Shown one piece after another: positions 1 to 64,000 of a DNA stretch of 64,000 nucleotides. The notes under the pieces were generated by a model that worked only from the letters and a program-made list of their open reading frames with translations, did not search any database and was not told the DNA's origin. Source of the DNA: Spartobacteria bacterium (lineage in GTDB: Bacteria; Verrucomicrobiota; Verrucomicrobiia; Chthoniobacterales; UBA10450); the NCBI GenBank assembly GCA_003134785.1, contig PLCN01000002.1, positions 434,219 to 498,218 on the forward strand. The letters run 5' to 3'. Each line of letters opens with the position of its first letter. Position 1 is the stretch's first letter. Made by a program: the position numbers and the translations under genes.

Positions 1-1
1 C

Positions 2-3000
2 GGGCTCGGTTATCTGCGGCTCGGTCAGCCGCTGAACACGCTTTCCGGCGGCGAATCGCAGCGCCTTAAACTCGTCAGGCATCTGGCGGACGAGAGCACC
101 GGCGCGAAGCAGAACGGATCGTCCCATGGCAATCTCCTGATCTTCGACGAGCCGACGACCGGGCTGCATTTCGACGATGTCGCGATGCTGGTGAAGTTGT
201 TTCAACGACTCGTCGAAGCCGGCAACACGATCATCGTGATCGAGCATAACCTCGAGGTGATCAAATGCGCCGATTGGGTGATCGATCTCGGACCCGAGGC
301 CGGTGATGAAGGCGGGACACTCGTCAGTGCGGGAACTCCGGAAGCCGTCGCGCGGGTTGGTGCGTCGCATACCGGGAGATTCTTGCGGAAGACTCTGGGG
401 AGCGCAGGCTGCCAGCCTGCCGTTCGCGGCAGCTTGCCGCGAACCACTCAGCGCGGTTACGCCTTGGACGATTCCGATCAGGCCTTGCGCGCCGCGGAAG
501 ATCCGTCCGGCAGGCTGCCGGACGGGGCAGGCTGGCAGCCTGCGCTCCCCAGAAATGGAAACGACGCCATTCGCATTCATGGGGCGCGGGAACATAACCT
601 GAAGAATATCTCGCTCGATATTCCGCGCGATAAATTGGTCATCATCACCGGCCTGAGCGGTTCCGGGAAATCGACGGTTGCGTTCGACATTCTCTTCGCC
701 GAAGGGCAGCGCCGCTTTCTCGACAGCATGTCGCCTTACGCGCGGCAATTCGTCGAGCAACTCGAAAAGCCGGACGTCGATTTCGTGGAAGGCGTGCCTC
801 CGAGCGTGGCGATAGAACAACGCGTCACGCGCGGCGGCGGCAAATCCACCGTTGCGACCGTGACGGAGGTCTATCATTTCCTCCGGCTTCTTTTCGCGAA
901 AACCGGAACGCAGTTTTGTCCAGATTGCGATTTGCCAGTCGAGAAACAAAGTCTGGCCGCAATCGTCAAGCAACTGGAGACCGCGGTGAAACGCGGCCCG
1001 CTCAAAGTTCTGGCGCCGCTTGTGAAGGCGCGCAAGGGATTCCACACCGATGTTGCGCGGTGGGCGGAACGGCAGGGCTTCGACACGCTCTTCGTCGATG
1101 GAGAACTCTTGCCGATCGCGCAGTTTCGAAAACTCGAGCGCTTCAAGGAACACACCATCGATGTCGTGGTCGGAGCAATCGATGCGAAGCGAATTCTGAA
1201 AGCGCGCAATCTGGTCCAGCGCGCGCTCGACATCGGACGCGGCACCGCGCACCTGCTCGACGCGAAGCGCGTCACGGTCATGAGCACGGAGATGAGCTGT
1301 CCGGGATGCGGCCGAGCGTTTGAGGAACTCGATCCCCGTTTGTTTTCGTTTAATTCGCCTCACGGCGCCTGTGCGGAGTGCGGCGGCTTCGGCGAGATCT
1401 GGAATCAAGCCAAGCAAACGGGCACGGAGGATACCGGCGACTCCGTGCTGGAAAACGAACTGGCTGCCGAACGGGAATCGGAATGGATTGATGAAGACGA
1501 GGCGGCGCCATGTTCCGCCTGCCACGGATCGCGCCTGAATCCGATCGCGCGACACGTGCGGTTGCAAAATCAGACGATTGATAATTTCACCGCACTCTCC
1601 GCGGGCGAAGCGTTGCAATTGATCGGCAAACTTCGTTTTCGCGGCAATCAGAAAACCGTGGCCGACGATCTCGTGCCGGAAATTTCGCAGCGTCTCCGGT
1701 TCATGGAAAACGTCGGGCTTGGTTATCTTGCGTTGGGACGTTCCGCGAAAACCTTGAGCGGCGGCGAATCGCAGCGAATCCGTCTCGCGGCGCAGCTCGG
1801 CTCGAACTTGCGGGGCGTGCTCTACGTTCTTGATGAGCCGACGATCGGACTGCACCCGCGCGATAATCTGCGATTGCTCGAGACGCTGACCGCGCTGCGG
1901 GAGAAGGGGAATTCGCTCGTCATCGTCGAACATGACGAAGAGACGATGCGCCAGGCCGACCATATCATCGATCTTGGTCCCGGCGCGGGCATGCACGGCG
2001 GCGAAGTGGTGGTGCAGGGAACGCTGCGCGACATCGAAAAACACTCGACCTCGGAGACCGGCCGGTGCTTGAAGAATCCCTTGTGTCATCCGACGCGAAA
2101 GTCGCGGCGTTCGTTAGGCGAGGTGGAGCAGTGGATCGAGATTCGCGGCGCGCATGCGCACAATCTCAAGAACGTCGATGCACGCTTTCCGGTCGGCCGG
2201 CTGTCGGTCATCACCGGTATTTCCGGCTCCGGAAAATCGACGCTGATGCGCTCGGTTTTACTTCCGGCGGTGAAAGAGATTCTGGGGAGCGCACGCGCAT
2301 CGCGTGCGGGTTTTGGCGCCTCGCCGAAACCAAGCTTCACAAAAGTTCGCGATGGCGAGGGCGCCCTCGCCGGCACGCGAGGCGCGTGCGCTCCCCAGAC
2401 CCAAATCTCTGGCGCGCAGTTCTTCGAGACCGTCTACGAAGTGGATCAGTCGCCGATCGGGAAAACGTCGCGTTCCACGCCGGCGACTTACATCAAAGTT
2501 TTCGACGAGATCCGGAAGCTCTACGGACAACTGCCGGTCTCGCGCGTGCGTGGTTATACACCGAGCCGTTTCTCGTTCAACGCGGAGGGCGGTCGTTGCG
2601 AGACGTGCAGCGGTCAGGGCGCGATCAAGCTCGAAATGAGTTTTCTCCCGAGCAGTTATGTCCCGTGCGAAGACTGCGGCGGCCGCCGCTACAACCAGCA
2701 GACGCTCGAAGTTCTGTATAACGAGAAGAGCGTTGGCGACGTGATGGAGATGACGATCGAACAGGCCGCGACGTTCTTTGCCACCAACCAAAAGATTGCG
2801 CGTCCGCTTTCACTCCTGGTCGATACCGGTCTGGGATATCTGAAGCTGGGCCAGCCGAGCCCGACGCTGAGCGGCGGCGAAGCGCAACGGTTGAAGCTCA
2901 CGACCCAACTCACACGCGGGATCGGGCGCGCGCAAAACGAACGCATTCGCAAAATGCGCAAACCGAAATCGACGCTTTATCTTCTTGAAGAACCGACCAT

Positions 3001-3268
3001 CGGCCTGCACATGGCGGACGTGGAGTTGCTCTTGAAGGTGCTGCACCGGCTGGTGGATGAAGGCAACACGGTGATTGTGATTGAGCACAATCTCAGCATC
3101 ATCGCGGAAGCAGATTACCTCGTGGATATCGGACCGGAGGCAGGTGCGGATGGCGGCGAAATCGTCGCCACCGGCACGCCAGAAGAAGTGGCGAAGAGCC
3201 GCATCAGCCGAACCGCGCCGTTCTTGCGCGATGTCTTGAAGGTCAAACACCACCGCGCGTCATCCTGA
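2..3268 (+). CDS. uvrA: UvrA excinuclease ATPase, tandem double-length form, 5'-truncated by window edge
   Basis: Lesion-recognising ATPase of nucleotide excision repair that loads UvrB. The frame is open from base 2, so the start lies outside; 1,088 residues are visible. They comprise the C-terminal end of one UvrA unit (LSGGESQR near residue 15, DEPTTGLH near 50) and then a complete second unit: Walker A GLSGSGKS near 215, zinc modules CPGC/CAEC and CETC/CEDC, a second Walker A GISGSGKS near 745, and two further LSGGE signatures, each followed by a Walker B. No stop separates the units, so this is inferred to be the fused double UvrA found in some Verrucomicrobiota rather than two genes. 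Two palindromic repeats are read through in frame: one in the linker between units, one in a variable loop after the last Walker A. The TGA stop lies inside another repeat. Confidence 0.93.
395..552. repeat. Palindromic repeat, family F (CTGGGGAGCGCA ends), in frame in uvrA
   Basis: Inverted ends CTGGGGAGCGCA and TGCGCTCCCCAG enclose nested palindromes (GCAGGCTGCCAGCCTGC, GCGGCAAGCTGCCGC type). It is translated as about 52 residues of low-complexity linker between the two UvrA units. Other copies lie at 2282-2398 and 60934-61045. Confidence 0.85.
2282..2398. repeat. Palindromic repeat, family F, second in-frame copy in uvrA
   Basis: Same CTGGGGAGCGCA / TGCGCTCCCCAG ends as the copy at 395-552, with a different interior. 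Its 117 bases equal 39 codons, so it keeps the frame. It falls between the last Walker A and the [11 protein letters not shown] motif, a loop that varies in length in UvrA, so function is probably retained. Confidence 0.85.
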
Positions 3269-3414
3269 GCCGCGCAGACGGCGAAGGACCTCACCTCCGC
3301 AGATTGCGTTACCCAAGATCAAATAAGGCGTGACGCTGCGTAGATGCTGGGTGTAGCGCGAAAGCGCTCGAGCGCCTGCGAGGTCCCTCGCCGTCTGATG
3401 CGGCTCGGGATGAC
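3259..3414. repeat. Inverted-repeat element, family A (GTCATCCCGAGCCGCGCAGA arms)
   Basis: A left arm beginning GTCATCCTGAGCCGCGCAGA is matched about 120 bases later by its reverse complement ending CGGCTCGGGATGAC. This is one of seven copies in the window. The uvrA stop codon (3266-3268) lies inside the left arm. Confidence 0.85.
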
Positions 3415-3494
3415 ACGTATGTTTTCCTCCCGCCTTAACAGCGCAGCGTTTCTATTGCCGCCTTCGGCAACATCGCTGAGTATCGCATCGCCCA

Positions 3495-4436
3495 ATGCTC
3501 TCCTACTACCTGCACAATCTCGATCCGTTCATCTTCCGGCTTTGGGGCGATGTCGGCCCGCGCTGGTACGGGATGGCCTATGTGCTCGCGTTCGTTTCCG
3601 CATTCGTGGTTTTGAGCTGGCTGTCGAAACGCGGCTACCTGGATCTCAGCGTATCCGCCGTCGGCGATTTCGTGACGTGGGTGGCGCTCTTCGGAGTGAT
3701 GGTCGGCGGCCGCATCGGCTACGTCCTTTTTTATCGGCCGGAAATGTTGCGCGATCCGCTTTCCATCCTGCGAGTGTGGGAAGGCGGGATGTCGAGTCAC
3801 GGTGGGATCATCGGTGTGGTGCTTTTCTCGCTCGTCTACGCGCGGCGGCACAAGATGCCTTGGACGAACCTCGGCGATAATCTGGTGGTCGCGGCGCCGA
3901 TTGGATTGTGTTTTGGCCGCATTGCCAATTTCATCAATGGCGAACTTTACGGTCGGGTCGCAAACGTTCCGTGGGCGATGCAGTTTCCCAAGGAATTGTT
4001 GGAGCCGGCCAATGCGGAAGAAGCCAGTCGTGCCGTGTCTGCCTGCCAACAAATCGATCCCTCATTGAGTTCGGCGGAAGCTGTGGTGCAGGCGGCGCAT
4101 ACGAATCCGCAAATCGCGAACGTCTTGCGCGGCATCCTCACGCCGCGGCATCCTTCGCAGCTTTACGAGGCGTTTCTCGAAGGGGTTCTTCTCTTCGCGA
4201 TAATGTGGTTCGTGCGCACACGCACACGCACGCCGAATGGACTGCTGACCGGATTGTTCATGTGCTGCTACGCGATCTTCCGGATCGTCGTGGAATATTT
4301 TCGGGAACCGGATGCTTCGTTGATTGGGGGATTCACGCGTGGCCAATTTTTCTCCTTCTTCATGGTGGCAATTGGGCTTGCTTTCATCGTGGCCGCGATA
4401 CGGCGGCCGACTTACCCGCGCAAGCGGGGCTTGTAG
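3495..4436 (+). CDS. lgt: Prolipoprotein diacylglyceryl transferase
   Basis: Inner-membrane enzyme that moves diacylglycerol from phosphatidylglycerol to the lipobox cysteine of prolipoproteins, the first step of lipoprotein maturation. The 313-residue protein has about seven hydrophobic segments and the family landmarks MVGGRIGYVLFY, GGMSSHGG and CFGRIANFINGELYGR (the Lgt signature), then RHPSQLYEAFLEG and a final membrane helix. A stretch of about 45 residues before RHPSQLYE is longer than in short Lgt proteins. It is transcribed in the same direction as the exbB-exbD-tonB genes but is separated from them by a repeat. Its TAG stop is supplied by that repeat. Confidence 0.95.
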   Translation: MLSYYLHNLDPFIFRLWGDVGPRWYGMAYVLAFVSAFVVLSWLSKRGYLDLSVSAVGDFVTWVALFGVMVGGRIGYVLFYRPEMLRDPLSILRVWEGGMSSHGGIIGVVLFSLVYARRHKMPWTNLGDNLVVAAPIGLCFGRIANFINGELYGRVANVPWAMQFPKELLEPANAEEASRAVSACQQIDPSLSSAEAVVQAAHTNPQIANVLRGILTPRHPSQLYEAFLEGVLLFAIMWFVRTRTRTPNGLLTGLFMCCYAIFRIVVEYFREPDASLIGGFTRGQFFSFFMVAIGLAFIVAAIRRPTYPRKRGL

Positions 4437-4550
4437 CAACGGCGCTCTCTGTCGCCGTTTCTTCGCGGCACCCCGATAGCCTCCTGCGCGCCAATGCGCT
4501 ACGGCGGCGGCGCGAGCGGGGCGGCTACAGCGGAGCGGGGTAGCTACAGC
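4432..4550. repeat. Palindromic repeat, family B (TGTAGC...GCTACA ends)
   Basis: Begins TGTAGCAACGGCG and ends GGCTACAGC plus a second TAGCTACAGC, with GC-rich hairpins between. The TAG of the left end is the lgt stop codon. It is one of about nine full or partial family B copies in the window. Confidence 0.8.
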
Positions 4551-4613
4551 GTCCATCTTCCGCGCTTTCGCTATCGCGGAAACTCTCGTAATACTTTAGG
4601 CAAGTTGGCGCCC

Positions 4614-5369
4614 ATGCTACTCCCGAAGATTCTCGCGGCCGGCGGTCTGCTCTTCGCGTTCGAACATTCCACCGTCGCGGGCAAGATCGTCCTTGCGCTG
4701 CTTTGCATCGTCTCGGTCTTCAGCTGGTCGATCATGATCACGAAGCTGCGCGTGGTTCAGTTCGCGCGAAAACAGAATGCCCGCTTTCGCGCGGCCTTCC
4801 GGAAGGACCGGCAACCGCTGCGCTTGTTCGAAAACCATGCGCGCTTTCCGGGCGCGCCCCTTTTCAATATCTACCGCGCCGGTTGCGAGGAGATGACTTT
4901 TCAACTGCTCGGTTCGGCGGAAGTGGACGAGACCTTTCGCGCGCGGCTCGGGATCGCGGACAAGATCACTCCCGCGCAAATGCACGCCGTGAATGCGGCA
5001 ATGGAACGCGCGGTCGGCGAGACCGCGCTTGGCCTCGAGTCGCAAATGATCCTGCTCGCGACGGCGGTGAGCGGCTCGCCTTTCCTGGGATTGCTCGGCA
5101 CGGTCTGGGGAGTGATGGACACCTTCACGGACGTGGCGCTCGCTGGCTCGCCGAATTTGACGACGATGGCGCCCGGTGTTTCCGGCGCGTTGATCACCAC
5201 AGTCACGGCTCTCTGCGTCGCGATCCCGGCGATGTTCGGCTACAATTTTCTCGTCACCAGCATCCGCGGCATGATCGTGGAGATGGATAACTTCGCCGCG
5301 GAGCTGGCGTCGGAGTTCGAGCACAAATACGTGGATCACAATGCGCGTGATCCGGAGTACCGGCGATGA
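4614..5369 (+). CDS. exbB: MotA/TolQ/ExbB proton channel family protein
   Basis: Inner-membrane proton-channel subunit that, with the ExbD-like protein downstream, energises a TonB/TolA-type transducer. From the ATG at 4614 it has 251 residues: a first membrane helix (about 20-42), a long cytoplasmic segment with the FRARLG region, and two further helices bearing the conserved SPFLGLLGTVWGVMDTF and the Gly/Ala-rich GVSGALITTVTALCVAIPA. Earlier in-frame ATGs lie in repeat sequence and give an implausible N-terminus, so 4614 was chosen. It is spaced 12 bases from the exbD gene, so an operon is likely. ExbB and TolQ cannot be separated with certainty. Confidence 0.92.
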   Translation: MLLPKILAAGGLLFAFEHSTVAGKIVLALLCIVSVFSWSIMITKLRVVQFARKQNARFRAAFRKDRQPLRLFENHARFPGAPLFNIYRAGCEEMTFQLLGSAEVDETFRARLGIADKITPAQMHAVNAAMERAVGETALGLESQMILLATAVSGSPFLGLLGTVWGVMDTFTDVALAGSPNLTTMAPGVSGALITTVTALCVAIPAMFGYNFLVTSIRGMIVEMDNFAAELASEFEHKYVDHNARDPEYRR

Positions 5370-5381
5370 AGGAAGCGCCTA

Positions 5382-5813
5382 ATGAGGGAATCTGAGATGC
5401 GACGCTATTCTCAACGGCACAGTCTCTCGACCCTTTCCGAGATCAACATCACGCCGCTGCTCGATCTGGCATTCGTGCTCTTGATCATTTTCATGATCAC
5501 GACGCCGCTGCTCGAAAACAGCGTGAGTCTTGTTATTCCGTCGAGCGGAGCGGCAAATGCGCCGGTGAATCCGGCGCAGGTGCAGACAATCTCGATCGAT
5601 CGCCAGGAGACGATCCGGTTCAACAACGAACTGGTCGATGCTGAGACGCTCATCGCGCGACTCACGGAATTGAAGCGAGCAAATCCGGATGCAGCCGTTG
5701 TCATTCGGCCTGATCGCGAGCTGCCGGTGCAGAAGTTGATCGCGCTGATGGATGCGTTGCAACGCGCGCAAATCTCGAAGGTGGGCATCGCGACGAAAGC
5801 GGAAACGAAATAG
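5382..5813 (+). CDS. exbD: ExbD/TolR family biopolymer transport protein
   Basis: Partner of the ExbB-like channel. It is 143 residues long with an N-terminal cytoplasmic stub, the conserved INITPLLDLAFVLLIIFMIT membrane helix carrying the proton-path Asp (about residue 28), and a periplasmic domain. Two starts have plausible Shine-Dalgarno sequences: ATG 5382 (GAAGGA) and ATG 5397 (GAGGG); the shorter begins directly before the RRYSQRH segment. It sits three bases upstream of the TonB-like gene. Confidence 0.92.
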   Translation: MRESEMRRYSQRHSLSTLSEINITPLLDLAFVLLIIFMITTPLLENSVSLVIPSSGAANAPVNPAQVQTISIDRQETIRFNNELVDAETLIARLTELKRANPDAAVVIRPDRELPVQKLIALMDALQRAQISKVGIATKAETK

Positions 5814-5816
5814 TCG

Positions 5817-6662
5817 ATGCCGCGAGACGCACGCTTTTGGCGCAACGTCACGCTCATCGCGGTCGCTCACGTCGCGGTGATCACCGCCCTCGTCCGTTGG
5901 AACCGCGAGACGCGGCAAGCGAGTTTGCAGAGCATTGTCTGGATGAGCGGGGAAGTCGCCGCGATGAGCTCACCGGGGCGGATTGAGGCTGCGCCGCCGC
6001 CGGAAGTCTCTCCATCCGCGCCGAACGAACAATACGAGTTATCCCCACAGCCGTCCGTTCCAAGCGAGATTCAACTGGCAACTCCAACGCCTGCACCCAC
6101 TCCAGTCGCTCCACCGTCTCCGAAGCGAACCGTGACACCGACACCGGTCCCGAAGGCTTCGGTGAAGCCGACGCCACGACCGAGCCCGAAGAAAACGCCC
6201 GAACCAAAAGCCACACCGAAGCCTTCGCCGAAAAAGAGCGCGACGCCTTCTGAGCAGAAAAAGACGAAAGACGAATCCCGGAAGGAGTCGGTGAAAGTCG
6301 CGCCCGCCAATGCGGTCACCGGCGATAAATCCGGTTCAATAGAAACCAGTGGGACGGCACGGTCATCGGAATTCAGCTGGTACGGGAAAATGCTCCATGA
6401 TCGATTTTTCAGCGAATGGATCCAGCCCACGACGAGCGTCGCGGTCGGAGCCAAGATGTCCGCGCTGGTCAGAATTCGCATCGAGAAGGATGGCCGCATC
6501 TCGAAGTTCACGATCACGAAACCATCCGGCAACGTGGTGGTGGACGAATCCGTTGCCGCTGTCGCGAAGCGCGTGACCCAAGTCGATCCACTGCCGAATG
6601 GTCTTGGCCGCGGTGCGTTTTACGAGGTGAATATCAACTTCGAATTGAACCCGGAACCGTAG
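5817..6662 (+). CDS. TonB/TolA-like energy transducer
   Basis: A 281-residue protein with one N-terminal membrane anchor (about residues 9-25), a long periplasmic linker of Pro-Thr-Lys repeats (about 75-165, TPTP/KPTP/SPKK units) and a C-terminal TonB/TolA-type domain (about 185-281, YGKMLHDRFFSEW...VRIRIEKDGRISKF). This is the classical layout for a protein that spans the periplasm and couples proton-motive force to outer-membrane receptors or Tol functions. It is the last gene of the exbB-exbD operon. The convergent ligase gene ends one base away, so there is no room for a hairpin terminator between the two stops. Confidence 0.88.
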   Translation: MPRDARFWRNVTLIAVAHVAVITALVRWNRETRQASLQSIVWMSGEVAAMSSPGRIEAAPPPEVSPSAPNEQYELSPQPSVPSEIQLATPTPAPTPVAPPSPKRTVTPTPVPKASVKPTPRPSPKKTPEPKATPKPSPKKSATPSEQKKTKDESRKESVKVAPANAVTGDKSGSIETSGTARSSEFSWYGKMLHDRFFSEWIQPTTSVAVGAKMSALVRIRIEKDGRISKFTITKPSGNVVVDESVAAVAKRVTQVDPLPNGLGRGAFYEVNINFELNPEP

Positions 6663-6663
6663 A

Positions 6664-7695
6664 TCAGCTTGGTAGGGCGAGCGGTTTTCCTTCGCGATGC
6701 TCCACCTGGTCCATGGTGCATTGCCGCGGCGATTTATCTTTGCGCCAGCGCAGGATCTTTGTGCCATGGCGAAAACGTCCGCCGGTAAAGTGATCGTAGG
6801 TGACTTCCACGACCGTTTTCGGATCGACCGGTTCCCACTCGCCGCTGCGCTCCGTGCTCCAACGGCTGGGACCACCCGGCGCGTTTCCGGTGAACCCCGG
6901 TTTCTTTTTCAATGCCTCGAATTTCTTCGTCAGCTCGGGGAGGTCGCTCTTCTTGAAGGCCGAGGTGAAACCGACATGATGCAGGAGGCCGTCATCGTCG
7001 TACAAACCGAGGAGGAGCGAGCCCAGCAGTCGCGAGGCGGCGGCGTAGCGGAAGCCGCCGACCACGCAATCAGCGCTGCGGATCTGTTTCACTTTGACCA
7101 TCGCGGTCCGCTCACCGGATGCGTAAGGCGCGTCGATTTGCTTTGCGATCACGCCGTCGAGATTGCCCCCGACTTTATCGAACCATTTCTTCGCCGTGGT
7201 GAGCTTGGTGGTCGCGGGCGATAAACGCAGTCCGCCTTTTGCCTTCAGGTTTTCCCGAGCAAAAGCTTCGAGTTTTTTGCGACGCTCGCGCAACGGCGTC
7301 GTGAGCAATGAGTTTCCCGCCGCGTCCGCGAGCAGATCGAACACGACCAACAGAGCCGGATGCGCCGCGGCGAGTTTTTGCACGCGGCTCGCGGCCGGGT
7401 GTAAGCGTAATTGCAGTTCGTCGAACGAAAGAGCGTCACCGATCGGAATGACGAGCTCGCCATCCAGGACAAAACGCTTTGCCTTTAGTTTCTGAATCTG
7501 CGCGACGACGTCGGGGAAGTAGCGCGCGAGTGGCTGTCCCGCTTTCGATTGGAGAAAAACTTCTTTGCCACCTCGAAAGGCGAGACAGCGGAATCCGTCC
7601 CACTTCGGCTCGTATTGCCATTCGTCGCCGACCGGAATTTCATCGACGGAACGTGCCTCCATCGGCGGCAGCGGCGGTTTTAGTGAAAGCGACAT
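6664..7695 (-). CDS. ATP-dependent DNA ligase (LigC/LigD ligase-domain type)
   Basis: Seals nicks using ATP. In 343 residues it has the nucleotidyltransferase motif I around EPKWDGFR (adenylated Lys near residue 31), motif III-like LDGELVI, motif IV-like LDGVIAK, motif V-like MVKVKQ, and a C-terminal OB-fold segment with the conserved RHGTKILRWRKDK end. It is a stand-alone ligase domain; the polymerase and nuclease domains of full LigD are absent and no Ku gene is nearby, so a role in alternative end joining or repair is inference. It is the distal gene of a minus-strand group with the unknown protein and the methyltransferase, but a repeat separates it from them. Confidence 0.9.
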   Translation of the reverse strand: MSLSLKPPLPPMEARSVDEIPVGDEWQYEPKWDGFRCLAFRGGKEVFLQSKAGQPLARYFPDVVAQIQKLKAKRFVLDGELVIPIGDALSFDELQLRLHPAASRVQKLAAAHPALLVVFDLLADAAGNSLLTTPLRERRKKLEAFARENLKAKGGLRLSPATTKLTTAKKWFDKVGGNLDGVIAKQIDAPYASGERTAMVKVKQIRSADCVVGGFRYAAASRLLGSLLLGLYDDDGLLHHVGFTSAFKKSDLPELTKKFEALKKKPGFTGNAPGGPSRWSTERSGEWEPVDPKTVVEVTYDHFTGGRFRHGTKILRWRKDKSPRQCTMDQVEHREGKPLALPS

Positions 7696-7719
7696 GATCC
7701 TAATCTAAACGAAAGGATT

Positions 7720-7843
7720 GCCATCCTGAGGCTGGCGAAGCGCGCCGAAGGATCTCGCACCTGCTAATGGTTGCTTCCATCGAAGTTGGGTGGCGCAACT
7801 TGCAGTAGAGAGGTCCCTCGTCGTCTGTGCGACTCGGGATGAC
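7720..7843. repeat. Inverted-repeat element, family A (variant left arm)
   Basis: The right arm (GAGGTCCCTCGTCGTCTG...CTCGGGATGAC) matches the family; the left arm reads GCCATCCTGAGGCTGGCGAAG and diverges in the middle. It fills the gap between the ligase gene and the unknown gene. Confidence 0.75.
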
Positions 7844-7883
7844 ACCCTTCTCTGCCCGAGGGCTAATGTGACGCAAGTTTTCA

Positions 7884-8504
7884 TTACTTCGTATATCTTC
7901 GCGGCTCCAGCTTTGCCGGACGTTTTCCTTTTCGCACAGGACCCGCCACCGAAATGTAAGGCAATTCGTTGCGATCGACCGCGCATCGCAACAACAGTCC
8001 GCCGCGGCTCATGTCGCCGCGCCCGACGAAATCCGCGGGAAAGCGAAGCTGTTTCCCAAAATGCGCGAGGAGAATGTCGACATATTTTCCGGTGGCCACG
8101 CTGCCCAGCAGGACGACTTCGCATTCCGCGGTCAATTTTTTCGCGAGCTTCGTCACGTCGCGCTCGAGCGGTTCGCGGTAACGCGGATCGTCTTCATCGA
8201 TATCCACCGTGCCGAAATCGCGAAGGTCCTCGATTCCGATCGGTGACGCCGCCGGGACCAGGCCGCGATTCGGCGTGATAACAAGCACGCCGGACATTCT
8301 CGGCGCCGGCTGCGCGAAGACGTTTGCGTAAGCGAGTTTGCCGCGGAAATAAAGGCCGCTCAGAAAAGTAAACACTTCGCCGAGGGTGGGGTGGTTCTCG
8401 CTGCGCAAGCGGCGCGCCAGATCGAATTGCGGCCGTTCGCTCATGATCATTCGGGCGCGCTGCCCGCCGGCATAAGCGGGTGATAAAAGAAAAATGCGGC
8501 TCAT
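7884..8504 (-). CDS. Conserved hypothetical protein
   Basis: A 206-residue soluble protein with no signal peptide or membrane segment. It begins MSRIFLLSPAYAGGQRA and contains GRGDMSRGGLLLRC near the C-terminus and LLGSVATGKYVDIL in the middle. I recognise this as a family seen in several bacterial phyla without an assigned function. It starts 15 bases after the methyltransferase gene on the same strand, so the two are probably co-transcribed. A DNA-processing role is only guilt by association; no nuclease motif is visible. Confidence 0.8.
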   Translation of the reverse strand: MSRIFLLSPAYAGGQRARMIMSERPQFDLARRLRSENHPTLGEVFTFLSGLYFRGKLAYANVFAQPAPRMSGVLVITPNRGLVPAASPIGIEDLRDFGTVDIDEDDPRYREPLERDVTKLAKKLTAECEVVLLGSVATGKYVDILLAHFGKQLRFPADFVGRGDMSRGGLLLRCAVDRNELPYISVAGPVRKGKRPAKLEPRRYTK

Positions 8505-8519
8505 CTGTTCGCGGAAATT

Positions 8520-9350
8520 TCAGCCGAGCTTCGCACCGGGCGACGAAGGCGCCAGCGGCGCGTCGAGCCGACGTCTGGCTTCGGCAAGATACTCTTCATC
8601 AATCTCAAAGCCGGTGAACTTGGCGACTCCGCATTCGCGAGCTGCTAACGCGGAATTTCCGATGCCAAGGAATGGATCAACCATCACAAGATCGCCTCGC
8701 ACTCCGTGCAAGCGAATGCAATTCACGGCCAGCTCCACCGGAAAGGTCGCCGGATGGGGACGCTCCTCGTCGCGTCGCATAATGGTCCGGTAGGGGACGA
8801 ACCAGGTGTTGCCGCGGCAACGCTTGTCGCTCCCGCCCGTATGGGTCCATCGCGCGATATTGCTCTTGTCGGCATACGGCACGCCGAGCGCGAGACGATC
8901 GATCGCCGTCTTCCCGTGCGGCGTGAGATGAAAAATATATTCGTGGCAGTCGTTGAGATATCGGGGCGAGCTGATCGGCTTGAAGTGTCCGCGAGAAACA
9001 AGCTCACCCGCGTCGTTTTCGATCGTGATGGCCTTAATCCAATGGATCGTGTTCTGCAGGACGAACAGATCGCGCACTTGTAAGATAAGCTCATGCGGCA
9101 GTAACGGATTGGAGGGGGAGGCGCCGAGATTGAGAAAAAAGGAGCCCACAGGTTTCAGGATTCGCCGGATTTGTTGCACCCATTGATGGCACCAGTCGAG
9201 ATAGCCTTCGCGATCCTGGCGATCGGAGTAATGGCTGTACGCGATGCCGAGGTTGTAGGGCGGCGAGGTGACCACGAGATCGATTGTTGCGTCGGCGATG
9301 TCGGCCATTCCCGCAAGGCAGTCGCCGTGGCGCAAGTCGAATGAGGTCAC
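8520..9350 (-). CDS. Site-specific DNA methyltransferase, beta-class (N4-cytosine or N6-adenine)
   Basis: Transfers methyl groups from S-adenosylmethionine to an exocyclic amino group in DNA. The 276 residues carry catalytic motif IV TSPPYN (residues 28-33) near the N-terminus and the AdoMet-binding motif I (DPFLGIGNSALAA, about 228-240) near the C-terminus, the order of beta-class enzymes. The central region supplies target recognition. The start is GTG at 9350; no better ATG keeps motif IV. No recognisable restriction endonuclease is adjacent, so it is treated as an orphan methylase; its target cannot be read from sequence. Confidence 0.9.
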   Translation of the reverse strand: MTSFDLRHGDCLAGMADIADATIDLVVTSPPYNLGIAYSHYSDRQDREGYLDWCHQWVQQIRRILKPVGSFFLNLGASPSNPLLPHELILQVRDLFVLQNTIHWIKAITIENDAGELVSRGHFKPISSPRYLNDCHEYIFHLTPHGKTAIDRLALGVPYADKSNIARWTHTGGSDKRCRGNTWFVPYRTIMRRDEERPHPATFPVELAVNCIRLHGVRGDLVMVDPFLGIGNSALAARECGVAKFTGFEIDEEYLAEARRRLDAPLAPSSPGAKLG

Positions 9351-9414
9351 GAATCAAGTTGGAGCAGGAGGATCGTTCGTACAAACGGCAATGTTGGCGA
9401 GTTAGGTATTGCGT

Positions 9415-9572
9415 GTCATCCCGAGCCGCGCAGCCGGCGAGGGACCTCACAACCGGCAGTGCGGATTAGCTTGCGCCCTCCAACGCCATTGCCTTGACCG
9501 GCGTGGCCCTTGCGCAAGCTAGCCGATAAGAAATTGTGAGGTCCCTCGCCGTCTGCTGCGGCTCGGGATGAC
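9415..9572. repeat. Inverted-repeat element, family A
   Basis: Arms GTCATCCCGAGCCGCGCAG and CTGCGGCTCGGGATGAC enclose about 90 bases of unrelated sequence that has its own short inverted segment (GCTTGCGCC / GCGCAAGC). It lies between the divergent methyltransferase and thiG genes, so it occupies their promoter region. Confidence 0.85.
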
Positions 9573-9620
9573 AAACGCGTTCCACGATTTCACCACTCGA
9601 ACTTTGTGATAGGCTCAGTC

Positions 9621-10421
9621 ATGTCCGACAAGCCTTTGAAGCTGAAAATCGCCGATCGCGAATTCACCTCGCGGCTGCTTGTCGGCACCGGAAAATTCGG
9701 TTCGAACGAATTGATGCGGGACGCGCTCGTCGCCAGCGGAACAGAGATCGTCACCGTCGCGTTGCGCCGCGCGGATATTTCCGGCAAGCACGACGCCTTT
9801 GCGAACATTCTCGATTTTATCGATCCAAAACGGTTTCTCATTTTGCCGAACACGAGCGGCGCGCGTAACGCCGCCGAAGCTGTGCGTCTGGCCCGGCTCG
9901 CGGCTGCGGCCGGATTGCCGAAGTGGGTGAAGCTCGAGATTCATCCCGACGCGCGATATCTGCTGCCCGATCCGGTCGAGACTTTGGCGGCCGCAGAAAT
10001 CCTCGTGAAAGAAGGCTTCGTCGTCCTGCCTTACATCAACGCGGACCCCGTTCTTGCGAAGCGGTTGCAGGATGTCGGCACTGCAACGGTAATGCCGCTT
10101 GGTTCGCCCATCGGAAGCAGTCGCGGGATCGAAACGCGGGCGCAGATCGAGATCATCATCGAACAGGCGACCGTTCCAGTGGTGGTCGACGCGGGTCTTG
10201 GCGCTCCCAGCCAGGCGGCTGAAGCAATGGAGATGGGCGCCGACGCAGTGTTGGTAAACACGGCGATTGCGATCGCCTCCGATCCAAGCCGGATGGCGCA
10301 CGCGTTTCGCAAGGCGGTCGAGGCTGGCCGCGAAGCGCGCGAGATTGGATTAGCGGAAACGAGATCGAACGCGTCCGCGACGAGTCCGCTCACGGGATTC
10401 TTTTCGAGCGGCGAGCCGTAG
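9621..10421 (+). CDS. thiG: Thiazole synthase ThiG
   Basis: Builds the thiazole phosphate moiety of thiamine from deoxyxylulose phosphate, dehydroglycine and ThiS-thiocarboxylate. It is a TIM-barrel protein of 266 residues with the Schiff-base lysine in WVKLEIHPD (about residue 101), the [10 protein letters not shown] loop, [11 protein letters not shown] and the C-terminal phosphate site ([22 protein letters not shown] in part). The start at 9621 was preferred over 9606 because MSDKPLKL begins the family domain. No thiS, thiF or thiH lies beside it, so the pathway genes must be elsewhere. The TAG stop is supplied by the adjoining repeat. Confidence 0.95.
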
Positions 10422-10550
10422 CCGCCGCCGTGTGGGCGGCGCGATTGGGTCGGGGCGGTAACGCGTTGTTCCCGGCGCTTCCCATAGCGAAGCGGCTACA
10501 AGGGCGACAATCGGGACGCTCAGGTCCCTCCCACATTGCCGCGGCTACAG
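10419..10550. repeat. Palindromic repeat, family B
   Basis: Begins CGTAGCCGCCGCC and ends GCGGCTACAG, with an internal GCGAAGCGGCTACA. The TAG in its left end is the thiG stop codon. Its right end abuts the stop of the minus-strand small gene. Confidence 0.8.
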
Positions 10551-10778
10551 GGGCCGGTAGGCGACACCGGCGTCGTTATAAAACTCGATTTGGTGTCCGC
10601 CGACGCGACGAACAAAGCGCCAGCCGTGTTCGCGGACGAGATCACGCAGTTCGGGATCCGAGAGCGATTGCACAATTTTCAGCTCCGACGGATGCGTCAC
10701 GAAATAGGAGGGTTTGATCGCGAGCGTTTTGCCGATCTTAGCGATTACTGCCGGCAGTTGTTCGTGCACCTCACTCAT
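10545..10778 (-). CDS. Hypothetical small protein (77 aa)
   Basis: Predicted from an intact frame in an otherwise non-coding interval with ordinary codon use. The product is soluble, begins MSEVHEQLPAVIAKIGK and ends HQIEFYNDAGVAYRPL; its length and mixed hydrophobic pattern suit a small globular domain. It converges with thiG and shares the repeat at 10419-10550 at its 3' end. I do not recognise a family, and the gene call itself is moderately secure. Confidence 0.5.
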   Translation of the reverse strand: MSEVHEQLPAVIAKIGKTLAIKPSYFVTHPSELKIVQSLSDPELRDLVREHGWRFVRRVGGHQIEFYNDAGVAYRPL

Positions 10779-10780
10779 CT

Positions 10781-10858
10781 CGCACAGAGGACACCAAGGG
10801 TCATAAAGTATTAATCTGCCACCGTCCCATCCTTTGTGTCCTTTGCGTCCGCTGTGCG
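10781..10858. repeat. Inverted repeat with CACAGAGGACACCAAG / CTTTGTGTCC arms
   Basis: CGCACAGAGGACACCAAGGG is followed after about 30 bases by CCTTTGTGTCCTTTGCGTCC and GCTGTGCG, forming an imperfect inverted repeat. It sits in the divergent promoter interval between the small gene and the TIGR00300 gene. A similar sequence lies at 14962-15010. Confidence 0.6.
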
Positions 10859-10915
10859 ATGCTTCGGAATTCCCCAGCGTTTGGCGGCGGCGGCGGGCTG
10901 CGCTAAGTTCGCGCG

Positions 10916-12133
10916 ATGTTTTCCGAAACCGTGGTGCTGCGAGGCCACATCATCGACTCGCTCATTCTGCCGAAAGTTCTCGATCAAATCCTGACCCAGG
11001 GCGGCGATTTCAAGATCGGCGAAATCAAGATCGGCCAGAACCGCGTCGATCAAAGCTATGCGCGGATCGAGGTCTCCGGGCCGACGCACGAAGCGCTCGA
11101 TGACATCGTGCTGCGGCTGCGTCAGCACGGCGCTGAAGTAATTGAAAAAGCCGATGTCCAATTAGCTCCATCGCCTGCCGATGGAGTGTTCCCCAAGGAT
11201 TTTTACGTCACGACCAATCAACAAACCTTCGTCACACTGGATAGCGCGGAAATCGAAGTGCATCCGGCCCTGATGGATTGCGCGGTCGTGGTCGATCGCG
11301 GTGCCCGCCGGGCGACCGCGAGAAAATTCCACGAAGTGAGTCGCGGGATGGAAATCGTGGTCGGCCACCAGGGGATCAAGGTCGTTCCGGTGCAGCGCTC
11401 CACCTCACACACGGATGTTTTCGAATTCATGTCGACGAACATTTCGCTCGAGAAACCGAAGAGCGGAGTGATCCGGGAAATGGCGACAGAACTCAAACGC
11501 GCGCGTGAAGAAGGCGGCAAAATCCTGGTCGTGGCCGGTCCTGCGGTCGTGCACACGGGCGCGGTCCCGCATCTGGAAAAATTGATCGAATGGGGCTACG
11601 TCGATCTCCTTTTTGGCGGGAACGCCATCGCGCTGCACGACATCGAGAACGCGCTCTTTGGCACGTCGCTCGGGATTAATCTGGAACGCGGCTCACTCGC
11701 GGAGCGTGGCCACGAAAATCAAATGCGCGCGATCAACGTCATCCGGGAAGCGGGAAGTATTTCGCGCGCGATCGAAACCGGCACGCTCAAGAGCGGGATC
11801 ATGGCGGCGTGCGTTCGGCACGGCGTGGTGTTTGTCCTGGCCGGCTCGATCCGCGATGACGGTCCGATGCCGGAAGTCATGACCGATACGCTCGAAGCCC
11901 AGGACGCGATGCGGGAGAAAATCACCGGCGTTACTACCGCGCTGATGATGGGAACGATGCTGCATTCGATGGCGGTCGCGAATTTACTTCCGGCCACGGT
12001 GAAAACTTTATGCGTGGATGTGAATCCTGCCGCCGTGAGCAAACTGACAGAACGCGGTTCATTCCAATCGCTCGGTCTGGTTTCGGATCTCGAGCCGTTC
12101 CTGCGCGAGTTGACCGGCTCGCTTGCGCGTTAG
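10916..12133 (+). CDS. TIGR00300 (LOR/SDH-domain) protein, probable ornithine cyclodeaminase
   Basis: A 405-residue soluble protein of the TIGR00300 / LOR-SDH family. Relatives include the C-terminal half of cyanobacterial AgrE/ArgZ and an archaeal ornithine cyclodeaminase (ornithine to proline plus ammonia, NAD-dependent). The N-terminal part (about 1-110) is the ACT-like LOR region; the nucleotide-binding part begins around KILVVAGPAVVHTG (about 200) and includes LLFGGNAIALHDIE. The next gene, 12 bases downstream, encodes a relative of the N-terminal half of AgrE, which supports a joint arginine-to-proline route. Family assignment is from recognised sequence; activity is inference. Confidence 0.85.
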   Translation: MFSETVVLRGHIIDSLILPKVLDQILTQGGDFKIGEIKIGQNRVDQSYARIEVSGPTHEALDDIVLRLRQHGAEVIEKADVQLAPSPADGVFPKDFYVTTNQQTFVTLDSAEIEVHPALMDCAVVVDRGARRATARKFHEVSRGMEIVVGHQGIKVVPVQRSTSHTDVFEFMSTNISLEKPKSGVIREMATELKRAREEGGKILVVAGPAVVHTGAVPHLEKLIEWGYVDLLFGGNAIALHDIENALFGTSLGINLERGSLAERGHENQMRAINVIREAGSISRAIETGTLKSGIMAACVRHGVVFVLAGSIRDDGPMPEVMTDTLEAQDAMREKITGVTTALMMGTMLHSMAVANLLPATVKTLCVDVNPAAVSKLTERGSFQSLGLVSDLEPFLRELTGSLAR

Positions 12134-12145
12134 TTGATTTCCGCC

Positions 12146-12955
12146 ATGCGCGAACTGCTCCTCTGTCCGCCGGATTATTACGGCATCGAATACGAGATCA
12201 ACCCGTGGATGAGTCGCGCGCGCGGTGCCGATACGCCGCTAGTGCAGGCGCAATGGAAAGGTCTGTTCGACACGCTTTCCAAACTCGATTGCAAGATTGA
12301 ACTCGTCCCGCCGCGTCCCAAACTTCCCGACATGGTCTTCACAGCAAATGCCGGCCTAACCGTAGGGCGGCGATTTATCCCGAGTAATTTCCGGCACGAA
12401 GAACGCGCCGGGGAAGCGCCGCACTTTGCGCGCTGGATGGAAGAACACGGCTACGACATTGTCTGGTTGCCGAAGGATTTGTTTTTTGAAGGCGAAGGTG
12501 ACGCGCTCTTCGGCGGGGACGTGCTTTTCTGCGGTTACAAATTTCGCTCCGATATCAATTCTCATCGCGCCGTAGCCGATATTTTAGGTTGTCTGGTTAT
12601 CTCGGTCGAGCTGGTCGATCCGCGCTTTTATCACATCGACACTTGTTTTTGTCCGTTGCCGGACGGTGGCGCAGTCTGGTTTCCCGACGCGTTCGACGAT
12701 TACGGGCAACGCACGATCCGGGACCACCTTCACGATTTGATCGACGTGGCACCGGAGGAAGCCGCGCACTTTTCCTGCAACGCTGTCGTGCTCAATCGCG
12801 ACATCGTTTTGCCCGAAGGCGCGCCGAAGCTTGTCGCAACATTGCGCGATCGCGGCTACACCTGCCATCCGCTCCCGATGACCGAATTCCTCAAGGCCGG
12901 CGGCGCCTGCAAGTGCCTGACGATGTTCATGCCGCAGAAGGAGAAATTGGCCTAA
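12146..12955 (+). CDS. Amidinotransferase-fold protein, probable arginine dihydrolase (ArgZ-like)
   Basis: A member of the guanidine-modifying enzyme superfamily, 269 residues. Landmarks fit arginine dihydrolase rather than amidinotransferase: FTANAGL (Asn68), FFEGEGDALF (Glu/Asp 115-119), a core His in FYHIDTCFCPL (His163) and the C-terminal nucleophile region GGACKCLTM (probably Cys257). Such enzymes convert arginine to ornithine, CO2 and two ammonia. The downstream position to the TIGR00300 gene (12-base gap) reproduces as two genes what cyanobacteria encode as one polypeptide, in reverse order. The first ATG (12146) was chosen over an upstream TTG. Reaction specificity is inferred from neighbours and motifs. 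Confidence 0.82.
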   Translation: MRELLLCPPDYYGIEYEINPWMSRARGADTPLVQAQWKGLFDTLSKLDCKIELVPPRPKLPDMVFTANAGLTVGRRFIPSNFRHEERAGEAPHFARWMEEHGYDIVWLPKDLFFEGEGDALFGGDVLFCGYKFRSDINSHRAVADILGCLVISVELVDPRFYHIDTCFCPLPDGGAVWFPDAFDDYGQRTIRDHLHDLIDVAPEEAAHFSCNAVVLNRDIVLPEGAPKLVATLRDRGYTCHPLPMTEFLKAGGACKCLTMFMPQKEKLA

Positions 12956-12984
12956 CGAGTTGTTGTGACGCGGTGGAATCGCGT

Positions 12985-13136
12985 GTCATCCCGAGCCGCG
13001 CAGACCGAGGGACCTCACAACTGCTCTCTCGCTATCGCGATCCATTGGGCGTTCACGGCAGGTCACGCGTGATTTTGTTTGGGTGACGCAATCTGTGTGT
13101 GTGAGGTCCCTCGCCGTCTGCGCGGCTCGGGATGAC
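12985..13136. repeat. Inverted-repeat element, family A
   Basis: Arms GTCATCCCGAGCCGCGCAGA and CTGCGCGGCTCGGGATGAC lie between two convergent genes (dihydrolase and polX). The left arm lacks a few bases of the GACGGCGAGGG core. Confidence 0.85.
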
Positions 13137-13153
13137 AGCTTTGTTGCGGTGCG

Positions 13154-14914
13154 TTATTTCCGGGTCCGCTTGCGCGTCAGCTCACCCTCAATCTTCCCGA
13201 GCGGCAAACAATTCATCACGTCTGCTTTCGTGAGCCAGCCTTTGCGAGCGACTCCGATACCGAACCATAATTCCTGGAGCCGTTCGGTCCGGTGCGCGTC
13301 GGGGTTGATCACGCACTTAACTCCCTTCTCCTTCGCCAGCGGCCACCACCGCCAATCGAGATCGAGGCGCTTCGGCGCGGCGTTGATCTCGATCCAGGTG
13401 CCGGTCTCCGCCGCCGCTTCGATAATGGCCGGAACGTCGACTGCGTACGGATCGCGTTTCAACAAGAGCCGTCCCGTGGGATGTGCCAGCATGGTCACAA
13501 ATGGATTGCTCATCGCGCGGATAATCCGCCGGGTCATGTCCGCTTCCGAAAGCGTGAAAGCGGAATGCACCGACGCCACGACGTAATCGAGTTCGGCCAG
13601 GACCTCGTCGTCGAAATCCAGTGAACCGTCGCGGAGAATATCGCATTCGACGCCGGCGAAGAGCCGGAAATTCTCGAATTCGCGGTTGAGTTTTCGGATC
13701 GCGGCGACTTGTGCGCGCAACCGCGGGACATCGAGTCCATTCGCCTGGATCGAGCTGCGGCTGTGCTCGGCGATCCCGAGATATTGCAGGCCTAACGACT
13801 GTGCCGCCGCCGCCATTTCTTCGAGCGAATTGTGACCGTCGCTTGCGGTGGTGTGGCAATGGAAAGTCCCGCGCAGGTTCTCCGCTTCGACCAGGCGCGG
13901 CAGGGTCTTCGCGGAGGCCGCTTCAAATTCACCGCAATTCTCCCGGAGTTCCGGCGGAATGTAGTCGAGCTCGAGCGCGCGATAGAGGTCCGCCTCCTCG
14001 CGAACCTCAGGAATTTTGCCGGTCGTTTTTTTCTTCGGTGAATCAGCGACGGGAGGCGCCGGCCCGAGCCGATATTCATTCAGCGTCCAGCCCCGTTGCA
14101 GCGCCCGATTGCGCATGACGATGTTGTGCTCCTTGCTGCCGGTAAAATAATTGAGCGCGAAGGGATATTCGGCCCCAGTGACCACGCGCAGATCGCATTG
14201 AATCCCCGAGCGCAATCGCACACTCGATTTGGTCGGTCCCTGCGCGATGATCGATTCGACCAGCGGATGCTGCGCGAAGATGGCCGTGATTTCGGCCGGC
14301 GCGGATGTGGCCACGATGAAATCGAGATCGCGCACAATCTCCTTCCGCCGCCGATAACTCCCGCCGATGCAGACATGCAGGGCGTCGGGATGCGCCCGCA
14401 AATCATTTTGCAGCGTCTCCGCTTCCGCTGCGATCGCGCCAAGATGAAATGACCCCGCATGCTTCGTGCGTTCAGCGATGGCGCGGCAAAGTTTATCCTG
14501 GGTCGTCTTTCCGAAACCCGGTAGTTCCGCGACACGGCCAGCGGTGCATGCTTCCTGGAGCTGCGCGATCGAGCTGACCTGAAGTTGTTCGTAGAGCGCC
14601 TTGATCTTTTTCGCGCCGAGACCCGGCAGTGAGAAGAGTTCGAGAATCTCCGCCGGAAATTCCGAGCGCAGGTCCTCGAAGAATTTCAGCGAGCCGGTTT
14701 CGACCAGCTCTTTTATTTTGGCGGCGATCGCTTTGCCGATGCCGGGAATTTTTTCCAGCGTCTCTTCATCGCGGAGATCGGAGATGTTGCCGCCCCAGGT
14801 TTCGAGAGACCGCGCCGCATTTGTGTAGGCCCGAATCTTGAAGGGATTTTCGCCCTTCAGTTCGAGCAGCGTCGCGATCTTTTCGAGCACGTCCGCGATC
14901 GTCGCCTTGTCCAT
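13154..14914 (-). CDS. polX: Family X DNA polymerase / 3'-5' exonuclease PolX
   Basis: Gap-filling repair polymerase with a C-terminal PHP exonuclease. In 586 residues: an N-terminal 8-kDa-like HhH region (IADVLEKIATLLELKGENPFKIRAY), helix-hairpin-helix units (PGIGKAIAAKI, LPGLGAKKI, LPGFGKTT), a nucleotidyltransferase site (GGSYRRRKEIVRDLDF with the metal Asp pair, third Asp in IQCDLRV), and a PHP domain with HCHTTASDGHN, IAEHS, ASVHSAF, LAHPTGR and NPDAHR metal ligands. The start at 14914 (MDKATI) is preferred; upstream in-frame codons encode atypical sequence. Confidence 0.95.
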   Translation of the reverse strand: MDKATIADVLEKIATLLELKGENPFKIRAYTNAARSLETWGGNISDLRDEETLEKIPGIGKAIAAKIKELVETGSLKFFEDLRSEFPAEILELFSLPGLGAKKIKALYEQLQVSSIAQLQEACTAGRVAELPGFGKTTQDKLCRAIAERTKHAGSFHLGAIAAEAETLQNDLRAHPDALHVCIGGSYRRRKEIVRDLDFIVATSAPAEITAIFAQHPLVESIIAQGPTKSSVRLRSGIQCDLRVVTGAEYPFALNYFTGSKEHNIVMRNRALQRGWTLNEYRLGPAPPVADSPKKKTTGKIPEVREEADLYRALELDYIPPELRENCGEFEAASAKTLPRLVEAENLRGTFHCHTTASDGHNSLEEMAAAAQSLGLQYLGIAEHSRSSIQANGLDVPRLRAQVAAIRKLNREFENFRLFAGVECDILRDGSLDFDDEVLAELDYVVASVHSAFTLSEADMTRRIIRAMSNPFVTMLAHPTGRLLLKRDPYAVDVPAIIEAAAETGTWIEINAAPKRLDLDWRWWPLAKEKGVKCVINPDAHRTERLQELWFGIGVARKGWLTKADVMNCLPLGKIEGELTRKRTRK

Positions 14915-14961
14915 CCGTTTATCTTTAGCCTGAAAACCAATCACGTCGATTTCGGAACGGC

Positions 14962-15010
14962 TCACACAAAGGACACAGCGGTCTTTCTGACCTTGGTGGA
15001 CCTTGTGCGA
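14962..15010. repeat. Short CACAAAGGACACAG / CCTTGTGCGAG inverted repeat
   Basis: Resembles the arms of the element at 10781-10858 but is shorter and more degenerate. It fills the 110-base gap between the transglycosylase gene and polX. Confidence 0.4.
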
Positions 15011-15024
15011 GGCAAATCGGGCCG

Positions 15025-15624
15025 CTACATCCGTCCGCGCCGCTTGTAGAATTCAAGGCGCGATATGATGGAATCGACGTACTTCCGCGTCCCAGGGAAA
15101 TCGATGTTTTCCCGGAACGTGTCCGGAGGAATGACGGCGTCCTCGCCGCCGGCCCAACGCTGCGCCCGACTGGCGCCGGCATTGTATTCCGCCAGCGCGA
15201 AGGGAACCGGGTCGGCCTGCTTTTCCCAATGCTGTGTCGCGCGCCAGAGATACCAGGTGCCCGCCTCGAGATTGATTTTCGGATCGAACAATTCCTCCGC
15301 GCGAAAATTCTCGATGCGATTTTCGCGCGCCCATTCCTGGGCCGCTTTCTCGCTCACCTGCATCAGTCCGCGCTCTCCCGCGCTCCCGAACTTCTGCGCG
15401 TCGAACCGGCTTTCACGCCAGACCACCGCTTTCACGAGCATCGGATCGAGATGATGCTCGGCGGCCACCGCTCGAATCAACGCATCGTGACCCTGGAAGC
15501 GCGCGGGGCTGATCCATTCTTGCAGCGTGTAGACGGGATCGCCTGATTTCGACGAGAGATAAGCCACGCTCGCCGCCGTCGCCAGCAGCACACAAATGAT
15601 GAGCTTGAATAGGAACCGAATCAT
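15025..15624 (-). CDS. Lytic transglycosylase, SLT family
   Basis: Cleaves peptidoglycan between MurNAc and GlcNAc with formation of a 1,6-anhydro end. The 199-residue protein has an N-terminal membrane anchor or signal (about 4-24), then a lysozyme-like domain with the catalytic Glu in VKAVVWRESRFD (about residue 70), the GLMQV loop and ALAEYNAG. It is transcribed toward polX without overlap. The start ATG at 15624 gives a proper signal segment. The TAG stop lies in a GCCGCTACA sequence resembling the end of family B repeats. Confidence 0.92.
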   Translation of the reverse strand: MIRFLFKLIICVLLATAASVAYLSSKSGDPVYTLQEWISPARFQGHDALIRAVAAEHHLDPMLVKAVVWRESRFDAQKFGSAGERGLMQVSEKAAQEWARENRIENFRAEELFDPKINLEAGTWYLWRATQHWEKQADPVPFALAEYNAGASRAQRWAGGEDAVIPPDTFRENIDFPGTRKYVDSIISRLEFYKRRGRM

Positions 15625-15726
15625 GATTTCAAAAGCGAACGAACGAGGCGGTGAAACTCACGTCAACAGCAACCCACGCATCGATTCATCGGGCAACGAA
15701 ATTTGCACGTCGTCGCGCGGAGACGT

Positions 15727-15981
15727 CTAGAGCTCCAGAATCGTAATGAACAGAATGGCCGCGGCGTGAATCAAGACCAGGATCACCATCCACATCCGGA
15801 GATTCCCCGCGGCCGGGCTATCGGTTCCCACGTCGCTGGTGCGGCCGCCGAAGACGGTTTTCCGGTTGCGAATGAAATATATGGCCGCGCTCAAGACGAC
15901 GATGAAGCATATTCCCAGAAACACCTTCACCCCGACCATGGATCGAGCCTCCCGTGATACGGCCAGGAACAACTCGTTCAT
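15727..15981 (-). CDS. Small membrane protein, two helices
   Basis: An 84-residue frame with two hydrophobic helices (about 18-38 and 62-82) separated by a basic/polar loop (RNRKTVFGGRT). It is transcribed divergently from priA. No family is recognised; a real gene is supported by the clean two-helix pattern and lack of competing frames. Confidence 0.55.
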   Translation of the reverse strand: MNELFLAVSREARSMVGVKVFLGICFIVVLSAAIYFIRNRKTVFGGRTSDVGTDSPAAGNLRMWMVILVLIHAAAILFITILEL

Positions 15982-16014
15982 GCCGACAGTTCGTGCCGTG
16001 GAGACGAAGCAGTT

Positions 16015-18285
16015 GTGTTTGATGAACGCGGCAAGATCTCTCCTTTACCACAAACCGTGAATGCTTCCTACGCCCGCGTCATTATCGATCGTTCGATTCA
16101 TCGCGAGCTCGACTATTCGATTCCGGAAACTTTTGCGGACCGGGTCAGCATTGGTTCGCGCGTGCGGGTTCCGTTTCGCGAAAAGTCAGCTCTCGGAACC
16201 GTCGTGGCGCTGCTGGCCGAATCCGAGGCGGAAGGCATTCGACCGATCGAAGCGCTGGTCGGCGACCGGCCCGCGCTGAGCACGAAGCTCGTCGAGCTCG
16301 CGCGCTGGATGAGCACGTACTACTGCTGTCCCATCGAAACGGTGATGCGGAGTCTTTTGCCGCAGGTGATTCGACGCGCGGAAGTCGGGTGGAAAAAGCA
16401 ATTGTTCGTCAGCGCCGCGAAGGAGATTCTGGCGGAAGAGATCGAGAAATTGCGGAAGGGCGCGCCGCGGCAGGCGGAATTGCTCGAGGCCGTCTCGAAA
16501 CTCAAGGGAGCCATTCCGGCCGCGGAACTTCTTCGCCAGACCTCGCTCGACAATCAAACGCTGCGCGCGCTGGAGAAGCGCGGCTTCGTCTCACTGCGCG
16601 AGGAAGCAGTGGCGCGCGATCCTCACGCCGACGAGCAATTTATCGCGTCGACCGACCTGACGCTAAACCTGGAACAAACATCCGCCTTGAGCGCGGTCGA
16701 AGAAGCGTTGGCATCGCCCGAAACCGCGAAGCCGATTCTGCTGCATGGCGTGACCGGAAGCGGAAAGACGGAAATTTATTTGCAGGCAATCAGCTCGACC
16801 CTGGCGCGGGGGAAAACCGCCATCGTGCTCGTGCCGGAAATTTCTCTCACGCCGCAAACTGTGGAGCGATTCAAGAGTCGTTTTTCCGAAGCTCAGGACA
16901 CCGTCGCGGTCTTGCACAGCCACTTGTCCGAAGGCGAGCGTCATGACGAATGGCACAAGATCCAATCGGGTCGTGCGCGGATCGTGGTCGGCGCGCGCAG
17001 TGCTGTGTTTGCTCCACTCGAAAATCTTGGCCTGATCGTCGTCGATGAAGAGCACGAAACCTCCTACAAGCAGGAGGAAGCGCCGCGCTACCACGCGCGC
17101 GACGTCGCGGTCGTCCGGGCGAAAATGGAGCAGTGCGTCGTGCTGCTCGGAACCGCCACGCCTTCACTCGAGAGCTATCACAACGCGGTCGAGGGGAAAT
17201 ATCGCCTGCTCAATCTGACTCAGCGGGTGGACGATTGCCAGATGCCGCTGATGCGGATCGTCGATCTGCGGCTCGCGCGGCGGAAAGAAAAAGTGGCCGC
17301 GATCCTTTCCGAACAATTGCGCGCCGCGATCACCGCCCGGCTCGAGAAACACGAGCAGACCATCCTGTTCCTCAATCGCCGAGGATTTTCGACCTCGCTC
17401 CTTTGCAGTGCGTGCGGTGAAGCGCGGAACTGTCCGAACTGCAGCGTTGCTCTTACTTTTCATCGCGGCGCAGCGCGGTTGACTTGCCATCTCTGCGGAC
17501 ATACGGCCGCAGTGCCAAAGAAGTGTCCGGCTTGCTCGCAGGACGCGCTGATCTACTCCGGTTTCGGCACCGAGAAAGTGGAATCAAACGTCGCGCACCT
17601 TTTCCCCACGGCAGTCGTGCGGCGGATGGATGCCGACTCCATGACGCGAAAGGACGCTTATCGCGAAACGCTGCACGCCTTTCGGTCCGGCAAGATCGAC
17701 ATTCTCGTCGGCACGCAAATGATTGCCAAAGGTCTGCACTTCCCGAATGTCACGCTGGTCGGAATCATCAACGCCGATCTCGCGCTCCACATGCCCGACT
17801 TCCGCGCGGGCGAACGGACCTTCCAATTGCTTACGCAAGTCGCCGGGCGCGCGGGCCGCGGCGAGACGCCCGGCGAAGTGTTCGTGCAAACCTACACGCC
17901 GTTCAGCCCGTCCATTCAATTTGCGCGTCATCACGATTTCGCCGGTTACTTCCAGCAGGAGCTGGAATTTCGTGAACGCTGCGACTTTCCGCCTTTCAAG
18001 CACGCCGTCTTGATCACCGTTCGCTCAGCTCATGAAACACGCGCCCAATTCTCCGCGGAGACGATCGCGCGCCGATTGAAAGAAGCATTGCCGGACGAAT
18101 TCATTTTGAGCGCGCCGTCACCCGCGCCGCTCGAAAAATTGCAGGGCCAGTTTCGTTTTCACATCTTGATGCGCGGCGAAGCAATCGTGCGCTTGAGCCG
18201 GATCATCCGTGAGACCCTGGACAAACTTCCGCTCCCCGAAGACGTCGTCGCGTCAGTCGACGTCGACCCGTATCAACTCCTGTAG
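16015..18285 (+). CDS. priA: Primosomal protein N' (replication restart helicase)
   Basis: Reloads the replisome at stalled forks. The 756 residues have a 3'-DNA-binding N-terminal domain (YARVIIDRSIHRELDYSIPE), Walker A GVTGSGKTEIY (about 243), DEEH box (about 342), the helicase-embedded zinc module with four Cys pairs (CSACGEARNC, CPNC, CHLC, CPAC; about 467-507), and the GTQMIAKGLHFPNVTLVG and QVAGRAGRG motifs. The start is uncertain: GTG 16015 has a weak GGAGA upstream, GTG 16057 lies closer to the conserved domain. Its TAG stop is at one end of a repeat whose other end gives the stop of the convergent LysR gene. Confidence 0.94.
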   Translation: MFDERGKISPLPQTVNASYARVIIDRSIHRELDYSIPETFADRVSIGSRVRVPFREKSALGTVVALLAESEAEGIRPIEALVGDRPALSTKLVELARWMSTYYCCPIETVMRSLLPQVIRRAEVGWKKQLFVSAAKEILAEEIEKLRKGAPRQAELLEAVSKLKGAIPAAELLRQTSLDNQTLRALEKRGFVSLREEAVARDPHADEQFIASTDLTLNLEQTSALSAVEEALASPETAKPILLHGVTGSGKTEIYLQAISSTLARGKTAIVLVPEISLTPQTVERFKSRFSEAQDTVAVLHSHLSEGERHDEWHKIQSGRARIVVGARSAVFAPLENLGLIVVDEEHETSYKQEEAPRYHARDVAVVRAKMEQCVVLLGTATPSLESYHNAVEGKYRLLNLTQRVDDCQMPLMRIVDLRLARRKEKVAAILSEQLRAAITARLEKHEQTILFLNRRGFSTSLLCSACGEARNCPNCSVALTFHRGAARLTCHLCGHTAAVPKKCPACSQDALIYSGFGTEKVESNVAHLFPTAVVRRMDADSMTRKDAYRETLHAFRSGKIDILVGTQMIAKGLHFPNVTLVGIINADLALHMPDFRAGERTFQLLTQVAGRAGRGETPGEVFVQTYTPFSPSIQFARHHDFAGYFQQELEFRERCDFPPFKHAVLITVRSAHETRAQFSAETIARRLKEALPDEFILSAPSPAPLEKLQGQFRFHILMRGEAIVRLSRIIRETLDKLPLPEDVVASVDVDPYQLL

Positions 18286-18342
18286 CAACGGCGGTCTGTC
18301 GCCGTTCCGCGGCGCGCCCCGACAGAGCGGGGCGGCTACAGC
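18281..18342. repeat. Palindromic repeat, family B, shared stop for two convergent genes
   Basis: TGTAGCAACGGCGG at the left and GGGGCGGCTACAGC at the right enclose GC-rich hairpins. TAG at 18283 ends priA; TAG on the other strand (18338-18336) ends the LysR gene. The element could act as a bidirectional terminator. Confidence 0.85.
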
Positions 18343-19247
18343 TTCCTGATTAGCTTCGGAACGGCGGCTTTGGCGATGGCGGTGAAGGCGCCGACGGCGC
18401 TGTTCGCTCCGGAATCGCTCAGACGGAGCAGCCCGATATCCAAATCGAGCTTTTTTCCCTGAAGGCGAATCGCTTTCAGCTTCAATGCTTCTCTCCCTCG
18501 CAGCGTGATCTTCGGCATGATGGCGGCGGCCTTAAGGGGGGCCAGCGACCGGAGCAGCGTCTCGATTGCATTCAGCTCCGCCACCGTCCGTGGCCGGACG
18601 TGATGGTTCAGACAAAGCTGGTCCGACATTCGCCGCATCACGAAGGTGTCGGACAATTGGAGCAATCGTTGCTGGTGCAGTTCCGAAAACTGAATGACGC
18701 GCCGTTTCGACCAGGGATGCGACTCAGAAACGATCAGAGCAAATTCATCCAGGCAAAGACGTTCGTAGCGCAAGTTAGGCGAGTGCCGCGTGAGAAACCC
18801 GAGGCCGACGTCCAGTCGGCCCTCTTCCAATGCCGTTTCAATTTCGGTGGATGAGATTTCCTCGACCGTGAGACCGACCCCCGGATGTTTGGCGGCGAAG
18901 AGGCCAAGCAGATCGGGCATCAACGCCACGTTAAGGATGGGAACGACACCCACATGGAGCGCGCCCCGCAACTGCCCCGGTTCGCTGCTTACTTCCTGGA
19001 GAAAATTTTCGAGCTGCCGAAGGATCGCGCGCGCATGTTCTTGAAAGATTAAACCGGTCGAAGTGAGGAGAATGCGCTTTCCCCGCCGTTGGAAGAGAGA
19101 GACGCGGAGGCCGGCCTCCAGGTCACGCATTTGTTGGGAGACACTCGGCTGGGAAATTCCCAAGCGATCCGCGGCTCGACTGAAACTGCCTGCTTCGGCC
19201 ACCGCGAGGAAATACCGCAGATGGCGAATTTCGAGCGGGTCATGCAT
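18336..19247 (-). CDS. LysR-family transcriptional regulator
   Basis: A 303-residue regulator with an N-terminal winged helix-turn-helix (IRHLRYFLAVAEAGSFSRAADRLGISQPSVSQQ) and a periplasmic-binding-like effector domain. The start at 19247 (MHDPLEIRHL) is preferred over the ATG 36 bases upstream because it places the helix-turn-helix at the usual distance from the N-terminus. It is divergent from the ABC importer genes, the standard arrangement in which a LysR protein controls the neighbouring operon and itself. The effector is unknown. The interval contains a TGTGC-N8-GCACA dyad that could be its operator. Confidence 0.92.
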   Translation of the reverse strand: MHDPLEIRHLRYFLAVAEAGSFSRAADRLGISQPSVSQQMRDLEAGLRVSLFQRRGKRILLTSTGLIFQEHARAILRQLENFLQEVSSEPGQLRGALHVGVVPILNVALMPDLLGLFAAKHPGVGLTVEEISSTEIETALEEGRLDVGLGFLTRHSPNLRYERLCLDEFALIVSESHPWSKRRVIQFSELHQQRLLQLSDTFVMRRMSDQLCLNHHVRPRTVAELNAIETLLRSLAPLKAAAIMPKITLRGREALKLKAIRLQGKKLDLDIGLLRLSDSGANSAVGAFTAIAKAAVPKLIRKL

Positions 19248-19300
19248 CGCGCGGATATTCTGAAGTTTCGGCGAAAAATGCAATCAGGCAGGCCGTGCCT

Positions 19301-19377
19301 TCGTGCTCGTGCTCCTGCTCGTAATCGTTTACCGGGCAGAGATCGATCACGAGTAGGAGCACGAGCACGATTACGAA
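19301..19377. repeat. Inverted repeat, family C (CGTGCTCGTGCTCCTGCTCG arms), no ORF
   Basis: Arms TTCGTGCTCGTGCTCCTGC and GAGCACGAGCACGATTACGAA flank about 30 bases. It lies in the divergent LysR/importer promoter region. It matches the arms that flank the four-helix-bundle gene at 41443-41912. Confidence 0.85.
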
Positions 19378-19414
19378 AGAAAAGGAATCGCGCTGTTGGA
19401 GGGATAGTTAAGAT

Positions 19415-19432
19415 TGTGCTTCCATAGGCACA
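19415..19432. promoter_or_regulatory. Candidate LysR-type operator
   Basis: The dyad TGTGC-N8-GCACA lies 42 bases before the importer start codon and within the divergent interval of the LysR gene. Position and symmetry fit LysR-family sites, but no experimentally known motif is matched. Confidence 0.35.
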
Positions 19433-19473
19433 GGTTATTGCGGTATTTCTTTTGCCTCTCATTAGGGTCCGGC

Positions 19474-20598
19474 ATGAAATTAACAAAACTCATCGCGATA
19501 ACGGCGCTCGGCGCGCTCCTTCTGACTGGCTGTAAAAAGAATTCTACCAGCGCGAGCGGTTCCAATAAGATTCGCGTTGGCTATATCGGCCTGACCTGCG
19601 AAGCGCCGATCTTCAGCGCGGTGGAAAAGGGATTCTTCAAAGAAGAAGGCCTCGAGGTGGAAATGGTGAAATGCGAATGGGCGAACTACAAAGACGTGCT
19701 CGCGCTCGGCGGATTCGACATCACCCATCATCTCGTCATGTATTTTCTGAAGCCGATCGAGCAGGGGCTGGATGTGAAGTTCACGGCGGGAATTCACAAG
19801 GGCTGTCTGCGGGTCCAGGCCTCGACGAAGGGGAATATCCATACCGTGCAGGACCTGCGCGGAAAGCGAATCGGCGTGCCGGGGATGGGAACGCCACCGT
19901 TTATCTTTGCCAATCGAGTGCTGGGCGCGAACGGAATCGATGCGAGCAAAGATGTGACGTGGCGCGTGTTCCCTGCCGGCGAGCTTGGTTTGGCTTTGGA
20001 CAAAGGTGAAGTGGACGCCGTCGCGGATTCCGAGCCGATCGGCAGCCTTTTGGTGGCCGATGGAAAGGTGAGAAACGTGGCCGACCAAGCAGCGGATGCG
20101 CCTTACAAGGATGAATACTGCTGCGCGGTGATCGTGAACGGAAAATATCTCGCCGCGAATCCGAAGGGGGCCGCGGCCGCGACGCGTGCGCTGCTTAAGG
20201 GCGCTAAGTGGGTCGAGGCCAACCCGGCCGCGGCCGCGCGGTTGTCGGTCGAGAAGAAATATCTGGCGTCGAATCCGGAATTGAACACGGTCGCGATCTC
20301 GCACCTGCGTTATGTGCCGAGCGTTTCCGGCGCTGAGACGGCGGTCAAATCGGCGGCGGCGGAAATGAAAGTCGCCGGCATGCTCAGTCCGACCACGGAT
20401 GTTCCGGAGTTGGCGAAGCGCGCGTTCGCGCATCTGGACGGCGTCTCGGATGCATGGCTTGAAGGGCTGGAGGTGGAGAAGGTGGCTGGCGGCCAAGTCC
20501 CTCCAGATCAGGACATCCGTTTATTTGCAGAGCTGATTCTGTCTGATACCGAAGAGTCATGTTGCAAGGCGAAGGTATCCGTCGCGGCGAAGAAGTGA
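19474..20598 (+). CDS. ABC transporter substrate-binding lipoprotein, NitT/TauT type
   Basis: Captures a small anion or organic solute for the importer encoded by the next two genes. It is 374 residues with a lipoprotein signal (lipobox LLTGC, Cys about residue 19), then an NMT1/SsuA-like bilobed domain: IRVGYIGLTCEAPIFSAVEKGFFKEEGL, the LRGKRIGVPG hinge and GEVDAVADSEP. The domain order fits the nitrate/sulfonate/taurine class; the GLTCEAP and HKGCLRVQ segments are not those of well-known nitrate or taurine binders, so the substrate is undetermined. The start at 19474 follows TTAGGG and gives the signal peptide. Anchoring needs Lgt, which is encoded in this window. Confidence 0.88.
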   Translation: MKLTKLIAITALGALLLTGCKKNSTSASGSNKIRVGYIGLTCEAPIFSAVEKGFFKEEGLEVEMVKCEWANYKDVLALGGFDITHHLVMYFLKPIEQGLDVKFTAGIHKGCLRVQASTKGNIHTVQDLRGKRIGVPGMGTPPFIFANRVLGANGIDASKDVTWRVFPAGELGLALDKGEVDAVADSEPIGSLLVADGKVRNVADQAADAPYKDEYCCAVIVNGKYLAANPKGAAAATRALLKGAKWVEANPAAAARLSVEKKYLASNPELNTVAISHLRYVPSVSGAETAVKSAAAEMKVAGMLSPTTDVPELAKRAFAHLDGVSDAWLEGLEVEKVAGGQVPPDQDIRLFAELILSDTEESCCKAKVSVAAKK

Positions 20599-21632
20599 GT
20601 CTTTCTTCGCTTGAGGTTGAACCGCCTGCGCCAGCCGTGGAACCACGTGCTCGGATTGTGTCGAGCCGAGCTGTCACGGCGAAATCTAGTCCACCGCTGC
20701 TTACTCTGCTGGCCTTGCCCCTGGCGACTTCCATCGCGCTGGCGATTCATTTTTTGGTTTCGAAAAGTGAGCCGCCACCTGAAACGCATTCGTACACACT
20801 TTTCCTTTGCGGCGTTCTCGCGGCGGGCATCGTGATGACTCTGATGCAAATATGGTGGCCGGGTCTCCGTCGCTGGATGCGGGACATGTGTCCGATCTTC
20901 GCCGCCGCAGTTTTGCTGATGAGCGTTTGGGAAATAATCACCTCCGGTTTGCGTTTACTCCCGCTCCCGTATTTTCCGAGTCCGGCTGGCGTCCTGCAAA
21001 GTTTAGTGAACGATCGCGCGCTTCTTTTCGACAGCACCTGGCACTCGCTCATTCTGCTTCTCAGCGGATACGCGCTGGGTGTTCTCTCCGGCTTGATCAG
21101 CGGAATTTGCATCGGCTGGTTTTCTCCCGCCCGCTACTGGGGCATGCCGGTGTTGAAGGTCATCGGTCCGATCCCCGCGACCGCTTGGATTCCGCTCGCG
21201 ATGGTGGTTTCGCCCTCGGCCGTTTTTTCCGCCGCGGCGCTGATCGCGCTCGCGGTTTGGTTTCCGGTGACGATGCTGACTGCTTCCGGCATTTCGAACA
21301 CCCGCGCGTCCTATCTCGACGTTGCTCGCACGCTCGGGGCGGGGCCCGCGTACCTTATTTTCCGCGTGGCCATTCCGGCCGCGATTCCGAGCATTTTTAT
21401 CGGCCTCTTCATGGGACTCGGCGCATCGTTTTTGACGCTGGTTGTTGCGGAGACGGTTGGCGTGAAATCGGGGCTGGGCTGGTATGTGAGTTGGGCGCAG
21501 GGCTGGGCGGAGTACGGAAAAGTCTTCGCGGCGCTCATCATCATGGCCGCGTTTTTTTCCACCATCATGACCGTGCTTTTCAAAGTGCGCGACCGCGTCC
21601 TGGTCTGGCAAAAAGGAATGATCAAGTGGTAG
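20559..21632 (+). CDS. ABC transporter permease, NitT/TauT type
   Basis: Membrane channel subunit of the importer. It is 357 residues with an N-terminal extension of two or three hydrophobic segments (about 48-110) ahead of the usual permease core. The core carries the EAA-like loop SYLDVARTLGAGPAYLIFRVAIPAAIPSIF that contacts the ATPase, and WQKGMIKW at the end. The ATG start overlaps the binding-protein gene by 40 bases; GTG 20595, overlapping the stop as GTGA, is an alternative. The longer N-terminus compared with SsuC-like permeases is unusual. Confidence 0.9.
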   Translation: MLQGEGIRRGEEVSLSSLEVEPPAPAVEPRARIVSSRAVTAKSSPPLLTLLALPLATSIALAIHFLVSKSEPPPETHSYTLFLCGVLAAGIVMTLMQIWWPGLRRWMRDMCPIFAAAVLLMSVWEIITSGLRLLPLPYFPSPAGVLQSLVNDRALLFDSTWHSLILLLSGYALGVLSGLISGICIGWFSPARYWGMPVLKVIGPIPATAWIPLAMVVSPSAVFSAAALIALAVWFPVTMLTASGISNTRASYLDVARTLGAGPAYLIFRVAIPAAIPSIFIGLFMGLGASFLTLVVAETVGVKSGLGWYVSWAQGWAEYGKVFAALIIMAAFFSTIMTVLFKVRDRVLVWQKGMIKW

Positions 21633-21634
21633 CC

Positions 21635-22429
21635 ATGGCTGCCGCGGAAGCGTCCTCGCTTCGGGTCCGCGAAGTTCGCAAGAGTTTTCCGGCGCCGGAT
21701 AATCCGCTTACACGCCGGTTGGCGCTCGATGCTGTCTCGGTCTCGCTTGCGGCGGGAGAATTAGTTTCGCTCGTCGGCCCGAGTGGCTGTGGGAAGTCCA
21801 CTCTTCTTCGTCTGATCGCCGGCCTCGATCTTCCCGATTCGGGCGAGCTGTTGATCGGCTCGGAACCAATCAACGCTCCGAGCGCGGAACGCGGCCTCGT
21901 CTTCCAGGATCCGAATCTCTTTCCGTGGCTCACCGTTCGCAGAAATATCCAGGCTGGCCTCGTGGCACGTGGCGTCTTGCATGAGAACCGGCATGAAGTC
22001 GACGAATTCATGCGGCTCGTGGGCCTGGAGGGTTTCGCCAACGCTTACCCTCACCATCTTTCCGGCGGCATGGCGCAACGCGTGGCTTTGGCGCGGGCGC
22101 TCATTAATCATCCTCGCGTTCTCCTGCTCGATGAGCCGCTCGGCGCGCTCGACGCGTTTACGCGCATGCGAATGCAGGATGAAGTGCTGCGACTCTGGCA
22201 GGCGCGTCGCACGACGATGCTTCTCGTCACGCATGATATCGATGAAGCGATTTATATGAGCGACCGGATCGTGATCATGACGCAGCGTCCGGGAAGAATC
22301 GAGCGGACCATTCGGATCGAGCTGGACCGTCCGCGCGATCGCAGCAGCTCAGATTTCCTGCGGTTGCGCGGCGAAATTCTTGAGCTTCTCCACTTCGCGG
22401 GCAGTGCGTTAGCCGACAGCAAGAACTAA
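21635..22429 (+). CDS. ABC transporter ATP-binding protein, NitT/TauT type
   Basis: Energises the importer. The 264 residues show Walker A GPSGCGKST (about 46-54), Q-loop FQDPNLFPW, signature LSGGMAQRVALARAL, Walker B VLLLDEPLGALD and switch VTHDIDEA. It starts two bases after the permease stop, so translational coupling is likely. Together with the preceding two genes it forms a complete importer for an unknown nitrogen- or sulfur-containing solute, presumably controlled by the divergent LysR protein. Confidence 0.93.
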   Translation: MAAAEASSLRVREVRKSFPAPDNPLTRRLALDAVSVSLAAGELVSLVGPSGCGKSTLLRLIAGLDLPDSGELLIGSEPINAPSAERGLVFQDPNLFPWLTVRRNIQAGLVARGVLHENRHEVDEFMRLVGLEGFANAYPHHLSGGMAQRVALARALINHPRVLLLDEPLGALDAFTRMRMQDEVLRLWQARRTTMLLVTHDIDEAIYMSDRIVIMTQRPGRIERTIRIELDRPRDRSSSDFLRLRGEILELLHFAGSALADSKN

Positions 22430-22432
22430 GCT

Positions 22433-22606
22433 GTCATCCCGAGCCGCGCAGACGGCGAGGGACCTCACGAGCGCTCTGGTGTTGTCGCGTTTGCATCACG
22501 CGTTTACGTTGGCTTACGCGTTGTTTCTTTGGGTTGGCGCAAGTTGCAGGTGTGAGGTCAGCGCTCCTCCCATGGTCGCGGTCCCGTCTGCGCGGCTCGG
22601 GATGAC
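22433..22606. repeat. Inverted-repeat element, family A
   Basis: Arms GTCATCCCGAGCCGCGCAGA and CTGCGCGGCTCGGGATGAC. The right arm is interrupted by a short insertion between GAGGTC and GTCCCGTCTG. It lies between the convergent importer and receiver/MBL genes. Confidence 0.8.
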
Positions 22607-22628
22607 ACGGCTGCTTAGCTGATCGCGG

Positions 22629-23942
22629 CTACAAAATAATTTCCTCGCCCTCGCGAGCGGCGGTCACGATCAGTTTCCCGCCATGCTGCGCAACTTCGCG
22701 CTGCGCGCGCTCGGCCATGGCTGCGATCTTTTCATCGGTGTGATCGGGATCGTGATGGAAGAGAACAAGCCGCTTGGCGCCGGCTCGCATCGCGAGTTGC
22801 ACCGTGTCGTCGGCGCAAGTGTGGCCCCAGCCGCGGCGCGAGGGATATTCGATCGCGTCGTATTGTGAATCGGCGATGATGAGATCGGCGCCGCGGAGGA
22901 ACTCGACCACTTTCTCATCCTGGATCCGCGCATAAGCCAAACCATCGGGCGACGTCTGGCGTTCGGCCTTCTGGCGTTCGATTTCGCAACGTTCGTAGGC
23001 TTCGTGGTCCGGCATGAAAACGATGTCGCCGCTCGGCGTGGAAAGCCGGTAGCCGAGACAAATGCCCGGATGGTTAGCGAACATGGTTCGCACTTTGACC
23101 ACGCCGAGATTGAATTGCATGTCGGTCAACTCCTCGAACGTAAGGTGCGTCGCCATCTGATTGAGACCGACGGGAAAGAAAGCGGTCTGCATTTGTTCGA
23201 AGAGCGCGCCGCGCAATCCATGAACGGCGCCTTCGTAACCGAGGACGCGAATATTGACCTTCGGATGATACGCCGGAATGAAGAAAGGAAATCCCTGGAT
23301 GTGATCCCAGTGCGTGTGGGTGACGAGAATCAGGACGTTGAGTCCCGTGGTCGAGACCTCCTTCATGAGCGATTGCCCGAGGCGGCGAATGCCTGACCCG
23401 GCGTCCATGATGATGATTTGATTGCCCACGCGAATCTCGACGCACGAAGTGTTGCCGCCGTAAACGGAAGTATCGCGGCCCGGGGTGGGGATGGAACCGC
23501 GGACGCCCCAGAATCGGATCAAGGTGGGCCCGGCGACCACATTTTCTTCCGCTATCGGCTCGACGGCGGCCGCTTCGCCATTGTCGCGGCAAACGGCCAT
23601 GGTGCGAATGAGATCGGGCGGCGCGATGGGCTTGATGAGATAATCGTCCGCGCCGGCGGCGAACGCGGTTTCGCGGTCGTTGGCGAAACGGCTGACCGTC
23701 GTCAAAATCACGCGGGTCGGCTGAAGCGAAGGTTGCTCGCGAATCCAGCGGCAGACCTGGAAGCCGTTACGTTTCGGCGTGCGAAGATCACAAACCACGG
23801 CAGCCGGTTTGTTTTGCAGAATGAGATCGAGGCCGGCCTGTCCGTCCGCGGCTTCGAGCACGCGCCACTCTTGTCCGGCGAGACATTGGGCGATGAGCGC
23901 GCGCGTCAACGCATCGCTGTCGATCAGAACGAGCGTTTTCAT
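22629..23942 (-). CDS. Receiver domain fused to metallo-beta-lactamase-fold hydrolase
   Basis: The 437 residues combine a CheY-like receiver (about 1-120: acidic pair Asp8/Asp10, phosphoacceptor Asp52 in VVCDLRTPK, Lys in DDYLIKP) with an MBL-fold domain (about 145-437) carrying the zinc motif THTHWDH, a later ADSQYDA and FHHDPDHTD. The hydrolase starts with FWGVRGSIPTPG, the opening seen in MBL proteins related to phosphodiesterase-type enzymes. Phosphorylation probably gates hydrolysis of an unknown substrate, possibly a signalling nucleotide. It is the last gene of the GTPase operon and overlaps the kinase-like gene by four bases. The start at 23942 gives a canonical receiver N-terminus. 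Confidence 0.87.
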   Translation of the reverse strand: MKTLVLIDSDALTRALIAQCLAGQEWRVLEAADGQAGLDLILQNKPAAVVCDLRTPKRNGFQVCRWIREQPSLQPTRVILTTVSRFANDRETAFAAGADDYLIKPIAPPDLIRTMAVCRDNGEAAAVEPIAEENVVAGPTLIRFWGVRGSIPTPGRDTSVYGGNTSCVEIRVGNQIIIMDAGSGIRRLGQSLMKEVSTTGLNVLILVTHTHWDHIQGFPFFIPAYHPKVNIRVLGYEGAVHGLRGALFEQMQTAFFPVGLNQMATHLTFEELTDMQFNLGVVKVRTMFANHPGICLGYRLSTPSGDIVFMPDHEAYERCEIERQKAERQTSPDGLAYARIQDEKVVEFLRGADLIIADSQYDAIEYPSRRGWGHTCADDTVQLAMRAGAKRLVLFHHDPDHTDEKIAAMAERAQREVAQHGGKLIVTAAREGEEIIL

Positions 23943-25060
23943 TTCGTCGCAGCCAGGGTCGGGAGCATGATCCAGAAGGAATTGCCGCCGTCCTTCCGGG
24001 ATTCGTAACCGATTTCTCCCTCGCAATTCTCAACTGCGATCCGGCAAAACTGGAAGGGCAACTGCAAAGCTTGCGGTCCGGGCGTCGCGGTCGTTGCTCT
24101 GGAAAAAAGGTTCGCGCAAATATCCTTCGGGAAAGAGGGGCCATTGTCGGTGACACGAATCAGAATCGATCCAGATTCCTCGGCGAAATTGAGCCGAACT
24201 TCGTCGCCCGCAGGCGCGCTTTGCAAGCCATTCTCGAGCAGGGTCGACAAGACGCGGGTCAGATGCGTTGAATCCATAGCCACGCGTATTCCAGCAAGTC
24301 CATTCCCAGTGATGCTCAAGCGCACACCCTTGTCGGCGAATTGGGAAGCGACATTTTCTTCCGCCGCCAGAAGCGCATCTCCCAATTTTGCTTCGGCAAT
24401 CGCCATCCCGTTGCGCCCGCGAAGTCCTTCCAGCTCGGCGGCAAAAACATTCAGCACCTTGTTGATCAGCGTCTGTTGTTCCTCCGTCGCGCGCGAAGCT
24501 AGACTCAAGAGCTGCGCGATTTGCGCCGGATTTTTTTCCATCTCAATCAGCCGCAGAGAGGTGATGACGTTCGCGAGGGCGGCGTTCATTTCCTCGGAGA
24601 TGCAGTTCAACAGAATTTCCTTCTTCTGCATTTCGGAATTCAGCCGCTGATAAGCGATCACGGTCTCTCGCGCCTTTTGCAGCATCGATTTTTTCGCTTC
24701 GAAAATTTCGCCGAGCCGTTCCAGCAGCAAGATTGCCTGACCTCCGGCGGTAAGCGCGGTGGCTTCCAGGGAAAGCTCGATTCCATCCGCGGCTTGCTCG
24801 ACCCAGGGACCTGATCGGGCGCGCTTCTCTCCACCCGCGCTCCAGCATCCGCCGGCATCGACCAGAAAATTTTCCAAAAAGGGCGACGCGTGATCAATCG
24901 GCAAAGACGCGGCGGATGCGACGTCCGGCCAAATCGAGCGCAGCCAATCCGGCGGCGTTCCGCTGAGCCGTAGCGCGCCTGATTTGTCGCGAACAAAAAC
25001 GGCGAACCCGAGCGCTTCGAGGACAGCGCCGGCCGGAGAATCGCGGTCGAGGTCCGGCAT
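23939..25060 (-). CDS. Degenerate histidine-kinase-like protein (HisKA/HATPase without phosphoacceptor His)
   Basis: A 373-residue protein with a PAS-like N-terminal part (about 10-115), a dimerisation-helix pair (about 140-205) and a HATPase_c-like domain (about 260-372). Where kinases have S-H-E-L-R-T-P-L this protein reads SEEMNAAL (155-162), so the phosphorylated His is replaced by Glu156. The N-box (LLENGL) and the DNG of the G1 box remain, but the glycine-rich G2 lid is replaced by PQALQLPF. It is therefore probably not an ordinary kinase; it may bind nucleotide and act as a scaffold or sensor. It sits two bases after the GTPase gene and overlaps the receiver/MBL gene, its presumed partner. 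Confidence 0.85.
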   Translation of the reverse strand: MPDLDRDSPAGAVLEALGFAVFVRDKSGALRLSGTPPDWLRSIWPDVASAASLPIDHASPFLENFLVDAGGCWSAGGEKRARSGPWVEQAADGIELSLEATALTAGGQAILLLERLGEIFEAKKSMLQKARETVIAYQRLNSEMQKKEILLNCISEEMNAALANVITSLRLIEMEKNPAQIAQLLSLASRATEEQQTLINKVLNVFAAELEGLRGRNGMAIAEAKLGDALLAAEENVASQFADKGVRLSITGNGLAGIRVAMDSTHLTRVLSTLLENGLQSAPAGDEVRLNFAEESGSILIRVTDNGPSFPKDICANLFSRATTATPGPQALQLPFQFCRIAVENCEGEIGYESRKDGGNSFWIMLPTLAATK

Positions 25061-25062
25061 GC

Positions 25063-25563
25063 TTATTTGGACTGCGTCATCATTCGGCCCAGTTCGATAA
25101 AAGCCTCCTCGACGCCGGCACCTTCTTTCGCGCTCGTCTTGAACGATCTCCATCCGCGCGCCGACAGACTGTCCGTCCGTGCCTCATCGATCTCCCACTG
25201 GGGCGCGAGGTCGGCCTTGTTCAGCGCCAGCAGAAATGGCAACGGACCGATCGCCGCCACCACACGTCCCTGAATCTCAATCGCCTGATCGAGCGTGATC
25301 TGGCGCGTTCCATCCGCGACGAGCAAATAACCGCTGGTGCCGCGGAGGTAGGACGTTTGCAGCCGCTGATAATCGTCATCCCCCTCCAGATCCCAAATCA
25401 TCAGCATCACCTCCGAGCCATCGACCGACACGGTTTTCTTATCGATCTTCACGCCGACCGTGGTCAGGTATTTATCGGAGAACATGCTGTGCACGAATTT
25501 CGCGATGAGGCTGGTCTTCCCCACGCCCGACGCTCCGATCATGCAGATTTTTTTCTGAATCAT
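25063..25563 (-). CDS. Rab/Ras-like small GTPase
   Basis: A 166-residue single-domain GTPase with G1 GASGVGKTS (residues 10-18), switch I region containing TTVGV, G3 WDLEGDD, G4 NKAD and G5 TSAKEG. It lacks lipid-modification or membrane segments. The residue after the G3 glycine, where Ras has catalytic Gln61, is Asp, so intrinsic hydrolysis may be slow or depend on a partner. It overlaps the end of the OmpA-like gene as ATGA and is followed after two bases by the kinase-like gene, so expression is tightly linked. A switch controlling the envelope-spanning OmpA protein is inferred. Confidence 0.92.
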   Translation of the reverse strand: MIQKKICMIGASGVGKTSLIAKFVHSMFSDKYLTTVGVKIDKKTVSVDGSEVMLMIWDLEGDDDYQRLQTSYLRGTSGYLLVADGTRQITLDQAIEIQGRVVAAIGPLPFLLALNKADLAPQWEIDEARTDSLSARGWRSFKTSAKEGAGVEEAFIELGRMMTQSK

Positions 25564-27488
25564 GGCGAGGTGGTTGAACTCTGGGTCACCACCGTGAAAG
25601 CGACGCGCCGGTCCGATTGTTCCGCGGCCGCTTTGTCGCTCGCGGCTGGCTTGAATGGTTGTTCAATTCCAACCGGCTTGAATTGCGCCGCCGGGAAACC
25701 ACACGAAACGAGAAAATCGCGCACCTTATTCGCGCGCCGCTGTCGCAGATCGGCATTCTTGGCTTCGCTGCCAACAGCGTCCGCGTATCCATGGATCTCG
25801 AGGGTCAGGGCCATTCCGAGTTGTTTCGCCGCATTTTCGCAGCGGCGAATCTCGTCCGGCAGACGCGATAAAGCGGCAAAACCTTCCGTCGCGATGTCGT
25901 CCTTGTTCGTCAGGAAATAGACAAAGGCCGATTCAATAATAGACCGGGACTGCTCGAAGGCGCGCTGATCGAGATCGATCACAGCGCGATCGTCGATGGA
26001 CGTGATGCCGGGAACCTTCGCGCCTTCGGCGCGGACTCGCGTCAACCACCGATGCGATGCTTCGCCGGAAAGCGTAAGGGCGCCGTCGACCGCCACAGCG
26101 TTTACCGAATCGGGCAAAGTAAATCGCGTTTCGAAGCGCTTCCGGGCCAAATCCGGATCGTAAATTATTTTCGCGTCGCGCTCGACAATGGACGTTACGC
26201 CGGGAATGAGCGTCGCTTCGCGCTGGACCTGTTCCAGCCACGCGTAGGGAACGGAGCCCGACAGCGCCAGCACACCATCGTTGAGCGCAATCCTGGTCTC
26301 AGTCGGAACGCTAAATCGTTGCTCGAAACGCCGCCGCACGCTGGCCGGATCGAGCGCTAGAAATTCCTTCCAGTGAAAGCGGATGCGACTCGGATCAAGA
26401 TTCGCCTCGCGCGAGAGTGTCGCGGGATCCGCTGAGGAAGCGTCGCGCAACCCACTCACCTGTGAGGAAGAAAACCATCGGTGCTGGGCGTCAGTCACCA
26501 CAATTCCCGGTTGAGACTTGAGTCGCCCGAGGAAGTTTTTCCACTTCGATTTGCTCTGCGCGGCCAGGATTAGGCCGAAAATTGCGACCGCCGCGATGGC
26601 CAGCAACATGAGCCACGCGCGAGTTGGTCGTCCGCGCTTCTCCGTGTTGTATTGGGCCTGAAGGCATGACTCCAGTTCCGGCCGGAGAGTCTCGAAAACG
26701 GCGGTGTCTCCCTGAAAAAACGTCAGCGCCGAGCCCTTCAATATATGAATGCTTTCGATTGCGTCCTCGAGCGTCGAACGGAGTTCGCGGGACGGATTCC
26801 CGCGGATGACGGCGGCGAGGTAGGCCGCGCGGCCGGGCGCGATCCACACCTGCAATTCGCCCACGCGAAATTCCTCCAGCGCTGAATCTTCGCCGGCTTC
26901 GAATGAATCTCGCGCGAAATCCTGAATCGCGCTCAGCATTCCCGCCACCATGTCTGAATCCTTGCTCACCGCTGAGTCGGCCGCGACGTGAAGCAGCGCG
27001 AGGCTCGTCTCGCGATGAATGAGGAACAGCTGCTCGACGCGATAGACCAAACTCCGCAGCATCACGACTTCCGCGAAAGTCTTACCGGTCCGCAACGCCT
27101 CGAAGCGCCATTTCAAGCCCCGCCACGAAAAAGTGTGCTCGAGCGTCTGGTTTAGCGATTGGAGCAAACGCCGCAGACTCTCCGCGATCGATCTTCGCAC
27201 GATCGGCCCTATGATCGGGTGCAGCGCATCGACAAAAACCTGCGGCCTCTGATCGATCGAATCCTTAATTGAGCCTTCCACCGCCGGCTGCAAGGCGTGC
27301 GTCAGCTCCTCGCCCCGCTCCCGGCTCATCTTGATCGCCTCGGGCAAAACGCCCGCGACGTCCTGCGAGCGGCGTTCCTTGTCGGAAACGCGGTCGGTCA
27401 ATTCGCGCAGTTGGGCCCGCTCCCGGCTCAAGAGCAGGCGGCGAAGTTCTTCGAACTCCGTGATTGGATCGCGAGCGGACCGGTGCAT
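25560..27488 (-). CDS. Envelope-spanning OmpA-family protein with cytoplasmic GTPase-partner-like region and BON-like repeats
   Basis: A 642-residue single-pass protein. Residues 1-290 are cytoplasmic by prediction and contain the conserved-looking stretch RGLKWRFEALRTGKTFAEVVMLRSLVYRVEQLF in part (123-155) and a segment 178-275 whose pattern (GMLSAIQDFARDSF, then WIAPGRAAYLAAVIRG) recalls longin/roadblock-type regulators of small GTPases. A membrane helix spans 291-310. Two BON-like units (about 380-440 and 450-505) precede an OmpA/MotB peptidoglycan-binding domain (515-636, EIHGYADAVGS and RRANKVRDFL). It could link a cytoplasmic GTPase to the cell wall. The preceding coiled-coil gene ends 14 bases upstream and the GTPase gene overlaps its stop. 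Confidence 0.85.
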   Translation of the reverse strand: MHRSARDPITEFEELRRLLLSRERAQLRELTDRVSDKERRSQDVAGVLPEAIKMSRERGEELTHALQPAVEGSIKDSIDQRPQVFVDALHPIIGPIVRRSIAESLRRLLQSLNQTLEHTFSWRGLKWRFEALRTGKTFAEVVMLRSLVYRVEQLFLIHRETSLALLHVAADSAVSKDSDMVAGMLSAIQDFARDSFEAGEDSALEEFRVGELQVWIAPGRAAYLAAVIRGNPSRELRSTLEDAIESIHILKGSALTFFQGDTAVFETLRPELESCLQAQYNTEKRGRPTRAWLMLLAIAAVAIFGLILAAQSKSKWKNFLGRLKSQPGIVVTDAQHRWFSSSQVSGLRDASSADPATLSREANLDPSRIRFHWKEFLALDPASVRRRFEQRFSVPTETRIALNDGVLALSGSVPYAWLEQVQREATLIPGVTSIVERDAKIIYDPDLARKRFETRFTLPDSVNAVAVDGALTLSGEASHRWLTRVRAEGAKVPGITSIDDRAVIDLDQRAFEQSRSIIESAFVYFLTNKDDIATEGFAALSRLPDEIRRCENAAKQLGMALTLEIHGYADAVGSEAKNADLRQRRANKVRDFLVSCGFPAAQFKPVGIEQPFKPAASDKAAAEQSDRRVAFTVVTQSSTTSP

Positions 27489-27502
27489 GCGCGGTCGCCC
27501 GA

Positions 27503-28084
27503 CTACGCTCCCGGCACGTGAAACTCGTTCTTCAAGCGCAGCGCCACTTCGCTCAACATCTCCGCCAGCGCTTCGCGACCAGTCATCGCTCCGCGAATCT
27601 GCTCCGCCTCGCGACCCAGGTCTGCCTGTACCTGGCCGTGCTTCTCCCGAATCTCGTCGCTCAACGCTTTCGATTGATCGAGAAGCTGCTGGCGCAAAGC
27701 GTGAATTTCGCCGCCCGTGTGTTCGCCGAGATTCTTCGTCGCCAGCTCGAGTGTCCTGGCCGTTTCGCCGAGGTCGCGCGTCAGTTTTTCAATGGCGTTC
27801 CCGCGCTCCGATTGTTCGGTGTTCAGCCGATTCGAAACCGATTCCAGCGCGCCTTTCAAAAAATTCTCCAAGGCCTCGAGACGCTTCTGCATATCGGCGC
27901 GGGCATCGGTAGCTTCGCGAGTCAGCCGTTCGTCCAGCCGCTGAAAGCGCCCGTCGTAATCGCGCATCTGCGAACCGAAAAGGATGTCTCGAATCCGGTC
28001 CACTTTGCCGCTTTCGTCGATCCCGCCGTTGCGGTTCTCGCCGTCTTCCTGTCTGTTTGGTTCGTGAACTTCTTCAGCGTTCAT
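27503..28084 (-). CDS. Coiled-coil protein of the GTPase/OmpA operon
   Basis: A 193-residue soluble, highly charged protein, mostly heptad-patterned coiled coil from about residue 40 to 180, with a recognisable N-terminal motif KVDRIRDILFGSQMRDYDGR (26-45). I have seen that motif next to OmpA-family and small-GTPase genes in other phyla, which suggests a conserved partnership, but no function is established. It is the first gene of the five-gene operon. The start at 28084 is supported by AAGGA nine bases upstream. It diverges from the cyclic-nucleotide/ferredoxin gene across 179 bases. Confidence 0.8.
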   Translation of the reverse strand: MNAEEVHEPNRQEDGENRNGGIDESGKVDRIRDILFGSQMRDYDGRFQRLDERLTREATDARADMQKRLEALENFLKGALESVSNRLNTEQSERGNAIEKLTRDLGETARTLELATKNLGEHTGGEIHALRQQLLDQSKALSDEIREKHGQVQADLGREAEQIRGAMTGREALAEMLSEVALRLKNEFHVPGA

Positions 28085-28263
28085 GTTGGTAGTTCCTTCG
28101 CTTCGAATTTGCAGCGGCGTTTTCGAAAACCGCTCATGCGCCGACGTATAACATTCCGCGCGTCGCAGTAGCAAGCTCGGAACCTGGGTCGATCAAGCGG
28201 CAACGCCACCACGTTAAAATGCTTCCACCGGAAAGGGCGCGTTGAGTATCATCCCGGCGCGCG

Positions 28264-29943
28264 ATGGACGAAACAGCCGGGAAGCTTACTTCGGGGGAGC
28301 CGCTCAGTGTCGATCAGTTGATCGAGTTCTTGCCGGCGTTGAAGGAAGTCGCGCGCGGGCAACTCGACAACTGGGCGAAAGGTGCGGCCGTGCTCCATCG
28401 CTATCGAAAAGGCGAAACGGTCTGCACTGAGGGCGAGTTCGGCTCGACCGCCTATTACATCGTCTCAGGCACGGTCGATATTTCCATCAACAATCCGATG
28501 GCTCATTTGCGCACGAGGCCCGGCTGGGGATTCTTCGGACGCAGCGTCGCGCGGATGAAAAGTTTTTTGGTGGACGATGGCCAGGACAAGCGCGCGGAAG
28601 CGCACGAGCGCAAGTTCATCGGGATCGATGCGAACGTCGATTTGCCGATGAACAAGCCGATCGCGCAGCTCGGCGCCGGTGAGCTTTTCGGCGAAATGAC
28701 CTGCCGCACTTTCCAACCGCGCTCGGCCACGGTCATGACACGCGAACCGTGCGTCATGGTGGAAATGCTGCGCGTGATTCTCGACATGCTCGTCGGCAAT
28801 CGCCAGGTCTCCGATGCATCGAAAGCGACTTCGAAAGTGAAGGCTCCCACGTTCAAAGGGACTTCCTTCAAAGTGGAGATGGAGAAAAAATATCGCGAGC
28901 GCTCGCTCGAGACGCATCTCCGGAGTGTCCCGCTTTTCGCGACAGTCGGCGACGAGTTCATCGCTTATCTCAAAGAGAAGGTCGAGCTGGTCTCGTACAA
29001 TCAGAACCAGGTCATCTGCAAAGAAGGCGAGGAAGCAGACGCGTTTTACCTGATCCGATCCGGAATGGTCCGCGTCTCGCAATCGATGCCGGGCGGCGAA
29101 ATGGTCCGGACTTATTTGAGCCGCGGAGATTTTTTCGGCGAGATCGGATTGCTGCGTTCGATCAAGCGCATCGCGACCTGTGCCGCGCTCGATGCGGTGG
29201 ACGTGGTGAAAATTCCCGGGACGGAGTTCAATTTCATGCTCGAGAAATTCCCCGGGGTGCGCGCTCAGCTCGAGCCGGTGGCCGAGGCCCGCATGGCGGC
29301 GACCAAAGCGCGCACGGTACCGCCGGGGCTCGGGCTCGATGATTTTCTGAACCAGGGATTATTCGAGGCGCAAAATCTTCTGCTTATCGATCTGGATAAC
29401 TGCACGCGCTGCGATGCGTGCGTGCAGGCTTGCGCAAAGGCGCACGACGGTGTCTCGCGTCTCCTGCGTGATGGTTTGCGCTACGATCATTTTCTCGTCG
29501 CGACGGCCTGCCGCTCCTGCCGCGATCCGCTTTGCATGACGCAGTGCCCGGTCGGCTCGATTCGCCGCAAGGAAAACCTCGAGATCATCATCGAGGATTG
29601 GTGCATCGGCTGCGGCAAGTGCGCGGAGCTTTGCCCGTACGGCAACATCAACATGCACCCGCTCGAAGTGGTCAAGGAAGTGAAGACGGAGATCAAATCG
29701 GCTAATCCGAACATTCCGCCCACGGTCAAGATCGAGAAGAAAAAATCGACCACCTACAAAGCGAACACTTGCGATCTCTGCACGCAATTATCTGTGCCGA
29801 GCTGCGTTTATGCCTGTCCGCATGACGCCGCGAAGCGCGTCGATCCCCAGCGATTTTTCGGCGATGTGCTGGAGGCGCAGGCGGAGATTTTGAAGACCAG
29901 TTGGGCGCCGGAGAGGCGCTTCGAATCACACACCACGCACTGA
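28264..29943 (+). CDS. Tandem cyclic-nucleotide-binding domains fused to a four-cluster ferredoxin
   Basis: The 559 residues hold two cNMP-binding domains followed by an iron-sulfur module. The first binding domain (about 15-185) has a long insertion before its phosphate cassette LFGEMTCRTFQPRSAT; the second (about 210-350) reads FFGEIGLLRSIKRIAT. Both keep the Arg that contacts the cyclic phosphate. The ferredoxin (about 370-540) has four Cys groups in the NrfC/HybA pattern: CTRCDACVQAC, CRSCRDPLCMTQC, CIGCGKCAELC and CDLCTQ...CVYAC. No signal peptide is present, so it is cytoplasmic. It heads an operon with a cytochrome-b-like protein and a decaheme cytochrome. Control of electron flow by cAMP or cGMP is the natural inference. 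Confidence 0.92.
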   Translation: MDETAGKLTSGEPLSVDQLIEFLPALKEVARGQLDNWAKGAAVLHRYRKGETVCTEGEFGSTAYYIVSGTVDISINNPMAHLRTRPGWGFFGRSVARMKSFLVDDGQDKRAEAHERKFIGIDANVDLPMNKPIAQLGAGELFGEMTCRTFQPRSATVMTREPCVMVEMLRVILDMLVGNRQVSDASKATSKVKAPTFKGTSFKVEMEKKYRERSLETHLRSVPLFATVGDEFIAYLKEKVELVSYNQNQVICKEGEEADAFYLIRSGMVRVSQSMPGGEMVRTYLSRGDFFGEIGLLRSIKRIATCAALDAVDVVKIPGTEFNFMLEKFPGVRAQLEPVAEARMAATKARTVPPGLGLDDFLNQGLFEAQNLLLIDLDNCTRCDACVQACAKAHDGVSRLLRDGLRYDHFLVATACRSCRDPLCMTQCPVGSIRRKENLEIIIEDWCIGCGKCAELCPYGNINMHPLEVVKEVKTEIKSANPNIPPTVKIEKKKSTTYKANTCDLCTQLSVPSCVYACPHDAAKRVDPQRFFGDVLEAQAEILKTSWAPERRFESHTTH

Positions 29944-29947
29944 GGCC

Positions 29948-29983
29948 ATTTTGGATTTTCGATTCTGGATTTTCGATTCTGGC
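29948..29983. repeat. Tandem GGATTTTCGATTCT repeat
   Basis: Two and a half tandem copies of GGATTTTCGATTCT lie directly after the ferredoxin gene and before the membrane cytochrome gene. Similar ATTTTCGATT tracts are common in environmental genomes; function is unknown. Confidence 0.6.
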
Positions 29984-30011
29984 CGGACAGACAACGCTCT
30001 TCATTCCTGGT

Positions 30012-31388
30012 ATGCGGATCACTAACTGGAAACACTTTCCCTGGTTTGTTTTTGTTTGTCTCGCCACGGTGGCGGCTTGCCTGCTCTACATCGGGAATTT
30101 TCACCCGCAGCGGATGCCGGCCGGGATTCGTTTGCCGCCATCGCTGATCCAAACCCCGACCGAACATCACACCGTGGGCGGCACTCCGCTCGGGTTGGCC
30201 TTCGGCGCGATCTCGCTTGGGATTTTTGTTTTCGCCGCGCTCCTGAGTCTGCGAAAGAAAATTCCGCTGTGGCGCGTAGGCACCGTGCAGCGGTGGTTGC
30301 GCGCTCACATCTGGCTCACGTTCCTCACCGTCCCGCTCGTTATTTTGCACAGCGGTTTTCGATGGGGCGGACCGATGACCACGCTGCTGATGGGGCTTTA
30401 CGCTGTGGTGATGGTGAGCGGGATTTACGGACTCGTGCTTCAGCATCTCATGCCGCGGCTGATGAAGGAGCGGCTGCCGGCCGAGACGGTCTTCGAACAG
30501 ATTCCGCATATCCGCGCCCAGCTTTGCGTGGCCGCGGAAAAAATGCGCGATTCGTTCAAGCCAGCTCCGCCAAAAAAACCGGACGCGGGCGCGCCCGCTC
30601 CAAGTCCGGCGAAGGCAGTAACGGCGGGTTCCGCGGTGATGGCTTCGACGAAAGGCGAGCTGAGCACGCCGACAGCTCGCGCGAAATCGGTTACCGGTTC
30701 CACCGTGACCGCGCAGCCGGTGGCGGCCGCCGCGGCAATTACAACCGCGGCTCCAGCGGCAAAGGCCGTCGAAGTTTCTTCCGAACCGGCGATCCCTTCC
30801 GCGGCGAATGCCGCCGCATCTTCAGCTCCGGCGAAACCTGCTGAAACAATCGGCACGCCGACGGCGCGGGTGCAAAGCGAACCGCCGGGCGCTTCCGTTC
30901 CGCGTGCGTCGGTCCCGGCTGGCGACGAACCTGCGCCAAAAACCGCCGAGCCCGCGGAAATAAAACCGGCTGCTCCTGCTGCCGCGAAGCCCCCGACTCC
31001 GACTGCGGCAAAACCTGCGGCCGCGAAACCGGCAGCGGCCGCGAAACCTGCTGCGCCGCCACCGGACCCAGCATCGGAAGCAGCGTTGGTCGAATTCATC
31101 GATCGCCAAATTCTTCCCTATCTCCGGGCGGGCCGCGGCGAGAAGTTCCGTCTCGGAAATCCACGCTTTTCCGACGACACGTTCCGATTCGTGAAACTGC
31201 GCGTATCGGAAACCTACCGCAGCCGGGTCGAAGAAATCCAGGGGTGGTGCGACGAGCGGCGCATTCTCGACTTACAAACGCGTCTCCAGCATTGGCTCCA
31301 CGGCTGGCTTTTTATTCACGTGCCGTTTTCGTTTTTGCTCCTGCTCCTCACGTTCTGGCACGCCTACGTGACGCTTTTTTATTATTAA
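30012..31388 (+). CDS. Cytochrome-b-like membrane protein with Ala/Pro-rich linker
   Basis: A 458-residue membrane protein. Four helices (about 10-28, 55-76, 92-112, 117-138) precede a 200-residue Ala/Pro/Lys low-complexity linker (about 180-360), a small folded segment and a fifth helix near the C-terminus (about 425-455). Membrane-embedded histidines (AHIWLTF, VILHSGF, LHGWLFIH, FWHAY) suit b-heme ligation, but no family was identified with certainty. The start at 30012 is chosen because upstream codons are the ATTTTCGATT repeat. It would carry electrons between the cytoplasmic ferredoxin and the periplasmic decaheme protein encoded on either side. Confidence 0.75.
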   Translation: MRITNWKHFPWFVFVCLATVAACLLYIGNFHPQRMPAGIRLPPSLIQTPTEHHTVGGTPLGLAFGAISLGIFVFAALLSLRKKIPLWRVGTVQRWLRAHIWLTFLTVPLVILHSGFRWGGPMTTLLMGLYAVVMVSGIYGLVLQHLMPRLMKERLPAETVFEQIPHIRAQLCVAAEKMRDSFKPAPPKKPDAGAPAPSPAKAVTAGSAVMASTKGELSTPTARAKSVTGSTVTAQPVAAAAAITTAAPAAKAVEVSSEPAIPSAANAAASSAPAKPAETIGTPTARVQSEPPGASVPRASVPAGDEPAPKTAEPAEIKPAAPAAAKPPTPTAAKPAAAKPAAAAKPAAPPPDPASEAALVEFIDRQILPYLRAGRGEKFRLGNPRFSDDTFRFVKLRVSETYRSRVEEIQGWCDERRILDLQTRLQHWLHGWLFIHVPFSFLLLLLTFWHAYVTLFYY

Positions 31389-31404
31389 ACTTCCAATGTC
31401 TCCG

Positions 31405-31477
31405 TTCGTAGTCGTGCTCCTGCTCTTGATCGAAGCGATTAACGCAGACCGAGTGCGAGCAGGAGCACGATTACGAA
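31405..31477. repeat. Inverted repeat, family C, no ORF
   Basis: Arms TTCGTAGTCGTGCTCCTGCT and GAGCAGGAGCACGATTACGAA flank about 30 bases. The element lies inside the cytochrome operon, 24 bases before the decaheme start codon. Confidence 0.85.
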
Positions 31478-31500
31478 CGAGGCAGAAGCCTCGCTGAGCC

Positions 31501-32982
31501 ATGGCCACGCCCGGACGCACCCAAAAACAGATCGCCGAGCGCTACAAAGGCAATCTCGGTTATTACAAGCGCAAGCATCCCTGGCGCGTCGCGCGCTGGT
31601 GCGTCAGTTTCCTCGCGATCGCAGGCGGCGTCGCAGGCATCATTCTTTTTCAGAAACGCGGGAACGAAGAATTTTTCAGCTCCGGCAAAATTTCGAGCAA
31701 TCACGCAACTTTCGCGCAGGATTGCGCGAAGTGTCACGACAAGGGCGCCGTCCTCGGCGACGGGATGACGCTGACAAAGTTCAAGAGCGTCGTGAAGGAC
31801 CGGTTCCATCGTGGAATTGATTTCACCGCGATCGATCTCAAGTGCGAGCAGTGCCACAAACAGCACACGCTGCACGAACCGAACGTGGTCGAAAATAGCT
31901 CCTGCTCAGTCTGCCATCAGGAACACCTCGGAGCGGCGCGGATGAAACCCGTCGCGGATCTGCAGTGTGCTTCGTGTCACAACAACAGCGGCGTCATGGA
32001 AGCGTCCGCGCAAAAAGGCGCGCAGCTTCCGCCGGCGGCGTTTCATCTGCGGCCGCATCCGGCGCAACAGGTCGTTTTCGAAATGCCGCGGCCGCCGCGC
32101 GGTTACACCCAGGTCCTTTCTTCTTTCGCCGGCGATCATCCGGAGTTTCAGCTCGTGCGCGAGAAGGCGCGCGACCCTGATGTGCTCCGCTTCAATCATC
32201 AACGCCATTTCGCGACGGATATTCCGCCGGTGGAGAAGGGACGGAAGCTCGATTGCAACTACTGCCACAAGGCCGATCCCGAGGGTCGCTTCTATCAGCG
32301 GATCAGTTTCGAGGCGAACTGCCAGGCCTGTCACGCGTTGCTCTTCGACAAAAACAATCCGCAGCTCCACATCCCTCACGGCGACGTGAATCTGGTGCGG
32401 ACTTTCTTGCGCACCTTGCCGGCACAATACGGCGACTATGCGCGATCGAAGGGAAAGACCCGCGACGGCGATGTGCAGATCTTCGTCGCGGAGCAGATCA
32501 GGAAATTGAGGGAGCAATTTCACACCGGAGAGGAGCTGGAGCGCGCCGTGTTTTTCGAAAAGGATCCTTACAGACCACAGCGGCAGGAAGCGGCGGCGAC
32601 CAAGGCAAACTACACGGGCTGCGCTTTATGCCATGACGTGAAACCGGATCGCATCGCCACCGCCACGCTCACGAAGCCGGTGCTGGTCGATCGCTGGATG
32701 CCGCAGGCGAAATTCAATCACGCGAAACATCAAGTGGATCCGATCACATCCGAAAAGTTGGATTGCAATAGGTGCCATCGAGCGCTGGTGAGTCACGAGA
32801 CCTCGGATGTGCTCATGCCGGCGAGGGCGGATTGCGTGACGTGTCACAGTCCGAAAGGGAAGGTCGTTTCTGAATGCATCACGTGTCATGGTTACCACGC
32901 GCCGACGCAAATGGCCGCGACCGATGTGCACGCGGACGCGCGTGGCGCGTTCAAGCAGATGTTGTTAGGCAGCAATCGCTAA
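31501..32982 (+). CDS. Decaheme cytochrome c
   Basis: A periplasmic multiheme electron carrier of 493 residues anchored by one N-terminal helix (about 33-52). Ten CXXCH motifs are visible: CAKCH, CEQCH, CSVCH, CASCH, CNYCH, CQACH, CALCH, CNRCH, CVTCH and CITCH; extra histidines nearby can serve as distal ligands. Spacing is irregular, unlike MtrA/MtrC repeats, and more like c7/NrfB-type respiratory shuttles. It is the third gene after the cNMP-ferredoxin and the cytochrome-b-like protein, suggesting an electron route across the inner membrane. No outer-membrane porin partner is adjacent, so extracellular electron transfer cannot be claimed. Confidence 0.93.
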   Translation: MATPGRTQKQIAERYKGNLGYYKRKHPWRVARWCVSFLAIAGGVAGIILFQKRGNEEFFSSGKISSNHATFAQDCAKCHDKGAVLGDGMTLTKFKSVVKDRFHRGIDFTAIDLKCEQCHKQHTLHEPNVVENSSCSVCHQEHLGAARMKPVADLQCASCHNNSGVMEASAQKGAQLPPAAFHLRPHPAQQVVFEMPRPPRGYTQVLSSFAGDHPEFQLVREKARDPDVLRFNHQRHFATDIPPVEKGRKLDCNYCHKADPEGRFYQRISFEANCQACHALLFDKNNPQLHIPHGDVNLVRTFLRTLPAQYGDYARSKGKTRDGDVQIFVAEQIRKLREQFHTGEELERAVFFEKDPYRPQRQEAAATKANYTGCALCHDVKPDRIATATLTKPVLVDRWMPQAKFNHAKHQVDPITSEKLDCNRCHRALVSHETSDVLMPARADCVTCHSPKGKVVSECITCHGYHAPTQMAATDVHADARGAFKQMLLGSNR

Positions 32983-32983
32983 T

Positions 32984-33049
32984 TGTACCCGCCGCCGTTC
33001 CAAGCTGACACGTCGATGCTCGCGCTTCGCATAGCGAAGCGGCTACAGG
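32984..33049. repeat. Palindromic repeat, family B (degenerate left end)
   Basis: TGTACCCGCCGCC at the left and GCGAAGCGGCTACAGG at the right, with CTTCGCATAGCGAAG hairpin. It lies between the convergent decaheme and hybrid-kinase genes. Confidence 0.65.
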
Positions 33050-33066
33050 TCGAAGCGTCCGATCAC

Positions 33067-35451
33067 TTACGCCGCGCTTCGCGCAGCTGGCTTACTCGGC
33101 GGGGTGAGACGTTCGATCGCGCCTCGGAGCCGGTCCCAATCCACCGGCTTGATCAAATGCTCCGCGAACCCAGCGGCCTTGCTCGCGGCCACGTCCTCAT
33201 CCGTCCCAAAGCCGCTCAACGCGATCCCGGTCAAACCTTGCGTCTCGCGCAGGCCTCGCATCAAATCGAGACCGCTTCCATCCGGCAAACCAACATCGCT
33301 GATGACAAGATCGAAGCGGCGAGTCCGCGCAAGCTCGCGCGCCTGGGCGAGGTTGCCGGCGTGGCTAACGTCGAACCCAGCATTTTTCAAAACCCGGCCG
33401 AGGACGCGCGCGGTGTCCTCGTGATCTTCCACGAACAAAATCTGGATATGCCTCGCTACTGTGGGCTCGCTTTCCAGGAACAGGACAGGACCTTCCAGCA
33501 ACGAGGTTTCCATCGCGTTCAGCGTCACCACAAAGGTAGCGCCTTTCCCGGGACCGCCGCTCCGTGCAACGATGGTGCCGCCATGGAGATCGACCACGCG
33601 CTTTGAAATCGCGAGCCCAAGGCCGAGCCCGCCATACCTGCTCGTGACCATTTGTCCGCCTTGTTCGAACGCGTCGAAAATTTTCGGCACCAATTCCGGC
33701 GCGATCCCAATGCCGTTGTCGTTAATCTCGATCACGATCTGATGCGCATCGTTATTCCTGGTGGAAAGATCGAGGCGGCCGCCCTCGGGCGTGAATTTCG
33801 CGGCGTTCTTGACCAGGTTCCAAAACACCTGCTGCAAGCGCGCGGGATCGGCCCAGCAGTGATGTTCCCGTGCGTCGAAGCGCCGGGTCACGTGAATATT
33901 TTTCCCGGAAAGATCGCCCGCGGAAATGCTGAGCGCGTGCTCCAACGTGCTGTGGACATCGACGGCGTCGCTGTGCAATTCGAGTTTGCCATGCGCGATC
34001 CGGGTGAGATCGAGCAGATCGTCGATCAGGAGCGCCTCGAGCTCGACGTTGCGCTGGAGCACCTCGAGATCCCGGCGCAGGTCATCGCTCAAGTCCCCCT
34101 CACGCCTCAACGCCGCGATCGTCATCAGCACCGGTGTGAGCGGGGTGCGCAACTCATGTGAGAGCATGGCCAGGAAATGATCTTTCGCCTGGTTGGCTTC
34201 CTCCGCCGCGCTCTTCGCGTGCTGCAAAAGGATCTCGGCGTTCTTCGCGTCCGTAATATCGAGCATCGTTCCGATAAATCGCGTCACTTCGCCGGACGCA
34301 TCCACGACGGCGCGCCCACGCTCTGCCACCCATCGTTCTTTTCCATCGTGGATTCCGATCGTGCGGTACTCGATATCGAAGCGCCCGGTGCTTCCAGGCT
34401 GCCGCACCCGCTGGACCGTTTCGGTCACGATGTGGCGATCGTCCGGATGCACTCCGGCCAGATAGATTTCGTACGTCACCTCCATTTCCGGCGGAATGCC
34501 GAAGAGTTCCCTGCTCCGATCGGAGAATTGCAGCTCGCGCGTCTTCGGGAAGAAATCGAACGTGCCGATGTCGGCTGCTTCGGTCGCGAGCCGCAAGCGG
34601 TCCTGGCTCTCTTTTAGTTTGGCTTCCCGTTCGCGCGCCAACTGCTCCTGTTTTTTTCGCTCGGTGACATCGGCGCGAAAAATTATCATCCCGTCTTTGG
34701 TCGGATACATCCGCGCGTCGAGCCAGCGATTCCAAGGCGCATAAAAAAATTCGGCGCTGCTCGCTTCGCCCGTGCGCATCACGTGGTGGCAGCGGTCATA
34801 GAATTCTGTGCCGACGGCTTCCGGAAAAATTTCCCAGATGACGCGTCCGATCATTTCTTCCCTCGACCACCCGGCGAGTTCGGCGACCCGGTCGTTCACG
34901 TGCGTATAACGCCACTGCCGATCGAGCGCCGAAAAAGCGTCGCTGATGCTGGCGAGAACGGTTTCGCGTTCCGCGATCAAATCGCGCACGGCGAACTGAT
35001 GACGGCGCGCGCGCAGCGCCGCCTGGACCGCGCTGACTAGGGTGAGGCCGCGGAACGGGCGCGCCACGAACGTCACATTCGCTTTCGGACCGAACAAATC
35101 GAGGATGCGATGGTGTTGATCGTCCGCCTCACTTCCGCTCGTCAGGACGAGCAGGGGCAGATCGGACCACTGCGGTTGCGCGCGCAGGCGCTTCAGGAAC
35201 GGCGAAACTTGCGCGCCAGCGAGGGCTTCTTCGGCGAAGAGCACGGCGCCCGTTTGATCGCCGATCTGCCGGTCGAGTTGATCGAGTTGCTCGCAAACTT
35301 CGGTGCGAATGTTCGCTCGAGTGAGAGCGGCGGTGGCGAGGATCTGCTCCCGATTTTTCGGCAGGAGAACGACGACGGGGAGGCCAGACTTTTCGGCCGC
35401 CATCGCGGACGCCGGAGCCGCCTCCGCTTTCCGCCCCGCCTCTTTTTTCAT
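33067..35451 (-). CDS. Hybrid PAS sensor histidine kinase with N- and C-terminal receiver-like domains
   Basis: A 794-residue cytoplasmic signalling protein without membrane helices. In order: a receiver-like N-terminal domain (about 20-150) lacking a clear phosphoacceptor, a PAS domain (about 165-280), a PAS/PAC domain with a PAS_3-like fold (about 295-415), HisKA with the autophosphorylated His in SHELRTPL (about 440), HATPase_c (NLVKNAAKF, DNGIGI, GGLGLGLAI) and a C-terminal receiver (about 670-785, VISDVGLPDGSG). It is a stand-alone gene whose start abuts a family E repeat, so its partners are not indicated by neighbours. The start at 35451 is chosen because upstream codons belong to the repeat. 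Confidence 0.92.
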   Translation of the reverse strand: MKKEAGRKAEAAPASAMAAEKSGLPVVVLLPKNREQILATAALTRANIRTEVCEQLDQLDRQIGDQTGAVLFAEEALAGAQVSPFLKRLRAQPQWSDLPLLVLTSGSEADDQHHRILDLFGPKANVTFVARPFRGLTLVSAVQAALRARRHQFAVRDLIAERETVLASISDAFSALDRQWRYTHVNDRVAELAGWSREEMIGRVIWEIFPEAVGTEFYDRCHHVMRTGEASSAEFFYAPWNRWLDARMYPTKDGMIIFRADVTERKKQEQLAREREAKLKESQDRLRLATEAADIGTFDFFPKTRELQFSDRSRELFGIPPEMEVTYEIYLAGVHPDDRHIVTETVQRVRQPGSTGRFDIEYRTIGIHDGKERWVAERGRAVVDASGEVTRFIGTMLDITDAKNAEILLQHAKSAAEEANQAKDHFLAMLSHELRTPLTPVLMTIAALRREGDLSDDLRRDLEVLQRNVELEALLIDDLLDLTRIAHGKLELHSDAVDVHSTLEHALSISAGDLSGKNIHVTRRFDAREHHCWADPARLQQVFWNLVKNAAKFTPEGGRLDLSTRNNDAHQIVIEINDNGIGIAPELVPKIFDAFEQGGQMVTSRYGGLGLGLAISKRVVDLHGGTIVARSGGPGKGATFVVTLNAMETSLLEGPVLFLESEPTVARHIQILFVEDHEDTARVLGRVLKNAGFDVSHAGNLAQARELARTRRFDLVISDVGLPDGSGLDLMRGLRETQGLTGIALSGFGTDEDVAASKAAGFAEHLIKPVDWDRLRGAIERLTPPSKPAARSAA

Positions 35452-35507
35452 TAGCGCCGAGGATAGCGGGACGGTTTTGGAAGGCACGATTATTTTATGC
35501 GCGAGAC

Positions 35508-35617
35508 GTGGCACAGGCATCTTGCCTGTGGGCAAACGAGCGTCCCGTCCGTTTAAGTTTCAAAGATGAAGCAAACGCGACGCGCCCACTTTCCCCACAG
35601 GCAAGATGCCTGTGCTA
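35508..35617. repeat. Inverted repeat, family E (GTGGCACAGGCATCTTGCCT arms)
   Basis: The left arm GTGGCACAGGCATCTTGCCT and right arm AGGCAAGATGCCTGTGCTAC flank about 65 bases. It lies in the divergent promoter region of the hybrid kinase and the helicase. Two more copies are at 52057-52169 and 53828-53878. Confidence 0.85.
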
Positions 35618-35626
35618 CTTTTGCCG

Positions 35627-37281
35627 ATGCCGCCGGGACTCGAAATAAATCTGGTTGTCCCCGACCTCTGGCAACAGGAAGCCGTCCGTGCGCTCCGTGA
35701 TGGAAAGGACGTGGTCGTTCAGGCGCCGACTGGTTCGGGTAAAACCTATATCTTCGAGCTGCTCTATCCGTCGTTGAAAGGGCAGGCAATCTTTACCGTG
35801 CCGACGCGCGCGCTGGCGAATGACAAGCTTGCGGAATGGCGTGTGCGCGGTTGGGAGGTGGGCATCGCGACGGGCGATCTCGCGCTCAATCTCGGGGCGA
35901 AGGTTTTGGTGGCGACGTTGGAAACGCAGCGCGCGCGTTTCCTGCGGCGAGACGGTCCGCAGCTTCTCGTCGTGGACGAATATCAGATGATCGCCGATCC
36001 GGTTCGCGGCGTGCATTATGAATTGGCGCTCGCACTCGCGCCGCGAGAAACGCAACTCCTGCTCCTAAGCGGCAGTGTGCAAAATCCGCGGGACGTTGTC
36101 GCGTGGTTCCAACGCATCGGTCGCGATCCGGTGCTCATTTCGCACAACGAGCGCCCCGTTCCACTCGAGGAAATCGATTTGCGGGTGCTGCCGGAATCGC
36201 AGTTCGTGCAGTCGAAAAGTTTCTGGCCGCGCATGATTGGGAAAGCATTGCGCGCGGATCTGGCGCCGGTGCTGGTTTTCGCGCCGCGACGCAATGCGAG
36301 CGAAGAAATGGCGCAGGCGATCGCTTCGGCACTCTCGCTCCGCGATCCGTTATCGCTTTCACCGGAACAGGAAGCGCTCGCCGGCAAACGGCTCTCGAAA
36401 CTTTTGCGCAGCCGCGTTGCTTATCATCATAGTGGACTCAGCTACGCCGTCCGCGCCGGTTTGATCGAACCGCTCGCGAAAGCCGGCCAGCTGAACGTCG
36501 TCGTCGCCACGATGGGTCTCGCCGCGGGCATTAATTTCTCCATGCGCTCGGTTCTCATTACCGACACGCGTTACCTCGCTGGAAATTTCGAGCGTCACGT
36601 CCAGCCCGATGAGCTTTTGCAAATGTTCGGCCGCGCCGGCCGGCGGGGATTGGATGAAATCGGGTACGTTCTCATGCTGCCGGACAGATCATCTCCAATT
36701 CTCCCGCCTACGCCTGGCGCCAACTCGGTCTCGTCACCGAAGATGGAACGCCGACTCGGCGCGGCACTCTTTTCTCCTTCTTCCAGGCCGGCGAAGGTCT
36801 GGCCATCGCCGCTGCGCTCGAAGATGAAACGTATCCGATCGACGACCTCGTCTTCGATCTGGCGAACATCCGCGCGGGTCTCCGTTTTGCCGCCGAAGAC
36901 GCACCGCTCGGTGGCCGGCTCGGCATTCTTTGCCAGCGGATTTATGGCCGCGCCGATCATCCCGGTTATCTGGAAATGGGAGTGCCTTCGCATTACGGAT
37001 CCGGCGCGTCAGAAGTCATTCGCGAACTGGTCGCCAACCCGTCGACTCGTTACCGAATGACGAACGAATCGCTCCGGTCCGGCGACATCGAGCGGGCGTT
37101 GATGGAATGGCGCAGTCTCCTCCGGCATATTATCGGCGCTCCGTCGCCCGAATGGGATCGGTGGCGCGCATTACAAAAAGCCGCCGCCCATTTTATCGGA
37201 AGCACTACCTCCCCGGCTGCAGTGGCATTTCCGCCTTTGCTCGCGTCACAACAACGGCGTTCCCTTTTCGCGAGTGTGTAG
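35627..37281 (+). pseudogene. SF2 (Ski2-like) helicase gene with a frameshift
   Basis: The first frame (35627 to about 36690) encodes Walker A QAPTGSGKTY, a DEAH-like VVDEYQMI box, a motif III-like LLLSGSV, GLAAGINF and motif VI MFGRAGRRG, all typical of Ski2/Hel308-type DNA or RNA helicases. After VLMLPD the same frame becomes Ser/Pro/Arg nonsense, while frame -1 opens with a coherent sequence (YAWRQLGLVTEDG, then LEDETYPIDDLVFDLANIRAGL) up to the TAG-ended tail at 37281. A single lost base around 36690 explains this. No slippery heptamer is present. It is either an assembly error or a recent mutation; if repaired, the protein would have about 550 residues. ATGs upstream of 35627 lie in the repeat. 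Confidence 0.8.
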
Positions 37282-37295
37282 TAATCTCCCCTACC

Positions 37296-37349
37296 TTCGT
37301 AATCGTGCTCCTGCTCGTGCCGCAGCACCTTCGATCACGAGCAGGAGGA
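37296..37349. repeat. Inverted repeat, family C, short copy
   Basis: The left arm TTCGTAATCGTGCTCCTGCT is complete; the right arm ends early as GATCACGAGCAGGAGGAG. It lies 15 bases after the helicase stop. Confidence 0.75.
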
Positions 37350-37390
37350 GACCGGACGCCCCTATCCGCGCACTCGTCGCATCTTTGTCA

Positions 37391-37408
37391 GACCACCAAG
37401 TGGTGGTT
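37391..37408. terminator. Short hairpin between convergent genes
   Basis: ACCACCAAGTGGTGGT forms a 6-7 bp stem followed by TCCTT, between the helicase gene and the convergent small exported protein gene. The stem is short and the T-run poor, so terminator function is tentative. Confidence 0.25.
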
Positions 37409-37444
37409 CCTTCGGACCGCCGGCCGCTAATTGCAGTTCAACGT

Positions 37445-37882
37445 TTATTTGTAACGGTCGTTCTGTTCCTGGCGCAAACTTTTTAGAGGCGTCGGGCTTG
37501 GAGTCGGTTTGGCTTGCACTTTTACCACCTTTTTTTTGCCGTCCAGGCTCACATTATTCGCATCCGAGATTTTGTCCCAGGTCTCGCCTTTCGCTTTCAT
37601 TGCGGCGATCTCCTCGAAGCTTTTGCCCGCAGCCTTGGCGATGGAGTGTGCCATGAACAGGTCGCCGTATGTAAGCCCCGTCTTCGCTTTCTGTTTCTCC
37701 AAGGTCGCGACCGGGACATGCGTGCTCGTCGAGATGGCCTGTAATACTTGGGCCGGGCCGCCTGGTTTTTGGGCGTCGGCATTGATCCTGGCGATCGTCT
37801 GACTATTGGATGCCGCCGGCGCTGGGACGACTGTCACCAAGAGAAGGAGGGCGAGAGTAAAAAGGAGGCTTTTTGTTTTCAT
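37445..37882 (-). CDS. Exported small hypothetical protein
   Basis: A 145-residue protein with a clear Sec signal peptide (about 1-23, KTKSLLFTLALLLLVTVVPAPAAS). The mature part has a repeated-looking helical pattern (SQTIARINADAQKPGGPAQVL, THVPVATLEKQKAKTGLTYGD, KSFEEIAAMKAKGETW in parts) and a basic Pro-Thr tail. The pattern of short helices resembles periplasmic proteins seen repeatedly in soil bacteria, but no named family is recognised. The start at 37882 gives the signal peptide; it converges with the helicase gene and diverges from agmatine deiminase. Confidence 0.75.
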   Translation of the reverse strand: MKTKSLLFTLALLLLVTVVPAPAASNSQTIARINADAQKPGGPAQVLQAISTSTHVPVATLEKQKAKTGLTYGDLFMAHSIAKAAGKSFEEIAAMKAKGETWDKISDANNVSLDGKKKVVKVQAKPTPSPTPLKSLRQEQNDRYK

Positions 37883-37994
37883 ACAGACACTTCGATTGCC
37901 GGGGCTTGGATGAATGGATTTTTTATCATATTTCCGAGCCCCTAAGCCTGCTGACGCAGGTTGATTCGGCATCGACGTTTTTCGATCGCATGCT

Positions 37995-39047
37995 ATGCCT
38001 TCGAAAATGTCACCACTTCAGGAGCGTCCGGCCGCGCTCGGATATCGAATGCCGGCGGAATGGGAACCGCACGCGGCGACCTGGCTTTCGTGGCCGCGGC
38101 GCGAAGGGATCAGTTTTCCCGATGCGTTCGATCGCGTCCTGCCTGCGCTTCGAAAAATGGTGGAAGCATTGCTCACCTCCGAGCCGGTCTGCATCAATGT
38201 CTGCAACGGCGCTCATGAAGCGGAAGCGCGCGAAGTGCTGGCCGGGTTGCCGTTCGATCGCCTCACCTTTTATCGCATTCCGACGAACGAGCCGTGGTGC
38301 CGCGATCATGGCCCGATTTTTTTGACGCGCGCTGAAGAGCCACGGCTGGCCATTGTCGATTGGGATTACAACGCGTGGGGGGGCAAGTACCCGCCCTGCG
38401 ATCTCGATGATGTGGTTCCGACGCGCATCGCCGAGATCATCGGCGCGCCCGTGTTTTATCCGCGCATGATTCTCGAGGGCGGTTCAATTGATGTGAACGG
38501 CGCGGGAGCTTTGCTCACTTCGGAATCTTGTCTGCTCAATCCAAATCGGAATCCGAATCTCACACGCGCCGAGATCGAGCAGCGGTTGCGCGATTATCTT
38601 GGCGTGACGGAAATCCTGTGGCTGGGCGACGGCATTGAAGGCGATGACACCGATGGCCACGTCGATGATTTGGCGCGTTTCGTGAGTGAGCGCGCGGTCG
38701 TCACCGTAGTCGAAGAGAATCGCGACGACGCGAATTACAAACCACTCCAGGAAAATGTGGTGCGTCTCCGCGAAATGAAATGGAACGGCGCGCCGCTCGA
38801 GATAATCACGTTACCCATGCCCGCCAGGATCGTGCGCAAAGATCTGCGCCTGCCGGCGAGCTACGCGAATTTCTACATCGCGAATGAGTGCGTGTTGCTG
38901 CCTACCTTCGCCGATCCGAACGACGCCGTCGCGGAAGGGGCCCTTGCGAAAGTGTTCCCGCGACGCCGCATCGTGCTTATCGATTGCACGGAATTGATCT
39001 GGGGCCTCGGCGCGTTTCACTGCCTGACGCAACAACAGCCACTGTAG
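37995..39047 (+). CDS. aguA: Agmatine deiminase
   Basis: Hydrolyses agmatine to N-carbamoylputrescine and ammonia, a step of polyamine synthesis. The 350-residue enzyme has the guanidine-modifying propeller motifs: RDHGPIF, LEGGSIDVNG, DDTDGHVDDLARF (catalytic Asp/His) and the C-terminal nucleophile in GAFHCLTQQQP. Length matches the family. ATG 38007 is an alternative start. This is a second guanidine-modifying enzyme in the window, clearly distinct from the arginine dihydrolase-like protein at 12146. Its TAG stop is supplied by the following repeat. Confidence 0.95.
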   Translation: MPSKMSPLQERPAALGYRMPAEWEPHAATWLSWPRREGISFPDAFDRVLPALRKMVEALLTSEPVCINVCNGAHEAEAREVLAGLPFDRLTFYRIPTNEPWCRDHGPIFLTRAEEPRLAIVDWDYNAWGGKYPPCDLDDVVPTRIAEIIGAPVFYPRMILEGGSIDVNGAGALLTSESCLLNPNRNPNLTRAEIEQRLRDYLGVTEILWLGDGIEGDDTDGHVDDLARFVSERAVVTVVEENRDDANYKPLQENVVRLREMKWNGAPLEIITLPMPARIVRKDLRLPASYANFYIANECVLLPTFADPNDAVAEGALAKVFPRRRIVLIDCTELIWGLGAFHCLTQQQPL

Positions 39048-39154
39048 CCGCCGCCCTGTGGGCGGCGCAACGCCGATCGAGCGCGGATGCCCACGCTTCG
39101 CACGCGCCGCCGCCGAAGCGCTTTGGCGCGCAGGAGGCAGCGAAGCGGCTACAG
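39043..39154. repeat. Palindromic repeat, family B
   Basis: Begins TGTAGCCGCCGCC and ends GCGAAGCGGCTACAGG, with several nested GC-rich palindromes. Its TAG is the aguA stop. It separates aguA from the convergent HMA gene. Confidence 0.85.
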
Positions 39155-39172
39155 GCGGAGAGAAGACGACAA

Positions 39173-39439
39173 TCAATCTGCGATCGGCGCGGGTTTGTAA
39201 CCGCTCTTCAAAATCGCATCGTGGAGATCTGGCGCGTGCGTCCTGCGCGCGTCGAACGTGACGATGACGCGTTCGCGCGCCAGATCGACGCTGACGCTTT
39301 GCACGCCCGGGATGCGCATGAGCGGCTCCCGCAATTTTCGAACGCACTCGTCGCAATCCTCCCCCTCGGTCGCGATCTCGATCGTTTCCAAGATTGGGTG
39401 ATCAGCGTGTTCGGGATTGTGCGGGTCGGCGGGATCCAT
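39173..39439 (-). CDS. HMA-type (heavy-metal-associated) small domain protein
   Basis: An 88-residue protein with the beta-alpha-beta pattern of HMA metallochaperone domains: a Cys pair in GEDCDECVRKL (about 28-33), then MRIPGVQSVSVDLARERVIVTFD and DAILKSGY. The canonical MxCxxC is reduced to CDEC, spaced C-x2-C, and lacks the Met. It follows the GDSL gene by four bases, so the two are likely co-transcribed. Metal identity cannot be read from sequence. Confidence 0.75.
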   Translation of the reverse strand: MDPADPHNPEHADHPILETIEIATEGEDCDECVRKLREPLMRIPGVQSVSVDLARERVIVTFDARRTHAPDLHDAILKSGYKPAPIAD

Positions 39440-39443
39440 CTCT

Positions 39444-40124
39444 CTAATCTACGCGCGCCGAACTGAGGTTGGCCGTCTTTCGCAAGATCGGCTCGAGCAC
39501 GCGCCAGACGTTTTCCGCCAACACCCGCTGGCCCGCCGCATTCGGATGAATGCGATCGAACTGGTTCAAGTCGGGATCGCCGCCGACGCCTTCCAGCAGA
39601 TACGGAATCAGCGCCGCGCGATTCTTCTCCGCTAGCGTTCCGAACATTTCTCCAAACTCCCGCACGTACCCATCGCTCGAAGCGAGCGGAAGCTGCATTC
39701 CCGCAATGATGATCGAAACGTTCGGATAACGCGCCTGTGTCCGATCGATGATCGCCTGAAGATTCGCTCGCATTTGGTCGATCGAAACTCCGCGAAAGGC
39801 ATCGTTGATTCCAAGCGCCAGAATCAGGATATCGATTTTCTTTCCACGAAGAAGCGGCGGCAAACGGCGCAATCCTCCCGCCGTAGTATCGCCGCTCGAT
39901 CCCGCATTGATGACCTCGAACTGATAATTCGCGCTCCGCATTTTTTCGGCGATCAGAGCGGGATAGGCCTGTTTGCGAGAAAGGCCGTAGCCCGCGGTCA
40001 GACTATCTCCGAGTGTCAGAATGGTGATCACTTTGGAAGCATCGCGTTTCGCCGCCTGCGCGGTTTGGAATGGCGCGAGTGCAAGCGCGGCGATTAATGC
40101 GCTGAGGATCGAAACAATCTTCAC
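39444..40124 (-). CDS. GDSL/SGNH-family esterase (arylesterase, TesA-like), exported
   Basis: A 226-residue periplasmic hydrolase of esters or thioesters. A signal peptide (about 1-24, cleavage near AQA) precedes block I LGDSLTAGYG (nucleophile Ser), block II with Gly in NAGSSGDTTAGG, block III with GINDAFRG (Asn) and block V DRIHPNAAG (Asp/His). The length and motif spacing match TesA. The start is GTG (40124). It is probably co-transcribed with the HMA protein. Confidence 0.9.
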   Translation of the reverse strand: MKIVSILSALIAALALAPFQTAQAAKRDASKVITILTLGDSLTAGYGLSRKQAYPALIAEKMRSANYQFEVINAGSSGDTTAGGLRRLPPLLRGKKIDILILALGINDAFRGVSIDQMRANLQAIIDRTQARYPNVSIIIAGMQLPLASSDGYVREFGEMFGTLAEKNRAALIPYLLEGVGGDPDLNQFDRIHPNAAGQRVLAENVWRVLEPILRKTANLSSARVD

Positions 40125-40188
40125 GAAAACTCTTGGACGGCCCCAGGGCGGCTTCGTTCAAATGAACCTTGTTCGTTTCTTGAACCCT

Positions 40189-40319
40189 GTAGCCGCTTCG
40201 CTGCCTCCTGCGCGCCAAAGCGCTTCGGCGGCGGCGCGTGCGAAGCGAAGGTTTGAAAAGCTGCGACGCGCTAACTGCGTCGCCCACAGGGCGACGGCTA
40301 CAGCTCCGGCGGCTACAAC
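40189..40319. repeat. Palindromic repeat, family B
   Basis: Begins TGTAGCCGCTTCGCTGCC and ends GCGACGGCTACAGCTCCGGC plus a second GGCTACAA. It occupies most of the 308-base gap between the divergent GDSL and gap genes; the remainder (40320-40432) is the presumed gap promoter region. Confidence 0.85.
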
Positions 40320-40343
40320 GCCCGCGGTCGCAGTGTTTCCCAG

Positions 40344-40372
40344 TTGCGTTCCCGATTCGCCGCAATTAGTAA
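40344..40372 (+). promoter_or_regulatory. Weak candidate promoter for gap
   Basis: TTGCGT and TAGTAA are separated by 17 bases, 60 bases before the gap start codon. The -10 match is poor, so this is only a positional suggestion. Confidence 0.22.
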
Positions 40373-40432
40373 CTTACCCGCTCTCCAAGGAGCGCGGCTC
40401 TCAACTCTCACCAACCGCTCTCAACTTTTCCT

Positions 40433-41434
40433 ATGGCAAATTACGGCATTAACGGCTTCGGCCGAATCGGACGCAACGTCTTGCGCGCGATGGACCAAAG
40501 CGACGTCAAGCGCATCGCGGCCATTAACGACCTAACCGACACGCTCACCCTCGCGCACCTGTTGAAGTGGGATTCCGTCCACGGAAAATTCGACGGCGAC
40601 ATCAGTCATGACGCGCAAAACATCATCGTGCGCGGCCACAAGATTAAGGTCCTGAAGGAACGCGATCCGGGCAATCTCCCGTGGAAAGATCTGGGCGTGG
40701 ATACCGTGCTCGAATCGACCGGCTTCTTCACCAGCCGCGACAAAGCGGAACTGCATTTGACGAAGGGCGGGGCCAAGCGCGTTCTCATCAGCGCTCCGGC
40801 CAAGAAACCCGACGTGACGCTCTGCCTCGGCGTAAACGACGAAGCGTACGATGCGGAAAAGCATTTCATCATTTCAAACGCGAGCTGCACCACGAACTGC
40901 CTCGCTTCGATGGCCAAGGTATTGCACGACAACTTCGTGATCGTGAACGGTTTCATGAGCACGATTCACAGCTACACCAACGACCAGCGCATCCTCGATT
41001 TGCCGCATGAAGATTTGCGCCGCGGGCGAGCGGCTGCGGTCAGCATCATTCCATCGAGCACGGGCGCGGCGAAAGCGATCGGCGAAGTAATTCCCGCTTT
41101 GAACGGCAAGCTGAACGGCGGCGCATTTCGAGTGCCGACGCCCGACGGTTCCGTGACCGATTTCACCGCGATCCTCGAAAAGGACGCGACGGTCGATTCG
41201 ATCAACGCCGCGTTTAAGGAAGCCGCCGCGAGCAAGCGTTACAAAAACATTCTCGAATACAGCGACGAGCCGCTGGTCTCGATCGATATCGTGGGCAACC
41301 CGCACTCCTGCATCTTCGACAGCAAACTCACGATGACGCACGGCGGAAAATTCGTAAAGATCGTCGGCTGGTACGACAACGAATGGGGCTACAGCAATCG
41401 CTGCGTCCAAATGCTTGAGCTGCTCGGCAAGTAG
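40433..41434 (+). CDS. gap: Glyceraldehyde-3-phosphate dehydrogenase
   Basis: Oxidises glyceraldehyde-3-phosphate to 1,3-bisphosphoglycerate in glycolysis. Its 333 residues show the NAD-binding start YGINGFGRIGRNVLRA, the catalytic ASCTTNCLA (Cys about residue 152), the HSYTNDQ segment (catalytic His) and the C-terminal WYDNEWGYSNR. It heads a cluster with pgk and tpiA, interrupted by a four-helix-bundle gene and an SGNH/MBOAT pair. Confidence 0.98.
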   Translation: MANYGINGFGRIGRNVLRAMDQSDVKRIAAINDLTDTLTLAHLLKWDSVHGKFDGDISHDAQNIIVRGHKIKVLKERDPGNLPWKDLGVDTVLESTGFFTSRDKAELHLTKGGAKRVLISAPAKKPDVTLCLGVNDEAYDAEKHFIISNASCTTNCLASMAKVLHDNFVIVNGFMSTIHSYTNDQRILDLPHEDLRRGRAAAVSIIPSSTGAAKAIGEVIPALNGKLNGGAFRVPTPDGSVTDFTAILEKDATVDSINAAFKEAAASKRYKNILEYSDEPLVSIDIVGNPHSCIFDSKLTMTHGGKFVKIVGWYDNEWGYSNRCVQMLELLGK

Positions 41435-41442
41435 CTATCCCC

Positions 41443-41912
41443 TTCGTAAGCGTGCTCGTGCTCCTGCTCGTGATCGATTCTCCTTAGAGCATGAAAATAT
41501 ATTTCGATCACGAAAAACTTGATGTTTACCGTGAAGCGATCGCCTTCTGCGCATGGACGGGCGAACTCTTGAACGAGATCACCGCCAAGGCCGCCGTGAA
41601 AGATCAGCTTGATCGCGCTTCAACGAGCATCCCGCTCAACATCGCGGAGGGAAATGGGAAGTTTTCCGGGAAGGATCGGGCGCGCTTCCTGGAAATTGCT
41701 CGTGGTTCGGCGCTGGAGTGCGCGGCGTGTCTTGATGTTTTGGTGGCGCGGAAGTTGGCCGCTCCAGAGCAGATCGACAGCGCAAAGGACAATCTCGCCC
41801 GGATCGTGCAAATGCTGATGGGAATGCTGCGGCGATTCTCAGAGCGGGGCGATTTTTTACGCGAGGATGCGGGCGAATACGGATTCGAGCACGAGCACGA
41901 GAACGAAAGGGG
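41443..41912. mobile_element. Putative ORF-bearing family C element (inverted arms around a four-helix-bundle gene)
   Basis: The left arm (TTCGTAAGCGTGCTCGTGCT onward, 41443-41480) and right arm (CGAGCACGAGCACGAGAACG, ending near 41912) are reverse complements of the same family C sequence seen without an ORF at 19301, 31405 and 37296. The gene at 41491-41922 lies between them and its last 14 codons are made of the right arm. The layout recalls the intervening-sequence elements of 23S rRNA genes, which carry homologous ORFs between complementary ends. Mobility is inferred, not shown; no target-site duplication was identified. Confidence 0.55.
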
Positions 41913-41922
41913 AGAGACATGA
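41491..41922 (+). CDS. Four-helix-bundle protein (23S rRNA intervening-sequence / S23 family)
   Basis: A 143-residue protein of the TIGR02436-type family, related to proteins encoded in 23S rRNA intervening sequences and to Avd of diversity-generating retroelements. Family hallmarks: FDHEKLDVYREAIAF, DQLDRASTSIPLNIAEG and RARFLEIARGSALECAACLDVL. Four helices fill residues 8-120; the acidic tail (GFEHEHENER) is translated from the inverted-repeat arm. The gene sits between gap and pgk and overlaps pgk by four bases (ATGA), so it is translated with the glycolytic operon. No reverse transcriptase or rRNA is adjacent. Function in this setting is unknown. Confidence 0.92.
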   Translation: MKIYFDHEKLDVYREAIAFCAWTGELLNEITAKAAVKDQLDRASTSIPLNIAEGNGKFSGKDRARFLEIARGSALECAACLDVLVARKLAAPEQIDSAKDNLARIVQMLMGMLRRFSERGDFLREDAGEYGFEHEHENERGET

Positions 41923-43130
41923 CGAAGCTCACCCTTCGCGATCTCGAGGTGCGCGGCCAACGCGTGCTGGTTCGCGTCGATTTCAATGTGTCGACGGAAG
42001 AGCGCGATGGCCACCTCGCCATCACCGATGACACTCGTATCCGCGAAAGTCTGCCGACGATCAATTATCTCCGCGAGAACGGCGCGAAGACGATCCTGAT
42101 GGCGCACTTCGGCCGGCCGAAAGGGAAGCCGGTCGAGAAATATTCGTTGCGACCGGTCGCCGATTATCTCCACACGCTGATCAATCATCCGGTCGCTTTC
42201 AGTCACGAAACGATCGGCAAGATCCCGGAAGAAATCATCGATCACATGAAAGAGGGCGACGTGACGTTGCTCGAAAACGTGCGGTTCCATCCGGGTGAAG
42301 AAGCAAATGATCCTGTGTTCGCCGAGGCGCTGGCGAAACTCGGCGATCTCTATGTGAACGATGCTTTCGGCGCGGCGCATCGCGCGCACGCCAGCACCGC
42401 CGGCATCACGAAGTTCGTGAAGCAATCAGCCATGGGCTTCCTGATGGAGAAAGAGATTCAATATCTTTCCCACGAGCTGACCAAACCGGCGAAACCGTTC
42501 GTGGTCATCCTCGGCGGCTCAAAGGTCTCCGACAAGATCGGGGTCATCAAGGCGCTGATGGAGAAAGCGGATTCCATTTTGATCGGCGGCGCGATGGCGA
42601 ACACATTTTGGAAAGCCCAGGGCGTTCGCATCGGGAGCAGCCGGGTCGAAGCCGACAAGCTCGATCTCGCGCGAGAGATTCTGGAACTGGCGAAGGAAAA
42701 AAAAGTGCGTTTTCTGTTGCCGGTGGATGCGCTCGAAGCGCAGAAGATCGAGCCCGGCGCCACCGCTCGCAATACCAGCCGCGTCATGCCGGAACATGGA
42801 ATCACGGATGGCTGGCAAGCGGTCGATATCGGCCACGCCACGATAAGTCTCTACGAAGACGAAATCGCCAAAGCGAAAACAATTCTCTGGAACGGCCCGG
42901 TCGGGATCTTCGAGATTCCTGCCTTCGCCACGGGCACCATTGCGATCGCCGAAGCTCTCGCGCGCTCGAAGGCGACAACGATCATCGGCGGCGGTGATTC
43001 CGTCACGGCGGTGAAGCAGGCGGGCCTGGCCGACAAGATGACGTTCATCTCCACCGGCGGCGGCGCGTCGCTTGAATTAATCGAGGGGAAGGAACTCCCC
43101 GGCATCGCCGCGCTGAGTGGCCGTCCATAA
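41919..43130 (+). CDS. pgk: Phosphoglycerate kinase
   Basis: Transfers phosphate from 1,3-bisphosphoglycerate to ADP in glycolysis. The 403 residues contain [11 protein letters not shown] (substrate loop), [35 protein letters not shown], the hinge/nucleotide part [22 protein letters not shown] and the C-terminal GGGDSVTAV and [13 protein letters not shown]. Its start overlaps the four-helix-bundle gene and its end overlaps the SGNH gene, giving a compact operon. Confidence 0.98.
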
Positions 43131-44190
43131 TCGGGTGGCGGCGACAGACCAGGCTCGCCCGGAGCAGGACAGCGGAACGCGCTCATTTTCATCCCGGGTC
43201 GTTTGCGTTGCCACCGGTTTCGCCGCGCTGATTGCGACCAGCGCGCTTTTGCATGCGCTTTTCCCGCCCGCAATTCCCGCAGGGGTCGCGGCCAAACTGA
43301 AATTCTTCACCGAGCACAAGAACGAGTTCGATACGCTTTTCGTAGGGACCAGCGCCATTTACTACTCGGTCTCGCCGGAAATTTTCGATCGGACCACGCG
43401 AGAGAGCGGCCTGCCGACGCGCAGTTTCAATTTCGGCATCGATGCGATGCATCCACCGGAAAATTTCTACGTGCTCGAACAAATTCTGAAGACGAAACCC
43501 CGCAATCTGAAGTGGGTCTTTCTCGAAACAGCGGATGTCCAAACGAAATTGCACCAGGAGCTGGGGACTGAGCGAGCCGTGTATTGGCACGATTGGCCGC
43601 GCACCGCTCTGACGCTGCGAAAGGCGCTCGACCCCCGCGGCGGGGCGAAGTGGTACATCAAAATTTCGCGGCTTTGGCTGGCACGCCGTGACCTCGCTAC
43701 GCACCTCGCGCTCTTCGCCAAGCGGTTTGCGAATGTTGGCCGGTTTGATTTTCTTTCGTCGCATCGCGACCGCGCCGATACAGCGGAGTCGGAACTTGGC
43801 CCAAAGCGCGACGGATACCGTCTGGCGGGCGATGCGATGTCGGCGGAGAACGCGGCCAGTTTTCAGAAGAGGCTCGCCCAGGAAATCACCGGGGCGCGGC
43901 CAAAACAGATCGATCCGTACGCAAACGAAGCTTATCGAAACTACGCGCGTCAGATTCGCCAAATCGGAGCCGAGCCGTTTTTTGTGGTCACGCCGCTGAT
44001 ATTTCAATCGCCCATCAGCTTTCGGGAGTCGCCGCCAGGTCCGTTGCTCGCCTTCAACGATGGCAAAACTTACCCCATGCTCTTCGATCCGAAGGTCCGC
44101 ATCGATGACGCGCATCTGACCAGGGAAGGGGCGGAAGAATTTACTCGCCTGCTGGCGCAAGAATTTGTGCGTCGCGCGCGGCGGCCCTGA
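43117..44190 (+). CDS. SGNH-fold accessory protein of an O-acyltransferase system (AlgJ/DltD-like)
   Basis: A 357-residue protein with one N-terminal membrane anchor (about 29-50) and an extracytoplasmic domain. [12 protein letters not shown] (about 72-83) resembles the Ser block of AlgJ/DltD-type SGNH proteins, SFNFGIDAM follows, and [13 protein letters not shown] near the C-terminus gives the DxxH pair. These proteins work with MBOAT acyltransferases to acylate cell-surface polymers; the MBOAT gene starts four bases after this one. The likely start is GTG 43117, overlapping pgk by 14 bases; GTG 43135 is possible. The polymer target is unknown. Confidence 0.8.
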
Positions 44191-44194
44191 AGCC

Positions 44195-45601
44195 ATGCTT
44201 TTCGTCGAGTTCAGATTCTTCTGGTTCTTCCTCGCGGTCTTCGCCGTCTACTGGTCGCTGCGCCGAAATGATTCCCGAAAAATCTGGCTGCTGATTTGCA
44301 GCTACATTTTTTACGCGGCCTGGAATTGGAAGTTCGTCTTCCTGCTCATGGCTTCGTCGGCGCTCGATTACGTCGTCGGTTTAATGATGACACGGAGCAA
44401 GACGCGGGGCGCGCGGCGCGGCTGGTTGATCGTGAGCTTGTGCGGAAATCTCGGCACGCTCGCGTTCTTCAAGTATTGCAACTTCTTCATCTCCTCCGCG
44501 GCCGCTTTGCTCGAATGGCTCGGACTGCCCGCGAGCGTGCACACCCTGAACATCATCATTCCGGTGGGCGTGAGCTTCTACACCTTTCATTCGATGAGCT
44601 ACACGATCGACGTTTATCGCGGAAAGATGCGCGCCGTCTCGAGTCTCCTCGATGTCGCCTGCTTCATCGGATTCTTTCCGCAAATGGTGGCCGGTCCGAT
44701 CGTCCGCGCTTCCGCGTTCCTCCCGCAGCTCCGATCGCTGCGAAAATTTTCCGACGTCGATGTGCGAGGCGCGCTTGTTTTGTTTCTGACCGGCTTCATC
44801 AAAAAGGCCTGTATCGCGGACGCGGTCGCGCCGTTTGCTGATCGCTATTTTGCCGCTCCTTGGAACTTCACCGCCGCGAGCGCGTGGGTCGGCGTGCTCT
44901 TTTACGCGATCCAGATCTACTGCGATTTCTCCGGCTACACCGACATGGCAATCGCATGCGCGCGGCTGCTTGGTTACGAGCTGCCGATCAATTTCCGCTT
45001 CCCGTATTTCGCCCAGAACATTTCCGATTTCTGGCACCGCTGGCACATCAGCCTCTCGAGCTGGCTGCGCGATTATCTCTACATTCCGCTGGGCGGAAAT
45101 CGCGGACCGCGCTGGTTTACCTATCGCAACATCATGATCACGATGTTGCTTGGCGGTTTGTGGCACGGTGGCGCGTGGACCTTCGTGATCTGGGGCGGGC
45201 TCCATGGAACGGCGCTGGTCCTGCATCGGGAATGGGTGCGGTTGATCGAGCAGCGGCCGCAGGCGCACGCGATCATGCGCTGGCTCGCCTGGCCGCTGAC
45301 CGTTTATTGGGTCTGCGTCGCGTGGATATTTTTCCGCGCGGTCGATTTGCCGCACGCGCTTCCGGCGTTGAGAAGCTTCGTGTTTTTCCAGAGTGCGGGC
45401 ACGGAGGATCTCGGCACGTGGATGCTCTGGCTCGTGGCCGTGTTCGCGATCGTCCATTGGCTGAATTCACTCGGCTGGTTTTCGGAATGGTGGCGGCGTG
45501 CGCCGACTCCGGCATTTGCCGCTGGATATGGTTGCGCGGCGGCTGTCGTGCTTTTATTTGTGCCGCCGCACTACACGCCGTTTATTTATTTCCAATTCTG
45601 A
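44195..45601 (+). CDS. MBOAT-family O-acyltransferase (AlgI-like)
   Basis: A 468-residue integral membrane protein with about ten helices. Family motifs: VGVSFYTFHSMSYTIDVYRG, the QMVAGPIVRA segment, YCDFSGYTDMAI, FWHRWHISLSSWLRDYLYIPLGG and the conserved membrane His in LLGGLWHGGAWTF. AlgI-type enzymes pass acetyl groups across the membrane to partner SGNH proteins for polysaccharide O-acetylation. It follows such a partner and precedes tpiA by 17 bases, so it is embedded in the glycolytic operon. Confidence 0.94.
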   Translation: MLFVEFRFFWFFLAVFAVYWSLRRNDSRKIWLLICSYIFYAAWNWKFVFLLMASSALDYVVGLMMTRSKTRGARRGWLIVSLCGNLGTLAFFKYCNFFISSAAALLEWLGLPASVHTLNIIIPVGVSFYTFHSMSYTIDVYRGKMRAVSSLLDVACFIGFFPQMVAGPIVRASAFLPQLRSLRKFSDVDVRGALVLFLTGFIKKACIADAVAPFADRYFAAPWNFTAASAWVGVLFYAIQIYCDFSGYTDMAIACARLLGYELPINFRFPYFAQNISDFWHRWHISLSSWLRDYLYIPLGGNRGPRWFTYRNIMITMLLGGLWHGGAWTFVIWGGLHGTALVLHREWVRLIEQRPQAHAIMRWLAWPLTVYWVCVAWIFFRAVDLPHALPALRSFVFFQSAGTEDLGTWMLWLVAVFAIVHWLNSLGWFSEWWRRAPTPAFAAGYGCAAAVVLLFVPPHYTPFIYFQF

Positions 45602-45618
45602 ACCAAAACCAATCAGCC

Positions 45619-46383
45619 ATGCGCAAGAAAATCATCGCCGCGAATTGGAAGATGAACATGACCCAGAGCGAGGCGGCCGACTTCGTCGCCACGTTTCTCC
45701 TGGAGCTAGGCGAATCCACCGAGGTGGAAGTCGTGATTGTCCCGCCCTTCACTGCGATACCGGCGGTGAACGGCGCCCTCGGCTCGGCGCAACATATCAA
45801 GGTTGGCGCGCAAAACATGCATTGGGAACGCTCGGGCGCGTTCACCGGCGAGATCAGTCCGGCGATGCTGCGCGATCTGTTCGTGCGCTACGTCGTCCTC
45901 GGGCACAGCGAACGGCGGACCCTTTTCGGCGAGACGGATGAAATCGTGAACCGCAAAGTACGGTCCGCGCATGAAGCGATGTTGCGGCCAATTGTTTGCG
46001 TAGGCGAAACACTCGAGCAGCGCGAGCGGGGCGACGTGGAGAAAGTCTTGGGGTCGCAACTCAACGGCAGTCTCGCCGGCTTGGGCGCGAAAGAATTGCA
46101 CGAGACTGTGATTGCTTACGAACCGGTCTGGGCCATCGGCACCGGCAAAACCGCGACAGCCGAACAAGCGCAGGAAGCGCACGCGTTTATTCGTCGCATG
46201 CTAGGTGAAATTTCCGACAACGCGACGGCCGACAAGATTCGGATTCAGTACGGTGGCAGCGTGAAACCGGATAACGCGCGCACTCTCATGACGCAACCAG
46301 ACATTGATGGCGCACTGGTCGGCGGCGCGAGCCTCGATCCGCGCAGCTTCGCGCAGATCGTTCAAGGCGCGCAGGAAGAGTAG
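45619..46383 (+). CDS. tpiA: Triosephosphate isomerase
   Basis: Interconverts dihydroxyacetone phosphate and glyceraldehyde-3-phosphate. The 254-residue TIM barrel has AANWKMNM (catalytic Lys), VLGHSERR (catalytic His), AYEPVWAIGTGKTA (catalytic Glu and loop 6) and YGGSVKPDNA. It is the last gene of the gap-pgk-tpiA cluster. Its TAG stop forms one end of a repeat, the other end of which provides the stop of the convergent cyclophilin gene. Confidence 0.98.
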   Translation: MRKKIIAANWKMNMTQSEAADFVATFLLELGESTEVEVVIVPPFTAIPAVNGALGSAQHIKVGAQNMHWERSGAFTGEISPAMLRDLFVRYVVLGHSERRTLFGETDEIVNRKVRSAHEAMLRPIVCVGETLEQRERGDVEKVLGSQLNGSLAGLGAKELHETVIAYEPVWAIGTGKTATAEQAQEAHAFIRRMLGEISDNATADKIRIQYGGSVKPDNARTLMTQPDIDGALVGGASLDPRSFAQIVQGAQEE

Positions 46384-46466
46384 CCGCTTCACTATGCGAA
46401 GCGCGAGGATCGGCGCTGCTCGCGGATCACAAACGCCGCCCACAGGGCGGCGGCTATAGGGCTACG
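46381..46466. repeat. Palindromic repeat, family B, shared stop for two convergent genes
   Basis: TAGCCGCTTCACTATGCGAAG on the left and GGCGGCTATAGGGCTACGG on the right. TAG at 46381 ends tpiA and TAG on the minus strand (46464-46462) ends the cyclophilin gene. The internal GCCGCCCACAGGGCGGCGGC can fold as a strong hairpin. Confidence 0.8.
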
Positions 46467-48207
46467 GCAGTTGATAGACTTCCACCGACCCCACGCCAGT
46501 CGTCCCGCCCACGCCGCGCACGATGGCGGTGTAAGGACCGGCCGAAAGTGTTTTGAGCACAGCCGATTCCTTCGCGTTTGTCGGCGCCACGCCGCTCGCT
46601 TGAATCTCTGCCTGCTCCGGACTGGAACCCCAGTCGTCGTTTTCTTCCAGCAGCGTGCCTTGCTCGTTGCGCAATTCGAGGATCGGATTGGCGAGAAAGT
46701 TCGGAACATTCGAATTCGCCAGCGACGGTCCGATCGCGCGCACGAGGACGCGCTTCGATTCCGTCCCCCCAAGATAAAAGCCGCCGATCAACGCGTTCGG
46801 ATCCGGCTCCACGCCTCCGCGAGTCGAAATGTTCAACAAGGTCGAGCCCGGTCCGCTATCGAGATCGTAAACTTCCACCAGGCCAAGTCCGGTCGTGTTG
46901 TTCGCGCCTCTCACGACGGCCGTGTAGAAAGCGTTGTTGGGATCGGAAGGCACGGTCAATAGGATCGCCGACTCGTTAGGCGAAGACGGCGCGATGCCTG
47001 TGTCGATGATGTCTTGCTTGTTGGCCGCGTCGCCCCAGTTGTCATTGCTGGCAATGACGGCGCCGGTGCCGTCGTGCAATTCCAGAACCGGATCCGCGAG
47101 CGCGCCGCTCAATCCGCTCGAGGGCCCGATCCCGCGAATCATGAGCCGTTTCGGCGACGAACCGCGCATGATGAATCCGCCAATTAGCGCATTATCACCT
47201 GTGCCAACCTGCATACGCGTGGAGAGTTGCACCAGGCGGCCCGGAGCGGCGATGACGTTGACGGAGAAATTCTGCGAGACAGTTCCGCCGTCAAAATCCG
47301 TCGCCGTCACGGTAATGGTGGCGCTGCCGATCTGTTTGCCGGCCACGAGCAATTTCGTGCCGCTCACGGTGGCGTCTGCGATCGATGCGTTATTGCTCGC
47401 GGCCGAAAAGCTCAAGGTCGAAATCCGGGTGATCCCCGGGACGGAAACAAGATTACTTACTGCGATGGACTTGTGAGCGTTGTAATCAGTTTGGGTGTAG
47501 TTGCGGAGCGGGAACTGATCGAAAGGCGATCCGAAATTGAAGGTGGCCAACGCTGCGATCGCGTCGGCGATTGTCATGCCGTTGTGCACGACTTTTCCGA
47601 AAACGGTGTAAGGGCCGGCGTTATTATTCCGGATGTCGAGATTTTTAGGCGGGCCGCCATTGTCCGCGAGGTTGATGAACCACTGGCTTGCCGCACTGTT
47701 GGGATCGGAGCCGTTTTGCGCCATCGCGATCGTCCCGCGCTTGTTCGAAAGCCCGGGTTCGTTTTGGATCGACGCAAAAGGCGCGACTTGAACAGGCAAA
47801 GCGTTTGCCGGATTGGCAGGATCCACCGTGCCGAGGAAACCGCCGCCCTGAAGGACAAACCCAGGCTCGGACCGATGGATCAAACTCGAAGCCAGTTGGC
47901 CATTGGTTGGATCGATCTTGAAGTAATTTCCTTGGTCCACATACTTCAAAAAATTCGCGACTGTGATCGGCTTTTGCTGCCCGAAAAGGGCGACATCGAT
48001 TGTCCCGAGCACGGTGGTCAGCCGAACGGCTGCGCTCACGTCCGAATCCGCAAAGGCAGGCGAGATATCGATCGAGCGTGCCGGCGCCCCGGCGTATTCG
48101 GTGAAATCCGCGATCTGATTTGTGACCACCGGTGGAGTGTTTTGCGCCGTCGCCGTGAAAGGGAAAGCAAGCAGCGCGGCGGAGATCGAGAGATAATTGC
48201 GATTCAT
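46462..48207 (-). CDS. Secreted cyclophilin-type peptidyl-prolyl isomerase with verrucomicrobial C-terminal repeats
   Basis: A 581-residue exported protein. A signal peptide (1-22) precedes a cyclophilin domain (about 55-240: TVLGTIDVALFGQQKPITVANFL in part, LIHRSEPGFVLQGGGF, SAASQWFINLADNGG, YTVFGKVVHNGM). It continues with an Ig/cadherin-like stretch (about 255-320), then two copies (about 330-450 and 455-581) of a repeat with GDNALIGGFI, SSPKRLMIRGIGPS and NDNWGD. These C-terminal repeats are characteristic of large secreted proteins in soil Verrucomicrobiota. The protein probably folds or anchors surface proteins. Fusion of isomerase and surface repeats is unusual outside this phylum. Confidence 0.9.
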   Translation of the reverse strand: MNRNYLSISAALLAFPFTATAQNTPPVVTNQIADFTEYAGAPARSIDISPAFADSDVSAAVRLTTVLGTIDVALFGQQKPITVANFLKYVDQGNYFKIDPTNGQLASSLIHRSEPGFVLQGGGFLGTVDPANPANALPVQVAPFASIQNEPGLSNKRGTIAMAQNGSDPNSAASQWFINLADNGGPPKNLDIRNNNAGPYTVFGKVVHNGMTIADAIAALATFNFGSPFDQFPLRNYTQTDYNAHKSIAVSNLVSVPGITRISTLSFSAASNNASIADATVSGTKLLVAGKQIGSATITVTATDFDGGTVSQNFSVNVIAAPGRLVQLSTRMQVGTGDNALIGGFIMRGSSPKRLMIRGIGPSSGLSGALADPVLELHDGTGAVIASNDNWGDAANKQDIIDTGIAPSSPNESAILLTVPSDPNNAFYTAVVRGANNTTGLGLVEVYDLDSGPGSTLLNISTRGGVEPDPNALIGGFYLGGTESKRVLVRAIGPSLANSNVPNFLANPILELRNEQGTLLEENDDWGSSPEQAEIQASGVAPTNAKESAVLKTLSAGPYTAIVRGVGGTTGVGSVEVYQLP

Positions 48208-48253
48208 GGGCGGAACTTTTTTACTCCATCCGGTTAAAACGCGCCAGTAGCTT

Positions 48254-48290
48254 CCTGTAGCGGCAGTCTATGACCGCCGAAACGTAGCTA
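48254..48290. repeat. Family B repeat fragment
   Basis: CTGTAGCGGCAGTCTATGACC with GAAACGTAGCTAG downstream resembles one end of family B. It lies in the 138-base gap between two minus-strand genes; nothing else is visible there. Confidence 0.35.
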
Positions 48291-48345
48291 GTTCCAGCGA
48301 AATCGGCACCGAACGCTTTCGCGAGCCGCGACAGGGGACATTGAT

Positions 48346-49023
48346 CTACTTCCTGATCTCGAGATAAGTCCGTGCCTGCACTTTGCCGGTGCCGGGATTC
48401 ATCTCTTCGATCCGCATTTGTTTCAGGAACCAGCGACCTTCGATCTTCTGCGCGGAAATCACTTCGAAACGTTTGGCGAGCTTGCCGTTCCAATCGAAGC
48501 CATCCATCCGCATGAGCGCACCGCTTTCCTTGTCCACCCAAAGATAGACGTTCGAATACTGCGACTGACGGGACGGCGCTTTCAGTTCCAGCTTCCAGCA
48601 ATAGCGGGTGCGAATGGAATTTTCGCCGGTGACACGGCCGTTTTGCCAGTAGAGAAATTTCAACGCGAGGTCCTCGTAGGTGACGCTCGTTCCCCGCACT
48701 TTGTGATCGAACTGCGCGGGGGTGATTTTCTCCACGCCGCTCTTCGTCACTTCCTCCAGCCGCGATTCGTTTTCGCCCAATCGCAATTGCAGCGCCTCGT
48801 CCGGATTCGAAAAAGTGTAGCGGATGACTGGCCCGGTTTGAGTCAGCCGAAAGGGAACGATTTTTTCATTCTCGCGCAGTTGTCCTTGCAGATCGATTTC
48901 CTGCTGCGCCTGCTGAAGGCGAACCGAGGCCAGAATATCTTTCGCGTCGGGCAGGGTGGCGGCGCCAGCCGACGCCGAGACCACTGTCGCAAACAAAACA
49001 GACAAGACGATTTTTCTTCGCAT
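48346..49023 (-). CDS. Outer-membrane lipoprotein-sorting (LolA-like) protein
   Basis: A 225-residue exported protein with a signal peptide (1-21) and an all-beta mature domain resembling LolA/LolB-like proteins of the uncharacterised outer-membrane-sorting group: DAKDILASVRLQQAQQEIDLQG, TRYCWKLELKAP, YLWVDKESGALMRMDGFDWNGKLAKRFEV in part, LKQMRIEEMNPGTGK. Canonical LolA localisation function is not certain; the family includes exporters of lipids and lipoproteins. It is a separate unit upstream of which the PAP2 operon diverges. Confidence 0.82.
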   Translation of the reverse strand: MRRKIVLSVLFATVVSASAGAATLPDAKDILASVRLQQAQQEIDLQGQLRENEKIVPFRLTQTGPVIRYTFSNPDEALQLRLGENESRLEEVTKSGVEKITPAQFDHKVRGTSVTYEDLALKFLYWQNGRVTGENSIRTRYCWKLELKAPSRQSQYSNVYLWVDKESGALMRMDGFDWNGKLAKRFEVISAQKIEGRWFLKQMRIEEMNPGTGKVQARTYLEIRK

Positions 49024-49029
49024 GAGAAC

Positions 49030-49093
49030 GAGCTTTAAGTTTTAAGTGAACCGCATTCGCGCCGTCAGCCCTTAAAGCTTAATACTTAAAGCT
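49030..49093. repeat. Inverted repeat GAGCTTTAAG / CTTAAAGCTC
   Basis: GAGCTTTAAGTTTTAAGTG and ACTTAAAGCTC form AT-rich complementary arms around CCGCATTCGCGCC, between the divergent LolA-like and PAP2 genes. It may overlap their promoters. Confidence 0.6.
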
Positions 49094-49120
49094 CTAAACT
49101 CCCGCGCTTACACTTCCTGC

Positions 49121-49774
49121 ATGGATCAGACTATTCTCCATCTTATCAACGAACGATGGACGAATCCCGTGCTCGACTTGTTCATGGCCGCGATCAGCAA
49201 TGTGGAAATCTGGCAGCCGGTCCTCATCGCGCTCGTGATTTATGCGCTGGTTTTCACGGGATTCAAAGGCCGGGCGTTTGTTTTTTGTCTGCTCGTGACG
49301 CTGATCTTTTCCGAGCAATTCCTCGTCCGCCCGTTGAAGAGCGCGATCGATCGCCGCCGCCCGAAGCAGGCGCAAACGGTGCGGATGGTGCAACTGGAGC
49401 CAACGCATCCGGCATTCATGACTCTCTTCAAGAAGCCAACGATTCGTTATTCCGATCAAACCGATCGGAATAAATCGGGACCATCTTTTCCGTCCGGACA
49501 CGTGACGGACAACGTGATCATCGCGGTGATTTGCACGCTGTTTTTCCGGAAATGGGGATGGCGTTATTTCATTATCGCGGCCGCGATCGGCTGGTCGCGA
49601 ATCTATCTCGGTGCGCATTGGCCGAGCGATGTGTTCGGGACAGCTTTCATGGCGGCGGGTGTGGCGCTGCTCATGGTGGCGCTGTTGGAATTTCTCTGGC
49701 GAAAATGTACGCAGCGATGGGCGCCGCGCCTCTTCGCTCGTCATCCGACTTTGATCGGCGACACGGTCTCATGA
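49121..49774 (+). CDS. PAP2-family membrane phosphatase
   Basis: A 217-residue membrane protein with about five helices and the three acid-phosphatase motifs: KSAIDRRRP (about 68-76), PSGHVTD (about 126-132) and SRIYLGAHWPSDV (about 160-172). Such enzymes remove phosphate from undecaprenyl pyrophosphate or phosphatidyl lipids. Its stop overlaps the next gene as ATGA, and the operon continues with GT39 and GT2 enzymes, so recycling of polyprenyl carriers for lipid-linked sugars is a good inference. Confidence 0.9.
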   Translation: MDQTILHLINERWTNPVLDLFMAAISNVEIWQPVLIALVIYALVFTGFKGRAFVFCLLVTLIFSEQFLVRPLKSAIDRRRPKQAQTVRMVQLEPTHPAFMTLFKKPTIRYSDQTDRNKSGPSFPSGHVTDNVIIAVICTLFFRKWGWRYFIIAAAIGWSRIYLGAHWPSDVFGTAFMAAGVALLMVALLEFLWRKCTQRWAPRLFARHPTLIGDTVS

Positions 49775-51351
49775 GCACCACGCGAGCGGTCTGGTTTTTC
49801 ATTCTGGGCCTGACCGCGATTCGGTTCGCGATGCTCGGCACGACAGATCTTCACTTCGACGAGGCGCATTACTGGATGTGGTCGGAGCGGCTTGCGCCTT
49901 CTTACTTCAGCAAGGGACCAGGCGTTGCTTTCGTTATCCGCTCCAGCACGGCAATTTTTGGCGCCACCGAATTCGGAGTCCGTTTTTGGAGTCCGATCCT
50001 CGGGGCGGCGACCAGCTTGCTGATTTACTATTTTACCCGGCGTCTTTTCAACGCCACCACCGGTTTTTGGGCCGTGATCGCGCTCAACGCCATTCCGCTC
50101 TTCAACATCGGAAACGTCCTGATGACGATCGACCCGCTCTCGATCTTTTTCTGGATGGCGGCCATGTTCACCTTCTGGCTGGCGATCGAGCGCAGTCCGA
50201 ATTTTTCCTGGCTCTGGCCCGCCACCGGTTTCCTGATCGGGTTGGGATTTCTTTGCAAATACACGAACGCTTTCGAGCTGGTCTCCATCGTGCTCGCGAT
50301 GGCGCTCGTTCCGCGTTTGCGCCGCGAGTTCAAAGGTTTCAATTTCTATTTTCTTCTCGGCGCTTTCGCGATTTGCCTGGTGCCGCCCATCGCTTGGAAC
50401 GCGGAACATGCCTGGGCCACGCTCGGGCATTTGCGTGCTCGCGGAAGTTTGGAGGGCGCGGTCGGTTTTCATCCGCTCGAGCTGCTCGGATTTCTAGGTG
50501 TGCATTTCCTGTTTTTTTCGCCGCTTCTTTTTCTCGGCATCGCCTGGGCGGCCATCGCGAATTGGCGGCGCGCCCGCCAGCATTTCAAAGTTCTTTATTT
50601 GATGTGGTTCGGTCTTCCGGTCTTTATGTTTTATTCTCTGCTCTCGATCAACAAGCAGGCTGCGCCCAACTGGGATGTGCTTGCCTTTGTCAGTCTGGGC
50701 GTGCTCGCGGCCGCCTATTGGGAGGAGCGAGTGTCATCGAGCCGCGCGTGGCGAGCGGTTCTTGGCGCGGGGATTTTACTCGCGCTGATCATGAGTCTTG
50801 TCGCGCTCGATACCGATCTGTTGCGCAGCGCCGGAGTGCCAATTCGCCGGCGTGATCCGGCCGATTCAGTGCGGGGTTGGAAATCAGCGGCGAGGGCCGT
50901 GGAGAAAATACGGTCCGAGCTTGAGCCGAGATTGGGCGAGCCTGTTTTCGTCATCGCCGATCAACGCGACCGCGCTTCGGAGATGGCCTTTTATTTCCAA
51001 AAGAAGCGGGCGGAGGGTGCCGATCATCCACCGGTTTACATTGTCGAATCGCAAGACATCACGAATCAATTCTCCTTCTGGCCTCGCTACGATGAATTTG
51101 TCGAAGCGCCGCCGAACACTCCGCTGCCGGATGGCGAGGTTTACACGGAGGAAGGTGGAATCAATCCCTTCATGGGTCGCAGCGCTCTTTACATCCAGAG
51201 CGGCCGCGAGGCCGATGTCGTTCCGCATAATATCCACGCCGGCTTTCAATCCACGGAAAAAATTGCCACCATCGAGGTCCGCCGCTTTGGGATCGCTCTG
51301 CGGACCTGGCAGGTTTTTCTTTGCCGGAATTACAAGACGTTGCCGTTATGA
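49771..51351 (+). CDS. GT39-type (ArnT/PMT-like) glycosyltransferase
   Basis: A 526-residue integral membrane enzyme with about ten helices. The first extracytoplasmic loop contains DLHFDEAHYWMWSERLAPSYFSKGP in part, the typical acidic DE motif of ArnT/PMT-type transferases that take sugar from polyprenyl phosphate. A soluble C-terminal part (about 380-526) follows. It overlaps both the PAP2 and the GT2 genes by four bases. The acceptor (lipid A, protein or glycan) is unknown. Confidence 0.88.
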   Translation: MSTTRAVWFFILGLTAIRFAMLGTTDLHFDEAHYWMWSERLAPSYFSKGPGVAFVIRSSTAIFGATEFGVRFWSPILGAATSLLIYYFTRRLFNATTGFWAVIALNAIPLFNIGNVLMTIDPLSIFFWMAAMFTFWLAIERSPNFSWLWPATGFLIGLGFLCKYTNAFELVSIVLAMALVPRLRREFKGFNFYFLLGAFAICLVPPIAWNAEHAWATLGHLRARGSLEGAVGFHPLELLGFLGVHFLFFSPLLFLGIAWAAIANWRRARQHFKVLYLMWFGLPVFMFYSLLSINKQAAPNWDVLAFVSLGVLAAAYWEERVSSSRAWRAVLGAGILLALIMSLVALDTDLLRSAGVPIRRRDPADSVRGWKSAARAVEKIRSELEPRLGEPVFVIADQRDRASEMAFYFQKKRAEGADHPPVYIVESQDITNQFSFWPRYDEFVEAPPNTPLPDGEVYTEEGGINPFMGRSALYIQSGREADVVPHNIHAGFQSTEKIATIEVRRFGIALRTWQVFLCRNYKTLPL

Positions 51352-52055
51352 TTGAGGGGAGCGCTGCGCCGGCCGTTTCGGTCGTCGTGCCATTATATGA
51401 TGAGGAAGAGAATGTCCCGATCCTCCAGACAGAGCTGACTGCTGCGCTCGCCGGTCTCGATTACGAAATCATCTTCGTCGACGACGGCTCCGGCGATCAG
51501 ACCGCGAAGCAAATCGCGGCCGGCCCGAATGTGCGCGTTTTGAGCTTCGAAAAAAATGCAGGCCAGAGCGCCGCGATGTTTGCCGGATTGCAGGCGGCGC
51601 GCGGCGCGACCTGTGTTTTGATCGATGGCGATCTGCAAAATGATCCGGCGGATATTCCGAGATTGCTCGCGGAGATCGAGCGTGGCGCCGATCTGGTTTG
51701 CGGTTATCGCGCGCAGCGGAAGGACACGCTGGTCAAGCGGATCACGAGTCGCGTGGCCAATTTCATCCGGAGCCGATTCACCAAAGACGGCGTGCGCGAC
51801 ACCGGGTGCACCCTGAAAGCGATGCGGCGCGAATGCATCCGCGCGCTGGTTCCATTCACAGGAATGCACCGTTTCATACCGGCGCTCGTGAAAGGCGCGG
51901 GGTTTCGGCTGGTGGAGATTCCCGTGAATCATCGCCCGCGAAAATTTGGCCAGAGCAAGTACGGTCTCGGGAACCGCGCCATTCGCGCGACCCGGGATAT
52001 GTTCGGGGTGCGCTGGCTTCTCTCGCGACAGCTCAATTACAAACTGCGCGATTAG
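51348..52055 (+). CDS. GT2 polyprenyl-phosphate glycosyltransferase (DPM1-like)
   Basis: A 235-residue GT-A fold enzyme: SVVVPLYDEEENVP at the N-terminus, FVDDGSGDQT, the metal-binding DGDLQNDP (about 93-100) and the acceptor-loop KYGLGNRAIRATRDM. It has no C-terminal membrane pair, as in DPM1. It probably makes the polyprenyl-phosphate sugar used by the GT39 enzyme upstream. The start ATG 51348 overlaps the GT39 stop. Confidence 0.92.
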   Translation: MIEGSAAPAVSVVVPLYDEEENVPILQTELTAALAGLDYEIIFVDDGSGDQTAKQIAAGPNVRVLSFEKNAGQSAAMFAGLQAARGATCVLIDGDLQNDPADIPRLLAEIERGADLVCGYRAQRKDTLVKRITSRVANFIRSRFTKDGVRDTGCTLKAMRRECIRALVPFTGMHRFIPALVKGAGFRLVEIPVNHRPRKFGQSKYGLGNRAIRATRDMFGVRWLLSRQLNYKLRD

Positions 52056-52056
52056 G

Positions 52057-52169
52057 TGTGGCACAGGCGTCTTGCCTGTGGGGCTAACCGGCGTCTCGCC
52101 CGTTTTTCTTGAACGATAATTGGACAGGCAAGATGCCTATTCGCCCCATAGGCGGGACGCCTGTGCCAC
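52057..52169. repeat. Inverted repeat, family E
   Basis: The left arm GTGGCACAGGCGTCTTGCC and the right arm GGCGGGACGCCTGTGCCAC flank an internal CAGGCAAGATGCC. It begins two bases after the GT2 stop and ends at the first base of the convergent TraB stop codon, so both genes end at its borders. Confidence 0.85.
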
Positions 52170-53050
52170 TAATACCGCTCGACCTTGATCCCGCGCTTCG
52201 CGAGTTGCACTTGAAGACTATCGGGCCCGGCCAGATGCGCGGCGCCGACCGCTATTTGCTGCACCCCCGATCCCTTCAGCATCTCGACAATTTTTTCGCT
52301 CCAGGCGACGTTGCGTTGCACGAGCAATTTCTGATAAACCGCCGGCGCCTCCTTTTTGAAATCGTCCACCAGGATGCGGCCGATGGTTTCGGTATCACCA
52401 TCGATCCAGGCCTTCGCCAATTTGTCGAGAAGGTCTAATCCCTTTTCGACCTCGTCGAGTGTCTCATCGAGAAAGGCGACCTGCTCGCTCTCGGGCATGT
52501 CGGCAAAAATCCGAACCTGTTGCTCCATGGTTTCGAAACCGAAAATCTTATCGCCTTCCTTCTCGGCTTGCGCCTTGAGGAACCGATCAATTCCCGCGTT
52601 TGGATCGTAGCCCGATTTTTGCAGCGGCAGGACCGCGAGCATGAGCGCCGCCATCCAGGGCTTCATCGTTTCCAGGCTCACGACCGGGATCCCGTAAGTC
52701 TCCGTGAGCTTTGCCAGCTTTTCCTTCTGTGCCGGATTCAATTTGCTCGAGAGCGGTTTCTCCCGATCCATCCCGTACTTCGCGACGAGCGGTAAGAGTG
52801 TCGCTTGATCGTCGACGTCCGCGATCTCCAGCCATAGCTCCGTGCTTTCGGTTACGGCCTTTTTCACTTTGGCCGAATTCCATTCCGTGTCGTGTCGAAG
52901 GAGGTGCAGTGTGCCGATCAGATAAATGGTCGAATCCTTATCCCTGATCACCCACATCGCGGGCTCGGCTTTTGCGGGAACGGCGAGGGCGACGAGCAAA
53001 ACGAAAGCCCCAAACACCCAGACGAGTGAGCGCCGGCAAGGGAAAGTCAT
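52169..53050 (-). CDS. TraB/GumN family protein
   Basis: A 293-residue exported protein with a signal peptide or anchor (about 8-28, AKA) and a TraB/GumN domain: AMWVIRDKDSTIYLIGTLHLLR near the start in part, GYDPNAGIDRFL, GFETMEQQVRIF, ERNVAW-like QRNVAWSEKI and the C-terminal VGAAHLAGPDSLQVQL. The GTxH and GxxH residues that resemble a metal site are present. These proteins are thought to be metalloproteases but are poorly characterised in bacteria. ATG 53050 is preferred over the one 51 bases upstream. Confidence 0.9.
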   Translation of the reverse strand: MTFPCRRSLVWVFGAFVLLVALAVPAKAEPAMWVIRDKDSTIYLIGTLHLLRHDTEWNSAKVKKAVTESTELWLEIADVDDQATLLPLVAKYGMDREKPLSSKLNPAQKEKLAKLTETYGIPVVSLETMKPWMAALMLAVLPLQKSGYDPNAGIDRFLKAQAEKEGDKIFGFETMEQQVRIFADMPESEQVAFLDETLDEVEKGLDLLDKLAKAWIDGDTETIGRILVDDFKKEAPAVYQKLLVQRNVAWSEKIVEMLKGSGVQQIAVGAAHLAGPDSLQVQLAKRGIKVERY

Positions 53051-53106
53051 CAGGCAATGTCGCAGCGTAGGACAGCAATGCCAACCCAGAGGACGATGCA
53101 CCGCGT

Positions 53107-53263
53107 GTCATCTCGAGCCGCGCAGACGCCGAGGGACCTCACAATTGCAGTCCGAGTTTGCTTGCGCCCTCCACCGTCGACATCATGAGCGATCAGCTTT
53201 TTCGCGGAAGCGTGCGAGAGAGTTGTTATGAGGTCCCTCGCCGTCTGCGCGGCTCGGGATGAC
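53107..53263. repeat. Inverted-repeat element, family A
   Basis: Arms GTCATCTCGAGCCGCGCAGA and CTGCGCGGCTCGGGATGAC. It accounts for half of the 312-base interval 53051-53362 between the divergent TraB and PtsN-like genes; the rest shows nothing beyond presumed promoters. Confidence 0.85.
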
Positions 53264-53362
53264 AATCTTCGGCCGTTCGGTTACCAGCGCTGCGACGCGG
53301 CCAAATGACGCTTGTCATCCGAAGCGCTCAAGATAAGCTTTCGCTCCCAATCGGGAATCTTC

Positions 53363-53827
53363 ATGTCCTTGGCCAGCCTACTCTCTGCCGAGCAAATCAT
53401 CCCGGAGATGAAAGCGACCGAGCGTTGGTCGGCCATCGTCGAGCTGATCGATCTGCTCGTGAGCCAGGGCAAGATCAAACCGCCGGACCGTGACAGCATT
53501 CTCGCGTCGTTGAAGCAGCGCGAGGAAACGATGAGCACCGGTATTGGTTTCGGGATCGCCATTCCCCACGCTTCCTCCGATCGGATCGACGAAGTGGTTG
53601 CTTCCTTCGGCCGCTCGTCCCAGGGGATCGAATTCGATGCGCTCGACAATGCGCCGGTGAAATTCGTCGTGCTCTTTATCGTCCCGAAGAATCAATTTCA
53701 AACGCACCTGCGCACCCTCGCTTCCATCGCGAAATTTCTGAACGACCGCAGCGTTCGCGAAAGTCTCGCCACCGCCAAGTCGGCCGACGAGATTCTGGCG
53801 ATCTTCCGTGATCGCTCCCAAAAGTAA
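53363..53827 (+). CDS. PTS IIA component, fructose/nitrogen type (PtsN-like)
   Basis: A 154-residue PTS EIIA domain with the phosphoryl-accepting His in GFGIAIPHASSDRID (about residue 66), an N-terminal LLSAEQIIPEMKATERWSAI helix pair and the C-terminal LRTLASIAKFLNDRSVRESL. It may act in nitrogen or sugar regulation like PtsN; no EIIB/EIIC gene is adjacent. The start at 53363 follows TCGGGAATC and is preferred over an ATG 51 bases upstream. A short repeat separates it from argS. Confidence 0.9.
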   Translation: MSLASLLSAEQIIPEMKATERWSAIVELIDLLVSQGKIKPPDRDSILASLKQREETMSTGIGFGIAIPHASSDRIDEVVASFGRSSQGIEFDALDNAPVKFVVLFIVPKNQFQTHLRTLASIAKFLNDRSVRESLATAKSADEILAIFRDRSQK

Positions 53828-53878
53828 TGTGGCATGGGCATCTTGCCCATGATCTCATGGCAGGATGCCGATGCCACG
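53828..53878. repeat. Inverted repeat, family E, short variant
   Basis: TGTGGCATGGGCATCTTGCCC and GCAGGATGCCGATGCCACG form a compact variant directly after the PtsN stop and eight bases before the argS start, so it forms the argS leader. Confidence 0.75.
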
Positions 53879-53886
53879 ATTGATCG

Positions 53887-55608
53887 ATGGAAACGTTTCA
53901 AGCGCTCCTCGCACGGAAGCTGGCGGAAGCGCTTTCCGCGGCTGACCTCCCGCCCGCCGGCTCGGTCACACCGGCGACCGACCCGCGTTTCGGCGACTAC
54001 CAAACCAACACCGCGCTCGTTCTGGCCAAACAGCTCGGAGAAAATCCGCGCGCGCTGGCGCAGAAAATTATCGAGCGTCTCGATGTCAGCGATTGCTGTG
54101 ATCCGCCCCAGATCGCCGGTGCCGGTTTCATCAACCTGACGCTTCGGCCGGAGACGATCGCCGCGAAAGGCGCGGAATTGCTGCGCGACGAGCGGCTTGG
54201 CGTGGAGAAAGCGACGGAGCCAAAACGAATCGTGATCGACTTCGGATCGCCCAATGTCGCGAAGCCGATGCACGTCGGTCACATTCGCAGCACGGTGCTG
54301 GGTGACGCGCTCGCGCGGATCGCCTCCTTTCTCGGCCACGAGGTCATTCGCGACAATCACATTGGCGATTGGGGCACGCAGTTCGGGATGGTGATTTACG
54401 GCTGGAAGAACTTGCTCGATCGGCCGGCGCTCGAGCGCGATCCGATCGCCGAGCTGGTTCGTATCTACAAAGAGACCAACGAAAAAGCGGCAGCCGACTC
54501 CAAGGTCCGGGAGGCGGTCCGCGAAGAACTGGTCAAACTCCAGGCGGGCGACCCGGAAAATTTCTCGATTTGGAAAGAGACCGTCGACCTTTCCATGAAA
54601 GAATTCGAGCGCGCTTATCAGGTGCTGGACATTCATTACGACATCCAGCGCGGCGAGAGCTTCTACAACGACCGCCTGTCAGCGGTTGTCGAGCGTTTGC
54701 TCAAATCGAAAATCGCCGAGATCAGCGAAGGCGCGGTTTGCGTTTTCTTCCGCGACATTCCCGAGCTGGCGGAAAAGCCGGCCATCATTCGCAAGAGCGA
54801 CGGTGGTTTCAATTATGCGACCACCGATGTCGCGACCGTGGATTATCGAATCCAGGATTTGAAAGCAGATACGGTTTGGCTGGTCGTCGGCGCGCCGCAA
54901 ATCTTGCACTTCAAACAGATAATCGCGATCGCGCGCCGCGAGGGTTACACCGCCGACTTTCGCCACATAACCTTTGGCAGCATTCTCGGCGAGGACCGCA
55001 AACTAATGAAAACGCGCTCGGGCGAGAACGTGCCGCTGCGCGATTTGCTCGACGAGGCAGTCCAGCGTGCTCGCAAGATTATCGAAGAAAAGAACCCGGA
55101 TCTGAGCGAGTCGGAGAAAATCGACATTGCCCAAAAGGTCGGGATCGGCGCGGTGAAATACTACGACCTCTCACAATACCGCATGACGGATTACATTTTT
55201 TCCTGGGAACGCATGCTGTCCTTCCAAGGCAACACGGCGCCGTATTTGCAGAACGCCTATGTCCGCATTCGCTCGATTTTTCGGAAGGCCGCTGTAGCCG
55301 CGCCCCTGTGGGGCGCGCCGGAAGACGCGAAACTGGTGCTGGCCGCGCCCGAGGAAGAAAATCTCGCGACAAGGCTCTGCCAATTCGCGGAAGTCGTGCC
55401 GACGGTCTTGAATGATTTCCGCCCGAACATTCTTGCGAATTATCTTTTCGAGCTGGCTAACAGCTTCCATGCATTTTACGAAGCCTGCCCAGTTCTGAAA
55501 TCAGAGGAGCCCGCTCGAAGCTCGCGTCTGGCGTTGTGTGAATTGACGGCGCGCGTTCTTCATCGCGGCCTGGATCTTCTCGGGATCGCCGTGCCGGAGA
55601 AGATGTAG
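53887..55608 (+). CDS. argS: Arginyl-tRNA synthetase
   Basis: Class I synthetase of 573 residues. The N-terminal Add1-like domain is followed by FGSPNVAKPMHVGHIRST (HIGH motif as HVGH, about residue 130), a KMSKS-like segment KLMKTRSGENVPL (about 373-385) and the DALR anticodon-binding domain at the C-terminus. At about residues 468-478 (AAVAAPLWGAPED region) 27 bases of a family B repeat are translated in frame, enlarging a surface loop. Confidence 0.97.
   Translation: METFQALLARKLAEALSAADLPPAGSVTPATDPRFGDYQTNTALVLAKQLGENPRALAQKIIERLDVSDCCDPPQIAGAGFINLTLRPETIAAKGAELLRDERLGVEKATEPKRIVIDFGSPNVAKPMHVGHIRSTVLGDALARIASFLGHEVIRDNHIGDWGTQFGMVIYGWKNLLDRPALERDPIAELVRIYKETNEKAAADSKVREAVREELVKLQAGDPENFSIWKETVDLSMKEFERAYQVLDIHYDIQRGESFYNDRLSAVVERLLKSKIAEISEGAVCVFFRDIPELAEKPAIIRKSDGGFNYATTDVATVDYRIQDLKADTVWLVVGAPQILHFKQIIAIARREGYTADFRHITFGSILGEDRKLMKTRSGENVPLRDLLDEAVQRARKIIEEKNPDLSESEKIDIAQKVGIGAVKYYDLSQYRMTDYIFSWERMLSFQGNTAPYLQNAYVRIRSIFRKAAVAAPLWGAPEDAKLVLAAPEEENLATRLCQFAEVVPTVLNDFRPNILANYLFELANSFHAFYEACPVLKSEEPARSSRLALCELTARVLHRGLDLLGIAVPEKM
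55292..55318. repeat. Family B repeat end, in frame in argS
   Basis: GCTGTAGCCGCGCCCCTGTG followed by GGGCGCGCC matches the left end of family B plus its hairpin. It is read in a frame that avoids the TAG, as Ala-Val-Ala-Ala-Pro-Leu. Confidence 0.7.
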
Positions 55609-55613
55609 TGACA

Positions 55614-55689
55614 CTCCTGCTCATGATCTTGATCCTGCTCTTGATCCGTTTTGGATTAGGATCATGAGCATGAGCAGGAGCAAGAGCGA
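55614..55689. repeat. Inverted repeat, family C (divergent copy), forms the treY leader
   Basis: CTCCTGCTCATGATCTTGATC and GATCATGAGCATGAGCAGGAG are complementary arms. It begins six bases after argS and ends at the treY GTG start; AGGAG within the right arm sits nine bases upstream of that start, so the repeat probably supplies the ribosome-binding site. Confidence 0.8.
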
Positions 55690-58536
55690 GTGAAACACCC
55701 CCGCATTCCCGCTTCGACCTACCGATTGCAATTCAACCGGAAGTTCACCTTTGCGCAGGCGCGGGAAATCGTGCCGTATCTCGATGCGCTCGGCATCAGC
55801 GATTGCTATGCGTCGCCGTATTTCCAGGCGCGAGCCGAAAGTCTCCACGGTTACGACATCACCGATCACAACAAACTGAATGCCGCCATCGGTTCGCGCG
55901 AGGAGTACGATGCCTGGATCGCCGACCTTCATGCGCACGGCATGGGGCAAATTGTCGATTTCGTGCCGAACCACATGGGCATTGGCGAGCCGCTCAATCA
56001 ATGGTGGATGGACGTTCTCGAAAACGGGCCCAGTTCTCTCCACGCGCCTTATTTCGACATCCAATGGAAGCCGCTGAAATCCGATCTGCAGGATAAAGTT
56101 CTGCTCCCGATCCTGGGCGATCAATACGGACGCGTGCTGGAGCGCGGCGAATTGAAAGTGCACTTCGAGGCGGGCGCCTTTTTTCTCCGCTATTACGATC
56201 ACGAATTCCCGATCGCGCCGGGCACATACCGGCACATCCTAGAGATCGCGCTCGAAAAACTGGCGCCATTTAAGAGCGAAGATTTCTACGCGGAATTCCA
56301 GAGCATCATTACCGCGCTGGACTATTTGCCGCGCCGCACCGAAACGGACCCCGAACGGATCGCGGAACGCGCGCGTGAGAAAGAGATCATCAAGCGCCGG
56401 CTCGAGCGACGCTGCCAGGAAGCGCCGCAGGTGCAAGAGGCGGTGACGAAGGCTGTGACGCAAGTTAACGGCACCCCGGGCCAGCCGAGAAGTTTCGATA
56501 CGCTCGATCTGCTGCTGAATGACCAATCGTACCGTCTCGCTTTCTGGCGCGTGGCTGCGGAGGAGATCAACTACCGCCGTTTTTTCGACGTAAACGATCT
56601 CGCCGCGATCCGGATGGAATTGCCCGAGGTCTTCGATGCGACCCATCGCTTGCTGCTCGAGCTAATCGGCGCCGGCGCCGTTACGGGTGTCCGAATCGAT
56701 CACCCCGATGGCCTCTACCTGCCGAAGGAGTATTTCGAAAAATTGCAACGCCGTTGTGCTGAGGCGCTCGGCCTTCCGTTGCCGGAAGATGAGCGCGCGA
56801 TTTACCTGCTGGTCGAGAAAATTCTGTCGGGCAATGAAACACTGCGCAAGGATTGGCCGGTCCACGGCACCACCGGTTACGAGTTCGGCAAACTGCTTGC
56901 GGGACTTTTGGTGGATGCGTCTTCGGAGCAGGCGATCACGAAAACGTTCCAGCGTTTCATCGGTCACTCGATGCATTTTGGCCATCTCGTTTACGCGAAG
57001 AAACGCCTGATCATGCGGTTGTCGCTCGCGAACGACGTGAATGTCCTCGGCGATATGCTGGACCGGTTGTCGGAAAAGAACCGCTGGTTTCGCGATTTCA
57101 CCCTCGATGCGCTCGCTCGCGCGGTGCGCGAAACGATCGCGTGCTTTCCGGTTTACCGCACGTACGTCGCGCCCGGACAGCCGGTGAGCGACGAGGACCG
57201 CGCCATTATCGAACGCGCTGTGACCACGGCGAAGCGCCGAAATCCGGCCCTGGAAGAATCGGTCTTCAATTTCCTGCGCGACATTTTGCTCTTCCGGTTT
57301 CCGGAAAACCTCGATGACGAAGCGCGCGAAGCTCACGCGCATTTCGTTTTGAAATTCCAGCAGAGTACTGGCCCGATCATGGCGAAAGGACTAGAGGATA
57401 CGGCGTTCTATATTTACAACCGGTTGGCCGCGCTGAACGAAGTCGGAGGCGAGCCGCAACATTTCGGCTTCAGCGTCGACGATTTTCATCAGCGCAATCT
57501 GGAACGGGAGCGCGATTGGCCGGCGACGTTGCTGGCTACTTCGACGCACGACACCAAACGGAGCGAAGACGTGCGCGCGCGGATGGTGGCTATCTCGGAA
57601 GTGCCGCAACTCTGGCGAAGCGCGCTGCAACGCTGGCGCGTGATCAACCGGCGCTGGAAGCAAGTTTTCGACGACTCGGCCGCGCCCGATGCGAACGAAG
57701 AATATCTCTTCTACCAGACGCTACTCGGCACCTGGCCGATCGACGCAGTGGGCCAGGCGGAAAAAACGGTTGGCCCCGAGTTCATCGGCCGCATCCAAGC
57801 ATACATGGCGAAGGCGCTGAAAGAGGCGAAGATGAACACGAGCTGGATCCAGCCTAACGAGCAGTGGGATGCCGCGATGAACGAGTTTGTGGCCAAAGTT
57901 CTTGATCCATCACTCAAGAACAAATTCCTGCCCAGCTTCCTTCCCGTCGCTAATGAGATCGCGCGACTCGGTGCGATCAACTCGCTCGCCCAAGTCGCTT
58001 TGAAGCTGACTGTCCCGGGCGTGCCGGACATTTATCAGGGGAACGAGATTTGGGATTTCAGCCTGGTCGATCCCGATAACCGGCGCCCCGTGGATTACCA
58101 ACGACGCCGCGAGATGCTTGACTCGTTAGGCGGCACGTCGCCCGAGGAACTGCTGCAACACTGGCCCGATGGCCGGATCAAGCTGCTTCTCACGCAGCGG
58201 CTGCTTTGTTTTCGCCGAAGTCATCCAGCATTATTTCGACACGGGAGCTATTTGCCGCTGTCCACAGCCGGAGCCTTTGCCGATTGCTGCGTCGGTTTCG
58301 TTCGAGAACATGAGGACGAATGGATCGCCGTTCTGGTGCCACGGCTTTCCTCGCGCGTCGGTTTTCCGCCGATCGGCGAAAAGTGGAAAGACACGATGGT
58401 CGCTTTCCCGGAATTACTCTCGCCCGAAGGCGCGCGAGAAATGTTCACTGGCCGCGAGCTGCGCGCGGCGGGCGGAATCAAGTTAGCCGAGGCAATGGCC
58501 ACGCTACCGTTCGCCCTTTACACGAACGCAAAATAA
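55690..58536 (+). CDS. treY: Malto-oligosyltrehalose synthase
   Basis: Converts the reducing-end bond of malto-oligosaccharides to a trehalose bond; TreZ would then release trehalose. It is a GH13-type enzyme of 948 residues: STYRLQFNRKFTFAQAREIVPYLDALGI at the N-terminus in part, GHMGIGE-like VPNHMGIGEP, the nucleophile region VTGVRIDHPDGLYLP (Asp about 337), acid/base region near GTTGYEFGK, and TSTHDTKRSEDVRARM. The C-terminal ALYTNA closes it. The start is GTG 55690. No treZ gene is adjacent, and it does not share an operon with argS beyond the short repeat between them. Confidence 0.95.
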   Translation: MKHPRIPASTYRLQFNRKFTFAQAREIVPYLDALGISDCYASPYFQARAESLHGYDITDHNKLNAAIGSREEYDAWIADLHAHGMGQIVDFVPNHMGIGEPLNQWWMDVLENGPSSLHAPYFDIQWKPLKSDLQDKVLLPILGDQYGRVLERGELKVHFEAGAFFLRYYDHEFPIAPGTYRHILEIALEKLAPFKSEDFYAEFQSIITALDYLPRRTETDPERIAERAREKEIIKRRLERRCQEAPQVQEAVTKAVTQVNGTPGQPRSFDTLDLLLNDQSYRLAFWRVAAEEINYRRFFDVNDLAAIRMELPEVFDATHRLLLELIGAGAVTGVRIDHPDGLYLPKEYFEKLQRRCAEALGLPLPEDERAIYLLVEKILSGNETLRKDWPVHGTTGYEFGKLLAGLLVDASSEQAITKTFQRFIGHSMHFGHLVYAKKRLIMRLSLANDVNVLGDMLDRLSEKNRWFRDFTLDALARAVRETIACFPVYRTYVAPGQPVSDEDRAIIERAVTTAKRRNPALEESVFNFLRDILLFRFPENLDDEAREAHAHFVLKFQQSTGPIMAKGLEDTAFYIYNRLAALNEVGGEPQHFGFSVDDFHQRNLERERDWPATLLATSTHDTKRSEDVRARMVAISEVPQLWRSALQRWRVINRRWKQVFDDSAAPDANEEYLFYQTLLGTWPIDAVGQAEKTVGPEFIGRIQAYMAKALKEAKMNTSWIQPNEQWDAAMNEFVAKVLDPSLKNKFLPSFLPVANEIARLGAINSLAQVALKLTVPGVPDIYQGNEIWDFSLVDPDNRRPVDYQRRREMLDSLGGTSPEELLQHWPDGRIKLLLTQRLLCFRRSHPALFRHGSYLPLSTAGAFADCCVGFVREHEDEWIAVLVPRLSSRVGFPPIGEKWKDTMVAFPELLSPEGAREMFTGRELRAAGGIKLAEAMATLPFALYTNAK

Positions 58537-58547
58537 CGGGCAGGGCT

Positions 58548-58672
58548 GTCATCCCGAGCCGCGCAGACGGCGAGGGACCTCACAGTCGTACATTCAATTA
58601 TGCGAACGACGATTTGCATGACCGATAGCGTTTGCGAGGTCCCTCGGCGCGCTTCGCCAGCCTCGGGATGAC
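58548..58672. repeat. Inverted-repeat element, family A
   Basis: Arms GTCATCCCGAGCCGCGCAGA and CCTCGGGATGAC; the right arm carries the variant CGCGCTTCGCCAG also seen in the left arm at 7720. It separates the convergent treY and tdh genes. Confidence 0.85.
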
Positions 58673-58696
58673 AAGAGGGGCAGCGCGGCGCGCAGC

Positions 58697-59725
58697 TCAA
58701 CTCGCCCAATCGAGAATGATCTTGCCCGAGCTGCCGGATTTCATCAGCTCGAAGCCTTCATGGAATTCGGTGTAGGAGAAGCGGTGCGTGATAACGGGCG
58801 AAATATCCAGCCCGCTTTGAATCAATGCGGTCATCTTGTACCACGTTTCGAACATCTCGCGTCCGTAAATTCCTTTGATCGTTAGGCCGTGAAAGACCAC
58901 CAGGTTCCAGTCGATCGCCGCGCTGCCGGGCATGATGCCGAGCATCGCGATGCGCCCGCCGTTCACCATCACATCGAGCATGTCGGTAAACGCTTTCGGG
59001 TTGCCGGACATCTCCAGCCCGACATCGAAGCCTTCGCGCATGTCGAGTTCCTTCATGGCGTCGTGCAGATTGAGCTCCCGCACGTCAATGGCCAGGGTCG
59101 CGCCCATTTTCCGCGCGAGATCGAGGCGATACGGATTCACATCGGTGATCACGACTTTGCGCGCACCCGCCATCTTCGCGATCGGCACGGCCATGCAACC
59201 GATCGGTCCCGCGCCGGTGATGAGCACGTCTTCGCCGACGAGATCGAAGGAGAGGGCGGTGTGAACCGCGTTGCCGAGCGGGTCGGAGCAGGAAATGACA
59301 TCGAGCGAAATACTCGGATCGCAACGCCAGAGATTTGAGCTTGGCACCGAAACGTATTCCGCGAAACCACCCGGGCGATTAACGCCGATCCCTTTCGTGT
59401 TCGGGCAAAGATGCCGCCGACCAGCCAGGCAATTCCGGCAATGCCCGCAGACGATGTGTCCTTCGGTTGTGACCAGTTCGCCTTCCTTGAAATCGCGGAC
59501 TGCACTCCCGATCTGATCGATCACGCCCACGAATTCATGTCCGATCACCATTGGCACAGGGATGGTCTTCTGGGCCCAAGCGTCCCAGTTATAGATATGG
59601 ACGTCCGTGCCGCAGATTGAAGCTTTTTGGACGCGCATCAGGACGTCGTTAGGTCCGATTTCGGGAACGGGAACTTCTTCCAGGCCGAGTCCCGGTTCCG
59701 GCCGGCGCTTGACCAATGCCTGCAT
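58697..59725 (-). CDS. tdh: L-threonine 3-dehydrogenase
   Basis: Zinc-dependent medium-chain dehydrogenase oxidising threonine to 2-amino-3-ketobutyrate. The 342 residues show the catalytic-zinc Cys in [14 protein letters not shown] (about 38), GHEFVGVI, the structural zinc [15 protein letters not shown] (about 97-111), the NAD-binding [18 protein letters not shown] and the threonine-dehydrogenase-like EMSGNPKAF. No kbl gene (the usual partner) adjoins. The start ATG 59725 gives the family N-terminus. Confidence 0.94.
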
Positions 59726-59796
59726 CGTTTTGCTCACGGGCTTGAAACTAGATGAGCGCGCAGGACGCGCAATCCTGTTCTGGCCCATTCTGATTT

Positions 59797-59871
59797 TTAA
59801 CCGCGGATTTCGCGGATGAGAAAATCAAGAGATCCTCATGAATCCGTGTTATCCGCGTCATCCGGGGTTAA
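59797..59871. repeat. Inverted repeat, family D (CGCGGAT / ATCCGCG type)
   Basis: CCGCGGATTTCGCGGATGAG and CATGAATCCGTGTTATCC plus GTCATCCGGGG form complementary halves. It is in the divergent tdh/cdsA interval. Related sequence at 62245-62333. Confidence 0.75.
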
Positions 59872-59942
59872 TAGTTTCGGTCTTCGGCCCGACGCGGCTT
59901 CTGCGCTTGCGTTTGCCGGGATCATTTCGGATTGTGCTCCGG

Positions 59943-60860
59943 ATGGCTGAGACGCTCGAGCGCGTGGCCGCACCAAAACGGTCGACGCCGCGCTCTGTTT
60001 TTATTTTTCGTTTCGCCAGCACGCTTGTCCTCTGGTCGATCGCGCTGGGCATTATTTTTTCCGGCTACGAGCTGGCCTTTTTCGCGCTGATCGGAACCCT
60101 GGGGCTGCTCTCGCTCTGGGAATTCTACGGGATGCTTGATCACAAGAATCTCCCGAATTTCAAAATCACCGCGATGATCTGCGGCGCCGTGATGTTGTGC
60201 GGCAGCTTCTATTATTTCTCGCGCATCGGCCCCGGCCATTCCTACGACTTCGAGATGGCGGTGCTGCTCTTTTTTCTGCTGACCGTTTTCACCCGCCAAA
60301 TGTTCGACGGTCTGCGCGATGACGCGCCGCTGCGGACGATGGCTTACACCATCTTCGGCCTGCTTTACGTTCTCTGGCTCTACAACTTCATCACGAAAAT
60401 TGTCTACGTGGTTCCGCGTTCGCCGACCGGCGCGGTGACGGGGCAATTTTACGTGCTCTATCTCATCGCCATTACGAAATTCAGCGACATGGGCGCGTAT
60501 CTCACTGGCAGTTTGATCGGACGTCATCCGTTGATTCCGCACATTAGTCCGAAGAAAACCTGGGAAGGCTTTTTCGGCGCGCTCGCTTTTTCGCTGCTGG
60601 CGAGCTGGGGCATGTTCAAGTTGATGCCTGGGCATTTGTCCGTGTTGAACTGGACGCATGCGACAGTATTGGGATTGCTGCTGGGGTTCGCGGCGGTTAT
60701 CGGCGATCTGGCGGAATCGATCGTGAAGCGCAGTACTGGTGTGAAGGATTCCGGGAATCTGCTGCCGGGAATTGGAGGGGCGCTTGATCTGGTCGACAGC
60801 TTGTTGTTCACCGCGCCGCTGCTTTTCTTTTATCTGCGTCTCGTCATTCGCCTGGACTAA
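59943..60860 (+). CDS. cdsA: Phosphatidate cytidylyltransferase (CDP-diacylglycerol synthase)
   Basis: Makes CDP-diacylglycerol for phospholipid synthesis. A 305-residue membrane protein with about eight helices and the family signature SPKKTWEGFFGAL followed by GDLAESIVKRSTGVKDSG and PGIGGALDLVDS. The start at 59943 is preferred; the longer frame would begin in repeat-like sequence. It is the first of cdsA-dxr-rseP, an order found in many bacteria. Confidence 0.95.
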   Translation: MAETLERVAAPKRSTPRSVFIFRFASTLVLWSIALGIIFSGYELAFFALIGTLGLLSLWEFYGMLDHKNLPNFKITAMICGAVMLCGSFYYFSRIGPGHSYDFEMAVLLFFLLTVFTRQMFDGLRDDAPLRTMAYTIFGLLYVLWLYNFITKIVYVVPRSPTGAVTGQFYVLYLIAITKFSDMGAYLTGSLIGRHPLIPHISPKKTWEGFFGALAFSLLASWGMFKLMPGHLSVLNWTHATVLGLLLGFAAVIGDLAESIVKRSTGVKDSGNLLPGIGGALDLVDSLLFTAPLLFFYLRLVIRLD

Positions 60861-60933
60861 AAGCGGCCGCAAAAACGATTGCTTTGGTGATGAGAGAAAA
60901 ACGCGTTCTCGCTCGCGGCGCGGTCCGCTCGGT

Positions 60934-61045
60934 CTGGGGAGCGCAGGCAGCTTGCCTGCATGAGCCGGCTGCCAGCCGGCGCCTTCGGCGGAGTGTTCGC
61001 GGCAAGCTGCCGCGAACTGCAGGCTGGCAGCGTGCGCTCCCCAAG
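60934..61045. repeat. Palindromic repeat, family F
   Basis: CTGGGGAGCGCAGGCAGC at the left and GGCAGCGTGCGCTCCCCAAG at the right, with nested GCGGCAAGCTGCCGC. It is intergenic here (cdsA-dxr), in contrast to the two in-frame copies in uvrA. Confidence 0.85.
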
Positions 61046-61065
61046 ACATTAGCTCGGTGCGCCAC

Positions 61066-62265
61066 ATGAAGCGTAAACGGGTTGTTGTTCTCGGCGCGAC
61101 GGGGTCGATCGGGGAGAGCGCGCTGAAAGTGGCGCACGATATTCCGGAGCGGATGGAAATCGTGGGGCTGGCGGCGAACAGCAACGCGAGAAAGCTCGCG
61201 GCGCAAGCGAATGCCATTCGACCGAAAGCGGTTTGCCTCGTTGATGAATCGAAGATCAGCGAGTTGCGCGGTGCGCTCGAATACGAACCGCAAATTTTCT
61301 TGGGCGAAAGCGGATTGATCGAGATCGCGTGTCTCGATGAAGCGGAGATGGTGCTGGTGGCAGTCGTCGGGACCGGCGGGCTGCGGCCGGCTCTGGCGGC
61401 GATTGAGACGGGGAAGAATCTCGCGGTCGCAAGTAAGGAAATTTTGGTGATGGCGGGGGAGATCGTGATGCGCGAGGCAGAGGCGAAAGGCGTGATGGTA
61501 TTGCCGGTCGACAGCGAGCATAACGCGATTTTTCAGTGTCTCGATTCTCAAAGAAAACGTCCAACGCCTAACGCTCAACGCCTAACGCCTGACGCCGAGG
61601 TGAGAAGAATAATCCTCACGGCCTCGGGAGGACCATTTCGAGAAACAACGGCGAGCGAGTTTGAGTCGATCACGATCGAACGGGCCTTGCGCCATCCGAC
61701 CTGGAACATGGGGCCGAAGATCACGATCGATTCGGCAACGCTCTTCAATAAGGGACTCGAGATGATCGAGGCGCATTGGCTTTTTGGCGTGGAAATGAAA
61801 CGCGTGGAAGTGGTGATACATCCGCAGAGTATTGTCCACTCGATGGTCGAGTTTGCGGATGGTTCGGTGCTCGCGCAGCTCAGTCATTCAGACATGTGTT
61901 TTCCGATTCAATACGCGGTGACCTGGCCGGAGCGCGTGCCAAATTCATTGCCGCCGCTCGATTTCGGGAAGTTGCGGCAACTGGAATTCGCCACGCCGCG
62001 TTACGAAGATTTCCCAGCGCTCAATCTCGCCCGGCGCGCGGGTAACACCGGCGGAACATTGCCGGCAGTTTTGAATGCGGCGAATGAAGTGGCCGTCTCA
62101 GCTTTCCTTGATCGAAAAATTTCTTTTCCCCGCATCTGGCAACTGGTCGAGCAAGTCATGAATCGCCACACGAGCGTTGCGCACCCCGATCTCGATGCAA
62201 TATTGCGGGCCGATCAATGGGCCCGCGCCGAAGCAGTTAAGCTGGCCACGGATAAACACGGATGA
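61066..62265 (+). CDS. dxr: 1-deoxy-D-xylulose 5-phosphate reductoisomerase
   Basis: Second step of the MEP isoprenoid pathway, giving 2-C-methyl-D-erythritol 4-phosphate with NADPH. The 399 residues show the NADPH site LGATGSIGESAL, VASKEILVMAGE, PVDSEHNAIFQCL, the flexible-loop region HPTWNMGPKITIDSATLFNKGLE in part, and EAHWLFGV. Between PVDSEH and LTASGGPF an insertion of about 15 codons is written in CGCCTAACGCTCAACG repeats. The last residues and stop (ATDKHG) come from another repeat. GTG 61057 is an alternative start. Confidence 0.96.
   Translation: MKRKRVVVLGATGSIGESALKVAHDIPERMEIVGLAANSNARKLAAQANAIRPKAVCLVDESKISELRGALEYEPQIFLGESGLIEIACLDEAEMVLVAVVGTGGLRPALAAIETGKNLAVASKEILVMAGEIVMREAEAKGVMVLPVDSEHNAIFQCLDSQRKRPTPNAQRLTPDAEVRRIILTASGGPFRETTASEFESITIERALRHPTWNMGPKITIDSATLFNKGLEMIEAHWLFGVEMKRVEVVIHPQSIVHSMVEFADGSVLAQLSHSDMCFPIQYAVTWPERVPNSLPPLDFGKLRQLEFATPRYEDFPALNLARRAGNTGGTLPAVLNAANEVAVSAFLDRKISFPRIWQLVEQVMNRHTSVAHPDLDAILRADQWARAEAVKLATDKHG
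61557..61598. repeat. Tandem CCTAACGCTCAACG repeat, in frame in dxr
   Basis: Near-tandem CCAACGCCTAACGCTCAACG and CCTAACGCCTGACGCC units are translated as a Pro/Asn/Arg-rich insertion in Dxr. Such CAACGCCTAACG tracts also occur between genes in many environmental bacteria. Confidence 0.7.
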
Positions 62266-62333
62266 AACACGGATTAAGAATTGGAAGACGTTTGGATTGT
62301 TCTCATCCGTGTAAATCCGTGTTCATCCGTGGC
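62245..62333. repeat. Inverted repeat, family D (CACGGATGAACACGGAT)
   Basis: GCCACGGATAAACACGGATG and CATCCGTGTAAATCCGTGTT plus CATCCGTGGC are complementary. The dxr stop TGA (62263) lies in the left arm. It separates dxr from rseP by 82 bases. Confidence 0.85.
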
Positions 62334-62347
62334 TAAAAAAGAGACGT

Positions 62348-63775
62348 ATGCTTTCGCATATCTTACGCGTCATTTTCATCCTCCTCGAGGTCGTTCTCCT
62401 CTTTAATTTGTTGATTGTGGTCCATGAGCTGGGCCATTTCCTGGCGGCCCGCTGGCGCGGACTTTACATCGAGAAATTTGGCGTCTGGTTCGGCAAACCG
62501 CTTTGGAAGAAAACGATCAACGGCGTGCAGTACTCGTTAGGCTCGATTCCTTTCGGCGGCTTCGTCGCGCTGCCGCAGCTCGCGCCGATGGATGTGATCG
62601 AAGGCAAGGTGGACGTGGACCGGGCGCGCCTTCCGAAAATTTCCGCGCTCGATAAAATCATCGTCGCGGTTGCGGGTCCGCTTTTCAGTTTGCTCCTGGC
62701 CATGTTCTTCGCCTGTGTTGTCTGGGCTGTCGGTCATCCGGTGAGCGAATCGGATCTCACCACGGTGATCGGTTACGTGGAGCAGGATTCGCCGGCAGCG
62801 AAAGCTGACTTACGAGCCGGAGACAAAATTCTCGAGGTCGATGGCCGGCCCGTGTCGCGTTTTTCTGGAATGAACGACAGCGTGGTGTGGAACGTCGTGC
62901 GGAGCGAAGGTCCGGTCATTCCATTCAAGATCGAGCGTGATGGTGCGGTTTTGAACGTCGACGTGGTGCCGCGCATCGCGGAGACGAGTGGTTGGAGGCG
63001 GAAGAGCACTCGGCAAGTGATGATCCAGCCCGCGGTCACGCCGCTGGTCGACCAGGTGGACAAGGATACGCCCGCGGCCAAGGCCGGGTTGCGGGCCGGC
63101 GATGTCATTACCGGAGTGAACGGCGCGCGGATTTTCAATCCCCTGGCGTTGGTGGATCAGATCGAGAAACATCCGACCGATGAGCTGACGCTCGACGTGC
63201 GGCGCGGCGCCGAACAACTGCAAATCAAGTTGCGGCCTGCCTTGCTCGACACCGAAGGCACGAAAAAGCCCCGGATCGGAATTCATTGGGACGCTGGCGG
63301 ACGGATGTCGCTCTCGCATCCCGATCCGGTCGAGCAGGTTTATCACAGCATCACTAGCACACTGCAGACGATCGGCGCCGTCGCGTCTCCGAGCTCGGAC
63401 GTTAAGCTCCAGCATATGAGCGGCCCGATCATGATCGTGCGGATTTATTATTTGCTCTTCGAAAGCGACAACGGCTGGAAGCTCGCGCTTTGGTTTAGCG
63501 TCATCCTCAACGTCAATCTGGCGATCCTGAACATGCTGCCGATTCCGATTCTGGATGGCGGACATATTGTGCTGGCTTTGATTGAAGGAGTGCGCCGAAA
63601 GCCCGTGAACATGAAGATTCTGGAGTGGGTGCAAACGGCGTGCGCGACACTCATCATCGGCTACATGCTCTATGTGAGTTTCTTCGATATCGGAGATTTG
63701 TTTGGGAAAAACGGCGACGCGAAATCGCCCAAGAGGGAATTGAGTTCGCCGGGCGGGCCGAAGCCTTCGCCGTAG
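62348..63775 (+). CDS. rseP: RIP metalloprotease RseP
   Basis: Site-2-type intramembrane zinc protease that cleaves membrane-anchored regulators and leftover signal peptides. A 475-residue protein with the HELGH zinc motif in the first helix (about 27-31), two PDZ domains (about 145-220 and 230-310; each with an AAKA..RAGD segment), the LDGGH motif (about 400) and a final helix near 440. It is third in cdsA-dxr-rseP. Its stop TAG resembles those in family B repeats, but the full repeat is absent. Confidence 0.95.
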   Translation: MLSHILRVIFILLEVVLLFNLLIVVHELGHFLAARWRGLYIEKFGVWFGKPLWKKTINGVQYSLGSIPFGGFVALPQLAPMDVIEGKVDVDRARLPKISALDKIIVAVAGPLFSLLLAMFFACVVWAVGHPVSESDLTTVIGYVEQDSPAAKADLRAGDKILEVDGRPVSRFSGMNDSVVWNVVRSEGPVIPFKIERDGAVLNVDVVPRIAETSGWRRKSTRQVMIQPAVTPLVDQVDKDTPAAKAGLRAGDVITGVNGARIFNPLALVDQIEKHPTDELTLDVRRGAEQLQIKLRPALLDTEGTKKPRIGIHWDAGGRMSLSHPDPVEQVYHSITSTLQTIGAVASPSSDVKLQHMSGPIMIVRIYYLLFESDNGWKLALWFSVILNVNLAILNMLPIPILDGGHIVLALIEGVRRKPVNMKILEWVQTACATLIIGYMLYVSFFDIGDLFGKNGDAKSPKRELSSPGGPKPSP

Positions 63776-64000
63776 CTGCGATCGAAAGCCGTTAAAACGG
63801 CTTATTGCGCGCGCGATCTGGTGCCACCGGCCTGAAGGCCGGTGTTAGTGGAAAGGACGGCGAGCGCACGTTTGTGTCATCATGCACGCCACGGCGGACT
63901 GGTCGAGCAAGCCCGAGGCGTCGTGAATTCGTTCGGCGGACTGGAGACCGCCGCTCCTTGGGGTCAAATCGGCAGTGCGTTGCGGGGAAATCGCGTCTAA
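63776..64000. other. Non-coding tail with hairpins
   Basis: AAGCCGTTAAAACGGCTT (63786-63803) and ACCGGCCTGAAGGCCGGT (63826-63843) are perfect hairpins directly after rseP and could terminate its transcript. TGGCGGACTGG and GGCGGACTGGAGACCGCC further on are short repeats. No gene is supported to the window end. Confidence 0.6.

Follow-up and report, generated by a model that had tools for sequence, protein, structure and literature searches.

In a soil Verrucomicrobium, five open reading frames (ORFs), all on the minus strand, occupy positions 22629-28084 of the window (the whole stretch of 64,000 nucleotides analysed here). Their tight spacing can be read directly on the sequence, and the ORF coordinates bear out the gaps and overlaps given for five adjacent minus-strand genes in the preliminary description. 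From the first gene of the operon to the last they are:

27503..28084, minus strand: gene of a coiled-coil protein (193 aa), predicted to be cytoplasmic, identified as an ORF and by its conserved position; first gene of the operon
25560..27488, minus strand: gene of a trans-envelope OmpA protein (642 aa), after a 14-base gap
25063..25563, minus strand: gene of a Rab-like GTPase of Rup type (166 aa), overlapping the OmpA gene by 4 bases
23939..25060, minus strand: gene of a kinase-like protein (373 aa), a pseudo-histidine-kinase, after a 2-base gap
22629..23942, minus strand: gene of a receiver-MBL (metallo-beta-lactamase) hydrolase (437 aa), overlapping the kinase-like gene by 4 bases; last gene of the operon

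The domains called earlier for these proteins are supported by Pfam (Ras, OmpA, HATPase_c, Response_reg and Lactamase_B_2). The five-gene order is identical in six other Chthoniobacterales/Spartobacteria MAGs (L004-L009), giving seven genomes with the window, and dN/dS in comparison with the two nearest relatives is 0.06-0.20 across all five genes. The cluster is therefore not due to chance, and the earlier view of a genuine signalling operon is upheld. A cyclic-nucleotide-binding/4Fe-4S gene lies near the operon at 28264-29943; it was considered as a member of the system and excluded, since it adjoins the operon in only one (L004) of the six related loci. A promoter scan and an Rfam scan found nothing, and the repeats within 25560-28300 look like chance.

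The GTPase matches PF00071 (Ras) with 107 bits (E = 9e-31), is soluble without a lipid anchor, and finds its nearest solved structures in Rab8, Rab1 and Rab35. Its G1 and G4 motifs read GASGVGKT and NKAD, while the G3 motif (WDLEGDD) lacks the Gln, which is missing in all 31 related GTPases; identity to cyanobacterial, rhizobial and L023 members is 37-58%. Rup is the prokaryotic group that has been called closest to the eukaryotic Rab/Ras/Rho/Ran GTPases (PMC4915359). As Group 1 Rup systems were already predicted in silico by Wuichet and Sogaard-Andersen in 2014 (PMC4316618), the trio of coiled-coil, OmpA and GTPase genes cannot be termed undescribed, as it had been; in that paper the conserved membrane partner of Rup was left as a domain of unknown function (PMC4316618). 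As far as sequence can tell, the window trio displays every feature of a Group 1 Rup system. The open-access literature on Rup with longin or OmpA, or on receiver-MBL outputs, yielded this paper and a passing citation only.

In L004-L009, in most cyanobacterial loci and on rhizobial plasmids, the coiled-coil gene is found 5' of the OmpA gene. The OmpA protein consists of a helical N-terminus, a longin-like domain, one hydrophobic segment, BON-like repeats and an OmpA domain, and three of these parts are located as follows:

26640..27077, minus strand: predicted longin-like domain (aa ~138-283), from AF2, Foldseek, and PF19036 in homologues
26553..26621, minus strand: probable inner-membrane segment (aa ~290-312), RAWLMLLAIAAVAIFGLILAAQ, by sequence inspection
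25614..25916, minus strand: peptidoglycan-binding OmpA domain (aa 525-625), PF00691 with 35.1 bits against a cut-off of 27.2

The OmpA domain (PF00691, E = 1.7e-8) carries, by inspection, the Asp and Arg of the usual binding motif (GYAD...RRA), and a PDB sequence search with the OmpA protein gave matches confined to this domain. The BON-like repeats noted earlier have no Pfam BON match in the window protein, whereas a cyanobacterial homologue scores above the cut-off (33.7 versus 27 bits).

Over the longin-like region no Pfam match is found in the window protein, and a profile of the region gave nothing convincing against PDB sequences, so that the assignment as a longin draws on comparison of folds together with Pfam matches below threshold. 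AF2 gives the window domain a bb-a-bbb-aa core with a pLDDT of ~68-88, and a bb-a-bbb-a core is common to two AlphaFold models, one from Verrucomicrobiota and one from cyanobacteria, of proteins about 29% identical. These models were built on 8-row alignments and have a mean pLDDT of 65 and 77, with disagreement among the five models computed for the second protein (77 to 40). When compared with the PDB by Foldseek, the best 50 matches of each model are all of the longin/roadblock class or complexes containing such a fold, led by Mon1-Ccz1:Ypt7 (6e-4) and AP2 sigma (3e-5) and also including TRAPP, SRX, Fuzzy-Inturned, MglA-MglB and Rag roadblock chains; the best match of the first model is a MON1-type longin. 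The commonest weak Pfam match in the region is PF19036 (MON1/FUZ/HPS1 longin), which appears in consistent register in 6 of 37 homologues, below cut-off in every one (at best 3.8e-5, 24.3 bits versus 26.1). These models lead to the prediction that the former 'domain of unknown function' in the OmpA protein is of longin type, an assignment that is apparently new. In eukaryotes, it is domains of this class that bind Rab GTPases or activate them.

The trio is present in several phyla, as had been recognised at the outset: when the neighbourhoods of its homologues were checked, the genes lay side by side in Verrucomicrobiota, in cyanobacteria and on plasmids of rhizobia. The GTPase and the canonical longin-OmpA protein are confined to the same 5 of 388 genomes in the phylum sample and occur in the same 11 of 197 in the order sample, a match that is exact across both samples apart from one decayed copy. 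Genomes with a diverged longin have no Rup GTPase, and pairs of coiled-coil and diverged longin genes without a GTPase exist; in three genomes (G169, G325 and G470) the GTPase gene is located not beside the longin gene but elsewhere in the genome. The link between GTPase and OmpA protein proposed earlier is thus likely, given the genomes shared in both samples, but the longin domain that would provide the specific contact had been missed. Direct binding of the GTPase to this domain is quite probable. That the domain acts by nucleotide exchange, instead of in some other role, is a tentative proposal, just short of an even chance.

The longin fold has relatives in the roadblock, PAS and GAF folds, and the longin-like domain could therefore be a GTPase-activating, effector or scaffold platform, similar to roadblock/MglB proteins, and not an exchange factor. 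The MglA-MglB complex and the Rag roadblock chains among the fold matches are in line with such a role, as are the GTPase-free pairs and the finding that the roadblock protein MglB acts as a GAP for MglA (PMC2907295). However, both the best match of the first model and the commonest Pfam match are MON1-type longins, and Group 1 Rup GTPases lack the Gln while the output protein offers one instead, which makes this alternative possible, if somewhat doubtful.

The kinase-like protein has a PAS-like N-terminus, a Q-x-A-x-E helix, and degenerate DHp and ATPase-like domains (HATPase_c, E = 1e-13). The following features are relevant to the output arm:

24611..24712, minus strand: conserved helix with near-invariant Gln128, MLQKARETVIAYQRL, matching the invariant Gln of PMC4316618
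24593..24595, minus strand: Glu156 codon at the position of the phospho-acceptor His, by alignment with His-bearing homologues
23604..23936, minus strand: atypical receiver domain (aa 3-113), with Asp52 and Lys104 kept and Ser9 as second acidic-pocket residue
22632..23525, minus strand: metallo-beta-lactamase-fold hydrolase domain, HTHWDH and downstream metal ligands intact, PF12706 56 bits

The Gln128 column holds Gln in 23 of 24 aligned output modules. The kinase had correctly been described as without its histidine, Glu156 occupying the phospho-acceptor position in an alignment with six His-bearing homologues (L070, L072, L155, L156, L160 and L162). In the window clade this His is replaced by Glu or Asp in 8/8 kinase-like proteins, and the second Gly of G1 and the glycines of G2, both ATP-binding motifs, are lost; judged by the His and the N/G1/G2 motifs, the window protein is not a sensor histidine kinase. 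The pseudo-kinase clade has a single origin in the tree (support 100/100), and two related genomes (L155 and L156) retain an active histidine kinase next to the receiver-MBL protein. In the receiver (Response_reg, E = 1.7e-19) the alignment columns of Asp52 and Lys104 are invariant; the acidic-pocket position is Ser or Asn in 8/8 members of the window clade and Asp in both active-kinase operons and the orphan paralogue. Kinase and receiver appear to have lost catalytic or metal residues once in the window clade, yet purifying selection persists (dN/dS against the two nearest relatives 0.11-0.13 for the pseudo-kinase and 0.06-0.07 for the receiver-MBL protein), an apparently new case. In the MBL domain (Lactamase_B_2, E = 5e-15) the metal-ligand columns are invariant. 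An identity as RNase Z was rejected (NCBIfam TIGR02651, 67.4 bits versus a cut-off of 292.95), and among PDB sequences the single match is ElaC1 (E = 0.002), which does not point to a particular substrate; a cyclic nucleotide or other phosphodiester is a candidate, though less likely than not.

The phosphorylation-gated hydrolase proposed earlier is unlikely within the operon, because the kinase is without its ATP-binding glycines as well as its His, and one aspartate of the Mg site is gone from the receiver. The receiver may instead be phosphorylated by acetyl phosphate or by a kinase encoded elsewhere, the pseudo-kinase merely modulating a hydrolase gated in this way. Such phosphorylation would be consistent with the invariant Asp52 and Lys104 and with the active kinase kept beside receiver-MBL in two related operons, but the operon kinase is without His and G1/G2 glycines and the second acidic residue of the receiver is lost in the same clade, and we regard it as unlikely. 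Since both proteins have lost catalytic residues, they could also be decaying two-component remnants, with the GTPase trio acting on another target; this is very improbable in view of the low dN/dS of both and the conserved MBL metal ligands and Gln helix. A chance cluster of five unrelated signalling genes, to which the three genomes with separate GTPase and longin genes might point, can be dismissed, as the order is the same in seven genomes, the trio is kept in three phyla, and the joint distribution of GTPase and longin protein over the samples of 388 and 197 genomes contradicts chance.

We propose, with a probability of roughly 0.55, that the operon encodes a signalling system of the Group 1 Rup kind whose output has been rewired, and in which a wall-tethered GTPase switch acts on a docking-controlled hydrolase. 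The OmpA protein would be anchored to peptidoglycan outside and cross the inner membrane once, its longin-type domain facing the cytoplasm as the platform on which the soluble Rab-like GTPase docks; the coiled-coil protein probably serves to complete this platform or to position it. The longin-type domain would most likely promote GTP loading, like Mon1-Ccz1 on Ypt7/Rab7, and the state of the wall or envelope would alter this loading via the peptidoglycan tether. In the output protein, the PAS-like domain together with the glutamine helix may read the GTP-bound GTPase, and Gln128 could provide the catalytic glutamine absent from G3 and so terminate the signal. The DHp/ATPase-like body of the pseudo-kinase probably holds the receiver and controls the hydrolase by docking, without phosphotransfer; for this docking output we see an even chance. 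Related species have an active kinase, a diguanylate cyclase, a class III cyclase or a sigma-54 activator as output. A broader proposal, possible and no stronger than that, combines a bacterial pair of Rab-like GTPase and MON1-type longin forming a wall-tethered trans-envelope receptor, which may share ancestry with eukaryotic Rab-longin pairs, with a kinase-free docking relay of pseudo-kinase and pseudo-receiver controlling a hydrolase.

A longin-type domain in the Rup membrane partner would offer a concrete contact for GTPases without a known partner or function, and suggests that Ras-like GTPases have their partners in a single fold class (roadblock/longin), in bacteria and archaea as well as in eukaryotes. 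The prediction also bears on whether Rab-longin pairing is older than eukaryotic membrane traffic or has several origins. The pseudo-kinase/receiver-MBL arm may in turn represent a clean example of phosphotransfer chemistry lost in both two-component partners with selection maintained.

Compared to the Group 1 Rup systems, the window shares a GTPase without the G3 Gln (WDLEGDD), a cytoplasmic coiled-coil neighbour (27503-28084), a neighbour combining a conserved domain, a membrane helix and an OmpA domain (25560-27488), and an invariant Gln in the N-terminal region of the output protein (Gln128). It differs in that Verrucomicrobiota are missing from the Rup taxa listed in PMC4316618, in its output of pseudo-kinase and receiver-MBL, and in the predicted longin-like nature of the domain of unknown function. 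The Zorya defence proteins ZorA/ZorB were rejected, with only weak coiled-coil/OmpA overlap and no other PADLOC match. With MglA/MglB of Myxococcus xanthus the operon has in common a bacterial Ras-like GTPase, a roadblock/longin-class partner and response-regulator components; however, the window G3 keeps the Asp (WDLEG) where that of MglA type has Thr, and the part of the partner falls to a membrane protein that binds peptidoglycan. Pfam finds no MglB-type gene among the five operon genes, the only roadblock gene of the genome being on another contig (C11). The actinobacterial conservons (CvnA-D) likewise unite a kinase-like protein, a GTPase and a roadblock/longin-class protein in one operon, but the window operon has neither a CvnC-type gene nor a stand-alone roadblock, and its membrane sensor is the OmpA protein, while in conservons it is the kinase. 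By fold, the longin-like domain is matched best by Mon1-Ccz1:Ypt7/Rab7 (PDB 5ldd), in which the partner is a Rab, the window GTPase being nearest to Rabs; in contrast to the OmpA protein, Mon1-Ccz1 is a eukaryotic heterodimer on endosomes, without a membrane-spanning or wall-binding part.

The five adjoining minus-strand genes that the preliminary description had reported, separated by gaps of 14 and 2 bases or joined by two 4-base overlaps, were all found exactly so on the sequence:

27503-28084, minus strand: coiled-coil protein
25560-27488, minus strand: OmpA protein (OmpA supported by Pfam)
25063-25563, minus strand: GTPase (supported by Pfam)
23939-25060, minus strand: kinase-like protein (HATPase_c supported by Pfam)
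22629-23942, minus strand: receiver-MBL protein (receiver and MBL supported by Pfam)

A single scan of genome contigs yielded six related loci (L004-L009, Chthoniobacterales/Spartobacteria MAGs) with an identical order of all five genes and per-gene protein identities of 50-92% to the window; dN/dS between the window and its two nearest relatives is 0.06-0.20 across all five genes. The window's genome (G000; 4.39 Mb, 25 contigs) is 97% complete. Divergent from the operon lies a plus-strand gene with cyclic-nucleotide-binding and 4Fe-4S domains (28264-29943), and further on a plus-strand gene rich in CxxCH haem motifs (31501-32982); the former is 94% identical in L004, and the remaining five related loci lack it next to their operons. 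Contig C11 of the same genome carries a roadblock (MglB-type) gene (31001-31827), beside which lies a weak match to the Ras family; the two probably form an MglA/MglB pair of their own.

The trio of coiled-coil protein, OmpA protein and GTPase, accompanied by an output gene, is also present in cyanobacteria, Mesorhizobium and Rhizobium plasmids, and other Verrucomicrobiota. Among cyanobacterial loci found via the OmpA-protein domain alone, the GTPase lies within the fetched stretch in 20 of 23. In an even sample of 388 genomes of the phylum, the canonical domain (E < 1e-40) occurs in five, the only ones with a GTPase of the Rup type (E < 1e-20), and a diverged domain (E 1e-16 to 1e-6) in six more. 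No Rup GTPase is encoded in the genomes G238, G241, G278, G252, G179 and G244, which hold the diverged domain only, adjoining a coiled-coil gene; in G169, G325 and G470 it is not adjacent, being encoded elsewhere in the genome. Among 197 genomes of the order, GTPase and domain share an identical set of eleven; since sampled genomes are not independent, no p-value is claimed for the co-occurrence in either sample. The sole extra domain match (G609) is a shortened copy with no coiled coil or GTPase nearby and no Rup GTPase anywhere in the genome, probably what is left of a decaying system (L123). Presence is patchy even within the window's own genus (3/8 sampled genomes), so the parts come and go together. 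In six Verrucomicrobiota genomes of another family (L026-L031), without a Rup GTPase, a short diverged longin-like protein lacking the DSDMVAGML motif adjoins a coiled-coil gene; where the whole locus was read (L029-L031), this pair adjoins genes for an ECF-type sigma factor and a Ser/Thr kinase.

An AlphaFold2 model of OmpA-protein residues 1-300 has the core order a-bb-a-bbb-aa (block pLDDT mostly 68-88 over residues 150-280), the N-terminal 135 residues being low-confidence helix. The top 50 Foldseek matches in the PDB are longin/roadblock-class chains or complexes containing such domains, the best being Mon1-Ccz1 bound to Ypt7 (E 6e-4). A second model, of a Xenococcus domain about 29% identical to the window's, again matches this class only (AP2 sigma, 3e-5; GATOR1, CPLANE, TRAPP-Ypt1, Mon1-Ccz1, Fuzzy-Inturned, MglA-MglB). 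Sequence-level support independent of the fold models comes from PF19036, a family for the first of the longin domains in FUZ, MON1 and HPS1, which is the commonest match (6/37 homologues, in consistent register), its best score of 3.8e-5 and 24.3 bits lying below the 26.1-bit cut-off; the window's own longin-like region has no Pfam match. Because Mon1-Ccz1 and other GEFs of the longin type activate Rabs (PMC5216073), the roadblock protein MglB is a GAP (PMC2907295), and the solved structures closest to the window GTPase are Rab8/Rab1, we infer direct contact between GTPase and longin-like domain, in which the domain may act as GEF, GAP, effector or scaffold.

The output slot elsewhere holds, by Pfam, intact or hybrid kinases, GGDEF proteins, class III adenylate/guanylate cyclases (L078, L084, L088, L092) and a sigma-54 activator (L023), with probably two more of the last type judged by inspection (L157, L158). 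On Mesorhizobium and Rhizobium plasmids (L092, L093) the trio is followed by such a cyclase with the glutamine helix, a version of the system in cultured, genetically tractable hosts. The window's kinase-like protein is homologous over its whole length to small soluble kinases adjoining Rup GTPases; those of cyanobacteria (L070, L072) and of other Verrucomicrobiota (L155, L156, L160, L162) all have the histidine (H-D-M/I) and good G1/G2 motifs. In the window, L004-L009 and L159, Glu or Asp replaces this histidine and the second G1 glycine and the G2 glycines are lost; in a tree, a branch supported at 100/100 separates these eight from the others. In L155 and L156 an active-type kinase gene adjoins a receiver-MBL gene whose receiver reads EDD, the middle residue being Ser or Asn in 8/8 pseudo-kinase operons. 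The Asp is kept in an orphan receiver-MBL paralogue of the window's genome (contig C3:104181-105482; L113 8182-9510; 46% identical, canonical acidic pocket), near which no kinase-like HMM match was found. From these residues, an active kinase/receiver-MBL pair was probably ancestral, with features of phosphotransfer then lost jointly in both partners. Constraint on the pseudo-kinase nevertheless persists (dN/dS 0.11-0.13), and the MBL metal ligands are invariant in the alignment. In one genome (G559), a pseudo-kinase/receiver-MBL operon (L159) coexists with another Rup GTPase whose accompanying histidine kinase is intact (L160).

In the most likely mechanism that we infer from the observed gene order, motifs, co-occurrence and losses, and from the predicted longin fold, a peptidoglycan-tethered longin platform would load the GTPase, which the pseudo-kinase would sense through its PAS-like/Gln-helix part; this would alter docking on the receiver and thereby hydrolase output. 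As outputs elsewhere include class III cyclases, cyclic-nucleotide phosphodiesterase is a candidate MBL activity, a reasonable first assay and no more.

The Group 1 Rup GTPase systems were predicted in silico in 2014 (PMC4316618); the Rup taxa listed there do not include Verrucomicrobiota, a phylum mentioned once, for MglA. In the open-access literature no experimental work on any Rup protein was found; neither a longin assignment of the Rup membrane partner nor a pseudo-kinase/receiver-MBL output was found in the papers searched. The window operon, proposed in the preliminary description as a candidate undescribed signalling system, has every sequence-testable feature of Group 1 Rup systems: its G3 motif reads WDLEGDD, Gln being absent from G3 in 31/31 GTPases examined, and the output glutamine, Gln128 within Q-x-A-x-E, aligns in one column across 23 of 24 output modules. 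By these sequence criteria its membership of this known predicted kind is secure.
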